From contig SCSX01000050.1 in the NCBI GenBank assembly GCA_004297825.1, positions 1 through 49,457 of the forward strand: DNA of 49,457 bases, given 5' to 3'. This DNA is from Spirochaetota bacterium. Its GTDB lineage: Bacteria; Spirochaetota; UBA4802; UBA5368. Shown here piece by piece: positions 1 to 49,457 of this stretch. A program made the translations under genes and the position numbers. Each line of letters begins with the position of its first letter. The first letter of the stretch is position 1. A model generated the notes under the pieces. The model ran no database searches, was not told where the DNA came from, and saw only the letters and a list, made by a program, of their open reading frames with translations.

Positions 1-46
1 CAGAAAATTAAAAGTAAAGCCTGTGGTTTTCGCAATAGAAATAGAT

Positions 47-520
47 TTAAAACCGCAATTCTGTTTCATTTAGGTGGATTAGACCTGTTTCCGGATTCCA
101 CACGATAGTCTGAAGCCCCACATATATAGCATTCAGCTCATCCATGGATGGCAAAACCCAGTCTCCTTCTTCTACCGCACGGTAGTCTCTGCATATTTTC
201 GCCGCGCTTGAGCTGCTACCAATCTGACCGATAATAGCATCAGTGTTCGCAGAACCAGTTCCTATTGCAGTTCCCGTTGTCCCGATTAGTCCAATTGTAA
301 TATCACTCCATGCCGCTCCTGCACTCTGATCAACCGGCGCCACCTCTAATCCGTGTAATCCACCATCGGTTACGTAGAATACGATACCTGCTCCGCTTGG
401 GCCGGTGTCGCCTATGGCGTATGTCGTGGTTTCTGTACCCTCCTCATCGCTGCAACCGGTAAATGTAAAAGCTCCCAGCATAATCAGAATTATTGCGGCA
501 ATTTTCAATTTGTAACTCAT
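47..520 (-). CDS. Lipoprotein with partial Lcl/DUF1566-like domain
   Basis: Predicted 157-aa exported lipoprotein. The start at 520 is preferred over an in-frame ATG 12 bases upstream, because that upstream ATG lies in the GGAGGG Shine-Dalgarno itself. Residues 1-23 form a signal peptide ending in a lipobox (FTGC). The mature part has the pattern [15 protein letters not shown] and later [13 protein letters not shown], as in Lcl C-terminal/DUF1566 domains of surface or periplasmic proteins. Family members usually continue with an aromatic-rich YWSS-type segment, which is absent: the protein stops after NETELRF, and I see no continuation in the 46 bases left before the window edge. It may be truncated at its C-terminus. 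Function unknown. Confidence 0.7.
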
Positions 521-621
521 GAAACCCTCCAATCGATAGATAGTATTTTCTAAATGAATGAACCTTAATCATCCATGAGGTTGAATTGAACAAAAATTTC
601 AACGGTAAATTAAATAAAGCC

Positions 622-1974
622 CTATCGCTTCTCCCCCCACAACTCCCGCGCCTTCTCCTCCCACGCGGGATACCCCGCCGGCTCCGCGGGATACCCTTCG
701 TAATGTTTCCGTATCTTCCCCGCGACCGACATGGCCGCCATGAGACAGTCGAACCCCTTCTTCGAGATGCCGCCGTTCAGCCTCCCCGCGACAAGCTTCG
801 CGGCCACCGCTACGAGCTTGAGCGGCCCCATCTTCACCTCGAAGTCGCGGTTCATCGATTCGAAATCGAACGAAGAGAAGATAATGTCTTTCTCGAACAG
901 GTAGTTGACCTCGTGGCGGGAAAGCTCGGCGGCGGCGGGGACCTGGGCGTAGAGTCCCGCGAACTTCGCGCCCTGGTCGCGGAAATAGCGCGTGTTGAGC
1001 GGCCACAGGGCCTTCGCCGAGAAGTCGCCCGCGGTAAGCGCCGCATCGGCGGTTTCCGCGGCGATCTGGCAGGCGGTGAACCCGGAGGTGACGCCCTCGC
1101 CGGAGAAGGGCTTGGTCATGAACGCGGCGTCACCCACGGCCATGAAGCCGTCGGCGACGAGCGAGAGGGGGGGACGCCGGAAGGGGGTCCGTCCCCAGGT
1201 CTTCTTCACGAGCGTGTGCCGCGTGTCGGGGAAGCGCTCCGCCAGGAATTCCTTCTGGACCTGCTCCGCCTTCTGGAGGCTTTCGGGCTGGCCAATGCCC
1301 ACGATCGCGCCCTTGCCGTAGCTCGGGTTGATGAATGCCTTGTGGAAGGGGTAGAAGTTGAGTCCCGTGGGGAAGCGCCCGGTGTCCTTGCCCTCGATCT
1401 TGTCCCAGTACTGGAGGATGACGTACAGGAATTCGGACGGCTTGATCTTATCGATCTCCAGGCCGCGGTCCGCCGGGAGCGAGGTACGTACCGATGCGTC
1501 CACGCCCGAGGCGTCAATGACGATCTTCGCAGCGATGTCGAACGTAGACGTTCCTTTTTTGACCCGGATGCCCGCGAGCCTCGTGCCGGACGTGAGCGGT
1601 CCTTTATAGTCGGTCTCGAAGAGTATCCTGGCGCCGGCCTTCTCGGCGTAGCCCTGCATCCGTTCGATAAAGAGGGGAAGCTCCATTACGTAGAAGGCGT
1701 AGCTGACCTTCTTCGTGGCGTCCCCGTCCGGGGGCCAGGCCAGGCCGTCGGGGTAGTAGCCTATGAGCTCCTTCCCTTTAGGTAGCGGAATGCCGAACTG
1801 CTGGAAGCGGATCTCGTCGACGTGGAAAATCCCGACGTTCGTGCCCAGGGTCTTCCGTTTCTTTTTTTCGACGATCAGGACCGAGCGTCCCTTCTCCGCG
1901 AGCCGCCATGCGGTGTAACAGCCGGCGGTCCCTGCACCGACGATGACCACGTCGACGTCGTATTTCGCTTTCAT
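622..1974 (-). CDS. FAD-dependent oxidoreductase, geranylgeranyl reductase family
   Basis: 450 aa. The N-terminus has a Rossmann dinucleotide-binding motif (GAGTAG, residues 13-18) followed by a glutamate in VLIVEKK, typical of FAD binding. A second FAD signature (VGDAAFMTKPFSGEG) lies near residue 290. The layout matches the geranylgeranyl reductase/FixC-like flavoprotein family, which reduces isoprenoid or other hydrophobic double bonds, often on membrane lipids or quinones. The substrate cannot be told from sequence. A GGGAGG Shine-Dalgarno six bases before the ATG supports the start. It stands alone, with the lipoprotein 101 bp downstream and the Fpg-like gene 214 bp upstream on the same strand. 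The 214-bp gap (1975-2188) shows no recognisable feature. Confidence 0.75.
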   Translation of the reverse strand: MKAKYDVDVVIVGAGTAGCYTAWRLAEKGRSVLIVEKKKRKTLGTNVGIFHVDEIRFQQFGIPLPKGKELIGYYPDGLAWPPDGDATKKVSYAFYVMELPLFIERMQGYAEKAGARILFETDYKGPLTSGTRLAGIRVKKGTSTFDIAAKIVIDASGVDASVRTSLPADRGLEIDKIKPSEFLYVILQYWDKIEGKDTGRFPTGLNFYPFHKAFINPSYGKGAIVGIGQPESLQKAEQVQKEFLAERFPDTRHTLVKKTWGRTPFRRPPLSLVADGFMAVGDAAFMTKPFSGEGVTSGFTACQIAAETADAALTAGDFSAKALWPLNTRYFRDQGAKFAGLYAQVPAAAELSRHEVNYLFEKDIIFSSFDFESMNRDFEVKMGPLKLVAVAAKLVAGRLNGGISKKGFDCLMAAMSVAGKIRKHYEGYPAEPAGYPAWEEKARELWGEKR

Positions 1975-2188
1975 GTATGCCTCCCGGAAATTCGTGTTCG
2001 TGTAAGGATGAAACCTGTAACAACCTCCCGAAAGCTAGGGCGTGAGGCGGAAATGTCAACGAATTATCTGTGCTGCGCGCCCATGCGCGGAAACTTCCCG
2101 TGTGCGACAGACCGGTAACGACCCACCAGCGAGGCGGAGCGCATGGAGGAACACGCTGAAAGCACACCCCGCATCGTGCGTATCGGGC

Positions 2189-3085
2189 TCACTTTCGCTT
2201 TGACTCAAGTTCGTCTATGGTGCGCGGCCAATCCTTCTTTAACAACTGCGAAAGCACCCTGTCGGCGAGCAGCTTCCCGCCGGTCTGGCAGCGCGGGCAG
2301 TAGTCGGTTTCGTTCTCGGCGTATTGAATGCGCTGTATTTCGGTGCCGCACACGGGGCAGGGCTTTCGATAACGCCCGTGTACCGCCATTTCCCCGCGAA
2401 ACGCTGTGACCCTCTCCGGGAACCCGCTTCCCGCCTCCTCCCGCAGGCGCGCCGTCCATTCTTCCAGGACGCTTTGTGCGGCGTCGAAAAGCCGCACGGT
2501 CCGCTCGTCGTCCATTTTGTGCGTCATCTCCAGGGGCGAGAGGCGGGCCCTGTGTAAGATTTCGTCGGAATAGGCGTTGCCGATGCCGCTAAAGAGCCGG
2601 GGATCGGTGAGCGCACGCTTGAGCGTATGGTTTTCCGAGCAGAGCCGTTCCCGGAATTCCTCCAATGACGCCCCGAATATCTCAAGACCCCCGGGGTTGA
2701 ATTCTTCCAGGCTTGCCTCCCCCCGGACCAGGTGAAGGGAGGCGCGTTTCTTCGAGCTGTGCTCCATGACGAGCAGGGAGCCGTTGGGAAAATCAAACGC
2801 GGCCAAACCGTTTTTGCGCGGGACGGGCGCCCCGTTTTTCTTCCAGTAGAGCCGGCCGGCGATCATCAAATGGAGGATCAGATGATAGTCATCGGCAAGG
2901 GAGAATACGATGCGCTTGCCCATCCGCCGGAAATGGCGGACCGCCAGGCCCTCGACCAGGGAGATGGGCGGCAGTGCCGAGCGAAGGAAGAAGGGGGACA
3001 CGAGGCGTATCCTTTCCAGGACCCGGTCTTTTAAAAGCTCATCGAGCCGTTCAATATAAACCGTAATGTCGGGATATTCCGGCAT
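2189..3085 (-). CDS. Fpg/Nei-family DNA glycosylase/AP lyase
   Basis: 298 aa, starting MPEYPD, so that Pro2 and Glu3 give the catalytic N-terminus of this family once Met is removed. An in-frame ATG 21 bases upstream would bury Pro2 and was rejected. Lys57 (MGKRIVF) sits where Fpg has its beta-hairpin lysine. A helix-two-turn-helix (SGIGNAYSDEILHRA, about 167-181) and a zinc finger with Cys243, 246, 263 and 266 (CX2CX16CX2C) complete the fold. The enzyme should excise oxidised bases from DNA. Unusual is a ~30-residue basic tail after the zinc finger, where ordinary Fpg ends. The gene follows TIGR03915-type and radical SAM genes in the same direction after 66 bp, so it is probably the third gene of one operon. 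Fpg versus Nei substrate class is not resolved. Confidence 0.85.
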   Translation of the reverse strand: MPEYPDITVYIERLDELLKDRVLERIRLVSPFFLRSALPPISLVEGLAVRHFRRMGKRIVFSLADDYHLILHLMIAGRLYWKKNGAPVPRKNGLAAFDFPNGSLLVMEHSSKKRASLHLVRGEASLEEFNPGGLEIFGASLEEFRERLCSENHTLKRALTDPRLFSGIGNAYSDEILHRARLSPLEMTHKMDDERTVRLFDAAQSVLEEWTARLREEAGSGFPERVTAFRGEMAVHGRYRKPCPVCGTEIQRIQYAENETDYCPRCQTGGKLLADRVLSQLLKKDWPRTIDELESKRK

Positions 3086-3151
3086 GGACAGTACCCAAGC
3101 GTCCACGATTCGGGGAAACAGGAAAAAGATAAAGCACGAAATTATGAAAAG

Positions 3152-3919
3152 TCAATCGGAGATGCACTCCACGAGATGCTTCCAGTAGCGCCGCGGCAAA
3201 AACTGTTTCTGCAGCCCCTTGTTTTTCCTGTAGCCAATGGCGATGTTCGTGAAATAATTGTTCCACAATTCCTGGTACGCGAGCTCCCCGTCCCCATACG
3301 CGATGGCGTCGACGACCTCGAAATCGAAAATATCCCACTCGCCGCCGGAATACCTGGACGCGGTATTCCTTCCCACGTCATGGATGATCCAGTTTTCCCC
3401 CGCCATGCGCTCCGCGAAATGAAGCGAAAGCAGCGGAAGAACGTTGTGGTCGGGCTCGATAGCCGCGTAGAGTATTCCCTGCGCAGTAAGCTTGAACCGG
3501 ACGAGCCCCATCATCCTGTGCCATTCCCGCGCGACTTTCTCCGACAAAACATGCAGCGGCTTTACCTTTTCATGGGTGGTGTAATGATCCAGCAGCGCGC
3601 CGCATCGCCAGCCCAGGGTGAGATAATCGATAACGCATGTGGCCGCGTGTGCCGCCTCGGACAGGTAACAAAAGAGGACGCGCTTGTAGGCCAAAGAGGG
3701 AAGCCTGGTCTTAATCGCCCGGATGACCGCCTCCGCCTTGTTCGGGTCGGTGGCGATGTGGACGTAATCGTGAAAGAGGAGCGGGCTCTCCGGCTCTCCG
3801 GCGATGATATCGTGAGGGGTGATATTCCTTTTCGAGGCCTCATGTGCCACGGTCATCAATCCGTGAAAGCTGCCGTCATAGGTATAGCTTACCTGCCGCG
3901 ACCCGGTCGCCGCGGACAT
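3152..3919 (-). CDS. TIGR03915-type DNA metabolism protein, partner of radical SAM protein
   Basis: 255 aa. The opening (YTYDGSFHGLMTVAHEA) and overall length match the family described as 'probable DNA metabolism protein' (TIGR03915, DUF4130), which in known genomes is found beside the radical SAM family TIGR03916. That is exactly the situation here: its ATG overlaps the TAA of the radical SAM gene by one base, implying translational coupling. Some relatives carry a fused uracil-DNA glycosylase domain; this one does not, but an Fpg/Nei glycosylase gene follows. The biochemical role is unknown. Family assignment is from recalled sequence pattern plus the strong context. Confidence 0.85.
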   Translation of the reverse strand: MSAATGSRQVSYTYDGSFHGLMTVAHEASKRNITPHDIIAGEPESPLLFHDYVHIATDPNKAEAVIRAIKTRLPSLAYKRVLFCYLSEAAHAATCVIDYLTLGWRCGALLDHYTTHEKVKPLHVLSEKVAREWHRMMGLVRFKLTAQGILYAAIEPDHNVLPLLSLHFAERMAGENWIIHDVGRNTASRYSGGEWDIFDFEVVDAIAYGDGELAYQELWNNYFTNIAIGYRKNKGLQKQFLPRRYWKHLVECISD

Positions 3920-5241
3920 TACAATTCCCCCGTCAGGGCAACGGCCCCGGATTCCCGCGTGCGCAAAAAATCGGGACCGAATAATTCGAGCTGCCCCCCG
4001 CTTCGTTCTTCGCCGCGGGCGCCGGTCAGCAGGAGGGGAGCGTGGTTTCCAACGATGCGCGCCCTGAGCGCGCCGCGCTCCAGGTCCCCTTTTTCAAGGT
4101 GCGTGCCGCCGCAGGTGATGAAGAAGCGCGCCCTTTTCAGCACGACGCCGATTTTTCTGAGGTCATCGAACGCGAGGGCCCGTACCGTGCGCAGCCGCAC
4201 GATGCGCTGCGCCGAGCGCAGCCCGATGCCGGGCACCCGCAGAATCATCTCGTAGTCGGCGGTAGTGAGCTCAACGGGGAAGCGGTGCAAGTTGGAAAGG
4301 GCCCAATGGCTTTTGGGATCCAGATCCGGATCGAAGTTGGGATTCTTTTCACTCAACAGCTCCCCGGCGCTGAAGCCGTAAAAGCGGAGCAGCCAGTCGG
4401 CCTGGTAGAGCCGGTGCTCGCGCCTGAGGGGAGGATCGGCCAGGGGAAGCCTGGTGTCGGCGGTTGTGACGGGCACATAGGCCGAGTAATAGACCCTCTT
4501 GAGGGAAAAGCCCCGGTACAGCGCCTCGGAAAGGCACAATATGGCGTGATCGCTCTCCGGGCTGGCCCCTACGATGAGCTGCGTGCTCTGACCCGCCGGG
4601 ACGAAGCCCCGATACGGCCGCGGGGAGCGGCTTCCCTCCCTGTAGTCGAGTATGGCGCCGTTGATGTCTTTCATCGCCCTGAAAATAGCCCCCTTTGCCT
4701 TTTGAGGAGCGAGCAGGGCGAGGCTCTTTTCGGAGGGGAGCTCGATGTTCGCGCTCATTCTATCGACAAGGAAGCCCGTTCTTCGTATGAGCGCCGGGTC
4801 CGCGCCCGGTATCGCCTTGGCATGAATATAGCCGTTAAAGCGGTATTTCTCGCGCAGGAGCGCCGCCGTCCGGAGGATGAGCTCCATGGTGTAGTCGGGA
4901 TTCCTGTACACCGCGGAGCTGAGAAAAAGGCCCTCGATGTAGTTCCTCCTGTAAAATTGAACGGTAAGCCCGGCTATTTCTTCGGGGGTCAGGAGCGCCC
5001 GGGGAAGATCGTTGGATGCCCTGTTTACGCAATATGCGCAGTTATACGCGCATTTGTTCGTGATCAATACCTTGAGCAGCGAGATGCAGCGTCCGTCATC
5101 GGACCAGCTGTGGCAGATGCCGCTTCGCACTGCGGTTCCTATTCCCCCCGCGGCGCGCTTCCTGTCGGTCCCGCTCGATGCGCAGGAGACGTCATATTTC
5201 GCCGCGCTCGAGAGTATTTCCAGTTTTTCATATATGTCCAT
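3919..5241 (-). CDS. Putative DNA modification/repair radical SAM protein (TIGR03916-like)
   Basis: 440 aa. The radical SAM cluster motif CX3CX2C is at Cys64, Cys68 and Cys71 (CAYNCAYC), after the family-typical N-terminus with MDIYEKLEIL and GICHSW. A helix-hairpin-helix DNA-binding element (LRVPGIGLRSAQRIV, about 334-348) lies in the C-terminal third. This layout defines the TIGR03916 radical SAM proteins, thought to act in DNA repair or modification, with the reaction unknown. It is the first gene of the run radical SAM - TIGR03915 - Fpg/Nei. A GTGAGG Shine-Dalgarno precedes the start, and a ~107-bp mobile-type repeat ends only 16 bp upstream of the ATG, so the promoter may lie in or beyond that repeat. 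Confidence 0.9.
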   Translation of the reverse strand: MDIYEKLEILSSAAKYDVSCASSGTDRKRAAGGIGTAVRSGICHSWSDDGRCISLLKVLITNKCAYNCAYCVNRASNDLPRALLTPEEIAGLTVQFYRRNYIEGLFLSSAVYRNPDYTMELILRTAALLREKYRFNGYIHAKAIPGADPALIRRTGFLVDRMSANIELPSEKSLALLAPQKAKGAIFRAMKDINGAILDYREGSRSPRPYRGFVPAGQSTQLIVGASPESDHAILCLSEALYRGFSLKRVYYSAYVPVTTADTRLPLADPPLRREHRLYQADWLLRFYGFSAGELLSEKNPNFDPDLDPKSHWALSNLHRFPVELTTADYEMILRVPGIGLRSAQRIVRLRTVRALAFDDLRKIGVVLKRARFFITCGGTHLEKGDLERGALRARIVGNHAPLLLTGARGEERSGGQLELFGPDFLRTRESGAVALTGEL

Positions 5242-5257
5242 AGTATCCTCACTGATT

Positions 5258-5364
5258 GACTTGTTGCATAACTCAATCTTTTACGGGGTTAGGGGGCGAA
5301 GCCCCTTAAAAGCCCCCCGTAGGGGTTCCCAGCGAGCGCGAGACAGCGGTTTCGCAACAAATCC
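5258..5364. repeat. ~107-bp MITE-like palindromic repeat, copy 1
   Basis: Ends are inverted (GACTTGTTGC on the left, GCAACAAATCC on the right). The inside can fold: GGGGTTAGGGGGCGAAGCCCC and a GCGAGCGCGAGACAGCGG arm. A second copy in opposite orientation is at 22922-23025, with closely matching inner sequence. No ORF inside, so any movement would need a transposase elsewhere. The gene-free stretch 5242-5570 consists of this repeat, an unremarkable 155-bp spacer, and the TetR operator. Confidence 0.8.
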
Positions 5365-5521
5365 AATGTTACCTAAACATAGGTATAGTTATTTTGCAAG
5401 CATTTTTGTGCCAAAACAGAAGTTTCAATTTTCAGATGTGCCGCGGGAGATCATCGCTTCATCCTCGTTGAAAGGCGCTCAAGGGAAAAGTTCTGATTTA
5501 CGAGAAAAAAGCTTGATATAA

Positions 5522-5553
5522 TTACAGTGTTAATATAACAGTGTAACTGTAAT
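5522..5553 (+). promoter_or_regulatory. Probable operator/promoter of the TetR gene
   Basis: A 25-bp dyad TTACAGTGTTA-ATA-TAACAGTGTAA (10 of 11 pairs) is at 5522-5546. A further half site ACTGTAAT (5546-5553) also pairs with ATTACAGT at 5521-5528. It sits 18 bases before the TetR-family start codon, the usual place for autoregulation. A TTGATA hexamer at 5513-5518 could be the -35, with the -10 inside the dyad. Confidence 0.6.
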
Positions 5554-5570
5554 ATTCGAGAGGCATAACT

Positions 5571-6203
5571 ATGCCAAAGGCCCCCCGCACAAAGGAAGAG
5601 ATCAACGCGGTCAAGGAAAACATCCTGGCCTCGGCCCTGCGTATCATCATCGAGGAGGGCTTCAAGAGCCTGAGCATGCGCAAGATCGCCGCGCGCTTGG
5701 GCGTCACCGCCACCACCATATATAACTATTTTCACAACATCGACGAACTCTATTTCATGATACGCATGCACGGGTTCGAGCTCCTGTACGGCCGCTTCGC
5801 CGATACCAACGGCGTGCACGACGGGCCCCGCGCCCGCATTCACGCGCTCGTCCGCGGCTACATCGCGTTCGGGACCGAGTACCCGGATTACTTCGACATC
5901 ATGTTCATCGACCGGACGGTCCCCAAGTACAAGGAGTGCATCGGCACCCCCCTCGAGGAGATATCCCTGCGCGAGCGCGAAACGGCGCTGAGCTCTTTCT
6001 TCCTCGTCGTCGAGACGATAAAGGACTACCACGCGGACGACCCCGCGTTTACCTACGAGGACGCGTACCGGGAGACCATACGCCTCTGGTGCGAAATGAC
6101 CGGCGTGCTCAGTCTCAGGAACAGCCGCCTTCTCTTCGAGGTGGAAACGGACGTCACGGGGCTCATGGACAAGCTGGCTGCGGAGATACTGGAAAGGTTT
6201 TGA
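5571..6203 (+). CDS. TetR/AcrR-family transcriptional regulator
   Basis: 210 aa. The N-terminal DNA-binding domain is classic: EEINAVKENILASALRII, then the helix-turn-helix MRKIAARLGVTATTIYNYF (about 45-63) and NIDELYFMI. The C-terminal domain should bind a small ligand; its identity cannot be read. A GAGAGG Shine-Dalgarno is placed 7 bases before the ATG, and a strong dyad operator lies just upstream. The next gene on the same strand, 304 bp downstream, encodes the glycyl radical enzyme, so this protein is the best candidate regulator of that locus. That link is inference from position only. Confidence 0.92.
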   Translation: MPKAPRTKEEINAVKENILASALRIIIEEGFKSLSMRKIAARLGVTATTIYNYFHNIDELYFMIRMHGFELLYGRFADTNGVHDGPRARIHALVRGYIAFGTEYPDYFDIMFIDRTVPKYKECIGTPLEEISLRERETALSSFFLVVETIKDYHADDPAFTYEDAYRETIRLWCEMTGVLSLRNSRLLFEVETDVTGLMDKLAAEILERF

Positions 6204-6237
6204 ATCCGGGATGCGCGGCAATGGAGAATACGTCGTA

Positions 6238-6340
6238 CTCCTCCCCCTTGATGGGGGAGGCCGGGTGGGGGTGAAAGAGAATCGAATCTGCATAGGCATG
6301 CTCTACACCCTCCCCTGACCCCTCCCATCGAGGGAGGGGG
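6238..6340. repeat. CCCTCCCC-type palindromic repeat, copy A
   Basis: About 103 bp with two GC-rich hairpin ends (CTCCCCCTTGATGGGGGAGG and CCCTCCCATCGAGGGAGGGG) around a variable core. Copy B at 9569-9671 is nearly identical, so two direct copies flank the glycyl radical enzyme gene. Related copies are at 11000-11143 and 18163-18275. Together with the next repeat it fills the gene-free stretch 6204-6507. Confidence 0.8.
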
Positions 6341-6352
6341 ACGTGGTAAGTA

Positions 6353-6422
6353 AACCGCTAATGCACGCGAATGAACGCGAATTTCAAAGATCATTAGCGT
6401 CTATTCGCGTTTATTCGCGGTT
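6353..6422. repeat. AACCGC-ended inverted repeat, copy 1 of 5
   Basis: About 70 bp beginning AACCGCTAATGCACGCGAAT and ending with its inverted counterpart TTATTCGCGGTT. Inside are reiterated ACGCGAAT/AACGCGAAT units. Other copies: 10880-10948, 28083-28148, 36932-37006, 39085-39162. All five are intergenic. Confidence 0.85.
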
Positions 6423-6507
6423 GTACCATTATTGTATACTTCAATATAAAGCGTCCGGAGAAAAGGTTCCGATACACAAAAGCGCGATCCGCGCGCGGGA
6501 GGAAAAC

Positions 6508-9504
6508 ATGCTGCTCTACGTCGAAAGCGAAACGAAGACCGGAAGGTCCGCGACTAACTTTCTTATAAAGACGCTCCTCAGGGTCGCGGCGGCGAACTTC
6601 AACCTGCGCCCGGCGCTCAGGGCGAAGCTGAAGAGCGTGGACGGCTGGCTGGACCTCGCCGTGGGCGTGCGGACGGAAAGCGGCTCCGTCGAATGCGGCA
6701 TCGTCTTCGCGGGCGGACGCGTATCGGTCACCGGCGGGATTCCGCCGCGCGCGGACGCGACGCTGGTCTTTCGCACCGACGCGGCGATGCGCAAACTCCT
6801 CTCCGCGACCCCCACCGACCAGATCCATATGCTCTTGAAAAGCGAGATGCGCGTCGAGGGGAGCATGGGGCAGATAAACCTGTTCTTCTATTTCCTCTCG
6901 CTTCTCATGAATGCGAAGCAGGTGAAGCTCATGGAAGGGGAGCGCGCCTCCCGCCGCAGGGAGCTCCTGAAAGCATCCCCCGCCGCCAATGCCGAATTGT
7001 CCGCCGGGCTCGCCGCCCGGAAGACGGCGCGCCTTGCCGCGCCCTCGCGGGACCGCGGTGTGAAGCACCTGGAGGACCCGTACCTCCCGGCGTACGGGCT
7101 CGCGGACTTTCCCCGGCTCGGGAAATTTCTTGACCTTCACCTCACCGTAAAACCCGAGGTCTGCCCGGAGCTGCCCGGGCTTCTCACCGCGTGGCACCGG
7201 GAGCACGGCTTCGAGCACGATTCCACGGGAAAACCCTGGAACCCCATTCTCCGCAAGGCGCACGCCTACAAGCACCTGATGGAACACAAGGAGCCCATAA
7301 TCGCGGAGGATTCGCTCCTCGCGGGGACCACGACGAGCAAACAGGTCGGCTGTGTCGTCTATCCCGAGGGAAGCGGCGGCCTCATCTGGAACGAGCTCCT
7401 CACCATCCCGCACCGCACACACAACCCGTTCGCGATATCGGCCCACACGCGGGAGCTCCTGCATCGCGACGTGTTTCCCTACTGGGCGCACCGCAACTTC
7501 CGCGAATGGGTGCGCGACAAATACGGCAACCCGCTCTGCCAGCGGATGGACGAGCGTTACGCGCTCTACTTCAACTGGAAACAGGCAACCATCTCCCACA
7601 CGATCCCCGATTTTCCGAAGATACTCGCGAAGGGCACTTCTGGCGTGATCGCGGAGATAAAGGGCGCGCTCAAAAAAAAGAATTTGGGGGCCGATACTAA
7701 GGCGGTCCTCCAGGCGATGGTGCTCACACTCGAGGGACTCGCTTCGTACTCGAAGAACCTCTCGGCGCGGGCGGCGCGGGACGCCGCCGCCGAAAAAGAC
7801 CCCGCGCGGAAAAAGGAGCTCGCCGGGCTCGCGCAGGCGTGCGCGCGCGTGGTCGAGAAGCCGGCGCGGACGCTCTACGAGGCGATGAATGCGGTCTGGA
7901 TCACCTGGATCGCGCTCCACATGGAGAGCATGAACGCGGGGCTCTCGCTCGGGAGGCTCGACCAGTGGCTGCAGCCGTACTTCGACGCGGACATGAAGAA
8001 GATCAAGGGACGGGCCGCGCGGGAGGACTATATCCGCCGCGCGATCGAGCTCATCGGCGATTTCTTCATGCGCTGCACCGATCACTTCCCCCTCACGCCG
8101 GACCTCGCGAATTTCTATTTCGGGGGAAGCTCGTCCGACCAGGCCCTCACCCTCGGGGGCATGACCCCGCAGGGACGCGACGCGGTCAACGACATGACCT
8201 ACATCTTCCTGAAAGTGACCGAGATGCTCTCCATACGCGACCCCAACGTGAACGCGCGTTACGCGCCCGGGGTCAACAGCGACGCCTACTTGAAGAGATT
8301 GTGCGAGGTGAACCTGATCACGGCGGCGACGCCCTCCATGCACAACGACGACGCGATCATCGCCTCGCTCTCGAAGCTCGGATGGGCGAAGGCGGACATC
8401 CGCAACTGGTCGGCGACCGGGTGCGTGGAGCCCACGCTCTCGGGCAAGCACATTGGGCACACGAACATGCAGATGATGAACATGGTCGCGGCGCTCGAGA
8501 TGGCGATGTGCAACGGCAGGCACCCGCTCACGGACTGGAAGCTGGGTCCGGACACGGGCGCCGTCGAAGACGGCGCGTTCGCGAGCTTCGATCAATTCTT
8601 CGCGTCCTTCACGAGGCAGTTCGCCTTCCTCATCGACAAGTCCATCGAGTACAACCACATGCTTGCGGAGGCGCACCAGTATCTGCGGCCCACGCCGCTC
8701 CTTTCGTCGCTCATCGACGGCTGCATCAGGAAGGGGCGCGACGTCACTAAGGGGGGCGCGACCTACAACAGTTCCGGCACCGCGATCATAGGGCTCGCTG
8801 ACGTGACCGATTCGCTCATGGTAATAAAGAAGCTCGTGTTCGACGAGAAAAAGATTTCCTTCGCGGAGCTCAAGAAGGCCGTCGATACGGATTTCCGCGA
8901 CAATCCCGGACTCCTGGCAATGGTGCGCAGGAAGGTCCCGCTCTTCGGCTCGGGGAGCGACGAGGCGGTCGCGATGGCGAACCGCGTCGCGAAGTGGGCG
9001 CACGACTACTACGCGTCCATCCCGCACTACCGGGGAGGCACGTACAATACGGGGTTCTGGTCCATGTCCAACCACGTGGCGTTCGGGACGCTCACGGGGG
9101 CGCTTCCCTCCGGGAGGCTCTCGGGCAAGCCCTTTACGCCCGGGCTCACCCCGCAGCCCTTCGCGTCGAAGAGCCTGCTCGACAACATCCGCGACGTGGC
9201 TCGTCTCGATCCCGTAAATTTAAATAATAACATCGCCTTCAACGTGAAGGTGGTCCCGGCCGCGACCGATACGCACGGAAAGACCGTGGACGACATGTTC
9301 TCGTACGTGAAGACCTATTTCGGCCTGGGCGGGATGCAGATGCAGATGAACGTCGTGACCTCTGCGATGCTCCGCGACGCGATGGCGCACCCGGAGAACT
9401 ACCGGAACCTGATCGTGCGTATCTCGGGCTACAATGCGTACTTCGTGACCCTCAACCGCGACATGCAGATGGAGCTCATCGAGCGCGCGGAGTACGGGAT
9501 ATGA
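6508..9504 (+). CDS. Glycyl radical enzyme with N-terminal SCP2-like domain
   Basis: 998 aa. The start at 6508 has GGGAGG five bases upstream; earlier in-frame ATGs lie inside a repeat. From about residue 190 the protein is a pyruvate-formate-lyase-type GRE: active-site motif TGCVEP with thiyl Cys639 and the glutamate two residues on, and the C-terminal radical loop RISGYNAYF with Gly974, 24 residues from the end. A single Cys and GCVEP argue for the dehydratase/lyase/decarboxylase branch rather than pyruvate formate-lyase, which has Cys-Cys. GREs of this branch are usually about 790-850 aa. The extra N-terminus (about 44-135: GWLDLAVGVR, RADATLVF, MRVEGSM) has the pattern of an SCP2 sterol-carrier/lipid-binding domain. 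The substrate is therefore probably hydrophobic or an acyl thioester (inference). The activase gene is next on the same strand. Oxygen-sensitive, cytoplasmic. Confidence 0.92.
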   Translation: MLLYVESETKTGRSATNFLIKTLLRVAAANFNLRPALRAKLKSVDGWLDLAVGVRTESGSVECGIVFAGGRVSVTGGIPPRADATLVFRTDAAMRKLLSATPTDQIHMLLKSEMRVEGSMGQINLFFYFLSLLMNAKQVKLMEGERASRRRELLKASPAANAELSAGLAARKTARLAAPSRDRGVKHLEDPYLPAYGLADFPRLGKFLDLHLTVKPEVCPELPGLLTAWHREHGFEHDSTGKPWNPILRKAHAYKHLMEHKEPIIAEDSLLAGTTTSKQVGCVVYPEGSGGLIWNELLTIPHRTHNPFAISAHTRELLHRDVFPYWAHRNFREWVRDKYGNPLCQRMDERYALYFNWKQATISHTIPDFPKILAKGTSGVIAEIKGALKKKNLGADTKAVLQAMVLTLEGLASYSKNLSARAARDAAAEKDPARKKELAGLAQACARVVEKPARTLYEAMNAVWITWIALHMESMNAGLSLGRLDQWLQPYFDADMKKIKGRAAREDYIRRAIELIGDFFMRCTDHFPLTPDLANFYFGGSSSDQALTLGGMTPQGRDAVNDMTYIFLKVTEMLSIRDPNVNARYAPGVNSDAYLKRLCEVNLITAATPSMHNDDAIIASLSKLGWAKADIRNWSATGCVEPTLSGKHIGHTNMQMMNMVAALEMAMCNGRHPLTDWKLGPDTGAVEDGAFASFDQFFASFTRQFAFLIDKSIEYNHMLAEAHQYLRPTPLLSSLIDGCIRKGRDVTKGGATYNSSGTAIIGLADVTDSLMVIKKLVFDEKKISFAELKKAVDTDFRDNPGLLAMVRRKVPLFGSGSDEAVAMANRVAKWAHDYYASIPHYRGGTYNTGFWSMSNHVAFGTLTGALPSGRLSGKPFTPGLTPQPFASKSLLDNIRDVARLDPVNLNNNIAFNVKVVPAATDTHGKTVDDMFSYVKTYFGLGGMQMQMNVVTSAMLRDAMAHPENYRNLIVRISGYNAYFVTLNRDMQMELIERAEYGI

Positions 9505-9568
9505 ACCCTTTGCCCCCCTCGAGAAAAGGGGCGGCAGGCTAAGCGTATCATGAGATGGGGACGCCGTT

Positions 9569-9671
9569 CTCCTCCCCCTTGATGGGGGAGGCTGGGTGGG
9601 GGTGAAAGAGCATCTAACATGCACAGGCATACTCTACACCCTCCCCTGACCCCTCCCGTCGAGGGAGGGGG
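9569..9671. repeat. CCCTCCCC-type palindromic repeat, copy B
   Basis: Same orientation and nearly the same sequence as copy A at 6238-6340, differing mainly in the central ~20 bases. It lies in the gene-free stretch 9505-9890 between the glycyl radical enzyme and its activase. Apart from this repeat and the 28-bp repeat at 9750, nothing else is recognised there. Confidence 0.8.
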
Positions 9672-9749
9672 ATGTGGCAGAATGCTATTGGCAGATAAGC
9701 TTCTCGTGGGAGAGATGGAATGTGATGAAGAAGATAATGATGAGAAAGA

Positions 9750-9777
9750 CGCCCCCGCACCCCCGAAGGGGGCAAGG
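9750..9777. repeat. 28-bp GC-rich repeat, left copy of an inverted pair
   Basis: Reverse complement of the sequence at 10826-10853, with one mismatch in 28 (CCTTGCCCCCT, then T or C, then CGGGGGTGCGGGGGCG). The pair encloses the activase gene. Confidence 0.75.
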
Positions 9778-9890
9778 ACTCGGATCGACGGAAATGCCGT
9801 TAACCGAATTCCCTCTGCGGTTTCATTCCCTTATTTCCTCCTCTCCTATTCAGGGCGCCTGAGGAATTCAGCACTGTAAATGTAAAAGCT

Positions 9891-10820
9891 ATGAGAAATG
9901 ATACCATAAAAACCCCCCTCGTCCTGGAAATCCGCGGGAACTCGCTGGATGACGGGCCGGGTATCCGCTCGGTGGTGTTCTTCAAGGGATGCCCGCTCTC
10001 GTGCGCCTGGTGCCACAATCCGGAGAGCAAGAGCGTCCACGAGGAGATCGCCTACGACGCGCGCGAGTGCGTCGGGTGCGATACCTGCATACCCCTGTGC
10101 GGGCGAAACGCGCTTTCCCGCAAAAACGCGGGTTTCATCGACCGGAAGAAATGCGATCTCTGCTTCGCGTGCGCCCAGGCCTGTCCCTCGGGCGCGCTCG
10201 CGCGGGTCGGCAGGGAGATGTCCGTCGGCGAAATTACGGAAGCGCTCCTCAGGGACAAGCCGTTCTACGATACCTCCGGCGGCGGGGTGACGCTCTCGGG
10301 GGGCGAGCCCGCGCTCTTCATCGAGTTCGTATCGGCACTGCTCGCGATGCTCAGGAAAAAAAGAGTCCATACCCTCATCGAGACGAGCGGTTTCTTCGAT
10401 TATTCTAATTTCGCCCAACGGGTGCTTTCGAACGTGGACGCGATCTACTTCGACATCAAGCTTATCGATGAATCGACCCACTGGAAGTACGCGGGCGTCC
10501 CGAATGCGCGCATCCTGGAAAACTTCCGGCGCCTTCTCGCGGACGCTGCCCGCGCGAAGGTCGAGCTCCTTCCGCGCACGCCCCTCGTGCCCGGCATCAC
10601 CGACACGGATTCCAATTTGACCGGCATCGCGGATTTCCTCGCGGGACTCGGGGTGAAGAAGGCGGCGCTCATGCAGTACAACCCGCTCTGGCACGACAAG
10701 GCCGCGAAGATCGGCGCGGCGGACCGTTACGCGAACGACCCCGCGATGGGCGCGTGGATGGATAAGCAGAATCTGCGGCGCTGCCGCGATATATTCAAAG
10801 CGAAGGGAATCGAAACTTGA
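9891..10820 (+). CDS. Glycyl radical enzyme activase (radical SAM)
   Basis: 309 aa. The radical SAM motif CX3CX2C is at Cys34, 38 and 41 (GCPLSCAWCHNPES). A ferredoxin-like insert with two CX2CX2CX3C clusters follows (Cys60/63/66/70 and Cys88/91/94/98), as in activases of the glycerol dehydratase/choline lyase branch and unlike the shorter PFL activase. GGGVTLSGGEP is the SAM-binding signature. It should abstract hydrogen from Gly974 of the upstream enzyme. No good Shine-Dalgarno is seen close to the ATG (a GAGGAATT lies about 27 bases upstream), so expression may depend on context or the start may be slightly off. It is separated from the GRE by 386 bp of repeats, which is unusually far for a GRE/activase pair. 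Confidence 0.93.
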   Translation: MRNDTIKTPLVLEIRGNSLDDGPGIRSVVFFKGCPLSCAWCHNPESKSVHEEIAYDARECVGCDTCIPLCGRNALSRKNAGFIDRKKCDLCFACAQACPSGALARVGREMSVGEITEALLRDKPFYDTSGGGVTLSGGEPALFIEFVSALLAMLRKKRVHTLIETSGFFDYSNFAQRVLSNVDAIYFDIKLIDESTHWKYAGVPNARILENFRRLLADAARAKVELLPRTPLVPGITDTDSNLTGIADFLAGLGVKKAALMQYNPLWHDKAAKIGAADRYANDPAMGAWMDKQNLRRCRDIFKAKGIET

Positions 10821-10825
10821 CATTG

Positions 10826-10853
10826 CCTTGCCCCCTCCGGGGGTGCGGGGGCG
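10826..10853. repeat. 28-bp GC-rich repeat, right copy of an inverted pair
   Basis: Starts five bases after the activase stop codon and pairs with 9750-9777 (27 of 28 identical when inverted). It can itself fold (CCCCCTCCGGGGG) and may end transcription. The gene-free stretch 10821-11182 holds this repeat, an AACCGC element and a CCCTCCCC element. Confidence 0.75.
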
Positions 10854-10879
10854 ATTTCAGGATCGATGAAAGCATATGC

Positions 10880-10948
10880 AACCGCGAATGAGCGCGAATG
10901 AACGCGAATTAAAAAAATATTGGCGTTCATTCGCGTCTATTTGCGGTT
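10880..10948. repeat. AACCGC-ended inverted repeat, copy 2 of 5
   Basis: Begins AACCGCGAATGAGCGCGAAT and ends TTCGCGTCTATTTGCGGTT, the arms being inverted and separated by an A/T-rich loop. Same family as 6353-6422. Confidence 0.85.
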
Positions 10949-10999
10949 AAATCCCGGTTGTTAGGGAATGACTTGGCAAACCGTGTTATGGTTCGGACT

Positions 11000-11143
11000 T
11001 CCCTTGAGGGGAGGGGTTAGGGAAGGGTGAGAGCTTTGCATAGCAGGGAGGCTTTCCACCCCCACCCGGCCTCGATGTACAGGATGTACGAATGCCGCGG
11101 AGGACACGGATGTCCGTGAGCGGCCCCCATCAGGGGGGAGGAG
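11000..11143. repeat. CCCTCCCC-type repeat, copy C, interrupted
   Basis: Reverse orientation relative to copies A and B. Between GGCC and CCCATC, where A and B read straight through, about 50 extra bases are present. The insert contains its own hairpin (CACGGA-TG-TCCGTG within GCCGC...GCGGC), so one repeat appears nested in another. It ends 39 bp before the DUF362 gene. Confidence 0.7.
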
Positions 11144-11182
11144 AACGGCGCGACGAACAATTTCCTCAAACAGGAGGGCGTA

Positions 11183-12529
11183 ATGAAAAAGAGTCCGGTT
11201 AAGAAGAAGGCGAAGGGGAGCGAAAAGACGGCGGGAAAGGCGAAGCCCCGCGTGATCGTGAGGCTCTGCGACGAGTACGATCCCCCCCGCATCCAGGAGA
11301 TCATCCGCGAGTCCATGGATGAGCTGGGCATGAAGCCCCGCGGCAAGGTGTTCATCAAGCCGAATGTGGTATCGGCGAATAAAAACTACATTCACAATTC
11401 TTTCACCGAGCCCTCGGTCGTGGAATCGGCCATTAAGGTCCTGAAAGGCCAGGGGGTGCCCGATATCACCGTGGGCGAATCGGGCGGGTTCGGCATTCCG
11501 TCGCGCCTGTTCCTGAAAGAAGCGGGCTACCTCGAGATGGGGGCGCGCCTGGGCGTGAGGGTCATCGACCTGAACGAGCACCCCGTGGACCGCGTGGAGC
11601 TCAAGAAAGGGAAGTGGCACAAATCGATGCTCCTCGCGCGCGACATTAAAGACGCCGATTTCAAGATCTGGATGCCCAAGCTCAAGTTCCACATCTTCGC
11701 CCAGGTCACGCACGCGCTCAAGCTCAACATCGGGATCCTCCAGCACGCGGAGCGCATGCTCTTCCACGATCACCGCATCCACGAGAAGATCGTCGACCTG
11801 CTCGAGGTCGGGTACCCCGATCTCGTGATCACCGACGCGATCGACATCACCTACGGGTATGAATCGGCGCCGTATCCCGTGCACCTGGGGGCGCTCATCA
11901 TCGCGAACGACCCGGTCGCCGCCGACACCGTGACGGCGCACATCATGGGCTACAGGCCGGAGGAGGTGCAGCACCTCAAGATCGCGTCCCAGCGCGGCTA
12001 CGGTTCGATCAGCCTTAAAGACATATCGGTCGAGGGCGATGCCGACATCGACAAACTTCGCGCGAAGCCCAAGGGCCAGACGCGCCTCTTCCAGCACCTG
12101 AACGAGCTCGATACCCCCATACAATTCTACACCGGCCATGCGCCCGACACCAGCGTACTCTGCGACGGCGGGTGCGAGGGCGCGGTGAAGGGCTGCCTGG
12201 GCACCATAGAGAAACGGCGTCCCGGCTCCCTGAAAAAAGCGAAGAAGGGCGCGATCGTGCAGGGAATCTACAAGGGCGACGTCATCATGCCCGACGGTCC
12301 CGTGCTCCTTCTGGGTGACTGCACCCGCGTGGAAGGCAAACTCGATGCAAAGAAGATTTATCGCGTCAAGGGGTGTCCTATCGGGGTGAAGGTGCTGTTC
12401 ATGAAGATCCCGTTCCTGTTCGGCCTTCCCAACCCCATGTTCGACACGCGCGACTCGGTGCTCTTTGTCTACAACAGCGTGGTGAAGGGAATGAGCATCG
12501 CGTTGAACAGGTACGTGCTGAGAAGGTAA
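11183..12529 (+). CDS. DUF362-family protein
   Basis: 448 aa with an AGGAGGG Shine-Dalgarno before the ATG. After a lysine-rich N-terminus (about 20 residues), the sequence follows the DUF362 pattern: GKVFIKPNVVSANK, TEPSVVESAIKVL, ITVGESGG, MPKLKFHIFAQVTHALKLNIG, then a C-terminal region with clustered cysteines (CDGGCEGAVKGC, DCTRVEG, KGCPIG). The cysteines could bind a metal or Fe-S cluster, but the classic two-ferredoxin form is absent. The molecular function of DUF362 is unknown. It is co-directional with the GRE and activase, 362 bp after the latter, so membership of that locus is plausible but unproved. Confidence 0.85.
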   Translation: MKKSPVKKKAKGSEKTAGKAKPRVIVRLCDEYDPPRIQEIIRESMDELGMKPRGKVFIKPNVVSANKNYIHNSFTEPSVVESAIKVLKGQGVPDITVGESGGFGIPSRLFLKEAGYLEMGARLGVRVIDLNEHPVDRVELKKGKWHKSMLLARDIKDADFKIWMPKLKFHIFAQVTHALKLNIGILQHAERMLFHDHRIHEKIVDLLEVGYPDLVITDAIDITYGYESAPYPVHLGALIIANDPVAADTVTAHIMGYRPEEVQHLKIASQRGYGSISLKDISVEGDADIDKLRAKPKGQTRLFQHLNELDTPIQFYTGHAPDTSVLCDGGCEGAVKGCLGTIEKRRPGSLKKAKKGAIVQGIYKGDVIMPDGPVLLLGDCTRVEGKLDAKKIYRVKGCPIGVKVLFMKIPFLFGLPNPMFDTRDSVLFVYNSVVKGMSIALNRYVLRR

Positions 12530-12539
12530 CGCGCCAGGG

Positions 12540-12809
12540 TCAGTCTCCGAACCTCCGGGCCGCCCGCGCACGCGCTTTTGCCGCCTCTTCCCCGCGGTCG
12601 CGGTGCGGTGCCGTGGTTTTGAGCGAGTCGAGTAAGGCGCGGGACACCGCGGCGATCTCCTCGACCGCGACGAGGAACGCCTCCTCGTTCGCCCTGGATG
12701 GATGGGTGAAGCCGCTCACCTTCCTGACGAACTGCAGCGCCGAGGAGCGTATCTCCTCCTCGGTCGCCGGGGGGTCGAAATTGAAAAGCGGTTTAATGTT
12801 CCTGCACAT
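12540..12809 (-). CDS. DUF2277 family small protein
   Basis: 89 aa beginning MCRNIKPLFNFDPPATEEEI, the highly conserved start of DUF2277, with LQFVRKVSGFTHPSRANEEAF and a C-terminal arginine/alanine-rich helix. Function unknown. It lies 37 bp downstream of the FmdB-like gene on the same strand and converges on the DUF362 gene with only 10 bp between the stops. Confidence 0.92.
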   Translation of the reverse strand: MCRNIKPLFNFDPPATEEEIRSSALQFVRKVSGFTHPSRANEEAFLVAVEEIAAVSRALLDSLKTTAPHRDRGEEAAKARARAARRFGD

Positions 12810-12846
12810 GGGTCGTATGCGGCCGCACGGGCCGTCATCGGGGTCT

Positions 12847-13026
12847 TCAGCCCCCGCCCGAAGGGGTGCATGATGCGCCGAGGGTCGCGTTCAGGAAGGT
12901 CGAAATCATTTTCTTGACCCTGCTCGAACCGCACTTCTCGCAGTTACCAACGCTGAAATCGCCGATTTTCCTTATCTCGGAAAACACGTTTCCGCATTCG
13001 TCGCAGATAAACTCATATACAGGCAT
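12847..13026 (-). CDS. FmdB-family zinc ribbon protein
   Basis: 59 aa starting MPVYEFICDECGNVFSEI, with a second CxxC (CEKCGSS) about 20 residues on: the one-ribbon FmdB/'putative regulatory protein' family, which ends, as here, in a Ser/Gly-rich tail (CTPSGGG). The start is backed by AGAGGAG upstream. Regulatory roles proposed for the family are not well established. It probably forms a two-gene transcript with the DUF2277 gene. Confidence 0.88.
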   Translation of the reverse strand: MPVYEFICDECGNVFSEIRKIGDFSVGNCEKCGSSRVKKMISTFLNATLGASCTPSGGG

Positions 13027-13106
13027 GGCGTGCTCCTCTTAATATTAAGTAAATACTAAAATACTGATATTCTGTCAACTAATTTTTTGAAAATTGCCCT
13101 TGAGCA

Positions 13107-13146
13107 CCAGATGAAGGCGCGGATTCGAATCCGCGCCTTCATCTGG
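13107..13146. repeat. Perfect 40-bp palindrome
   Basis: Two exact 20-base arms with no loop (left arm CCAGATGAAGGCGCGGATTC). It lies between the divergent fmdB-like gene and the GAF gene. A 40-bp relative with 3 mismatched pairs is at 16777-16816. It could form a cruciform, serve as a protein-binding site, or end transcripts coming from either side; no T-run follows. Confidence 0.85.
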
Positions 13147-13250
13147 CATGATATTTCATTGACTTTGTCCCCGGGCCCTGTAGTGTCAGGGCGCGGATAC
13201 CAGGCTTGTATCGTGCCGTTGCAGGCGCTCAATTCCTTTCAAGGAGGGTG

Positions 13251-13820
13251 ATGAGTTTGAAAGACAAAGAAACGAACTATTTCAAATCCCTGTATGAAGT
13301 CGTGCGCGTCATCCACTCTTCGCTGGACGTCAATATCGTGCTCGAGGAGATCGTAAAATCGGTGGTGGGCGCGCTGAATGTAAAGGCGTCATCGATACGC
13401 CTTCTCGAATCGCGGAGAAAGGTGCTCATCATGGGTGCGGCGTTCGGGCTTTCGAAAAGCTATATTAAAAAAGGGCCCGTGCTCGTGAAGGAAAGCGGTC
13501 TCGACCAGAAAGTCCTCAAGGGCCAGCTCATCTACATCAAGGACGTCCAGAACGATCCGGATTTCCAGTACGGCGCGGTGGCAAAGACCGAGGGGATCAA
13601 GTCCCTCATCGTCGCGCCCCTGTCGACCGGAAAAAAGGTGATCGGCATGCTCCGCGTGTATACGGACAAGGTGAGGGAATTCAAAAAAGAAGAAATCCAG
13701 TTCCTGGAGGCGGTGGCGAACCTGAGCGCGCTTGCGCTCGACAACGCGCGTCTTCACCAGGTTCTGCAAACCGACTACGACCTGCTCGTGGCCCATAAAT
13801 ACCGGCTCGATGACAATTAA
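13251..13820 (+). CDS. GAF-domain sensor protein
   Basis: 189 aa when begun at the ATG after AAGGAGGGTG (spacing is short; an in-frame TTG six bases later is the alternative). After a short helix, a single GAF domain fills most of the protein (SLDVNIVLEEIVKSVV, ASSIRLLES, IKSLIVAPLSTGKKVIGMLRVY, FLEAVANLSALALDNARL). GAF domains bind small molecules or sense redox state; there is no output domain, so it would act through a partner. It is 12 bp ahead of gap and 3-gene co-directional with the flavin oxidoreductase, hence probably one operon. Confidence 0.85.
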   Translation: MSLKDKETNYFKSLYEVVRVIHSSLDVNIVLEEIVKSVVGALNVKASSIRLLESRRKVLIMGAAFGLSKSYIKKGPVLVKESGLDQKVLKGQLIYIKDVQNDPDFQYGAVAKTEGIKSLIVAPLSTGKKVIGMLRVYTDKVREFKKEEIQFLEAVANLSALALDNARLHQVLQTDYDLLVAHKYRLDDN

Positions 13821-13832
13821 CAGGAGGCCATT

Positions 13833-14846
13833 ATGATACGCGTGGGAATCAACGGCTTCGGCCGGATCGGACGGCAGGTGTTAAAGGCGATCATGGAGCG
13901 CCATGGCAAGACCCTTCAGGTGGTCGCGATAAACGATCTCTTCGACGTTGAAACGAATGCGCACCTGTTCCAGTTCGATACTAACTACGGCCAGTTCGCG
14001 GGGGATATCAAAGTAAAGAAGGACGCCTTCGTGATAAACGGCCAGACGATAAAGAGCTTCAAGATGCGGGACCCGGCGAGCATCCCCTGGGACGACGTGG
14101 GAGCGGATCTCGTGGTGGAATCGACCGGTCTCTTCCTGGCGAAGGCGGAGGCGTCGGCCCATATGCACGGCGGGGCGAAGAAGGTGATCATATCGGCCCC
14201 GGCGAAGGACGAGGACATCACCATCGTCATGGGCGTGAATCACGGCAACTACGTACCGTCGAAGCATCATGTGATATCGAACGCCTCCTGCACCACGAAC
14301 TGCCTCGCGCCCCCGGCCATGGTGATGCACAACGCCTTCGGGATAGAGAAGGGCTGGATGACCACGGTGCATTCCTACACCAACGACCAGAGGATCCTCG
14401 ACCTTCCGCACAAGGACCTGCGGCGCGCACGTGCGGCGGCGCTCAACATCATCCCGACCACGACGGGGGCGGCCAAGGCGGTATCCCTGGTCCTCCCGGA
14501 GCTCAAGGGACGCATAGACGGATACTCCCTGCGCGTACCCACGCCCACGGTATCGGTGGTGGACCTTTCGGTGTTGCTCGCGAAGGATACCACGACGGAG
14601 GAGCTCAGGGACGCGCTCGTCAAGGCGTCCCGCGCCTCCCTCAAGGGAATCATGGCGTGCGAGAACCGGAGGCTTGTGTCGTCGGACTTCAAGGGCAATC
14701 CCTATTCCTCGATCGTGGACCTCGAGTTCACCCAGGTGATACAGAAGAACATGGCCAAGCTCGTCACCTGGTACGACAACGAATGGGGCTATTCCTGCAG
14801 GGTCGCCGACCTCGCGAATTACATCGCCAAAAAAGGAATCAAATGA
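13833..14846 (+). CDS. gap: Glyceraldehyde-3-phosphate dehydrogenase, type I
   Basis: 337 aa, the normal length. It has the NAD-binding GFGRIG motif (residues 8-13), Asp35 (AINDL) favouring NAD over NADP, the catalytic motif SNASCTTNC with Cys153, and HSYTNDQ with the active-site histidine. It catalyses the phosphorylating oxidation of glyceraldehyde-3-phosphate in glycolysis. AGGAGG precedes the ATG. Its TGA overlaps the start codon of the next gene (ATGA), pointing to coupled translation with an old-yellow-enzyme-type reductase, an uncommon pairing; glycolytic pgk and tpi genes are not beside it. Confidence 0.97.
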
Positions 14847-16771
14847 AAATGGAAAAATTATTCGAGCCTATCACAATAAATGGCATGACCCTGGCTAACA
14901 GGACGGTCATGCCCGCCATCGCGACCGGGTACGGAAATACCGACGGAACCGTGACCGAACGACTCGCGGCCTATCTTGCCCGGCGGGCGAGGGGAGGGAC
15001 GGGGCTCATTATTTCGGAGGCCTGTGCAGTTACCCCGCGCGGAAAGGGATTCCCCAACGAGATTGGCGCCTGGAGCGACGACCTCATTCCGAGCCTCGCG
15101 AAAATTCCCGAGGCCATTCACCGCGAAGGGGGCAGGACGGCCCTCCAGCTCCACCATGCCGGCCGGGAAAGCTTCGAGGCGGCTGCCGGCGGGAAGCCCG
15201 AGTCGCCGTCCGGCATCCCGAGCGTCATCCTGGGCCAGCCCTGCGAGGCGATGAGCCTGGAGCGCGTCGCCGTCGTGATCGACGCCTACGCGAAGGCGGC
15301 GGGCCGCGCGAAGACAGCCGGATTCGATGCCGTGGAGATCCACGGCGCCCACGGCTACCTGATCACGCAGTTTCTGTCCCCCTTTTCAAACCAGCGAACC
15401 GATGCCTACGGCGGCTCCGAGGAAAACAGGATGCGTTTCGCCCTCGAGATCGCGGAAGCCGTTCGCAAAGAAGTGGGACCAGATTTCCCCGTCCTCATCC
15501 GGGTGTCGACCGATGAGCTCATCCGCGGCGGATACGACCTCGAATTCATGAAGCGTCTTGCCCCGCGCCTCGTCGCCGCGGGCGTTAACGCCATTCACGC
15601 CTCCGTGGGCGTGTATTCGACGCCGGGGAACCTCAGCATCGCCTCCATGGACACGGACGCCGGTTTCAACCTCTTCCGCGCCAGGGCCCTGAAGGAAGTT
15701 GTAAAGGTGCCGGTCATAGGAGTCGGGCGGATCACCGATCCGCACCTGGCGGAGGATGCGCTCGCCCGCGGAGACGCGGACCTGATCAGCTTCGGCAGGC
15801 AGCACCTGACCGATCCCGATTTCGTGAACAAGGTGAAGGCCGGAAGGTTCGACGATATCCGGCAGTGCGTGTCCTGCAACCAGGGCTGCATCGAGCGCCT
15901 GAGCTTCGAGATGAAATCGACTACGTGTACCTTCAACCCGGAGGTCGGGAGGGAATACAAGGGCGCGCCGCCAAAAGCTGACCCGGCAAAAAAGATCTGG
16001 GTGGTCGGCGCGGGACCGGCGGGGCTCTCCGCCGCGCTCGCGGCAATGGGCCGCGGGCATGCGGTCCAGGTCTTCGAAAAGGAAGCCGAACCGGGCGGCC
16101 AGCTCCAGTCGGCAACCAGGCCGCCCCACAAAAAAGTTTTCTGGACCTGGATCGACTGGGCGATTCGGCAACTGGCTAATGGAAAAGTTAACATTCAGTT
16201 CGGCCGGGAAGTCACGCGGGAGTTGCTCGATCAACACAAGCCCGATGCGGTGATCCTCGCCGCGGGCGCGTATCCCTCAACGCCGAATATTCCCGGCATC
16301 AAGGGCTCAAACGTTTTCGACGCACGCGACGTCCTGACGGAAAAGGCCGCGGTAAGCGGCCCCGTCGTCATCCTGGGCGCGGGGTACGTGGGAATGGAAA
16401 CGGCGGACTTCCTCGAAGCGCGCGGCGTTCCCTGCACCATCGTCGAGATGCAGCCCCGTTACCCGGTAGGCAAGCACACGGCCCACGGGTTCTTTCTCCA
16501 TAAAAGAATAAAAGAGGGCGGGGGAACGATCATCGTCAGCGCCAGGGTGACGAAGATCGAAGAAGGTTCTGTTTCATTTAAAAAGGACGAGGAAGAAAAA
16601 ACCCTGCCGGCCGCATCGGTGATCACGGCAATGGGTGCGAAGCCGGACAACGCTCTCGAGGAAATCCTGAAAGGCATGGGCATCCCCTGCCTGACCGTGG
16701 GCGACGCGAAAAGCCCCCGGCGATTGCTGGAAGCGATACATGAAGGCGATCATGCGGGGAGGACGGTGTAA
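14843..16771 (+). CDS. NADH:flavin oxidoreductase, 2,4-dienoyl-CoA/2-enoate reductase family
   Basis: 642 aa in the FadH/enoate reductase/trimethylamine dehydrogenase layout. It comprises an FMN TIM barrel (1-~335) with HHAGR (104-108) and [17 protein letters not shown], a 4Fe-4S site at Cys342, 345, 349 and 362, then FAD ([12 protein letters not shown], ~385) and NAD(P) ([12 protein letters not shown]) binding folds. It probably reduces an alpha,beta-unsaturated acid or acyl-CoA; the substrate is unknown. The start ATG overlaps the gap stop and has AAGGA before it. The reading frame is open further upstream, but that part lies over gap. A 40-bp palindrome begins five bases after the stop. 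Confidence 0.92.
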
Positions 16772-16776
16772 ACGGT

Positions 16777-16816
16777 CTCGATGGAGGCGCAGATTCGAAT
16801 CCGCCCCTTCATCGAG
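16777..16816. repeat. 40-bp imperfect palindrome, relative of 13107-13146
   Basis: Arms of 20 bases (CTCGATGGAGGCGCAGATTC on the left) with three mismatches. It shares the core GGCGC..GATTCGAATCCG and the same total length with the perfect palindrome at 13107. The two bracket the GAF-gap-reductase operon. Likely role: terminator or protein-binding repeat. Confidence 0.8.
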
Positions 16817-16862
16817 AACGTTATCTCCCCATCTCCCTTGAAAAGCGCCCGCGGAAGAACGC

Positions 16863-18138
16863 TCACACTGTGGAACCCGGAAGCCTCTTCCTCAAAGTTA
16901 ACATCAACACCCCCGCCGCAAAAAGCGAACACGCGAGGTACACGTACGCCCCGCGGTAGCTTCCGGTCATGTCCTTGACGAAGCCGGTAAGGTACGGACC
17001 CACGTAGCCGCCGATATTGCCGAAGGAATTGATGAGCCCTACGGCCCCCGCCGCGGCCGCCCCGGACAGGAAGCTCGTGGGATACGACCACCAGACCCCG
17101 AACGCGCCGAACACCCCGATCGCCGATACGCACACGAAGGCGAAGTTGACCATGGGTTCTTCAATAAACACGCCCACGCCCATGCCGATCGCGCCAATGA
17201 AGACGGGGATCGCGCCGTGCCAGCGCTTCTCGCCCGTCCGCGCCGATGAGCTCCCGATCCACACCATCGCCGCGAGGGAAAGACCCATGGGAATGGCGAT
17301 GAGCCCGCCTATCGCGAGGTTCGACCAGCCGGAGACGTCTTTCAGGACCGTGGGCATCCAGTAGTTGAAGCCCCAGAAGCCCGTGATCCACAGGAAATAA
17401 ATGAAGCAGAGCTTGAGCACCTCCGGGTCCCTGAGCGCCTCCAGGACCGAGTATTTCCGCGCGGCGAGCTTAGCATCGGTCTCGCGACGGTACGATTCCT
17501 CGAGCAAGTGCTTCTCTTCATCGGAAAGCCATGATGCCTGGGAGGGGCGGTCGGGAAGCCAGAAGTATATCAGCCCCCCGAAAATAAGGGCGGGGACCGC
17601 CTCCGCGACAAAGAGGAGCTGCCACCCGGCGAGTCCCGCGAAGCGTATGTCCAGCAACCACCCCGCGACGGGAGAGCCCACGATCGCCGATACCTGCAGC
17701 GAGGTGAGCATGAGGGCGATCGCGCGGGGGCGCTCGGCAGCGGTGAACCAGCGCGGGATCACGCTCGCGTACACGACCGGGTAGAAGCTCGCCTCTGCCG
17801 CGCCCAGCAGGAAGCGCACGAGGTAGAACTGCCACTCGGTATGGATGAACGCCATGAAGACCGAGATCGCGCCCCAGGTGAGCATGATGCGCGCGATCCA
17901 CGCGCGCGGGCTCCAGCGCTCGGCGACCAGCGCCCCCGGGACCTCGAAGAGCACGTACCCGGCGAAGAATATTCCCGCCCCCATCCCGAACACCTGCGCC
18001 GAGAACCCCAGGTCCGCGTTCATCGTGAGCGCGGCGTAGGCGATGTTCACGCGGTCCAGGTACGCGATCACCGAGCCGATGAACGCGGGGGAGTATGATG
18101 TGCAGGTTGCGTCTCTTCGTGAGCGAGGTTAAGGGCAT
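16863..18138 (-). pseudogene. MFS transporter (ACS family), frameshifted near the N-terminus
   Basis: The intact part from 18071 encodes 402 aa of a 12-helix major facilitator, resembling the anion:cation symporter group (YLDRVNIAYAA, PRWFTAAERPRA, and WSYPTSFLSG late). Such proteins normally start with a short basic stretch and a full first helix. That start exists in another frame: ATG at 18138 gives MPLTSLTKRRNLHII, and one base removed within the C-run at about 18086-18093 restores a PPAFIGSVIAYLDRVN-type join. So either a one-base insertion inactivated the gene, a sequencing/assembly error occurred in the homopolymer, or translation begins at 18071 with a shortened helix 1. A transported organic anion is likely; its identity is unknown. 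Confidence 0.8.
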
Positions 18139-18162
18139 AGAAAGGGCTCCCAGAAATCGATT

Positions 18163-18275
18163 CCCCTCCCTTGAGGGGAGGGGTTAGGGGAGGGTGATGA
18201 GGAAGTAAATCCCCAATGCCTGAGATTATAATCGCTTTTCACCCCCACCTCTGTCCTCCCCCCTCAAGGGGGAGG
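18163..18275. repeat. CCCTCCCC-type palindromic repeat, copy D
   Basis: CCCCTCCCTTGAGGGGAGGG on the left and CCTCCCCCCTCAAGGGGGAGG on the right around a diverged core with TCACCCCCACC. Same orientation as copy C. The rest of the gene-free stretch 18139-18481 shows no further feature I can name. Confidence 0.75.
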
Positions 18276-18481
18276 ATGTGCCGGAAACACAGATGGTCGA
18301 TAAAAAGCAACCAACTGTCGATCAAATTTCCCCATGCGGCAAGGGTTTTTCAAAATTCAGGAGAACCAGCAATGCCGGCAGCCATCTGCGCGTTCACATC
18401 CTCACGCGCCGACGAAGTCAGCGCGCGTCCCCGCAGGCACAGGTTCGGCGATGTGGTGAATCCGGGCTGCGCGGGCGCGCG

Positions 18482-19078
18482 CTACTTTTTCTTTCCCGCG
18501 GCCTTCACAAAGTCTTCGCGCATCCCGTTCATCGTCATGTTCCTGTAGGCGGCGAGCGAGGCGTATCCCAGGAACGCCGGGTCCTGCTGCCTCTCGGGCA
18601 TGAGGTTCTGCATGCTCATCACGATAGCCCCGTTCTTCACGCTGGTGAGCCGCAGGGCCACCTGGAAGCGCATGAATTTCTGGTCGGCGACGACGCCGGT
18701 CTTCTCGTCCTTGACGGGACGTGTCGTCTCCTCGTTCGCGTTCACGATCCCGGTAAGGAGCGCATCGGCCCCCAGGAGAGTTCCCAGTGCCGCGGCGCTT
18801 TCTCCGGTGATGCCGGACATGCTCAGCTCCTTCTCTTTAAGGAGCGCCTCCATGTTGTCGCGCTCCACGAGACGGAACCCGGCCGCGATCACGGCGGCCT
18901 TCATGGCGGCCTCGGCCTCCCTGAGCACGTCCGCGGGAATCGCGGCCTGCGTGGTGAACGGCAGCACCGCGATCGACTTGATGGACTTGATCTGCGACTT
19001 GTCGACGGCGATATCCGACGTGGCGCAGGAGAAGCCGGTAAGCATGAGCGTCAGTATCAATAATGGTTTCTTCATCAT
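18482..19078 (-). CDS. CsgG/FlgO-like putative lipoprotein
   Basis: 198 aa from the ATG at 19078 (a second ATG follows directly; GAGAGAGAG lies upstream). Residues 1-18 make a signal peptide ending TGFSC, an imperfect lipobox acceptable in spirochaetes. The mature part follows the CsgG-type pattern: IKSIAVLPFTT, LREAEAAMKAAVIAAGFRLVERDNMEALLKEKEL, then LGTLLGADALLTGIV, and a beta-rich end. Proteins of this fold form or assist outer-membrane secretion or assembly complexes, but many family members have no known role. It may be expressed alone or read from nearby genes; no partner is evident. Confidence 0.75.
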   Translation of the reverse strand: MMKKPLLILTLMLTGFSCATSDIAVDKSQIKSIKSIAVLPFTTQAAIPADVLREAEAAMKAAVIAAGFRLVERDNMEALLKEKELSMSGITGESAAALGTLLGADALLTGIVNANEETTRPVKDEKTGVVADQKFMRFQVALRLTSVKNGAIVMSMQNLMPERQQDPAFLGYASLAAYRNMTMNGMREDFVKAAGKKK

Positions 19079-19293
19079 GTTCTCTCTCTCGACTGGATTA
19101 AGATTAATAAGGCTCACGCGAAAACGGGGCTCATTGCGCAAAGACCCGGTTCCCATAAGAATGTATTAACATAGACACGGAAGTCCGCGCAAGCAAGGGG
19201 TGGGGAGGTTTATTTGATTAAAAGTCGAGATTCGACGGGTGTAAGAATGGGTGATAGGGGGATTGATCCCTATCTCCATTTCTTTGAAGCATC

Positions 19294-20040
19294 CTATTTC
19301 TTCCCGTACTCGTCCAGCCCCTTCTGGATGGATGCCTTCGTGAGGTCCATGAGCTCCTGGATGTTGGCGTCGTGGTAGCCCGCGGTCTCGATAGGTTTGT
19401 GGATGGCCATGACCGCCCTGCCGGGGAAAAGATCGATCGAGTTGTTGGGGAGCACGTTCCGCGTCCCGATGATCGTGACGGGAAGCACCGGGAGCCCCAT
19501 GTCCAGGGCGAACTTGAAGGCGCCCTTCTTGAACTCGCCCAGCTCGCCCGAGTAGGAGCGCGTTCCCTCGGGGAAGAAGATGACGCTCGTACCGCCGGTG
19601 ATGCGCTTCTTCGCGGCGTTGATCTGCTCGAGCGCCGCCTGCGTGTTCTTGCGGTCTATGAAGATGTGCCCTATCTTGTAGCATGAATAACCCAGGAAGG
19701 GGACCTTGCGCAGTTCCGCCTTCATGACCCAGCGGAAATCCTGGGGGAAGAAGCCGTACATCACGAAGATATCGAACTGGCTCTGGTGGTTCACGGCGAG
19801 AATGTACGACCGTTTCGGGTCGATATTCTCCTTCCCGAAGACACGCACGGGCATGGGCGTCACCAGGCAGTTGAAGCGCGACCAGACGATCCCCATGAAG
19901 CTCCCGGTCCGGGGACCCACGAATATCGCCAGAAGCGCCGCGAACGTGCCGCAGAAAATCGTGGACGCAACGAGCAGCGGCATGTAGACGAGATATTTGT
20001 AGAGTTGATAGGGGTAGTAGAGAAATTTATACTGGCGCAT
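19294..20040 (-). CDS. plsC: 1-acyl-sn-glycerol-3-phosphate acyltransferase
   Basis: 248 aa. It carries the catalytic acyltransferase motif NHX4D (NHQSQFD, His85/Asp90) and the phosphate-binding motif FPEGTRS (156-162), preceded by a hydrophobic N-terminal segment (about 17-42) that anchors it in the inner membrane. It acylates lysophosphatidic acid to phosphatidic acid in phospholipid synthesis. GGAG eight bases before the ATG supports the start. A GATAGGG...CCCTATC hairpin without T-run lies downstream (about 19254-19275). It appears to be a single-gene unit. Confidence 0.93.
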   Translation of the reverse strand: MRQYKFLYYPYQLYKYLVYMPLLVASTIFCGTFAALLAIFVGPRTGSFMGIVWSRFNCLVTPMPVRVFGKENIDPKRSYILAVNHQSQFDIFVMYGFFPQDFRWVMKAELRKVPFLGYSCYKIGHIFIDRKNTQAALEQINAAKKRITGGTSVIFFPEGTRSYSGELGEFKKGAFKFALDMGLPVLPVTIIGTRNVLPNNSIDLFPGRAVMAIHKPIETAGYHDANIQELMDLTKASIQKGLDEYGKK

Positions 20041-20310
20041 GTCGTCTCCAGCACGTAATGGTCAGTCACTCTGGATGTAATAACGACGGAATTCCGAATA
20101 GTGCAAGCACAATTCCGTAAACATGTACTCGAAATCGGAAAAATTCCATACAGGATTTCTTTGAAAGATCGGGGGTCCGATATACAGGGCACCGCCAGGA
20201 AACCATTTAAATTTTCCAGGATGCGGGATCATCTTCTATTGCCGTCATCTCTTCATCCCCCTTGAAAGGCACCTGCGCAAAAATGCTTCGCATAGGTACA
20301 GCGGCACACG

Positions 20311-20340
20311 AAAAACAACCCCGCAGCGGGCGGGGTTGTT
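20311..20340 (-). terminator. Rho-independent terminator after the enoyl-CoA hydratase gene
   Basis: On the minus strand, a 10-bp stem (ACAACCCCGC/GCGGGGTTGT) with a 5-base loop is followed by five T. It starts 27 bases after the stop of the gene at 20367. The remainder of the gene-free stretch 20041-20366 has no visible feature apart from the presumed plsC promoter. Confidence 0.85.
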
Positions 20341-20366
20341 GGCGAAACCGGAAAGCGTAGTATCCG

Positions 20367-21083
20367 TTACGCGGTCAGGTTGAGGGGCTCGATAAAAGCC
20401 GGGTCCTCGCTGTCCATAAGGTCAATGGATGACTTATACATCCTTTTCTTGTGTTCGGCGAAGATTCCCCTGGGCTTGGCGAAGGTCGCGGCGAATGCCA
20501 GCGACTCCCTGAGAAGCTCCTCCTCGTTGGCGCAGGCCTTCCGTACGATGTGGAGATCCTCGAGCTCCTTCGCCCCCACCTTGCGGCCGGTGAGAATCAT
20601 CTCCTCCATGAACCATGCGGGTATCGTCTTCCTGATGATATCCAGCATGGACGGCATGAAGGCAATGTTGATATCCACCTCGGGGAAGCAGAAAAAGCCC
20701 CGGTCGGTCTTCATAAAGCGGAAATCGCAGCAGAGGGCCAGCATGGCCCCGTCACCGAACGTATGTCCCCCGATGGCGGCGATCAGGGGCATGGGATAGG
20801 TCAGCATGCGCTTTGAAAGAGCGTTGAGCGAGTAGACAAAATCGCGCGCCTCCTGCTTTTTGCCCGCTGCCAGCACCCCCCCCATCCATTCGACGTCGAT
20901 CCCCACCGACCAGAACTTTTCGTGTTTCGAGCACAGCACCACTGACTTGAACGACTCATCGGCCTCGATCTCGTCCAGGACGGCGGCCATAGTGCTCATG
21001 AACTCCGGATTCTGGCGGTTCTCCCCAGAATCCATGGTGACCAGTGCGACCGTATTGTGTTCCTTCGTAAACGTGATAGACAT
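20367..21083 (-). CDS. Enoyl-CoA hydratase/isomerase family protein
   Basis: 238 aa crotonase-fold protein. The oxyanion-hole region is PLIAAIGGHTFGDGAMLALCCDFRFM (read as two segments), and a glutamate occurs in FCFPEVDI. The CCDFR and PEVDI pattern is closer to Delta3,Delta2-enoyl-CoA isomerases than to hydratases, but this is not decisive. It should act on an acyl-CoA in fatty-acid or related degradation. AAGGGGG precedes the ATG. It lies 87 bp downstream of the nitronate monooxygenase-like gene, itself downstream of a MarR regulator on the same strand, and has its own terminator. Confidence 0.85.
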   Translation of the reverse strand: MSITFTKEHNTVALVTMDSGENRQNPEFMSTMAAVLDEIEADESFKSVVLCSKHEKFWSVGIDVEWMGGVLAAGKKQEARDFVYSLNALSKRMLTYPMPLIAAIGGHTFGDGAMLALCCDFRFMKTDRGFFCFPEVDINIAFMPSMLDIIRKTIPAWFMEEMILTGRKVGAKELEDLHIVRKACANEEELLRESLAFAATFAKPRGIFAEHKKRMYKSSIDLMDSEDPAFIEPLNLTA

Positions 21084-21170
21084 GATAATCCCCCTTGGGG
21101 ATGCGGACGGCGGGGACCTGACCGCCTCACTGAGCGCTCGAAGCCCCGTCCGCGTTGCGCATCCGTTTCT

Positions 21171-22217
21171 TTACGCCATCTTTTTAACTACCGCCTTGGC
21201 TACATCCTCCGCTTCCCTGACCATCCGGTCCAGAAGCGCCTTCACGGTCGGAAGGTCTTCCACCAGGCCCGTTGACTGGCCGACGGGGAGAATTCCACCC
21301 TTGACGTCGCCGTCCATGGTCGCGCGGCTCATCATGTCGAACGCGTTGGCCATGTACGCGAGTTGTTTCGAAGTCTTCCATCCGGAGAAGAGCACGCCGA
21401 AGAACATCTTCAGATAGGGCATGCGCATCTGCTTGGCTATGAAGCTCGAATTGGGCAGCGCTTTTAATAGCTGGATCGGGTTGAGGCCGGCCCTGAGCTG
21501 CCTGCGCGCGCCGGGGGCGTCCATGATGCGGCAGAAGATGCCGTCGAAACGCTTGGAGAAAAGGGTGTCGTACACGGTCTTTTGCAGCGCCAGGTCCTTG
21601 AAGTTCTGGTGCAGGGGACTTTCCTTCGTGGTCATGAAACGGGTGCCCATGGAGACCCCCTCTGCCCCCAGCGACAGCGCGGCCGCGAGACCCCTGCCGT
21701 CGGCGATGCCGCCCGCGGCGATCACGGGAATCTTCAGCGCTTTCGCGATCGAGGGAACCAGCAGCATAGTGGTGACCTCTTCCCCGTGCGCCGCCGCCTC
21801 GTGGCCGGTCGCGATCACCGCGTCACAGCCCTGCGCCTGCGCGGCCACCGCGTGCTTTTCCATTACCACCGTGGCGACAACCTTTCCGCCGTAACTATGA
21901 GCCGCGCGGCACAGCCAGTCTCCCTTGCCCAGCGCGAAGTTGATGACCGGCACCTTCTCTTCGAGCATCACCTCGGCGTTCTCCTTAGAACCGGGAAACA
22001 TGAGGGTGGTGTTGGCGGCGAAGGGCTTGTTGGTGAGCTCGCGAATCCGGCGGATGGCCGCGCGGGTGGTGTCCTTGTTGAGCGGTCCCGTGGCGAGTAT
22101 CCCTATGCCCCCGGCGTTGCACACTGCGGCCACCATTTCGGGGGTGCTGATCCAGCTCATCCCCGCCATGACGATCGGATACTTGATCCCGAACAATTCC
22201 GTGATTCTGGTTTTCAT
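21171..22217 (-). CDS. Nitronate monooxygenase/2-nitropropane dioxygenase-like FMN protein
   Basis: 348 aa TIM-barrel flavoprotein: TELFGIKYPIVMAGMSWIS at the start, AGGIGILATGP, GCDAVIATGHEAAAHGEEV, VIAAGGIADGRGLAAALSLGAEGVSMGTRFM. These are FMN-binding landmarks of the family, which includes nitronate monooxygenases and the related FabK-type enoyl-ACP reductases. The ATGHEA(A/G)GH-like motif favours the nitronate monooxygenase branch. Its place between a MarR regulator and an enoyl-CoA hydratase suggests a role in acyl or xenobiotic metabolism. Confidence 0.88.
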   Translation of the reverse strand: MKTRITELFGIKYPIVMAGMSWISTPEMVAAVCNAGGIGILATGPLNKDTTRAAIRRIRELTNKPFAANTTLMFPGSKENAEVMLEEKVPVINFALGKGDWLCRAAHSYGGKVVATVVMEKHAVAAQAQGCDAVIATGHEAAAHGEEVTTMLLVPSIAKALKIPVIAAGGIADGRGLAAALSLGAEGVSMGTRFMTTKESPLHQNFKDLALQKTVYDTLFSKRFDGIFCRIMDAPGARRQLRAGLNPIQLLKALPNSSFIAKQMRMPYLKMFFGVLFSGWKTSKQLAYMANAFDMMSRATMDGDVKGGILPVGQSTGLVEDLPTVKALLDRMVREAEDVAKAVVKKMA

Positions 22218-22335
22218 GCGATTCTCCTTGAATAATATGCTATCCCGGGAGGCATACGGACACCGGGAGGAAACGCAGGATCAGGCAGTTCATACGGGGT
22301 CTGTTGCGATCACCAGGCTCCGCATACACATCCTG

Positions 22336-22818
22336 TCATTTTGGGTCCCTGACGTTGTTGCGCACCCTTTCCAGCATCCGGTCGAGGACCTTAAGCTCGG
22401 ATTCGTCAAGGGACGACATCGCCATATTTATCTGCTTGATATAGAACGGTCTCACTTTCAGGAAGAGCTTTTCGCCCTTTGGTGTCAGCTTGACGATTTT
22501 AAGCCTGCGGTCGGTCTTGTGGGTGGTGCGGACCACCAGGGCCGACTTCTCCATCCGGTCGATCAGGGTGGTCACATTCGCGCGGTTGACCATCATCATT
22601 TCGCCAAGCTGTGCCTGGCTGATGCCGCCCTTGGGGCCGCTTTCGTAATGGAGCAGGTTCATAAGATTGTATTGCACGTCGGTGAGACCAAAGTCTCCGA
22701 AAAACGTGTCCGCCCGTTTTTTAATCATCGACGCCGTGTAGTAGATGCCCAGGAGCGCTTCAAGCTGCGGCGATGCGAAGTCTTTCTGTAATCTTAGTTC
22801 GGCCTTTAAGCCCATCAT
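22336..22818 (-). CDS. MarR-family transcriptional regulator
   Basis: 160 aa from the ATG at 22818, preceded by GGAG at proper distance; a GTG five codons upstream is the alternative. The winged-helix domain runs from LTDVQYNLMNLLHYE through ISQAQLGEMMMVNRANVTTLIDRMEKSALV to the wing THKTDRRLKIVKLTPKGEKLF. It is a dimeric repressor whose ligand is unknown. It is first in the apparent run MarR - nitronate monooxygenase - enoyl-CoA hydratase; 118 bp separate it from the second gene, which shows nothing else of note. Confidence 0.92.
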   Translation of the reverse strand: MMGLKAELRLQKDFASPQLEALLGIYYTASMIKKRADTFFGDFGLTDVQYNLMNLLHYESGPKGGISQAQLGEMMMVNRANVTTLIDRMEKSALVVRTTHKTDRRLKIVKLTPKGEKLFLKVRPFYIKQINMAMSSLDESELKVLDRMLERVRNNVRDPK

Positions 22819-22877
22819 GTCGCTCCACTGCACCCGATGCCGTGCACGTTACGGGCGTCCCCGGGCACCTCAATGTG

Positions 22878-22905
22878 AATATAATAACTGTATACATCAT
22901 AACAA
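22878..22905 (-). promoter_or_regulatory. Candidate promoter of the marR gene
   Basis: On the minus strand TTGTTA (22905-22900), a 16-base spacer and TATATT (22883-22878). The spacer holds the short dyad TGTATACA, which could be part of an autoregulatory operator. A TTGACA hexamer at 22913-22908 has no good -10 partner. A MITE-like repeat begins 17 bp upstream. Confidence 0.4.
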
Positions 22906-22921
22906 TTTGTCAACGATTAAT

Positions 22922-23025
22922 GGACTTGTTGCGAAACTGCCGTCTCGCGCTCGCAGGGAACCCTACGGGGTATAAGGGGATTCGCCCCTTATACCCCGTA
23001 ACAAATTGAGCTGCGTAACAAGTCT
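22922..23025. repeat. ~104-bp MITE-like palindromic repeat, copy 2
   Basis: Opposite orientation to 5258-5364; ends GGACTTGTTGC and GTAACAAGTC are inverted. Inside, GGGGTATAAGGGG and CCCCTTATACCCC make a hairpin. Its right end supplies two bases of the stop codon of the pseudouridine synthase gene, so it has touched the 3' end of that gene. Confidence 0.82.
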
Positions 23026-23728
23026 AATGTGATTCCATCCTCCCCGGCCATTTCAGCGTCCACGGATCCTCTCCCAGGCGCGCAAGCGCCTCCTTGAATT
23101 CTGTAGAAAGAAAATAGCGTCCCTCGTCGGGCGGGTTGATGAATTTATATCGCACCCCGCCCAGCGTGAAGGCGAGGGCGTAAGAGTGCAGGTATCCCCT
23201 GTCGGGCTCTATTCCCACTGGTATCTTTTTACAATACTGAGTGTCCCCCAGGACCGGGGCGCTTACGGACTTGAGCGCCACCCGGATCTGGTGGGTACGC
23301 CCGGTGTAGAGGCGGACCAGGTAAAGCCGGAGGCCCGGCTGCAAGGATGTGCTGTAGAAGCGGGTGATCGCCGGGCGCGCATGGGTATGCGCCAGGATCC
23401 AGGTCCCGTTGCGGCCCTTTTTCATATCGCCCATGACGAGCCCCTGCTTCTTTTTGGGATGCGACCCGCCGATCGCCAGGTAGAACTTCTCGATCTGGCG
23501 CAGGCGGAACTGGGCCGCGAGCTCCCGTACGGCCGCGCGCGTACGCGCGAAGACCAGGAGCCCAGAGGTGAGGTTGTCCAGGCGGTGCAGGGCGTACAGT
23601 TCCGTGATGCCAAGCTGGGCGCGGATCGCGTCGTCAAGGGACATCGCCGTATCGTCCCCGTGAAAGGACACCCCGGCCTTCTTGCTTATTACGATGAATT
23701 CATCGCTGGTGTGGATGAGGGTAAACAT
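23024..23728 (-). CDS. RluA-family RNA pseudouridine synthase
   Basis: 234 aa without an S4 domain. The catalytic motif ALHRLDNLTSG contains Asp51; GRTHQIRVALK is the second family signature. It converts uridine to pseudouridine in rRNA or tRNA; the length and sequence resemble the short 'TIGR01621/RluA-like' group, whose target is unsettled. The stop codon and last bases lie in the terminal bases of a mobile-type repeat, so the C-terminus (GRMESH) may have been altered by insertion. Divergent from the LEA14-like gene with a 235-bp spacer. Confidence 0.9.
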   Translation of the reverse strand: MFTLIHTSDEFIVISKKAGVSFHGDDTAMSLDDAIRAQLGITELYALHRLDNLTSGLLVFARTRAAVRELAAQFRLRQIEKFYLAIGGSHPKKKQGLVMGDMKKGRNGTWILAHTHARPAITRFYSTSLQPGLRLYLVRLYTGRTHQIRVALKSVSAPVLGDTQYCKKIPVGIEPDRGYLHSYALAFTLGGVRYKFINPPDEGRYFLSTEFKEALARLGEDPWTLKWPGRMESH

Positions 23729-23963
23729 GCGTGTTTCCGGTTACGGTGATGTCCCGGCAACCATGGACGCCGCAATGCAAAGGCGATCCGCCGGGTCCGA
23801 TACACGATTGAACGGCGCGTGCGGACGATGTCAAGGGGCTTTTATGATAACCTGCGTATCGCCCTTGAATTCAGCGGAAAACGCGCATAGTGTCGCGGAA
23901 TTCCAATTGACTTTTGTTCATAGTATATAACTATTTTCGGCATTGCGAGATAAGGAGAATGCA

Positions 23964-24557
23964 ATGAGAAAAACGCTTCTTTTTATGGTGCTCGCCGCGT
24001 GTGCGGCCATGCTCTCGTGCGGAACCGTCGACCAGAACATCCGGGCCCGGAAAAACATCGAGAAATGCAAGTTCGAGCTCAATGACCTCAAGCTGAACAG
24101 GATCGAATTCAACGGCATCGCACCCAAACAGGCGGATTTCGACCTCTTTTTGAAAATCACCAATCCCACGGAGGACGACGTCGTGCTGGACCGGGTCGAG
24201 GCGGACATCTACCTCGACAGGGACAAGACCACGTCAATCGAGCACAAGAAATTCCTCCGCCTCAAGGGAAAGGATTCGGCGATAGAGAAAATCGATCTCT
24301 CGCTTCCCGCATCGGCGCTCTTCAAGCTTGCCGGGAAGCGTCCCGAAACCGTAACCGTCGATGCAAAGGTATTCGTGAACATCCTGATCGGAAGCTTTAC
24401 GCTGGAAACGAGCATCTCCGTCCCGGTGAAGAAGACCTTCCCGATCCCGTGGGACAAGATCGATGCCGAGATCGACACGATGAAAGGGGGGGCCGTCGAT
24501 AAAGCGGAAGACAAGGCCAGGGATTTGAAGAAGGATATAAAGAAGAAATTCAGGTGA
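23964..24557 (+). CDS. LEA14-like (WHy domain) lipoprotein
   Basis: 197 aa. The start at 23964 has AAGGAG six bases upstream. It has a signal peptide with lipobox (AMLSC, Cys21). The mature part is one LEA type-2/WHy domain: LNRIEFNGIAPKQADFDLFLKITNPTEDD (pattern in two segments), VEADIYLD, a SLPASALFKLA strand, VFVNILIGSFTLETSISVPVKKTFPIP. It ends in a charged lysine-rich helix. Such domains are linked to desiccation or stress tolerance in several organisms; in bacteria the job is unclear. It sits 55 bp before the MaoC-like gene on the same strand. Confidence 0.85.
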   Translation: MRKTLLFMVLAACAAMLSCGTVDQNIRARKNIEKCKFELNDLKLNRIEFNGIAPKQADFDLFLKITNPTEDDVVLDRVEADIYLDRDKTTSIEHKKFLRLKGKDSAIEKIDLSLPASALFKLAGKRPETVTVDAKVFVNILIGSFTLETSISVPVKKTFPIPWDKIDAEIDTMKGGAVDKAEDKARDLKKDIKKKFR

Positions 24558-24612
24558 ATCGCGGGAGAAGGCGACAATTCGTCGGGTAAAATAATAATAA
24601 TAGGAGGTTTTC

Positions 24613-25071
24613 ATGGCATTCACCGTAGCGCCCGTGGCACAACTAAAGGAAATGATCGGGGAAGAGAAAAAAAGCGACTGGGTTGAAATTTCCCAGGAAA
24701 GGATCAACCAGTTCGCCGATTGCACCGAGGACCATCAATTCATACACGTCGATCCCGAGAAGGCCGGGTCGGGACCCTATGGCCGTACCATTGCGCACGG
24801 ATTCCTTACCCTTTCCATGCTTACGAGGCTGTCCAGCACGGATACGTGGATTGCCGAGGGCTGCAAGGCGGTGATCAACTACGGCTTCAACAAAGTGAGA
24901 TTTGTCGGACCCGTGCCGTCCGGATCGAAGATTCAAAGTGTGATGAAACTCGCCGGCATCGAAGAGAAAGAAAACGGGAAGGTGCTCGTTACGGTGACGC
25001 ACACGGTAAGTGCGGAAGGAGCGGTCAAGCCGTCGCTCATCGCCGAATGGCTTATGATGTATATAGTGTGA
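24613..25071 (+). CDS. MaoC-like (R)-specific enoyl-CoA hydratase
   Basis: 152 aa, a single hot-dog domain. The hydratase motif spans INQFADCTEDHQFIHVD with the catalytic Asp/His pair, followed by GPYGRTIAHGFLTLS. AGGAGG is seven bases before the ATG. It hydrates trans-2-enoyl-CoA to the (R)-3-hydroxyacyl form, feeding PHA synthesis or unusual acyl-CoA pathways; no PHA genes are visible here. It is followed after 29 bp by the DUF3795 gene. Confidence 0.9.
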   Translation: MAFTVAPVAQLKEMIGEEKKSDWVEISQERINQFADCTEDHQFIHVDPEKAGSGPYGRTIAHGFLTLSMLTRLSSTDTWIAEGCKAVINYGFNKVRFVGPVPSGSKIQSVMKLAGIEEKENGKVLVTVTHTVSAEGAVKPSLIAEWLMMYIV

Positions 25072-25100
25072 CTCGTTCAGGGCGAGGAGATGAGATAATC

Positions 25101-25454
25101 ATGGAAAAAAATCAGCCGAAATCGAAAGCCGCCACCATAGCCTACTGTGGGCTCTATTGTGAAAATTGCGGAAAGTATTCAAAAGGCAAATGCCCCGGGT
25201 GCGCGGGAAACGAAAAGGCCACCTGGTGCGGCGTGAGAAAATGCTGCATCGAGAACGGCTACACAAGCTGTGCCGACTGCGCGACGTTCAGCGATCCCAT
25301 GGAATGCAAACAGTTTAATAACCCGATCTCGAAAGTAATCGGATTCATTCTTCGCTCCGACAGGGGCAAATGCATTCAGTTCATCAAGAAGAACGGGTAT
25401 GGGGCGTTTGCTTCGCACATGGATGGGATTGGAAGGATGTCGATGAAGAGGTGA
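25101..25454 (+). CDS. DUF3795 cysteine-rich protein
   Basis: 117 aa with about a dozen cysteines in the DUF3795 order: AYCGLYCENCGKYSKGKCPGC, then KCCIENGYTSCADC and a C-terminal GKCIQFIKKNGYGAF. The clusters probably bind zinc or an Fe-S centre. Function unknown. GAGGAG lies 12 bases before the ATG, farther than usual. Last gene of a three-gene co-directional run (LEA14-like, MaoC, this). Confidence 0.85.
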   Translation: MEKNQPKSKAATIAYCGLYCENCGKYSKGKCPGCAGNEKATWCGVRKCCIENGYTSCADCATFSDPMECKQFNNPISKVIGFILRSDRGKCIQFIKKNGYGAFASHMDGIGRMSMKR

Positions 25455-25530
25455 AGTTGGGGCGGTCGCGAGTTATCCTAGCACATCCCGTGTGCGCTAC
25501 GGGGGAGGCCTAATGGCGTTGCATCTCAGT

Positions 25531-25755
25531 CCCCTGACAGGGGGTGCTTTCACGAGGGAGAAAGGCCTTCGCGGCCTCTCTCCCTCGTGGCTCCCACTCT
25601 CCGCGCTCCTCAAACGCCGGAGCGGCTGACGCCCGAACTCGCCTCGCCGGCTGTGCCGGACTCGGCTCAAAGCCGGGCGCAGACGCGACCTCCTGTCGCG
25701 CGCCCGGCACTTGGACATCCTGTCCATCGCAGCGGGCTGAGAAGGTTTGCCGCTG
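25531..25755. other. Structured gene-free element with consecutive hairpins
   Basis: This part of the 589-bp gene-free stretch 25455-26043 folds into a row of stems: CCCCTG/CAGGGG (25531-25543); an 11-bp stem CACGAGGGAGA with an inner GGCC-TTCGC-GGCC (25551-25589); CCGGC/GCCGG (25647-25659); an 8+6 bp stem GCCGGGCG...CGCGAC/GTCGCG...CGCCCGGC (25672-25708); GGACA/TGTCC (25713-25725); CAGCGG/CCGCTG (25730-25755). Overlapping ORFs on both strands lack any family likeness. It could be a non-coding RNA, a long repeat, or debris of a mobile element. Beyond it, 25756-25930 has no clear feature. Confidence 0.5.
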
Positions 25756-25930
25756 GCGCGGCGATCCAGGTCTTGTTCCCAGCTCAACAATGTCACGAGA
25801 ACTGCTTTCAGCGGAGTTGCTGCTGCATCGGATACTTGTTGAATCAACGTCTTTGCTCATTGTTTGCGCAATACGATGCTTTCCTATTTAAGGAGGTCTT
25901 TAACAAAGACTTAACGCATCCACCGCGTCA

Positions 25931-25952
25931 CCCCTCTCCCGTGGGAGAGGGG
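25931..25952. repeat. 10-bp-stem hairpin CCCCTCTCCC/GGGAGAGGGG
   Basis: Perfect stem with a two-base loop, within GTCACCCC...GGGGGTGAGG flanks. It resembles the CCCTCCCC repeat family in style. It may be a bidirectional terminator between the convergent DUF3795 and HExxH genes, though no T-run follows. Confidence 0.5.
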
Positions 25953-26043
25953 CCGGGGGTGAGGTGAGTCCTTGGTGGACTTCTCCCAATCTCCCATGAA
26001 AGGCGCCCTCACTGAAAGCTTGAAAGGAGATGGGCTATTAAGT

Positions 26044-27057
26044 TTACTGCGAAATCATCGCGAGCATCGACTGCATCTCCGGGTCCTCCAGCTCTTTCTG
26101 TAGCTGCGCGTACACGTCCATGAAGTTGCCGGTTCCCGTGCCCCTGCCGGACGGGTCGGTGATCATGAGCATGTTCCCGGTCTCGTTCACCTTGTAGCCG
26201 GCGGCGCGCAGGGAATTGTAGATCTCTTCCTTCGTGGCGAAATATTCCTGGATGAGCGCGCGCCAGTTCGCGCTGATACGCGAATAGGCGAGGCGGAACG
26301 CCTGGTTCCCTACGATGCCGGCGAAGACGTCCGGGTACTTCGCCTTCGCGTACTGGAGATACTTCGCGATGTAGAGCGTGAACTCTAGGCCCGCGTAGTA
26401 GGTGCCGTTCACGTCCTGGAAAAACGCGTTCCATGTCGTGGACGAAAGCGGAAGCTCGTTCTTGTAATAAGGAAGCAGGTTGAGCGAGGTCCTCGTCCCG
26501 TGGTAGTAGGCGTTCAGCTCGTCCATGAGGCCGTACGCGCCGTGCACCTGGGAGCCCAGGTCCGCCGACGAGCTATTTACGTACGTGTTGAACCTGTAGC
26601 TCTTCTGCGACTTCGTGAAGGTCTTCGCCATCTCCTGCGTCCGGAACACCTTCGTCACGCGCACCGGGACCGCCTGCGTTCCGCCCACATAGTAGCACAG
26701 GAACTGGCCGTCGGCGGGCGCGCCGCTCTGCTGCTGGTAGACGAGCGCCATCGTGCTCGTGTAGCCGTGGCAGGTCTCGTGGACCGTGGTGTTGAGCGAC
26801 TTGACGATCTCGGCGGCCCGGGAGCCCTCGACGTAAATCCCGAAATCGGTGCGGCTCACCGTCATGCTCGACCCGCCAATCGTGAAGCTCGTGGGCGCCT
26901 TCATGTATTCATCGATGATGTAGAGGCCCGTGGGCGAGTAACGCCGCAGCAGGTCCAGGGCGATGTCTTTTTTGGAAACCGAGAGAAGCGGTTCGGGGGC
27001 CGATACGAGCACTGCCGCGACCAGCGCGAATCCAAGCACGATGCGTGTTTTCTTCAT
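26044..27057 (-). CDS. Secreted protein with HExxH motif, putative metallopeptidase
   Basis: 337 aa. A Sec signal peptide (KKTRIVLGFALVAAVLVSA, cut near residue 20-27) sends it across the inner membrane. I do not recognise a family. Residues 93-97 read HETCH, a zinc-binding HExxH in a helix-like setting (LNTTVHETCHGYTS), and a glutamate in GLMDELNAYYHG (Glu180) could be the third ligand, as in gluzincin-type peptidases. The C-terminal half is rich in Tyr and helical. An alpha/beta hydrolase gene lies 11 bp upstream on the same strand, so the two are likely co-transcribed. Peptidase activity is inference from the motif only. Confidence 0.7.
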   Translation of the reverse strand: MKKTRIVLGFALVAAVLVSAPEPLLSVSKKDIALDLLRRYSPTGLYIIDEYMKAPTSFTIGGSSMTVSRTDFGIYVEGSRAAEIVKSLNTTVHETCHGYTSTMALVYQQQSGAPADGQFLCYYVGGTQAVPVRVTKVFRTQEMAKTFTKSQKSYRFNTYVNSSSADLGSQVHGAYGLMDELNAYYHGTRTSLNLLPYYKNELPLSSTTWNAFFQDVNGTYYAGLEFTLYIAKYLQYAKAKYPDVFAGIVGNQAFRLAYSRISANWRALIQEYFATKEEIYNSLRAAGYKVNETGNMLMITDPSGRGTGTGNFMDVYAQLQKELEDPEMQSMLAMISQ

Positions 27058-27068
27058 GAAATCCCTCT

Positions 27069-27941
27069 CTATTTATTCAAAGATCGTACCCATTCGGAGA
27101 TGAGCCGGACCGCCTGGGCGGGGTTCTTCACCCAGTCGAAATGCGGGCCCCCGGGTCCGCGCGGGCCTTCGAGCGTTATGTGCAATCGCGTGATCGCGGC
27201 GCGCCTCAGTTTCCCGCACAGGTGGTCCACGGCGCCGCGCGCCGCGAGGAAGTCCCCCTCGAGCGAGACGGCGAGCACCGGCTTCGCCATGTTCTCCAAC
27301 GCCTGCTCGTAATCGAGCGGCGCTCCCTTCGGCCTGTACCTGCCAGAGAGCGCCTGGCGCGCCCAGTCGGTCATGAGGGTGCGCGCGGCGTTCCCTCCGA
27401 AACCAAGACGCGCCCCCGGGTGGTATCCGGCGATGCGCGCGACGATTCTGATAAACTGTGTCCCCAGCAGCGTGCGCAGGTTGTGCGGGAACGGGTAACT
27501 CCTCCAGTACACCGAGGACGTCGCGACGAGGGCGAGGCCGTCGGCCCGGTCAGGATGCGCGGCGAGCATGAGGGTGGCAAGTTGACCTCCCATGCTGTGG
27601 CCCAGCAGGTATATCGGAGCCTCGGGAAACTTTTCCTTTAATGCATCGATCGCCGTGGGAATATCGAGCGAGACCACGGTCTCATAACCGTAATCGACGC
27701 CGCGGGCCGGGCGTACCGAGCTGGTTCCCGTCCCCCTGAGCTCGGTGCAGGAGGCGTTAAACCCGGCGGACACGAGCGCCCGCGCAAGCGGCTCGTAGAA
27801 GCGCGCCCGGACACCCAGGGCTGGTACGCACAGGAACACGGGCGCGCGGTCGTTCCCGCTTTCGTATACGGTGAGTTCGGATTTCGCGCCGTCGGGCGCG
27901 GTGATGATCAGGCTCTTTTCCAGTTTAGTATCTGGTGCCAA
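27069..27941 (-). CDS. Alpha/beta hydrolase
   Basis: 290 aa. Start is TTG with GGAGAAG seven bases ahead; the next upstream ATG is out of reach because a stop follows it in frame. The nucleophile elbow is GHSMGG with Ser116; an oxyanion region VPALGVRARFYEPLA and a late GGPHFDWV with the likely catalytic His complete the fold. No signal peptide. It resembles the YheT/serine-aminopeptidase-like hydrolases; the ester substrate is unknown. It is the first gene of a pair with the secreted HExxH protein. Confidence 0.88.
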   Translation of the reverse strand: MAPDTKLEKSLIITAPDGAKSELTVYESGNDRAPVFLCVPALGVRARFYEPLARALVSAGFNASCTELRGTGTSSVRPARGVDYGYETVVSLDIPTAIDALKEKFPEAPIYLLGHSMGGQLATLMLAAHPDRADGLALVATSSVYWRSYPFPHNLRTLLGTQFIRIVARIAGYHPGARLGFGGNAARTLMTDWARQALSGRYRPKGAPLDYEQALENMAKPVLAVSLEGDFLAARGAVDHLCGKLRRAAITRLHITLEGPRGPGGPHFDWVKNPAQAVRLISEWVRSLNK

Positions 27942-28082
27942 TTTTATCTTCTCCGCATGTCAGCGAATCGGACCAATCCCGCCGGTGCCCCGGGCTGGAT
28001 TGGCGGACTCGAATAATATTCGTAAACTTCAGCGCGGGAGTCAATACTTTCATGAATCCCCATGCCCCGGTATCAGCGTGGC

Positions 28083-28148
28083 AACCGCGAATAGACGCGA
28101 ATAAACGCTAATATTTTGATTCGCGTTCATTCGCGTGCATTCGCGGTT
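28083..28148. repeat. AACCGC-ended inverted repeat, copy 3 of 5
   Basis: AACCGCGAATAGACGCGAAT at the left and TTCATTCGCGTGCATTCGCGGTT at the right (given as inverted arms), ~66 bp, in the gap between the hydrolase and MtfA-like genes. Confidence 0.85.
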
Positions 28149-28202
28149 AATCCGACTTTTTTCCTTAATCTCTTCAATCCCCACCTCTCCATTCCACGCC
28201 TC

Positions 28203-29162
28203 TCAAAGCCTCCCCGGCCGGCGGCGCCGGTTCGCGGTACCGGTGTGCGGGGTGTACGCGCCCAGAATCGCGCGCGGGTCTTGCCGGAATATTTTCATCA
28301 TGACCTCGTACAGCTCGCCGTGCAGGCGCGCGAACGCGGCGGGATCCTGGAAGAAATATTCGGCGAGTACGGGGAAGAACTCGGAATCCGCGGAGAGCGC
28401 GTAGTCGTCGATATCGGACTCCCTGCGTTCGAGCGCATCGATCTCCCGCCTGGAAATTTCTTTCCAGCGGGCGAGCGTCGCGCGGTCGGCCAGCGCCTCT
28501 ACCGCGCCGTCGATCCCCCCCTCGCCGTTGTCGAGCTTGTGGACGAACTCGTGGATTCCCACGTGCATCCGCGCGCGTCCCCTGAAGGCCTCCAGGAGCG
28601 CCGGCTTCGCGAGTATCACCGCCGAGCTGTCGCTGGTCACCATTCCCATCATCTCGTCGGGCGACCGCGTGAAGTTGAAGTCGTCGTCGAAGTCGGAAGG
28701 GTAGATGAGAATTTCCCCGACGTCGGGATACTCCCGGTCCGGGATCGCGAAGAGCGGAATCACGGCGCTCGCGGCGACGAGCACCCGGACGCGCTCGTCC
28801 ACGTCGGTGCCCACGCCCAGGACGGGATGCTCGGCCAGGAAGACCTGGACCTCGCGGCGGAAGCGCGCGCGCTCGTCCTGCGAAAGGGCCTCGTAGTAGG
28901 CGACGTGGGCGCGGAGAAGCCGCTCGTGTTCCGCGGGGAAGGGGGCTTCGAGCGCCTTCCTCCTGCGCCGCCAGGTGCGCGTCATGAAGAGATAGCTCAT
29001 GCAGAAACACGCCGCGGCGCATGCAAGGATCAGGACGTTATACGACAGGGAAGGTTCGCCGCCCGCTGTCCACAGTACCGCCGCCGCGACGGCCGTCAAC
29101 AGCGCGGACCCCGCGACCGGCGCGATTACCGCCAGCGCGCTTCTTTGAACCGGGAGCGCCAT
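28203..29162 (-). CDS. MtfA-like zinc-dependent peptidase, membrane-anchored
   Basis: 319 aa. Two hydrophobic segments (about 8-32 and 41-60) are followed by the MtfA/M90 peptidase domain: HVGIHEFVHKLDNGEGGIDG with zinc ligands His204 and His208 and catalytic Glu205, and later SEFFPVLAEYFFQDP, supplying the third ligand. E. coli MtfA is cytoplasmic and titrates the repressor Mlc; membrane-anchored relatives occur in other bacteria and are not characterised. No good Shine-Dalgarno is seen before the ATG, so the start could lie nearby. A 27-codon thioesterase-like remnant ends nine bases upstream. Confidence 0.85.
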   Translation of the reverse strand: MALPVQRSALAVIAPVAGSALLTAVAAAVLWTAGGEPSLSYNVLILACAAACFCMSYLFMTRTWRRRRKALEAPFPAEHERLLRAHVAYYEALSQDERARFRREVQVFLAEHPVLGVGTDVDERVRVLVAASAVIPLFAIPDREYPDVGEILIYPSDFDDDFNFTRSPDEMMGMVTSDSSAVILAKPALLEAFRGRARMHVGIHEFVHKLDNGEGGIDGAVEALADRATLARWKEISRREIDALERRESDIDDYALSADSEFFPVLAEYFFQDPAAFARLHGELYEVMMKIFRQDPRAILGAYTPHTGTANRRRRPGRL

Positions 29163-29171
29163 GAAGCCCGG

Positions 29172-29255
29172 TTACCCGTCGGCCGCGCGGCGGCCGCATC
29201 CGTGCCAGTGACTGTATACCCCGGGATAGAGGTCCTGGATCGCCTGTGTCGTCAT
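29172..29255 (-). pseudogene. N-terminal remnant of a PaaI-type thioesterase
   Basis: 27 codons behind GGGGAG: MTTQAIQDLYPGVYSHWHGC then GRRAADG and a stop. The pattern (A)IQD-YP---SHC-GCGR---G is the characteristic start of hot-dog acyl-CoA thioesterases of the PaaI type, which are ~150 aa. The rest is missing, and the MtfA-like gene begins right behind, suggesting a deletion junction. A true leader peptide is the less likely alternative. Confidence 0.45.
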
Positions 29256-29599
29256 CGCATCGCTCCCCTTCGAGTGTCGTTCCGGGCATCCCTGCCGCGT
29301 GTGCGGCGATCGATCGTACGGCCGCGCCCCGGTATACCGCATAACGCGCCAGCGCATCGGTCGCTCCCCGCATTTCCGCGCGCGAATCCGGAACGTAAGG
29401 GTAACCGGGCGATCGGAACAGTGAAGTTTTTACAGGGCCGGGGGGAAAAGTCAACCAGAATGAGTGGTGTCCGATATACCGGTCGTTTTCCATGCAGGTC
29501 CCGGGACAGGGTTCCCGGACCGGGGACGCGCGCACGACGGGCGGGTTGCCGCCGGGGCTCCCACCGGCCGCGAAGCAGCCCTTCTGGGTCCGATGCGCC
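29256..29599. other. Gene-free stretch, nothing recognised
   Basis: 344 bp between the thioesterase remnant and the bacteriohemerythrin stop. GC-rich, with short out-of-frame ORFs but no family pattern, no strong hairpin with T-run, and none of the window's repeat families. Confidence 0.6.
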
Positions 29600-30007
29600 T
29601 TAGCCCCTGCCCTTTGACGCGAGGAATGCGCCCAGCGCGCTATCCACCTCCATGATGTGGCGCGTGAGCCATTCACGGAGAAACTGCATAAAGGCCAGCG
29701 AGGACACCTTTTTGCCGGCTTCGACCTGGTCCTTGAAATCGGCAGCCTGCCTGGTGAGGGCATCGTGAAGGGCCTTGTGCTCGGTGAAGGTCGGGTAGTT
29801 GTTCGCGCGCATGAGCTCTTCCTCGGCGGCGAAGTGGTACACGGTGTACTCGACCAGGTCCCTGAGCGACCTGCCCATGGCGGAATCGGCGGAGCGCACC
29901 ATGACGGCGTCGTGCAGCCCGTTCGTCAGGTCGAAAAGCCTCTTGTGCTGCTCGTCGATGAGGTCAAATCCAACGGAGTATTTTTCGTCCCATGATATTA
30001 ATGGCAT
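29600..30007 (-). CDS. Bacteriohemerythrin
   Basis: 135 aa from the ATG at 30007, which has GGGGAG upstream; the longer ORF upstream has no support. All expected di-iron ligands are present: His21 (DEQH), His58 and Glu62 (HFAAEE), His77 and His81 (HKALH), His117 and Asp122 (HIMEVD). The single four-helix domain reversibly binds O2. Roles known for such proteins are oxygen delivery or sensing and protection of oxygen-sensitive enzymes, which fits a genome with a glycyl radical enzyme. It stands alone; divergent from the FecR gene with a 271-bp spacer. Confidence 0.95.
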   Translation of the reverse strand: MPLISWDEKYSVGFDLIDEQHKRLFDLTNGLHDAVMVRSADSAMGRSLRDLVEYTVYHFAAEEELMRANNYPTFTEHKALHDALTRQAADFKDQVEAGKKVSSLAFMQFLREWLTRHIMEVDSALGAFLASKGRG

Positions 30008-30278
30008 TGTATGCTCCCCGGGTCCGTGCGGAGAAAATCGCACATTTCGCCGTGTGATGACCCTATTTTTGGCGAATTTTAGCGCCGGTTCTTGATATCG
30101 CAACCATTTTTGTATATTTTCTCCCTGTCAAAACGCTATGTATGGCGCTGATGCGGAAATAAAGCGCGTCAACGATTTAAAATGATTGAAAAATACTGTA
30201 CAAGTTCCGAAAATCCGGGTAATCCAGTTAAGGGTACCATGATTGGAAGACAGTACACTTTATAGAGGAGATATAGAG

Positions 30279-31262
30279 ATGAGGCGAGCCATTATTGCGA
30301 TTGTGTGCGCCGGTGTAATGCTGTACGGCACCGCGTGTTCCAAGAAAGCGAACGAGGCCGTGACCGTCAGCATCCAGTCCGCGGTGGGGGATGTGAAGAT
30401 CGTTTCGGAGAAGGGCGACCGCGCTGCGAAAACGGGCGAGGCCGTCGCCCAGGGAGACACCATCAAGACGGGTGTCGAGTCGCTGGTCGACCTCACCTAC
30501 GGCGTGAGCGGGGTGATCAGGATCAATGAATCCTCCCTGGTAAAGCTCGCCACCCTGTTCGGTGGCGCGGGGGGCGACTCCAGGATCGAAATCTCAGAGG
30601 GACGCATGTTCGTGACAGTATCCAAGCTCCAGAAGGGCGACAAGTTCGAGGTCGCGTCCCCGACCACCATCGCCGCGGTGCGCGGCACCAGCTTCAAGGT
30701 GACGGCCGACAGCGAAACCTCGCGCATCGACGTCATCTCCGGCACGATCAAGGTGAACCCGGTCCAGGACGGGAAAGTGATCGCCGAAATCGAGTCCGTG
30801 GTCGAGGTGAACAAGACCGTCACCGTCGAGAAAAAGGACATCAAGAAGATGGTCGAGGAGAAGAAGACCATCGAGGTTAAGGCGCTCAAGGTCGAGGAAG
30901 TCCGCAAGATACGAGAAGAGGTCAAGGATATCAAGCCCGCGGAAAGACTCAACGAATCGGTCCGCAAGGAGTTCCAGGAGGTGGTGATCGCGCCCAGGGA
31001 CGACAAGGACAAGGAGGCCGATAAAAAGAAGGAAGAGGAGCGCCGTAAGAAAGAAGAAGAGCGCCGCCTGAAAGACGAGGCCGACCTCCGCGCCCGCGGC
31101 ATGGCGGAACGCGCTGCCGCCGACCGGCTGGCGAGCGAAAAGGCCGAGCGCGAAAAGGCCGAACGCGATGCGGCGGAAGCCGCGCGGCTCGAGAAAGAGC
31201 GCATCGAGAAGCAGCAGCAGGAAACGAAGGAGAAGCGGGTAAAGAATATCCCCACGCTGTAA
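30279..31262 (+). CDS. FecR-domain lipoprotein with charged helical tail
   Basis: 327 aa from the ATG at 30279, eight bases after GAGGAG. The signal peptide ends in lipobox YGTAC. Residues ~22-165 form a FecR domain (VGDVKIV, GDTIKTGVESLVDLTY, SEGRMFVTVSKL, FEVASPTTIAAVRGTSFKV). The rest is a long Lys/Glu/Arg-rich region, predicted helix or coiled coil, with KKEEERRKKEEERR-type runs. Here the domain is on a lipoprotein without the membrane-spanning anti-sigma form, so it is probably a periplasmic or envelope structural protein as in many spirochaetes. Function unknown. A hairpin without T-run follows the stop. Confidence 0.85.
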   Translation: MRRAIIAIVCAGVMLYGTACSKKANEAVTVSIQSAVGDVKIVSEKGDRAAKTGEAVAQGDTIKTGVESLVDLTYGVSGVIRINESSLVKLATLFGGAGGDSRIEISEGRMFVTVSKLQKGDKFEVASPTTIAAVRGTSFKVTADSETSRIDVISGTIKVNPVQDGKVIAEIESVVEVNKTVTVEKKDIKKMVEEKKTIEVKALKVEEVRKIREEVKDIKPAERLNESVRKEFQEVVIAPRDDKDKEADKKKEEERRKKEEERRLKDEADLRARGMAERAAADRLASEKAEREKAERDAAEAARLEKERIEKQQQETKEKRVKNIPTL

Positions 31263-31284
31263 CACCTTCCGGCTTCAGTTATCC

Positions 31285-31313
31285 ACAAGCCGCGGGCGAA
31301 ACCCGCGGCTTGT
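31285..31313 (+). terminator. Strong hairpin after the FecR gene
   Basis: 12-bp perfect stem (ACAAGCCGCGGG/CCCGCGGCTTGT) with a 5-base CGAAA loop, 22 bases after the stop codon. No T-run follows, so it may work as an RNA 3'-end stabiliser or a non-canonical terminator. Confidence 0.55.
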
Positions 31314-31351
31314 GCGCTAATACCGGCTTATGTCGCCCCCCATTATTTTAG

Positions 31352-31380
31352 TGGACAAATACCCTGTAGTTTGGTACACT
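31352..31380 (+). promoter_or_regulatory. Sigma70-type promoter of mcsA-mcsB-clpC
   Basis: TGGACA (31352-31357), a 17-base spacer and TACACT (31375-31380), 69 bases before the first start codon. No CtsR-type direct repeat (GGTCAAA-N3-GGTCAAA) is visible around it. Confidence 0.6.
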
Positions 31381-31448
31381 ATACGAAGGTCAGCGTATGC
31401 CGCGCTTCTGCGGCAAATTAAAACGCCGGCCTGCTTTCAAGGAATTGA

Positions 31449-32012
31449 GTGCGCCTGGACCGGTACACCATGCAGTGTGAAAAGTGTAAAAACAACGAGG
31501 CGACCGTACATCTCACCGAGATCATCAAGAACGTGAAGTCGGAGCTGCACCTTTGCGAAGGCTGCGCGCGTGAGATCGGTCTCAACTCGAAGCTGTCGAA
31601 CTTCACCCTCACGGTCCCCGACATGCTCTCGTTCCTGGACGTCGATGAAACCCGCGACATGGTGGACGCGACTGTCTGTAAGAGCTGCGGGACCTCGTTC
31701 GTCGATTACAAGCGCACGGGTAAGCTGGGGTGCCCGGACTGCTACGGACACCTGCGCGCGGCCCTGGAACCCATACTCATGAATTTTCACGGCGCAAAAA
31801 GGCATGTCGGGAAGATGCCGTCAAACTATATCGAAATCAAGGCCCGCGGCAAAGTATTCCTGGACGCATCGGTGAAGGTCATGGAGAAGGTGGAGACCGT
31901 GGCCGACCTCAGGAAGAAGCTGGAGCAGGCGGTGCTCGACGAGCGGTTCGAGGAAGCGGCGCTCATCAGGGACGCGCTCAAGCAGCGAGAGGAAAGCGGT
32001 CCGCGGGATTGA
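31449..32012 (+). CDS. mcsA: McsA-like UvrB/UvrC-motif zinc protein
   Basis: 187 aa from GTG at 31449, which has AAGGA at the right distance; an ATG seven codons later (31470), just before the first Cys pair as in other McsA proteins, is the alternative. Four CxxC pairs (CEKC, CEGC, CKSC, CPDC) bind zinc. The C-terminal UVR motif is LRKKLEQAVLDERFEEAALIRDALK. In Firmicutes McsA activates the arginine kinase McsB and helps deliver proteins to ClpCP. It is first of three genes; five bases separate it from mcsB. Confidence 0.9.
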   Translation: MRLDRYTMQCEKCKNNEATVHLTEIIKNVKSELHLCEGCAREIGLNSKLSNFTLTVPDMLSFLDVDETRDMVDATVCKSCGTSFVDYKRTGKLGCPDCYGHLRAALEPILMNFHGAKRHVGKMPSNYIEIKARGKVFLDASVKVMEKVETVADLRKKLEQAVLDERFEEAALIRDALKQREESGPRD

Positions 32013-32016
32013 CGAA

Positions 32017-33072
32017 ATGATGTTTGACGAGTTGTACCGACAGGGCGGATTCTGGTCGACGACCGGTCCGCAGGGCGACGTGGTCCTATCCACGAGGGTG
32101 AGGCTGGCGCGCAACCTCGCCACGGTTCCCTTCCCCCACAAGCAGGACGAACCGGAGCTCACCATCGTGAAATCGGTGTCGTACCGGTTCGTGCACGAAT
32201 CGGAGCTCAACAGGAACGCGCTCTTCGTAGAGGTGTCATCCCTCGACGCGCACGACCGCAGGTTTCTCCGGGAACGCAATATCATTACGAACGAAATGGA
32301 GCAGTCCGCAAGAAGCTTCGTCATCATCAACCACGACGAGAATTTCGTTCTCATGGTCAACGAGGAGGATCATTTCCGCATCCAGGTCATATGCCCGGGG
32401 CTCCAGGTCATGGACTGCTACCGTAACGCCGACCGCATCGATTCCGAGATGAACCGCTATGTCTCCTACGCGTTTTCCGACAACCTGGGTTACCTCACCG
32501 CCTGTCCCTCGAACGTGGGAACCGGCCTTCGGGCCTCCGCGATGATGCACCTTCCGGCGCTCACCCACATGCGCTCGATCCCCGACGTGGTGCGCGCGGT
32601 GAAGGAACACGGCGCGGACCTCAAGGCGACGGCCGGGGAGGGCGGGAAGACCGTGGGATGCATGTACATAGTGCAGAACAGGGTTTCGCTGGGAAAGTCC
32701 GAGCCGGACATACTCGAGCAGGTCGACGAGGCGGCGTCCACGCTTATCGGCATGGAAAACGAAGCGCGCGACGACTATGTGTCGCAATACCGCTCACTCC
32801 TCGAGGACAGGGTGTGGCGCTCATTCGGGACCGTGCGGTACGCGCGCATCATCAACTACCTCGACTGCATGGAGCATCTTTCTAACATACGGCTGGGGGT
32901 CGTGCTCTCGGTCATAAAAAACCTTGATTTGCAGAAAATAAATGATTTAATGGTGAATGTCCAGTGGTCGCATCTTCAGAAGCGGGCCGGTTCCGCGTTT
33001 GCGAACACCCAGGAATGCGATTCATACCGCGCCGACTACGTGAGGGCGGCGTTCGCGCAAGAGGGACCATGA
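32017..33072 (+). CDS. mcsB: Protein-arginine kinase McsB
   Basis: 351 aa, the usual length. Phosphagen-kinase signatures include STRVRLARNL (25-34), NEEDHFRI with the catalytic glutamate, and CPSNVGTGLRAS, a nucleotide-binding loop. McsB phosphorylates arginines of damaged proteins, marking them for ClpC. Both ATG codons at 32017 and 32020 are possible starts, and the Shine-Dalgarno is weak, so translation may be coupled to mcsA. Its TGA overlaps the ATG of clpC (ATGA). Confidence 0.93.
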   Translation: MMFDELYRQGGFWSTTGPQGDVVLSTRVRLARNLATVPFPHKQDEPELTIVKSVSYRFVHESELNRNALFVEVSSLDAHDRRFLRERNIITNEMEQSARSFVIINHDENFVLMVNEEDHFRIQVICPGLQVMDCYRNADRIDSEMNRYVSYAFSDNLGYLTACPSNVGTGLRASAMMHLPALTHMRSIPDVVRAVKEHGADLKATAGEGGKTVGCMYIVQNRVSLGKSEPDILEQVDEAASTLIGMENEARDDYVSQYRSLLEDRVWRSFGTVRYARIINYLDCMEHLSNIRLGVVLSVIKNLDLQKINDLMVNVQWSHLQKRAGSAFANTQECDSYRADYVRAAFAQEGP

Positions 33073-35549
33073 GCATGTACGATTTTACCAAGCGTTCGAA
33101 GAAGGTGCTGGAGGTGTACGCCCAGTCCGAGGGCCGCAGGCTCAATTCGGACTCGCTGGGCCCCGAGCACATCCTTCTTGCGCTATTAAAAGATGACGAT
33201 TCGGTCGCCGCGCGGATACTCAAGAACCTGGGGGTTAACTTCGACGTCCTCAGGCGCGGGATTGAGCAGAACATGCGCCGCGCGGGCACCATCACGATAC
33301 TGGGAAACCTCCCCCTGGGCGCGCGCTACAGCCGGACCATCGAGACGGCGAAGGACGAGGCGCGCAAGTTCAAGAACAATTACATAGGCACGGAACACCT
33401 GCTCCTCGCGCTCTTCCGCGAGGGTTCGTGCGCGGGCGTGGACGACCTGGTGAAATCCGGCATCGATTACAATGCGATCCGGAACGAGATACTGAAGATA
33501 CTCGGCGTGCACCAGGCCGCCGCGACCGGCGACAAGGCCGCAGAAAAAAGCAAGACGCCCACCCTGGACGAGTTTGCCCAGAACCTCACCCAGCTCGCCG
33601 CGGACGACAAGCTTGACCCGGTCATAGGGCGCGAGAAGGAGATAGAGCGCGTCATACGCATACTCACCCGCAAGACCAAGAACAACCCGCTTCTCATAGG
33701 CGAGGCGGGCGTGGGCAAGACCGCGATCGCCGAGGGGCTCGCGCAGCGCATCATGAAGAGGATCGTCCCGGAGCCGCTGCAGAACAAGCGCGTCCTCTCG
33801 CTCGATATTCCCGCGATCGTCGCCGGCACCAAGTACCGCGGCGAATTCGAGGAGCGCCTGAAGCGCATCATGAAGGAGATACGGGGATCGGACAACGTCA
33901 TCATCTTCATCGACGAGCTTCACACGATAATTGGCGCGGGGGCGGCGGAGGGCGCGATCGACGCGGCGAACATCCTGAAACCGGCGCTCGCCCGCGGGGA
34001 ACTCCAGTGTATCGGCGCCACCACCCTCAACGAATACAAGATGTACATCGAGAAGGACGCGGCCCTGGAGCGGCGCTTCCAGTCCGTCCTCGTGGAGGAG
34101 CCCACGATACCCGAGGCGGTGGATATTCTCAAGGGGCTGCGCGAGCGCTACGAGAGCCACCACATGGTGCGCTTCACCGACGAAGCGCTCACGCGCGCGG
34201 TGACGCTCGCGGACCGCTACATCAACGATCGGTTCCTTCCCGACAAGGCGATCGACATCATCGACGAGGCGGGCTCCAAGGCCAGGCTCGACAACACCGA
34301 CAAGCCGCCGGACATACGCGAGCTCGAGGACGAAATCGCGCGGCTGAACGAGCGCAAGGGCGATTTCGTGCGGGCCCAGGAGTACGAGCAGGCCGCCTCG
34401 CTGCGCGATCTCATCAAGGAAAAGAAGGCGGTCGCCCTCTCGAAAACGGGCGACTGGAAGCAGAAGCGCAACGAGTACACCATCACCGTGACCGAGGACA
34501 TGGTCGCGCACATCGTCTCGCAGTGGACCGGAATACCGGTCGAGCGCATCGAGGAATCCGAGACGGCGCGCCTGCTGCGCATGGAGGAAGAGCTCCATAA
34601 CCGCATCATTGGGCAGGACGACGCGATCGCCGCGGTGAGCCGCGCGATTCGCAGGAGCCGCACGGGCCTGAGAAGCGGGCGGAGGCCCATAGGCTCCTTC
34701 ATCTTCCTGGGACCCACCGGCGTGGGAAAATCGGAGCTCGCCAAGGCGCTCGCCGAGTTCCTGTTCGACGATCCGAGCGCCTTGGTGCGCCTGGACATGT
34801 CCGAATACATGGAAAAGCACTCGGTCTCGCGGATTATAGGCGCGCCCCCCGGCTATGTGGGATACGACGAAGGCGGGCAGCTCACCGAGAAGATCAAGCG
34901 CAGGCCCTATTCGGTGGTGCTCCTGGACGAGATCGAGAAGGCGCACCAAGACATCTTCAACGTGCTCCTCCAGGTGCTGGAAGAGGGCGAGCTCACGGAC
35001 AATTTCGGATCGACCATAAGCTTCAGGGACGCGGTCATCATCATGACCTCAAACGTGGGCAACCGCGAGTTTCAGAAGCACGGCCGCATGGGCTTCGTGG
35101 AAACGGGAGCGGCCGAGGGCGCGGAAAAAGACCGTGTCTACGACGAACTCAAGCGCCTTTTCAGCCCCGAGTTCATCAACCGTCTGGACGAGGTGGTGTA
35201 CTTCCACCGGCTGGATCGCGGGCATATCCGCAAGATAGTCGACATCATGCTCGCCGAGGTTAACGCGCGGCTCGTCGACAAGGGGCTGGAGCTCGAGTTT
35301 TCGCGCAGCGTCCGGGACCTGCTTGCCGACAAGGGCCACGACGAGAAATTCGGGGCGCGCTACCTGCGCAGGATCATCCAGACGCACGTGGAAGACGCGC
35401 TCGCCATGGAGCTCCTCCATGGAAATTTCCGCGATGCGCAGAAGATCGCCGTGGGCGTAAAAGGGGATTCCCTGACATTCCGCCCGGTACGGGCGGAGAG
35501 TGAAAAGAAGGCCCGGCGCGCACGGCCCGAAAAGGCCGGGGTCTCCTGA
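33069..35549 (+). CDS. clpC: ATP-dependent Clp protease ATPase subunit ClpC
   Basis: 826 aa. The start at 33069 overlaps the mcsB stop and has GAGGG upstream; the reading frame open further upstream lies over mcsB. Order: two Clp N repeats (to ~150), AAA module 1 with Walker A GEAGVGKT (~211) and IFIDELH, a short middle domain with the UVR-like stretch [22 protein letters not shown] module 2 with GPTGVGKS (~548) and LLDEIEKAH, and the D2-small C-terminus. It unfolds proteins, notably arginine-phosphorylated ones, and passes them to ClpP. The short middle domain distinguishes ClpC from ClpB. Confidence 0.96.
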
Positions 35550-35675
35550 GCCGCGTCTCCGGGCGGGCGCGACGACGCCTTTCCCCGCGCACAAGGCACA
35601 CAAATCTAATCCTGGAAAGACGAGCCGGCCATGCGGCTGTCAAACCGCGCCGGCCTGATCTGATATCGTGAAACC

Positions 35676-36893
35676 ATGAAAAAACCTTCACACCTCCCCG
35701 GGGAGGAGTTGCAGCGGCGCATCAAGAAGCTGCGCAACCGGTTATTCCTCCCCGCGTTCCTGCGCACCATGAAACGCCTGCGCATCGGCGGCATATCGGG
35801 CGGGAACAGGCTCGAGCTCATCACCGACGGCGACGAGTGCTTCGATGCGTATCTGAAATCCATCGCCGGGGCGAAGAAGAGCATCAACCTGGAATCCTAC
35901 ACGTTCAAGAGCGACGAGGTGGGCTGGAAGATCGCGCGCGTGCTCGCGCGGAAGGCACGCTCGGGCTGCGAGGTGAACGTCATCTATGACGCGGTCGGCT
36001 GTATCGGAACCTCTCCCGCGCTTTTCGCCTTTCTCAGGGACAGCGGTGTGGAGGTGATCGAGTATCATCCCCTGTGGCCGTGGAGAAAATTCTGGAACGT
36101 TTCCCTCAGGGATCACCGCAAGCTCCTGGTGGTGGACGGGCGAATCGCGTTCGTCGGGGGAATCAACATTGGCGTCGAATACGCGGGCCCGCGCTACAAC
36201 GGCGGACGATGGCGCGACACGCACCTGAAAATCGAGGGACCGGCCGTCCGCGACATACAGTTTTTTTTCATCGAGAACTGGTACCGCAACGGCGGCGCGA
36301 TCATGGACAACAGCACACATTTCCCGCAGATTAAAGAGGCCGGCAAGAAGCTCCTCATGGTGCTGTGCACGCGCTCTCGCAGGAACATCCGCCCCATTCA
36401 CGAATCGTACATTTCGGCGATAAATTACGCGAAGAATTCCATTTACATCGCGAACGCGTATTTCATTCCGGACGCGCGCATCTACCGCGCGCTCGTGCGC
36501 GCGGTGCGCCGGGGGGTGGACGTGCGGGTGCTCCTTCCCGGCATCTCCGACGTCCCCATCGTGCAGCACGCGGGCAGGTACCTCTACAAGAGGTACCTGC
36601 GCCACGGCATCCGCGTGTACGAATACGGGAGATCGGTCCTCCACGCGAAGACCGCGGTGATCGACGGGATATGGTCGACGGTGGGATCTTCCAACATCGA
36701 CAGGAGGAGCTTCGTGCACAACCTGGAGATAAACGCGGTGGCGCTGGACCAGGAATTCGGCGAGGAGATGGAGCGTGTCTTCGCGAACGATCTCCGCCAG
36801 AGCGAGGAGCTCACCCTGGAGGGCTGGCACAAGCGAAGCATGGGGAACTTCCTGCTTGAATGGTTCTGGTACCGATTCAGGAACTTGCTGTAG
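35676..36893 (+). CDS. Phospholipase D family protein, cardiolipin synthase-like
   Basis: 405 aa with two HKD motifs: DHRKLLVVD (His147, Lys149, Asp154) and LHAKTAVID (His323, Lys325, Asp330), each followed by the usual GG or GSSN segment. This is the catalytic pair of cardiolipin synthases and other PLD-fold enzymes. The N-terminus is basic (KKLRNRLF) with no membrane helices, as in ClsB-type rather than ClsA-type synthases. Expected reaction: phosphatidyl transfer between phospholipids at the inner membrane. It starts 126 bp after clpC and may be a separate unit. An AACCGC repeat follows 38 bp after its stop. Confidence 0.9.
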   Translation: MKKPSHLPGEELQRRIKKLRNRLFLPAFLRTMKRLRIGGISGGNRLELITDGDECFDAYLKSIAGAKKSINLESYTFKSDEVGWKIARVLARKARSGCEVNVIYDAVGCIGTSPALFAFLRDSGVEVIEYHPLWPWRKFWNVSLRDHRKLLVVDGRIAFVGGINIGVEYAGPRYNGGRWRDTHLKIEGPAVRDIQFFFIENWYRNGGAIMDNSTHFPQIKEAGKKLLMVLCTRSRRNIRPIHESYISAINYAKNSIYIANAYFIPDARIYRALVRAVRRGVDVRVLLPGISDVPIVQHAGRYLYKRYLRHGIRVYEYGRSVLHAKTAVIDGIWSTVGSSNIDRRSFVHNLEINAVALDQEFGEEMERVFANDLRQSEELTLEGWHKRSMGNFLLEWFWYRFRNLL

Positions 36894-36931
36894 GGGGAGA
36901 GGTGAATTTACGAAATGGACAGGGCAAGGAC

Positions 36932-37006
36932 AACCGCGAATATACGCGAATAAACGCTAATGTTCGCAATTTAATGATTCGCGTTCATTCGCGTCAATTC
37001 GCGGTT
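36932..37006. repeat. AACCGC-ended inverted repeat, copy 4 of 5
   Basis: ~75 bp, AACCGCGAATATACGCGAAT at the left and TTCGCGTCAATTCGCGGTT at the right, between two converging genes (cardiolipin synthase-like and EIIA/zinc ribbon). Confidence 0.85.
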
Positions 37007-37026
37007 CCGCTTTTTTGAACCAGTGC

Positions 37027-37977
37027 TTAAATGATGATAAGGAACCTTCCGCAGTGGGAACATACGGATATACCCTTGGATTCCTTGATCTGCTTCAGGT
37101 AAATGGGCGGTATTTCGAGATGGCAGCCCGAGCAGCTGTTTTTCTCGATGATAGAGAAAGGATTCTGGCATTTCTTGCGCATGCGCTCGTAGTAGGTGAG
37201 CGAGCGGTTGTCAATAAGGCGCTTGATCTGGTCGATCTTGCCGTTCAGTGAATCGGAGGTGTTTCCCTCGTCAAGGAGGTGGTAAAGGCTGTCCAGCCTG
37301 ATGAGAAGGTCGAGGTCGCTTGATGGCACTCCCGCGAGGCTCTCCGCCTTTTCGGCTGTCTCTTCCGTTTTTTCGGATATGCTTTCGAAATATTCCTTCG
37401 CGTCCTTCGCGAGAACGGCAAAAATTTTTGCGGGGGTTCCCGCCTCATCTATCTTCACCCGCTTTTCCGCGCTCGAAAAAATGCGCGCCATCATGCCCAC
37501 GAGGTAGAGGTACTTGGTGCTCATCTCGGTGGGGAAGATGCTCAGGAGCACGTAGCGGACCGGGACACCGTCGTAGGACTGGTAATCGATGCCTTCCTCG
37601 GACACCCCGAGCACCGTCGTGAAGCTCGCCACCGAATCGGTACGCGCGTGGGGAATGGCCAGGCCCGCGCCTATGCCGGTGTTTTCCAGCGACTCGCGGT
37701 GAATCACCTGGGCGTAGTAGCGGTCGGAGTTTTCGAGCTTGCCGAGCTTTTCCAGCTTCTGCAGCATCTCCTTGATGATGGTCTGCTTTTCGCGCGTCTT
37801 GAGCATGAATATCTGCGTTTTCCCCAGGTAGTTTTCCAAACTCATCGAGGGAGGCGTTTTGCTCCTTGCGATCTTCCTGGGCATCGGCTTCGGCTTGGGT
37901 TTTGCCTTGGGTTTCGCTGTGGGTTTTACCGCGGGCTTTGCCGCCTTCTTGGGCGATGGCTTTTTAGTCGTGGCCAT
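37027..37977 (-). CDS. PTS EIIA-type domain fused to a C-terminal zinc ribbon
   Basis: 316 aa. Residues 3-40 are a Lys/Pro/Ala-rich tail (KPTAKPKAKPKPKP). Residues ~46-195 match a fructose/nitrogen EIIA domain, with phospho-accepting His110 in GIGAGLAIPHAR. After a helical linker, the C-terminus is a zinc ribbon (Cys282, 285, 306, 309: CSGC...CSHCGRF) with the IPP and Ile/Cys spacing of DUF164-type ribbons. EIIA-Ntr proteins regulate by phosphorylation state; the ribbon may bind RNA, DNA or a partner. No other PTS gene is nearby. The fusion is uncommon and its function unknown. Confidence 0.85.
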   Translation of the reverse strand: MATTKKPSPKKAAKPAVKPTAKPKAKPKPKPMPRKIARSKTPPSMSLENYLGKTQIFMLKTREKQTIIKEMLQKLEKLGKLENSDRYYAQVIHRESLENTGIGAGLAIPHARTDSVASFTTVLGVSEEGIDYQSYDGVPVRYVLLSIFPTEMSTKYLYLVGMMARIFSSAEKRVKIDEAGTPAKIFAVLAKDAKEYFESISEKTEETAEKAESLAGVPSSDLDLLIRLDSLYHLLDEGNTSDSLNGKIDQIKRLIDNRSLTYYERMRKKCQNPFSIIEKNSCSGCHLEIPPIYLKQIKESKGISVCSHCGRFLIII

Positions 37978-38149
37978 GGATGAGTTCCTCGCTGCTTGGA
38001 ATTGGGATGCCGCCGACGTAGTTCATGGGAGAGTATGCTTCCGTTGAAAGGACATGCGCGTTCGCGCGGGCCGAAACCTTGAGGTTCTTGGAAATGCGGA
38101 TGCTGTATGTAATACTGTGGCTCTCCATGATGCAAGAAGTTAAATTATT

Positions 38150-38224
38150 TCGGGGCGAGAGGATTTGAACCTCCGACCCCTTGACCCCCAGTCAAGTGCG
38201 CTAACCGGGCTGCGCCACGCCCCG
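38150..38224 (-). tRNA. tRNA-Pro (anticodon GGG)
   Basis: 75-nt cloverleaf on the minus strand. The acceptor stem is CGGGGCG/CGCCCCG with discriminator A, the D arm GCGC/GCGC, the anticodon stem CTTGA/TCAAG with loop CTGGGGG (anticodon GGG), and the T arm GGAGG-TTCAAAT-CCTCT. CCA is not encoded and would be added by the CCA enzyme. Confidence 0.95.
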
Positions 38225-38310
38225 AAATGCTTAACAGAAATGACAAATTACCCGAGACATCAATCCCGTGTAAAGAATAATTCCATGCGGGCAAAAAATT
38301 ATTACGGGAT

Positions 38311-38973
38311 TTACTTGAATACCGCGCCCGCCTCACGGTACCAGAGGACGAAGTCCAGGTCCCCCAGGGGGATCCCGATTTCAAGGGCAAAGGCCCTCAT
38401 CGAGTTTTCCATGGCCAGATAGCGGCGGCCGGAAATCGAAGGCGGGATGCGATCAATTACTCCCAGCCGCACCAGGTTGCGCAGTATGTGGCGATCCAGG
38501 ATCGCGAGATCCTCACCCCAGCCGACGTTGCGCAGGAAATGGCTCGCTTCCTTGAAACCAAGACCCTTGATGTTCGTCGCGAGCCATTCCCTTCTTTGAA
38601 ACAGGTCCCCCGCGGCGGCAAGCCTGCCGCGCACGTCGATCGCACCGGTATTCATGAAGCGATCGCGGGCTTCAACGATATACGAGGCCTTTTTGTTCCT
38701 GAAGCGCACGATCGCGAGCTGCGCCGCTATCTCGCGGGCCGTGCCGCGCATCATGAGACCGTCCTCTCGCACTATCTCCAGGGCGCGCGCACATCGAAAG
38801 GCCCCCGACTGGGGGGTGAGAAGGCAGAACACCAGTTCGGCGAAGATGTCCTCTTCCGTCCCGTCCCGCCAGATCGACGCGAACAATGCGGTCCTGAGAC
38901 GGATTTCCGGGCGGATCTCCGCGTACAGGCGGATAAGCTCGTTCACGTTGCTTTCAAGCGGTTTGACGTTCAT
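38311..38973 (-). CDS. ogg: 8-oxoguanine DNA glycosylase/AP lyase, Ogg2 type
   Basis: 220 aa, the size of the archaeal-type Ogg2 family. The helix-hairpin-helix and active site read NIKGLGFKEASHFLRNVGWG with catalytic Lys141 in GFKEASH, and LDRHIL with the catalytic Asp160. It removes 8-oxoguanine and nicks the strand. It complements the Fpg/Nei-type enzyme at 2189. No strong Shine-Dalgarno precedes the ATG, so the start is somewhat uncertain. It is downstream of nothing obvious and next to tRNA-Pro. Confidence 0.92.
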   Translation of the reverse strand: MNVKPLESNVNELIRLYAEIRPEIRLRTALFASIWRDGTEEDIFAELVFCLLTPQSGAFRCARALEIVREDGLMMRGTAREIAAQLAIVRFRNKKASYIVEARDRFMNTGAIDVRGRLAAAGDLFQRREWLATNIKGLGFKEASHFLRNVGWGEDLAILDRHILRNLVRLGVIDRIPPSISGRRYLAMENSMRAFALEIGIPLGDLDFVLWYREAGAVFK

Positions 38974-39084
38974 AATGAATTTCGACCTGCCGGGAACGGC
39001 GTCCCAGTGGACGGGTGGGGATGCGGCCTGTTCGTGAAAGCCCGGAATGGATCGTCATGCTTTGTCCTCCAAATGAAGGAAACG

Positions 39085-39162
39085 ACCGCGAATAGACGCG
39101 AATAGACGCGAATAAACGCGAATGATAGTATGATTCGCGTTCGTTAGCGTGCATTGGCGGTT
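39085..39162. repeat. AACCGC-ended inverted repeat, copy 5 of 5
   Basis: Starts GACCGCGAATAGACGCGAAT with the ATAGACGCGA unit repeated two to three times in tandem, and ends GTGCATTGGCGGTT. The surrounding gene-free stretch 38974-39384 otherwise holds only the presumed flagellar promoter, for which I find no convincing boxes. Confidence 0.8.
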
Positions 39163-39384
39163 AATCCGTCTTTTCTTCGGTTTCATCCCGGATGCGCATC
39201 GGCGCCAGCCCCCCCCCTCTCGACTCGATTCCCGACGATACCAGGGGCACGGGCTAATGGCAAACAATTATTGGATAACGGGGTGTCGGAAAATTATGTC
39301 TCTTGAGTGAAAATTTTCTCATGCTCCCCCGTGAAATGCCGATGTATCAGGTAAGGCCAGGTCTCTGGCGGGAGGAAGCAGGCT

Positions 39385-39813
39385 ATGTTTGACGGGACGG
39401 GTGCCGCACGGACCAACTACCTTCTTGAACGCGCCCTTGACGCGGAATCGCTGCGGCGTAACGTGATCGCGAACAATATCGCGAACGTGGACGTTCCGCA
39501 TTTTAAAAGAAGCGAAGTCAATTTCGAGAGCGAGCTCAACAGGGTGCTGGAGGAAAAGCAGGACGACTCGAACCGGTTTCCCGGGATCGTGACCGATGAC
39601 CGCCACATACCATTCTTCGTGGAGCGCGACGTCAAGGTTGTCCGGCCGCGGGTCAACCTGGATTACTCCACCACCTACAGGAACGACGGCAACAATGTGG
39701 ATATTGAGAAGGAGATCGTGGACGCGTCCAAGAACCAGATGCGCTACAACGCCTATGTGACGATGCTGAACCAGAATTACAAGCTGTTGAAAATATCGAT
39801 GCGGACCGCATAA
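39385..39813 (+). CDS. flgB: Flagellar basal-body rod protein FlgB
   Basis: 142 aa. It has the rod-protein pattern of FlgB: LLERALDAESLRRNVIANNIANVDVPHFKRSEVNFE, here without a hydrophobic signal because rod proteins leave through the flagellar export gate, and the C-terminal helix NQMRYNAYVTMLNQNYKLLKISM. GGGAGG lies about ten bases before the ATG. It builds the proximal rod with FlgC and FliE. First gene of the flagellar operon; 14 bp to flgC. Confidence 0.97.
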   Translation: MFDGTGAARTNYLLERALDAESLRRNVIANNIANVDVPHFKRSEVNFESELNRVLEEKQDDSNRFPGIVTDDRHIPFFVERDVKVVRPRVNLDYSTTYRNDGNNVDIEKEIVDASKNQMRYNAYVTMLNQNYKLLKISMRTA

Positions 39814-39827
39814 GGGGGTAGCTGATC

Positions 39828-40292
39828 GTGGGAATGTTCGCCAGCTTTAATATATCGGCCTCGGGGCTTACCGCGCAACGGCTCCGGATGGACCTTATCA
39901 GCTCCAACATCGCCAACGCGGGATCGACGCGCACCCCGGAGGGTGGACCGTACCGGAGAAAACGCGCCATCTTCGCACCGGAAAATATCAGACCCGAATA
40001 CAAATCGCCCCTGGTGCCCGACGGCATCCGGCACGGGACGGGGCAGGGGGTCCGGGTCATCAAGATAGAGGAGGACCAGTCCCCCTTCAGGCTCACCTAC
40101 GATCCCTCGCACCCGGACGCGATCCAGGCCGGTCCCAAGGCCGGCTACGTTGAGATGCCCAACGTGAACGTGGTCATGGAGATGACAGACCTCATCTCGG
40201 CGTCCAGGTCCTACGAGGCGAACGTCACCATGGTGAATAGCGCGCGCACGATGTACAACAGGGCTCTTGAAATCGGGCGGGGAACCGCATAG
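39828..40292 (+). CDS. flgC: Flagellar basal-body rod protein FlgC
   Basis: 154 aa, starting with GTG (MGMFASFNISASGLTAQ) after AGGGGG. It shows the rod motif LDLISSNIANA-like (MDLISSNIANAG), YVEMPNVNVVMEMTDLISASRSYEANVTM and a C-terminal helix. It forms the proximal rod. The gap to fliE is 176 bp and contains a possible small ORF. Confidence 0.97.
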   Translation: MGMFASFNISASGLTAQRLRMDLISSNIANAGSTRTPEGGPYRRKRAIFAPENIRPEYKSPLVPDGIRHGTGQGVRVIKIEEDQSPFRLTYDPSHPDAIQAGPKAGYVEMPNVNVVMEMTDLISASRSYEANVTMVNSARTMYNRALEIGRGTA

Positions 40293-40305
40293 GAGATGAT
40301 ACGAC

Positions 40306-40482
40306 ATGAAAAATGAACACACGGGCAGGCTGGAGATCAACATAACGCACGATTGTTCCACCCTTGAGAACCTAAAGAAGGGATCCAGGATGGGCGGGGG
40401 CGGAGAGGACGTGCGCGTTGGGGCGGTCGTGGAGAGCCGCGATGGAAAAATTAACGGGAGAATGTGCCATGAATATTGCTGA
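40306..40482 (+). CDS. Possible small protein between flgC and fliE
   Basis: 58 aa (MKNEHTGRLEINITHDC..., ending RMCHEYC). An AGGAGATGATACGAC leader precedes the ATG with slightly long spacing. It overlaps the fliE start by 14 bases. I know no homologue. It could be a real operon member or a chance ORF in a leader that sets fliE expression. Confidence 0.35.
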   Translation: MKNEHTGRLEINITHDCSTLENLKKGSRMGGGGEDVRVGAVVESRDGKINGRMCHEYC

Positions 40483-40795
40483 AATCGCGGGAAGGGGCAA
40501 CATCGTCAATCTGCTGACCACTAACAAGCTCCATTTTACCGGAAAAGAAGGGACGGGGGAGACCGATGCGCCGTCCGGCTCCTTCACCGACATGCTGAAG
40601 GGCGCCATCCGGAAGGTCAACGACCTGCAGGCCGACAGCGACGACCTGTCCAGGAAGATGGTTACCCAGCCCGATTCGGTCGACATCCACCAGGTAATGA
40701 TCGCCGGCCAGAAGGCCGAGATATCGCTCTCCTTCGCCAAGGCGATACGGGACGAAGCCATACGGACGTATAGGGAATTGATGAATCTAAGGTAG
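40469..40795 (+). CDS. fliE: Flagellar hook-basal body complex protein FliE
   Basis: 108 aa from ATG 40469 (GGGAG upstream). Another ATG nine codons earlier (40442), also with GGAG, is possible. The C-terminal half is typical FliE: SFTDMLKGAIRKVNDLQADSDDLSRKMV, then SVDIHQVMIAGQKAEISLSFAKAIRDEAIRTYRELM. It joins the MS ring to the rod. The gene is followed by a 233-bp AT-rich spacer before fliF. Confidence 0.95.
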   Translation: MNIAEIAGRGNIVNLLTTNKLHFTGKEGTGETDAPSGSFTDMLKGAIRKVNDLQADSDDLSRKMVTQPDSVDIHQVMIAGQKAEISLSFAKAIRDEAIRTYRELMNLR

Positions 40796-40844
40796 AGGGC
40801 AGGGGGCGGAAAGGAAGCGATGAGGGGCGTACCGGCGCGCGGGT

Positions 40845-40982
40845 GGAAATTAATTGATCGAGTTAGTCAATTAATTGAATTTTTTTGGAAATTAATTGAT
40901 TTTTTTGTTTACAATTTTTTTTACGTTTGGTAGGTGTATTATGTCACCTAAACAGACAGCGGTAAACTTGACAATTAATTTC
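40845..40982. promoter_or_regulatory. AT-rich spacer with repeated AATTAATT units before fliF
   Basis: Four AATTAATT units (around 40849, 40869, 40889 and 40973), several within TCAATTAATTGA-type dyads, plus T-runs. The base composition is sharply AT-rich in a ~65% GC neighbourhood. TTTACA (40908) and TTGACA (40968) are possible -35 boxes without clear -10 partners. Likely a regulatory region that sets fliF and following genes apart from flgB-flgC-fliE. Confidence 0.45.
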
Positions 40983-41028
40983 TGAAGCCGGCGTTCGGGC
41001 ATCAACTCATCGTCTAACGGAGGGTCCC

Positions 41029-42729
41029 ATGGGAGAGCTTTTTAACAGGTTGTGGAGCCAGCTTAAGGAGGTCTACGGCAAGCTTGACAAGACCAAGCGC
41101 ATCATCGTGATTTCCGTGGCGGCGGTGCTGGTGGTGTCCTTCATGGTGTTGTTCGCCGTCTCCAGCGAAAAATCGAACGTGCTTCTTTTCGCCGACCTTC
41201 CCTCCGAGGACTTCGGCCAGGTCACCAAGAAACTCGACGAGATGGGATTCAAGTACTCGACCTCCGGGACAACCTCCATTTTCGTAGGCCCGGGACAGCG
41301 CGAGCTCATCATGACCCGCCTGGCCCAGGAAAACATGATTCCCAAGGGCATCCCTGGCTGGAAGCTTTTCGATCTCTCCAAATGGACCGAAACCGACAAG
41401 GAAATAAACATAAAGTACATGAGGGCGCTGCGCGACGAGGTCAAGCGCCACATCGAGGCCCTCAAGAACATCGACAAGGCCGACGTTGAAATCGCCATTA
41501 CCGAGGACGATCTCTTCACCAAGAACGAAAACCCGTATACTGCCGCAGTCACCGTCTACCTGGCGCCCGGCTACGAAAAGCTCAGCAGGAAAGAGGTGAG
41601 GGGTATCACCTACCTGGTATCCCGCGCCGTGGGCGGAAAGCTCAAACCCGACAACGTGGTGGTAACGGACGAGGTCGGCAAGATCATTTCCGATTTCAAC
41701 GACGACGACGAGGCCGCGAAGGCCGAATACACGCTTATCGAGTACCGGCGCAAGATCGAGGAGCAGGCGCGCGCCCAGCTGTTAAAGGACATCAAGAAGG
41801 GGCTTGAAAACATCTATACGCCCGATCGCATCCAGGTGGTCAGGCTCAACATGGACTTCAACTGGGACAAGATACAGGAAGAGCGCGAAGAATATTCCCC
41901 GGTCGAGCTCGAGGCCGACAATCCCGAAACGCCGTACAGCGAGCGCAAGTATAAGGACTCACTTACCATTTCCGAAAAGACGACGAGTGAGAACTTCGAG
42001 GGACACGGCTGGAATCCCGAGGGGCCCGCGGGCACCGAGGGCAATAAGCCTGCCGGCTACAAGGCCTCCGACGACCAGTTCTCGAAATACAAGAAGGAAG
42101 AAAACGTTAAGAATCACGTCGTGAACAAGGCGCTCAAGAAGATCCAGCGCGCGCCGTATGACATCAAGGGCATATCCGTGGCCATTGCGATCGACGGGTT
42201 CCAGGATCTCCCGCGCCTCGCCGACGGTGAATACGACCTGGATCCCGCGAAGAAACCGGTCCAGATCGGGCTCACGCGCGAGGAGCTGAAACAGGCGGAA
42301 AACATCGTCAAGAAATCCATCCGCTTCAACGGCGGCCGCGGCGACCAGGTGGCGGTCGAGAACATCATGTTCGACCGGACGAAGGAATGGAACAAGGTTC
42401 GCGAGGAATTCCAGAAGAAGGAACAGCTCAGGAGAATCCTGCTCGCCGCCCTTATCGGCGTGCTCGCGCTCTTCGTGGGAATGGTGCTCTTCCGCTCGAT
42501 AGGGAAGGAGCTTCAGCGCCGGAAGCGCGTCAGGGACGAGCAGCTCGCGCTCGAACAGCAGCGGATGCGGGAAGCGGCCCTGCGCGCGGCCGAAGAGGAG
42601 GGCGTGGACGTGGAGCTTTCCCTGGAGGAAAAGGCGCGCCTGGAGCTCCAGACGAACGCGGTCTCCCTCGCCCGGGAGCGTCCGGACGACGTGGCGGCGC
42701 TCCTGCGCACCTGGCTGGCGGAGGAGTAA
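41029..42729 (+). CDS. fliF: Flagellar MS-ring protein FliF
   Basis: 566 aa. Two membrane helices, one at about 22-45 (IIVISVAAVLVVSFMVLF) and one at about 467-487 (ILLAALIGVLALFVGMVLF), flank a periplasmic part with the FliF signatures PGWKLFDLSKWTETDKEINIKYMRAL, TAAVTVYLAPG and VTDEVGKIIS. The C-terminus binds FliG. It forms the MS ring on which the periplasmic flagellum is built. A run of acidic and lysine-rich residues in the middle fits spirochaete FliF. Confidence 0.97.
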   Translation: MGELFNRLWSQLKEVYGKLDKTKRIIVISVAAVLVVSFMVLFAVSSEKSNVLLFADLPSEDFGQVTKKLDEMGFKYSTSGTTSIFVGPGQRELIMTRLAQENMIPKGIPGWKLFDLSKWTETDKEINIKYMRALRDEVKRHIEALKNIDKADVEIAITEDDLFTKNENPYTAAVTVYLAPGYEKLSRKEVRGITYLVSRAVGGKLKPDNVVVTDEVGKIISDFNDDDEAAKAEYTLIEYRRKIEEQARAQLLKDIKKGLENIYTPDRIQVVRLNMDFNWDKIQEEREEYSPVELEADNPETPYSERKYKDSLTISEKTTSENFEGHGWNPEGPAGTEGNKPAGYKASDDQFSKYKKEENVKNHVVNKALKKIQRAPYDIKGISVAIAIDGFQDLPRLADGEYDLDPAKKPVQIGLTREELKQAENIVKKSIRFNGGRGDQVAVENIMFDRTKEWNKVREEFQKKEQLRRILLAALIGVLALFVGMVLFRSIGKELQRRKRVRDEQLALEQQRMREAALRAAEEEGVDVELSLEEKARLELQTNAVSLARERPDDVAALLRTWLAEE

Positions 42730-42835
42730 ATGCCGGAGGCGGGGCATTTTCATTTGACTGGCGCCGCGACCGGGAAGTATCTTGGTTCCCGGGGGCGCAG
42801 GCCCCGCAGAAACCCGAAACTGTCGAGGTAGGCCG

Positions 42836-43852
42836 ATGCTTCAGTCCAAAAAATCCCAGCTCACGGGCCGCCAGAAGGCGGCCATGTTCCTGGTCTCGCT
42901 CGGCTCCGACGTTTCGTCGGAGATTTTTAAGCACCTCCGCGAGGACGAGATCGAACAGCTTACCTTCGAGATCGCGCGCCTGGACAAGATAGAGCCCGAA
43001 GAGAAGGACAAGGTCCTCATGGAGTTTCAGGAAATGATGATGGCCCAGGACTTCATTTCCACCGGCGGGATCGACTACGCGCGCGAGGTCCTGGAAAGGG
43101 CGCTGGGCACGCAGAAGGCGATCGATATCGTCAACCGGCTCACCTCGTCCCTGCAGGTGCGGCCGTTCGACTTTATACGGCGCACCGACCCGAGCCATTT
43201 GTTGAACTTCATCCAGGGGGAGCACCCCCAGACGATCGCGCTCATCCTGGCGTACCTTGACCCCGTGAAAGCGGCGCTCATCCTCTCGGGCCTCTCGCAC
43301 CAGATACAGGCGGACGTCGCCAAGCGCATCGCGACCATGGACCGGACCTCTCCCGACGTGCTCCGCGAGGTGGAGCGCGTGCTCGAACGAAAGCTTTCGA
43401 CACTCGCCTCCGAGGACTATACCTCCGCGGGCGGTATCGATTCGATCGTCGAGGTCCTCAACCAGGTCGACCGCGGAACGGAAAAGATCATCATCGAGGC
43501 GCTCGAGGAGGAAGACCCCGAGCTCGCCGAGGAAATCAAGAAGCGCATGTTCGTTTTCGAGGACATCGTGCTCCTGGACGACCGCTCCATCCAGAAGGTG
43601 CTCAGGGAGGTGGATACGCAGGACCTCGCCAAGGCGCTCAAGGGCGTGGACGCGGAAGTGCAGGAAAAGATATTCCGCAACATGTCGAAGCGCGCGTCGT
43701 CGCTGTTGCGCGAGGACATGGATTTTATGGGTCCGATTCGCCTTCGCGACGTCGAGGAATCCCAGCAGAAGATCGTGAACATCATCCGCAAACTGGAGGA
43801 GTCCGGCGACATCATCGTGGCGCGCGCCGGCGAGGAGGAGCTGATTGTCTAA
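42836..43852 (+). CDS. fliG: Flagellar motor switch protein FliG
   Basis: 338 aa from the ATG with GAGGTAGGCCG before it; an earlier in-frame start has no support. FliG-N, middle and C-terminal domains are recognisable: LTGRQKAAMFLVSLG, EHPQTIALILAYLDP (the EHPQT motif), and the torque helix region VDTQDLAKALKGV. Acting with FliM/FliN it couples stator rotation to the rotor. Many spirochaetes have two fliG genes; the operon copy here may be the major one. Overlaps fliH by eight bases. Confidence 0.97.
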   Translation: MLQSKKSQLTGRQKAAMFLVSLGSDVSSEIFKHLREDEIEQLTFEIARLDKIEPEEKDKVLMEFQEMMMAQDFISTGGIDYAREVLERALGTQKAIDIVNRLTSSLQVRPFDFIRRTDPSHLLNFIQGEHPQTIALILAYLDPVKAALILSGLSHQIQADVAKRIATMDRTSPDVLREVERVLERKLSTLASEDYTSAGGIDSIVEVLNQVDRGTEKIIIEALEEEDPELAEEIKKRMFVFEDIVLLDDRSIQKVLREVDTQDLAKALKGVDAEVQEKIFRNMSKRASSLLREDMDFMGPIRLRDVEESQQKIVNIIRKLEESGDIIVARAGEEELIV

Positions 43853-44771
43853 ACTTGTTTTCAAGCCCATGGAGATCGTGGTCATCGGTGCCGCGAAGCA
43901 GATTGAGATGCCGGAGAAGTACCAGAAGAACGTCATCTCCGACGAGGAATACAAGGAGTTCGAGGTCGACGAGGCCGGGAACCCCATAGACGTCTACCAG
44001 GGGCCGTCCATCGAGGAGATGGAGGCAGAGCTCGAGCGTTACCGCCGCGAGACCGAGGAAGAAGTCCGGCGCATGCTGGACGAGGCCCGCGAGAGACAGA
44101 AAAAGATCGAAGAAGACGGAAAGGCCGCCGCGTTCCAGGAGCTCCAGACTGCGCGCGAGCAGATCAAGGCCGAGATGGAGCGCCTGCGCATCGAGTCCGA
44201 GCGCGAGATCGAGCGCGGCAAGTTCGAAGCGGAAAAAATGATCAAGGACGCCGAGCTCAAGGTTTCCGAGATCGAGCATGAGGCGTACAAGAAGGGTTAC
44301 GAGGCCGGGCGCGAGGAAGGCTATAAGGAAGGCCAGGCCGAGGTTATGCGCCTCATCGACCGCCTGGGGACCATCGTGTCCACGGCCGTCGACATCCGGG
44401 ACGACATCATGCGGTCGTCGGAAAAGCTCATGACCGAGATGATCCTCACGATCGCGCGGAAGGTGATCAAGGACGAGATCGTGGAACGGCGCGAGGTCGT
44501 CATCAACAGCATACGCGAGGCCATCAAGCGCGTGAAGGACCGCGACCGTATCGATATCCGCGTCAACTTCGCGGACCTCGACATGACTACGGCCCACAAG
44601 GACGAGCTCATCAAGATGATGGAATCGCTCAAGAAGGTGAACATTTACGAAGACTCCCGCGTGGACCGCGGCGGGTGTATCATAGAGACCGACGTGGGCG
44701 CGATCGACGCGCGCATTTCGACCCAGCTGGATGCGATCGAGGAAGCGATACGTAACGCGAACCCGATCTAA
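43845..44771 (+). CDS. fliH: Flagellar assembly protein FliH
   Basis: 308 aa from TTG at 43845, supported by GAGGAGG; it overlaps fliG by eight bases (an ATG eight codons on is the alternative). A long acidic coiled coil (about 50-165, with EAGREEGYKEGQAEV GxxxG-like pattern) precedes the C-terminal FliH/HrpE-type domain (ILTIARKVIKDEIVERREVV, GGCIIETDVGAIDA). It holds the FliI ATPase at the export gate. Confidence 0.93.
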   Translation: MSKLVFKPMEIVVIGAAKQIEMPEKYQKNVISDEEYKEFEVDEAGNPIDVYQGPSIEEMEAELERYRRETEEEVRRMLDEARERQKKIEEDGKAAAFQELQTAREQIKAEMERLRIESEREIERGKFEAEKMIKDAELKVSEIEHEAYKKGYEAGREEGYKEGQAEVMRLIDRLGTIVSTAVDIRDDIMRSSEKLMTEMILTIARKVIKDEIVERREVVINSIREAIKRVKDRDRIDIRVNFADLDMTTAHKDELIKMMESLKKVNIYEDSRVDRGGCIIETDVGAIDARISTQLDAIEEAIRNANPI

Positions 44772-44793
44772 TAGCGCCTAACGGAAAGAAACA

Positions 44794-46200
44794 ATGATAC
44801 GGATTCTCCAGCATGACAAGGCGGAAGTTCTCGCCAAGTACACCAAGATCATCGAAGAGGTGAGCCTCGTCAATTACACCGGCAGGGTCGACCGGATCGT
44901 GGGGCTCACGATCGAATCCGTAGGGCCCGCGGTGCATTTCGGGGAGCTGTGCAAGATTCGCATGGCCAACCGGGAGTACCTGCACGCCGAGGTGGTGGGT
45001 TTTCACAAGAACCGGGTCATTCTCATGCCGATAGGCGACATGAAAGGGATCGTTCCCGGCGCCGAGGTGATCGCGGCCGGCTCTTCACTGATGGTTCCCG
45101 TGGGGCCCGAGCTCCTGGGGCGCGTGATATCCGGGACCGGCAAGCCCCTCGACTCGAAGGGGGAGGTCTTCACAGAGGCGCGGTACCCCGTGCAGGGGCA
45201 TCCCCTGAATCCCCTCCAGCGAAGAATCATCAGGGAACCTCTTTCCGTGGGGATCAGGGCGATAGACGGGCTCAACACGGTGGGCAAGGGCCAGAGGATC
45301 GGGATCTTCTCCGGCTCGGGGGTGGGCAAATCGACGTTGCTCGCCATGATGGCCCGTTATACGAACGCGGACGTGAACGTGATCGCGCTCATCGGCGAGC
45401 GCGGTCGCGAGGTGAGGGATTTCGTCGAAAAAGAACTGGGCGTGGAAGGGCTCAAGCGATCGGTGGTTGTGGTCGCGACATCCGACCAGCCGCCCATGAT
45501 GCGCATACGCGGCGCCTATCTCGCGCACGCGATCGCGGAGTATTTTCGCGACCAGGGCAAGGACGTGAATCTCATGATGGATTCGGTGACCCGTTTCGCG
45601 CTGGCGCAGCGGGAAGTAGGGCTCGCCGCAGGCGAACCGTCGGCGACGCGCGGCTTTCCGCCTTCGGTGTTCTCGCTCCTCCCCCGGCTTCTGGAGCGTT
45701 CGGGGACGCGGGAGGGCGCCGGCAGCATCACGGGCTTCTACACGATACTCGTCGAGGCCGACGACATGAACGAGCCCATTGCCGACGCGGTGCGCGGGAT
45801 ACTTGACGGTCACATCGTGCTTGCGCGCAATCTCGCGCATAAGGGACATTACCCGGCGGTCGACGTGCTCGGATCGATTTCCAGGTGCATGAAGGACGTG
45901 GTCGACGACGAACACAAGGAGGCCGCCGGAAAATTCCGCGAACTGCTCGCCGCCTACAGGGATGCCGAGGATTTAATCAACCTGGGAGCCTATGCAAGGG
46001 GCTCGAATCCATCGATAGACAGGGCGATTGATAAGAAAGAAGAAATGGACGCGTTCTTAAAGCAGGGCGTGTACGAAAAGGACGAGTTTGAGGGAATACA
46101 CGCGCGCCTGCTGGGGATTTTCAAAAAGGCGGAGACCGGGGTAAGAAAGGAATTCGCCGCGGCGACACCGTATTTCGCCCGTCAGCGCACCGTACGCTAG
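44794..46200 (+). CDS. fliI: Flagellum-specific ATPase FliI
   Basis: 468 aa. F1-beta-like ATPase: Walker A GSGVGKST (174-181), Walker B in VNLMMDSVTRFA, the FliI/SctN signature PPSVFSLLPRLLERSG, and a glutamate in ALIGERGREV. It energises chaperone release and export of flagellar proteins. It starts 22 bp after fliH and 43 bp before fliJ. Confidence 0.97.
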   Translation: MIRILQHDKAEVLAKYTKIIEEVSLVNYTGRVDRIVGLTIESVGPAVHFGELCKIRMANREYLHAEVVGFHKNRVILMPIGDMKGIVPGAEVIAAGSSLMVPVGPELLGRVISGTGKPLDSKGEVFTEARYPVQGHPLNPLQRRIIREPLSVGIRAIDGLNTVGKGQRIGIFSGSGVGKSTLLAMMARYTNADVNVIALIGERGREVRDFVEKELGVEGLKRSVVVVATSDQPPMMRIRGAYLAHAIAEYFRDQGKDVNLMMDSVTRFALAQREVGLAAGEPSATRGFPPSVFSLLPRLLERSGTREGAGSITGFYTILVEADDMNEPIADAVRGILDGHIVLARNLAHKGHYPAVDVLGSISRCMKDVVDDEHKEAAGKFRELLAAYRDAEDLINLGAYARGSNPSIDRAIDKKEEMDAFLKQGVYEKDEFEGIHARLLGIFKKAETGVRKEFAAATPYFARQRTVR

Positions 46201-46243
46201 AAAGGGCGGTATCGGTCACCAAGGGTTCGCACGGCACTAGGAC

Positions 46244-46711
46244 ATGAAAAAGTTTAAATTCACACTCGAGAAACTGCTCGATCTCAGGGGGGCCAGGGAA
46301 AAGGAGATCCAGAACGAACTGGCCGGGGTGCTCTCCGTGCAGAACCGGGAGAGGATGAAGCAGGAGCAATATCGGCGCGCGATCCGTGAGCAGCACGAAA
46401 AATTTTCAGGCCGGTTGAAGCAGGGCCGGTTTTCATACGGTGAATCCGTGATGTTTCAGCGCTACATGGAATTCGCGCACATGGTGGTAAAGGACCAGCA
46501 GGTAAAGATCGAACGCCTGGAGCCGGAGATTCAGAAGGTGCGCGAGAGGCTCATAGAGGCCCAGAAACAGCGAAAGGTGGTCGAGCGCCTGAAGGAACGC
46601 AAGTGGCAGGAGTACCAGTACGAGTACAACAGGGAAATGGCGAAGGAAATCGACGACATGAACCAGAAGCTCCATATCAAGAGCCGTCTCGAAGAAGCCC
46701 GGCAGGAGTAA
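46244..46711 (+). CDS. fliJ: Flagellar export chaperone FliJ
   Basis: 155 aa, almost entirely charged coiled coil (KKFKFTLEKLLDLRGAREKEIQNE at the start, as in FliJ). It acts as the stalk of the FliI ATPase and shuttles chaperones. Three bases separate its stop from the next gene, implying coupled translation. Confidence 0.9.
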   Translation: MKKFKFTLEKLLDLRGAREKEIQNELAGVLSVQNRERMKQEQYRRAIREQHEKFSGRLKQGRFSYGESVMFQRYMEFAHMVVKDQQVKIERLEPEIQKVRERLIEAQKQRKVVERLKERKWQEYQYEYNREMAKEIDDMNQKLHIKSRLEEARQE

Positions 46712-46714
46712 CCG

Positions 46715-47371
46715 ATGGTCGAGGACATGTACAAGGTCATGGGGCGCATCCACGAGTTGAAGAAACGCTTCAACCTCTACCGCAAGCCCGCGCAGGCCCC
46801 TGCCCAGGAAAAAAATTTCCAGTCGCAGCTGGACGCGCGTGCGGGGGCGGTGCGCGATATCCGTCCGGCGGAACAGGATCCCGCCGCGGTGAGAGGCGCG
46901 CAGTCCGCGGCGGCCTATCTTCCCGTATCCCGCCAGGAGCAGGTACACCGCGTGCAGGCACCAACCGCGAAGAACGGCATAAACATGGAAGACATCACCA
47001 GGATCGCGCGGGAAAGCGCGACGCGCAACGGCGTCCCCGAGGACCTGGTTCTATCGGTCATCAAGGCAGAATCCGGTTTCAATCCCAACGCCGTTTCCCC
47101 CAGGGGCGCGAAGGGACTCATGCAGCTCATGCCCACGGTGATCCAGGCTCTCGGGGTGAAGGACCCGTTTTCCCCCGAGGAGAATATCGACGCCGGCGTG
47201 GGCCTGCTGCGCGGCCTGCTCGACCGGTACAACGGGGACTACAAGAAAGCGCTTTCGGCCTACAACGCGGGCGAAGGCGCCGTGGACAAGAACGGCGGGG
47301 TGCCTCCCTACAAGGAGACGCAGGACTACGTGAAAAAAGTCATTTCGCAGTACCTGCAGAACAGCAAGTAG
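46715..47371 (+). CDS. Lytic transglycosylase (SLT domain) in the flagellar operon
   Basis: 218 aa. A basic, Pro/Ala/Gln-rich region (1-~88) leads to an SLT domain: NGVPEDLVLSVIKAESGFNP with catalytic Glu119, SPRGAKGLMQLMP, and ALSAYNAGEGAVDKNGG. It should cleave peptidoglycan so that the rod can pass the wall. No Sec signal peptide is visible, so export through the flagellar gate (as for FlgJ-type muramidases) or another route is implied. It sits between fliJ and flbB in the spirochaete order. Confidence 0.9.
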   Translation: MVEDMYKVMGRIHELKKRFNLYRKPAQAPAQEKNFQSQLDARAGAVRDIRPAEQDPAAVRGAQSAAAYLPVSRQEQVHRVQAPTAKNGINMEDITRIARESATRNGVPEDLVLSVIKAESGFNPNAVSPRGAKGLMQLMPTVIQALGVKDPFSPEENIDAGVGLLRGLLDRYNGDYKKALSAYNAGEGAVDKNGGVPPYKETQDYVKKVISQYLQNSK

Positions 47372-47433
47372 AGCCGTGATGCACAGGCGAATGAAAATTT
47401 AATGGGAAAAGCAATAGACGGGAGTGTGACATA

Positions 47434-48033
47434 ATGACTATCACCGGCAAAGCGAAAATCATCTACCTGCTGCTTCTTTCGGTTTTCCTCGTGGTGGTGG
47501 GCTTCTTCTGGCTGGATTATATCGGGCTCATCAACCTTGACCGCATGTTCCACAAGGTGTATTCCCGCGAAGCGCCCAGGGTGATCGATGCGAAGAACGA
47601 CGAGCCCTCCCTGGTGGAGCGCGAGGAATTCGAAAAAGAAAAGCACAAGCTGCGCGAGCGCATTGAAGAGATCGACAAGCGGGAGGCGCACCTAGTCGAG
47701 GCTGAAAAATCCCTGGACACCGAGCGCGATAAGCTTGAGGACAAAAAGAAGGGCCTGGACCTCGAGGCGAGGAAGCTTGAGAACGAAAAAAAGAAATACT
47801 CGGGTTACATGAAAAACGTGCGCGATCTCGCGCAGAAGATCGGGACCATCCCGCCCGACGACGCGGTCGCCATCATGCTGCGATGGGAAGACTCCCTGGT
47901 GATCGACGTGCTCAGGCAGATGGACGCCGACGCGGCGGATGCCGGCCGCCAGAGTATCACCTCGTTCCTGCTTTCAAAGATGACTCCGCGCGAGCGCGCG
48001 AGCCGGATAATGTATCTCATGACGCAACTTTAA
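47434..48033 (+). CDS. flbB: FlbB-like periplasmic flagellar collar protein
   Basis: 199 aa: an N-terminal membrane anchor (about 8-28), a long charged coiled coil (60-130), and a C-terminal MgtE-N/MotE-like domain (TIPPDDAVAIMLRWEDSLVIDVLRQMDADAA). This is the architecture of FlbB, the spirochaete collar protein that organises the motor periplasmic structure and stator. The location right after fliJ/SLT agrees with the Borrelia order fliH-fliI-fliJ-flbB. Confidence 0.88.
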   Translation: MTITGKAKIIYLLLLSVFLVVVGFFWLDYIGLINLDRMFHKVYSREAPRVIDAKNDEPSLVEREEFEKEKHKLRERIEEIDKREAHLVEAEKSLDTERDKLEDKKKGLDLEARKLENEKKKYSGYMKNVRDLAQKIGTIPPDDAVAIMLRWEDSLVIDVLRQMDADAADAGRQSITSFLLSKMTPRERASRIMYLMTQL

Positions 48034-48043
48034 GGAGAAACGC

Positions 48044-48667
48044 ATGAATAACCCCGAAGCAACCACAAAGGCCATGGCGCTCCTCCGGAGCGGCGACGTG
48101 TTCCAGTGGTACGTGATCACACTGCTGGCGCTCGTTTTCTACGTGTACTTCAACGAGATATCCAATAAAAACTGGAGGGGCATCGCCGCGGGATTGTCCC
48201 TTTACATGGTCCACTGGTTTTTCGAGATCATGAACGCGCTCATCCAGCATTTTTCCGGACACGCGCTCTGGACGGCGCCCACGGGAACGGCATTCCTGCT
48301 GCTTGTGGGCGTGGGCGTGGAGCTGAGTCTCATGTTTTCGATCGCGGGGCTCATCTTCAGCAAGATTCTTCCCCCCGACCCGAAAATGAAGATATTCGGC
48401 ATAAACAACAGGCTCGCCATCGCGCTGGGAAACGCCGCCTTCTTTTCCATATTCGAGATCTTCCTGGCGAAGACGCCCGCGTTCGTCTGGGTGTATTCCT
48501 GGTGGGGGGCCTTTCCCGTCTTCGTAACGGTGTACATCCCCTTTTTCGTGGTCTCGATGTACTGCTATGACTGGGCGCCCAGGATACAGAGGACGGTGAT
48601 CGGCACGCTGTTCGCGGTGAACGCGCTCATGCTCATCGTATTTGCGGGTATTCTCGGCTGGATATAG
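48044..48667 (+). CDS. Multi-pass inner-membrane protein of unknown function
   Basis: 207 aa with about six hydrophobic segments (near 20-38, 47-63, 80-110, 125-146, 150-172 and 185-205). AAGGAG lies in front of the ATG and only ten bases separate it from flbB, so it is likely read with the flagellar genes. No family recognised. A terminator follows 28 bp later. It might be an unrelated gene that uses the end of the operon, or an unnoticed flagellar membrane partner. Confidence 0.8.
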   Translation: MNNPEATTKAMALLRSGDVFQWYVITLLALVFYVYFNEISNKNWRGIAAGLSLYMVHWFFEIMNALIQHFSGHALWTAPTGTAFLLLVGVGVELSLMFSIAGLIFSKILPPDPKMKIFGINNRLAIALGNAAFFSIFEIFLAKTPAFVWVYSWWGAFPVFVTVYIPFFVVSMYCYDWAPRIQRTVIGTLFAVNALMLIVFAGILGWI

Positions 48668-48695
48668 TCTCCTTTCAGCACCATCAGATAAATAT

Positions 48696-48730
48696 GCCCG
48701 GCGGCATGTATGCTGCCGGGCTTTTTCTTT
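48696..48730 (+). terminator. Terminator at the end of the flagellar operon
   Basis: 11-bp stem (GCCCGGCGGCA / TGCTGCCGGGC, one G-U pair) with a TGTA loop followed by CTTTTTCTTT. It ends the transcript that begins upstream of flgB or fliF. Confidence 0.9.
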
Positions 48731-48743
48731 ATTGAATTTCATT

Positions 48744-48772
48744 TTGACTTTTGTCGCACTTTGTGTTTTAAT
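48744..48772 (+). promoter_or_regulatory. Sigma70-type promoter of the TMEM43-family gene
   Basis: TTGACT (48744-48749), 17-base spacer, TTTAAT (48767-48772), in an AT-rich spacer; the start codon is at 48846. Confidence 0.65.
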
Positions 48773-48845
48773 TAAGACATTCAATCGCGGATTTGTTTTA
48801 CTACACCAACTCAAAATATTTGGAGAAATAACAAAGGAGGGCGGT

Positions 48846-49457
48846 ATGAACCTGGCGTATAATGATCTTGAACTCGGAGACGATGAGGGAGGAAGTTCCT
48901 CTTCCGGATCCGACAGTATGAGCGAAACCACCGTAACCGAGCAGGGCGCTTTGAGCCAGATGGGCGGCTCGTTCAAGAACATGCTGGTCGGCCTGGTCTG
49001 CTTTGCATTAAGCTGGCCGGTGCTCTATTGCGGGGCTTCGCGCACACACTGGAACAAAATATTCAAAAACGCGGTGCCCGTGGAGCAGGCGAAGGGCGAC
49101 GACCTTGCATACGTGACCGGGACACCGGTGGCGGACGCGATCGGCGACGGCGCGAACCTCGAAAAGGGGAAGTATCTTTCGATCTCCAAGTCCACGGAGG
49201 TCATGGCCTGGGTTGAAAACGTAAAGAGCGACAGCAAAACGGACAAGTCCCTTACCGGTACGAAGACGACCACCGAGACGAAAACCTACTCCTACGCGAT
49301 CGAGTGGACGTCCAGCCCCAAGGACGTTTCGAGCTTCAACCAGGAAAAATGGAAAACCTGGAAGACGAAAAACAACATCCCCGCGGACGTACAGAATCCC
49401 AAAATTGCGGATTCGGAGAAATCGACTTCAATCTATGCGCCCGGCTGCAAAGTGAAC
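48846..49457 (+). CDS. TMEM43-family membrane protein (partial, cut by window edge)
   Basis: 204 codons are visible, open to the window end. GGAGGG precedes the ATG. After an acidic, Ser-rich N-terminus comes MGGSFKNMLVGLVCFALSWPVLY, a membrane helix followed by an extracytoplasmic part with YSYAIEWTSSPKDVSSFNQ. This agrees with the TMEM43 family (PF07787 type), found in animals and scattered bacteria, whose members have large extramembrane domains and several C-terminal helices. Bacterial function unknown. Confidence 0.75.
   Translation, partial: MNLAYNDLELGDDEGGSSSSGSDSMSETTVTEQGALSQMGGSFKNMLVGLVCFALSWPVLYCGASRTHWNKIFKNAVPVEQAKGDDLAYVTGTPVADAIGDGANLEKGKYLSISKSTEVMAWVENVKSDSKTDKSLTGTKTTTETKTYSYAIEWTSSPKDVSSFNQEKWKTWKTKNNIPADVQNPKIADSEKSTSIYAPGCKVN

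Follow-up and report, generated by a model that had tools for sequence, protein, structure and literature searches.

The window, the whole stretch of 49,457 nucleotides analysed here, comes from an anaerobic bacterium and encodes an oxygen-sensitive glycyl radical enzyme (GRE) whose N-terminal extension is predicted to fold like an SCP2 (sterol carrier protein) domain. The enzyme is called SCP2-GRE below. Its gene lies between those of a TetR-family regulator and a radical SAM activating enzyme, and the following features were assigned at the locus:

5571..6203, plus strand: TetR-family regulator, 210 aa, upstream of the GRE gene (PF00440, E 6.5e-13; PF13305, E 1.5e-6)
6497..6502, plus strand: ribosome-binding site GGGAGG, read in the sequence, preceding ATG 6508
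6508..9504, plus strand: SCP2-GRE, 998 aa (open frame, Pfam, alignment and full-length model)
6541..6975, plus strand: predicted SCP2-fold domain, residues 12-156 (PF02036 in relatives; model and Foldseek)
6976..7104, plus strand: linker, residues 157-199 (secondary structure of the model, alignment)
7105..9501, plus strand: GRE core, residues 200-998 (PF02901, PF01228; best Foldseek match glycerol dehydratase)
7597..7599, plus strand: His364, aligned with His164 of glycerol dehydratase
8128..8142, plus strand: Ser541-Ser-Ser-Asp-Gln545, clade signature near the active site (alignment)
8422..8430, plus strand: Cys639-Val-Glu641, thiyl cysteine and putative general base (Cys and Glu invariant)
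8461..8466, plus strand: Thr652-Asn653, aligned with His446-Asp447 of glycerol dehydratase
9427..9429, plus strand: glycyl radical site Gly974 (invariant in the alignment)
9891..10820, plus strand: radical SAM GRE-activating enzyme, 309 aa, a conserved neighbour (TIGR02494, 272 bits against a cut-off of 174)
11183..12529, plus strand: DUF362 protein, 448 aa, possibly accessory (PF04015, E 6.1e-39)

An earlier sequence-only reading had named the frame 6508-9504, Cys639 in TGCVEP, Gly974 in RISGYNAYF and an N-terminal pattern of RADATLVF and MRVEGSM, and its motifs and numbering proved correct. A longer alternative frame begins at GTG 6343 and would encode 1053 aa. ATG 6508 was accepted as the start because it is preceded by GGGAGG and intergenic repeats lie upstream of it. 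These repeats belong to two families, both of which sit between genes of the GRE cassette. One is a palindromic interspersed repeat (AACCGCGAATG.ACGCGAAT ... ATTCGCGGTT) found at five places (6353-6424, 10880-10948, 28083-28148, 36932-37006 and 39084-39162), the other occurs at 6230-6346 and 9561-9677 in copies that are 91% alike. A search of the window with Rfam yielded one tRNA only.

The protein carries the sequence marks of a PFL-like GRE. PF02901 matched residues 226-860 with an E-value of 1.1e-162 (543.5 bits; cut-off 24.3) and PF01228 residues 877-980 with 1.5e-22 (80.6 bits; cut-off 22.2). Cys639 and Gly974 were invariant in an alignment of 58 GRE sequences, and a dedicated radical SAM activase is encoded next to the enzyme.

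About 190 residues precede the GRE core, and the RADATLVF and MRVEGSM pattern within them is conserved in all complete relatives. The full-length protein gave no SCP2 match in hmmscan against Pfam at E-values up to 1, nor did a profile of the N-terminal region match any PDB sequence in hmmsearch; the SCP2 fold was revealed only by member-by-member scanning and by structure comparison. PF02036 was matched weakly by the isolated domain of the window protein (E 0.048; 14.4 bits, under the cut-off of 21.3) and at some level by 23 out of 59 relatives scanned singly, the best with an E-value of 1.9e-5. It was the only Pfam family to recur among the N-termini of the members, the other families shown each matching one member. 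In the genome search its cut-off was exceeded by one relative, the 1027-aa fused GRE of genome G139, with 26.3 bits. The alkylsulfatase C-terminal family PF14864, which the sequence-only reading had named beside PF02036, was absent from the list of families matching the window domain at E-values up to 10, although the SCP2-like domain of alkylsulfatases does match structurally.

AlphaFold2, supplied with an alignment, gave a model of the domain (pLDDT 84, pTM 0.64) in which the strands and helices follow an SCP2-like order, with a helix at residues 15-33, strands at 50-88 and 114-118 and further helices at 91-110 and 120-156. When this predicted domain was compared with the PDB by Foldseek, the best 46 matches were all SCP2 folds, led by UbiJ, Archaeoglobus fulgidus AF1534 and the SCP2-like domain of alkylsulfatases. 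When profiles were compared, SCP2 domains from elsewhere in the genome matched the N-terminal domain with an E-value of 2.9e-5 over 79 columns at a modest probability of 74%. The matches of the relatives and the predicted fold together settle the assignment of the N-terminal domain to the SCP2 fold, and the earlier domain call was borne out. A domain of this kind may bind a lipid or another hydrophobic ligand. Elsewhere in the same genome (contigs C8 and C74; L040, L044), two SCP2 copies per protein were seen in products of genes directly behind a thiolase-like gene.

The full-length AlphaFold2 model, built from the 58-sequence alignment, was confident (pLDDT 91.6, pTM 0.92). Among its Foldseek matches, glycerol dehydratase led with a TMt of 0.94; propanediol dehydratases, HypD and CutC, likewise eliminases, came next. 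Three active-site subtypes were distinguished among the fused enzymes, and the SCP2 domain is kept in all of them. The main subtype, to which the window protein belongs, varies little and comprises His364, Ala477-Gly478, Ser-Ser-Ser-Asp-Gln at 541-545, Cys639-Val-Glu641, Thr652-Asn653 and a Ser-Gly-Tyr-Asn radical loop. A second one has Ser-Gln-Ser-Glu-Thr together with Cys-Val-Glu-Ile (L201 and both copies of L203, with L200 close to them), and a third has Glu at position 364 and Asp at 477 (L005, L088, L124 and L130). His364 is kept in most members.

A scan of the collection found 67 loci, and the architecture is complete in most of them. With duplicates removed, the analysis comprised 74 distinct fused proteins in all; the fusion is thus more than a chance event. 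Their records are labelled Spirochaetota, Desulfobacterota (Desulfobacteraceae, Syntrophaceae, Smithella), Actinomycetota, Chloroflexota, Myxococcota and Pseudomonadota (a gammaproteobacterium), but most of these records are MAGs, so that the label of a single contig may err. The cultured strain Desulfoluna limicola ASN36 has four fused copies in its complete genome (L111, L200-L202). In the phylum of the window, 22 of 296 genomes matched the N-terminal query, and in its order 20 of 46 encode the fused enzyme. A second fused copy was found in the window's own genome (C12, L005). A genome titled Desulfosudis oleivorans (L203:4357-11278) has a TetR gene followed by two tandem SCP2-GREs with a single activase between them.

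A tree was calculated from 69 GRE cores in quick mode, without bootstrap and without the SCP2 columns, its references being core segments taken from printed alignments. A branch with SH-aLRT support of 100% separates all 34 fused proteins from the rest. The stem of the fused clade measured 1.48 changes per column, the distribution of SCP2 on the tree needs one change, and none of the seven solved reference GREs lay inside the clade. SCP2 is present in every complete clade member and in no sampled GRE outside. It is missing from three proteins at 72-78% identity (L084, L085, L095), which are cut by contig ends or a broken frame. The SCP2-GRE also scored far under every equivalog cut-off of NCBIfam. 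The fused enzymes therefore do not group with a GRE of defined substrate, as would have told against the sequence-only reading, and the fusion that it had seen in a single protein recurs in records of several phyla.

The usual cassette consists of TetR regulator, GRE and activase, often with an SDR oxidoreductase. Of 29 relatives with enough flanking DNA, 24 had the activase nearby and 16 had a TetR gene upstream. SDR genes made up 16 of 221 genes within 2.5 kb of the GRE gene and one of 256 farther off (Fisher p 5e-5, an optimistic value, as related loci are not independent and an SDR occurs at only part of them). All 16 share the strand of the GRE gene. A few further loci have Zn- and Fe-dependent alcohol dehydrogenases. 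Such partners would make sense if the product were a carbonyl or the substrate an alcohol. Within the order, the number of acyl-CoA dehydrogenases was weakly linked to the fused enzyme (p 0.01, or 0.03 per Mb, with ancestry ignored).

Several neighbours deserve mention on their own account. The DUF362 gene recurs at few loci. One copy (L069:5527-6939), 56% identical to that of the window, lies on a Desulfobacterales contig between activase and GRE, directly before the latter; another, 87% identical, neighbours the SCP2-GRE of a close relative (L097:2662-4011). Directly behind one SCP2-GRE, a 614-aa SDR is encoded (L064:9966-11810) of which residues 337-605 match classical SDRs; its extra N-terminal sequence begins like an extended SDR, and it is possibly a double SDR. 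At a single locus (L098:10479-13733), an FGGY kinase and a GlpD-like dehydrogenase follow GRE and activase. The kinase was nearest to xylulokinase (265 against 112 bits) and its identification as glycerol kinase was rejected, although the next gene is GlpD-like. A sphingolipid reading was likewise discarded: although one neighbouring SDR matches the 3-ketodihydrosphingosine reductase TSC10 (8jat, E 1.6e-22), its matches to many other SDRs were better. Extended SDRs matched OleD- and HpnA-like models far under cut-off and name no pathway. A different GRE fusion was observed in the window's genome (L007:541-3981, contig C89), where a single frame holds a radical SAM activase (about residues 69-305, CNLRCAWC) and a GRE (about 319-1144, GCVEP, RVAGYCAYF). 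Frames of this kind, about 1100-1150 aa long, also occur in G112 (C5), G166 (C3), G139 (C1) and G042 (C7), with similar-length frames in G299 and G300. An assembly error is unlikely because the fusion recurs in several genomes.

In GREs, the activase makes a glycyl radical, a cysteine abstracts hydrogen from the substrate, and the Glu of Cys-X-Glu serves as base in elimination. For the SCP2-GRE we propose, at roughly even confidence, an eliminase-type reaction on an amphiphile, at its polar head, while the SCP2 domain holds the tail; the product would be a carbonyl. The adjacent activase would put the radical on Gly974, which would pass it to Cys639. The Cys639 thiyl would then take a hydrogen from the polar head, most likely from an OH-bearing carbon, and Glu641 with His364 would help a neighbouring group to depart as water, amine or alkoxide, so that an aldehyde or ketone remains. 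By gripping the aliphatic tail, the SCP2 domain could present an insoluble molecule to the buried radical site. The TetR regulator may respond to a related ligand. At loci that have an SDR or alcohol dehydrogenase, this enzyme would reduce or oxidise the carbonyl. A tail shared by substrates with varied head groups would explain why SCP2 is kept across the three active-site subtypes, as is expected of a domain that serves the tail. Elimination at the head of an amphiphile is suggested by GRE chemistry together with precedents for SCP2 domains acting with enzymes of aliphatic substrates: in alkylsulfatases an SCP2-like domain is joined to such an enzyme (PMC5426288), and UbiJ accompanies such enzymes in ubiquinone synthesis (PMC9499169). 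The earlier suggestion of a hydrophobic substrate, or of an amphiphilic one, is reasonable in view of the fused domain and the oxidoreductase neighbours, while acyl-CoA in particular found no support.

The domain could also be structural, regulatory or membrane-attaching and have no part in substrate handling, with the GRE acting on a small polar molecule like its relatives. Conserved polar residues do line the active site in the alignment, and small molecules are the substrates of the most similar solved GREs. Eis-type acetyltransferases have a C-terminal domain that is SCP2-like and not known as a lipid carrier, and enzymes of this type appear among the weak Foldseek matches (4my3, probability 0.94). 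The better matches, however, were true lipid-carrier SCP2 domains and the alkylsulfatase domain. The hydrophobic positions of the fold are conserved, including the long helix at 120-134, and the restriction of the domain to one clade of the sampled GREs also argues against a role apart from the substrate, which we consider rather unlikely.

Slightly less probable still is a hydrophobic substrate that undergoes decarboxylation, C-C bond formation or another radical reaction in a core that is not an eliminase. Cys-X-Glu is also found in GRE decarboxylases, e.g. 4-hydroxyphenylacetate decarboxylase, and therefore does not prove elimination. The signature departs from that of known diol dehydratases, with glycerol dehydratase Ser282 and Asp447 replaced by Gly and Asn, which speaks against a dehydratase-like elimination, and the clade stem is long. 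Against this, eliminases rank first structurally, and arylacetate decarboxylase (7e7l), BssA (4pkf, TMt 0.78) and MasD (9o8u, TMt 0.85) came lower in Foldseek. Two synthase-like proteins from a Smithella genome (L186, L192) have Cys-Met-Gln instead of Cys-Val-Glu and are placed elsewhere in the tree. It is highly improbable that the protein is one of the known GREs (diol dehydratase, CutC or HypD) that has gained a domain and kept its substrate. Its core is about 27-31% identical to theirs and structurally very similar, but its scores are far under the NCBIfam cut-offs for HypD (NF043068, 385 against 1100 bits), CutC (TIGR04394, 382 against 1050) and the PFL2-3 subfamily (495 against 678), key specificity residues differ, and its strongly supported clade holds no characterised enzyme.

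Elimination on an amphiphile head, our preferred reading, may be extended tentatively to a new class of radical eliminases that cleave or dehydrate the heads of amphiphilic lipids. Their paralogues would be adapted to different head groups, and they would be spread over several phyla of anaerobes from sediments and digesters. We regard this wider proposal as possible but distinctly less secure. Its candidate substrates would include, for example, 1-O-alkylglycerol, a long-chain vicinal diol or a sphingoid-type amino alcohol. If it holds true, such enzymes could provide a step that is missing from the oxygen-independent degradation of ether or other recalcitrant lipids. Most GREs of known substrate act on small polar molecules, and we know of no lipid-carrier domain in hydrocarbon-activating GREs. 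A clade in several phyla that has SCP2 in every complete member points to radical chemistry on insoluble substrates. The fusion makes such chemistry on lipid-like substrates testable in anaerobes, with a concrete gene set of TetR, GRE, activase and often SDR, and in Desulfoluna limicola a complete genome with four paralogues allows the substrate question to be addressed directly. GREs and SCP2 domains are each known. Their fusion, the clade and the cassette were found neither among the curated NCBIfam equivalogs nor in the literature searched for GRE with SCP2 or sterol carrier protein, which took in few subscription papers or bioRxiv preprints and is no proof of novelty.

Among known systems, B12-independent glycerol dehydratase (1r8w) and the 1,2-propanediol dehydratases (5i2g, 9rco) share their core fold with the SCP2-GRE (TMt 0.93-0.94). 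Cys433, Glu435 and His164 of glycerol dehydratase correspond to Cys639, Glu641 and His364, whereas its Ser282, Tyr339 and Asp447 are replaced by Gly478, Asp and Asn653. These dehydratases have no SCP2 domain, share about 30% identity with the SCP2-GRE and lie outside its clade. Choline TMA-lyase CutC (5fau, 9f3w) has in common with it the fold, Gly at the place of Ser282 and Thr at that of CutC Thr502, but carries Asp216 in place of His364. In the long CutC (9f3w chain A), the N-terminal extension (residues 24-288) aligns with the GRE profile and is by appearance a partial second GRE copy, not SCP2. HypD is similar in fold (TMt 0.94) and gave the best NCBIfam equivalog score of all, but has a different signature and lies outside the clade of the fused enzymes. 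The GRE of A. fulgidus (2f3o), for which we know of no agreed function, falls into the same larger part of the tree with 91% support, at an unresolved fork and on a long branch; it shares Gln545, Thr548 and Asn580 but lacks an SCP2 domain. The X-succinate synthases BssA and MasD are not the closest relatives judging by structural scores, which were under those of the eliminases; in the tree, the synthase-like L186 and L192 stood in for BssA and MasD themselves.

For the N-terminal domain, UbiJ SCP2 (6h6p) and AF1534 (3bn8) were the best structural matches over residues 12-200, with E-values of 1.2e-6 and 7.9e-6 and a probability of 1.00. Both are stand-alone or accessory proteins with no GRE fusion and only 12-22% identical to the SCP2-fold domain. 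The alkylsulfatases SdsA1, Pisa1 and SdsAP (2cfu, 2yhe, 4nur) are hydrolases of the metallo-beta-lactamase fold that carry the SCP2-like domain at the C-terminus and employ no radical chemistry; still, in joining a catalytic to an SCP2-like domain for a substrate with an alkyl chain they offer the closest working analogy to the SCP2-GRE.
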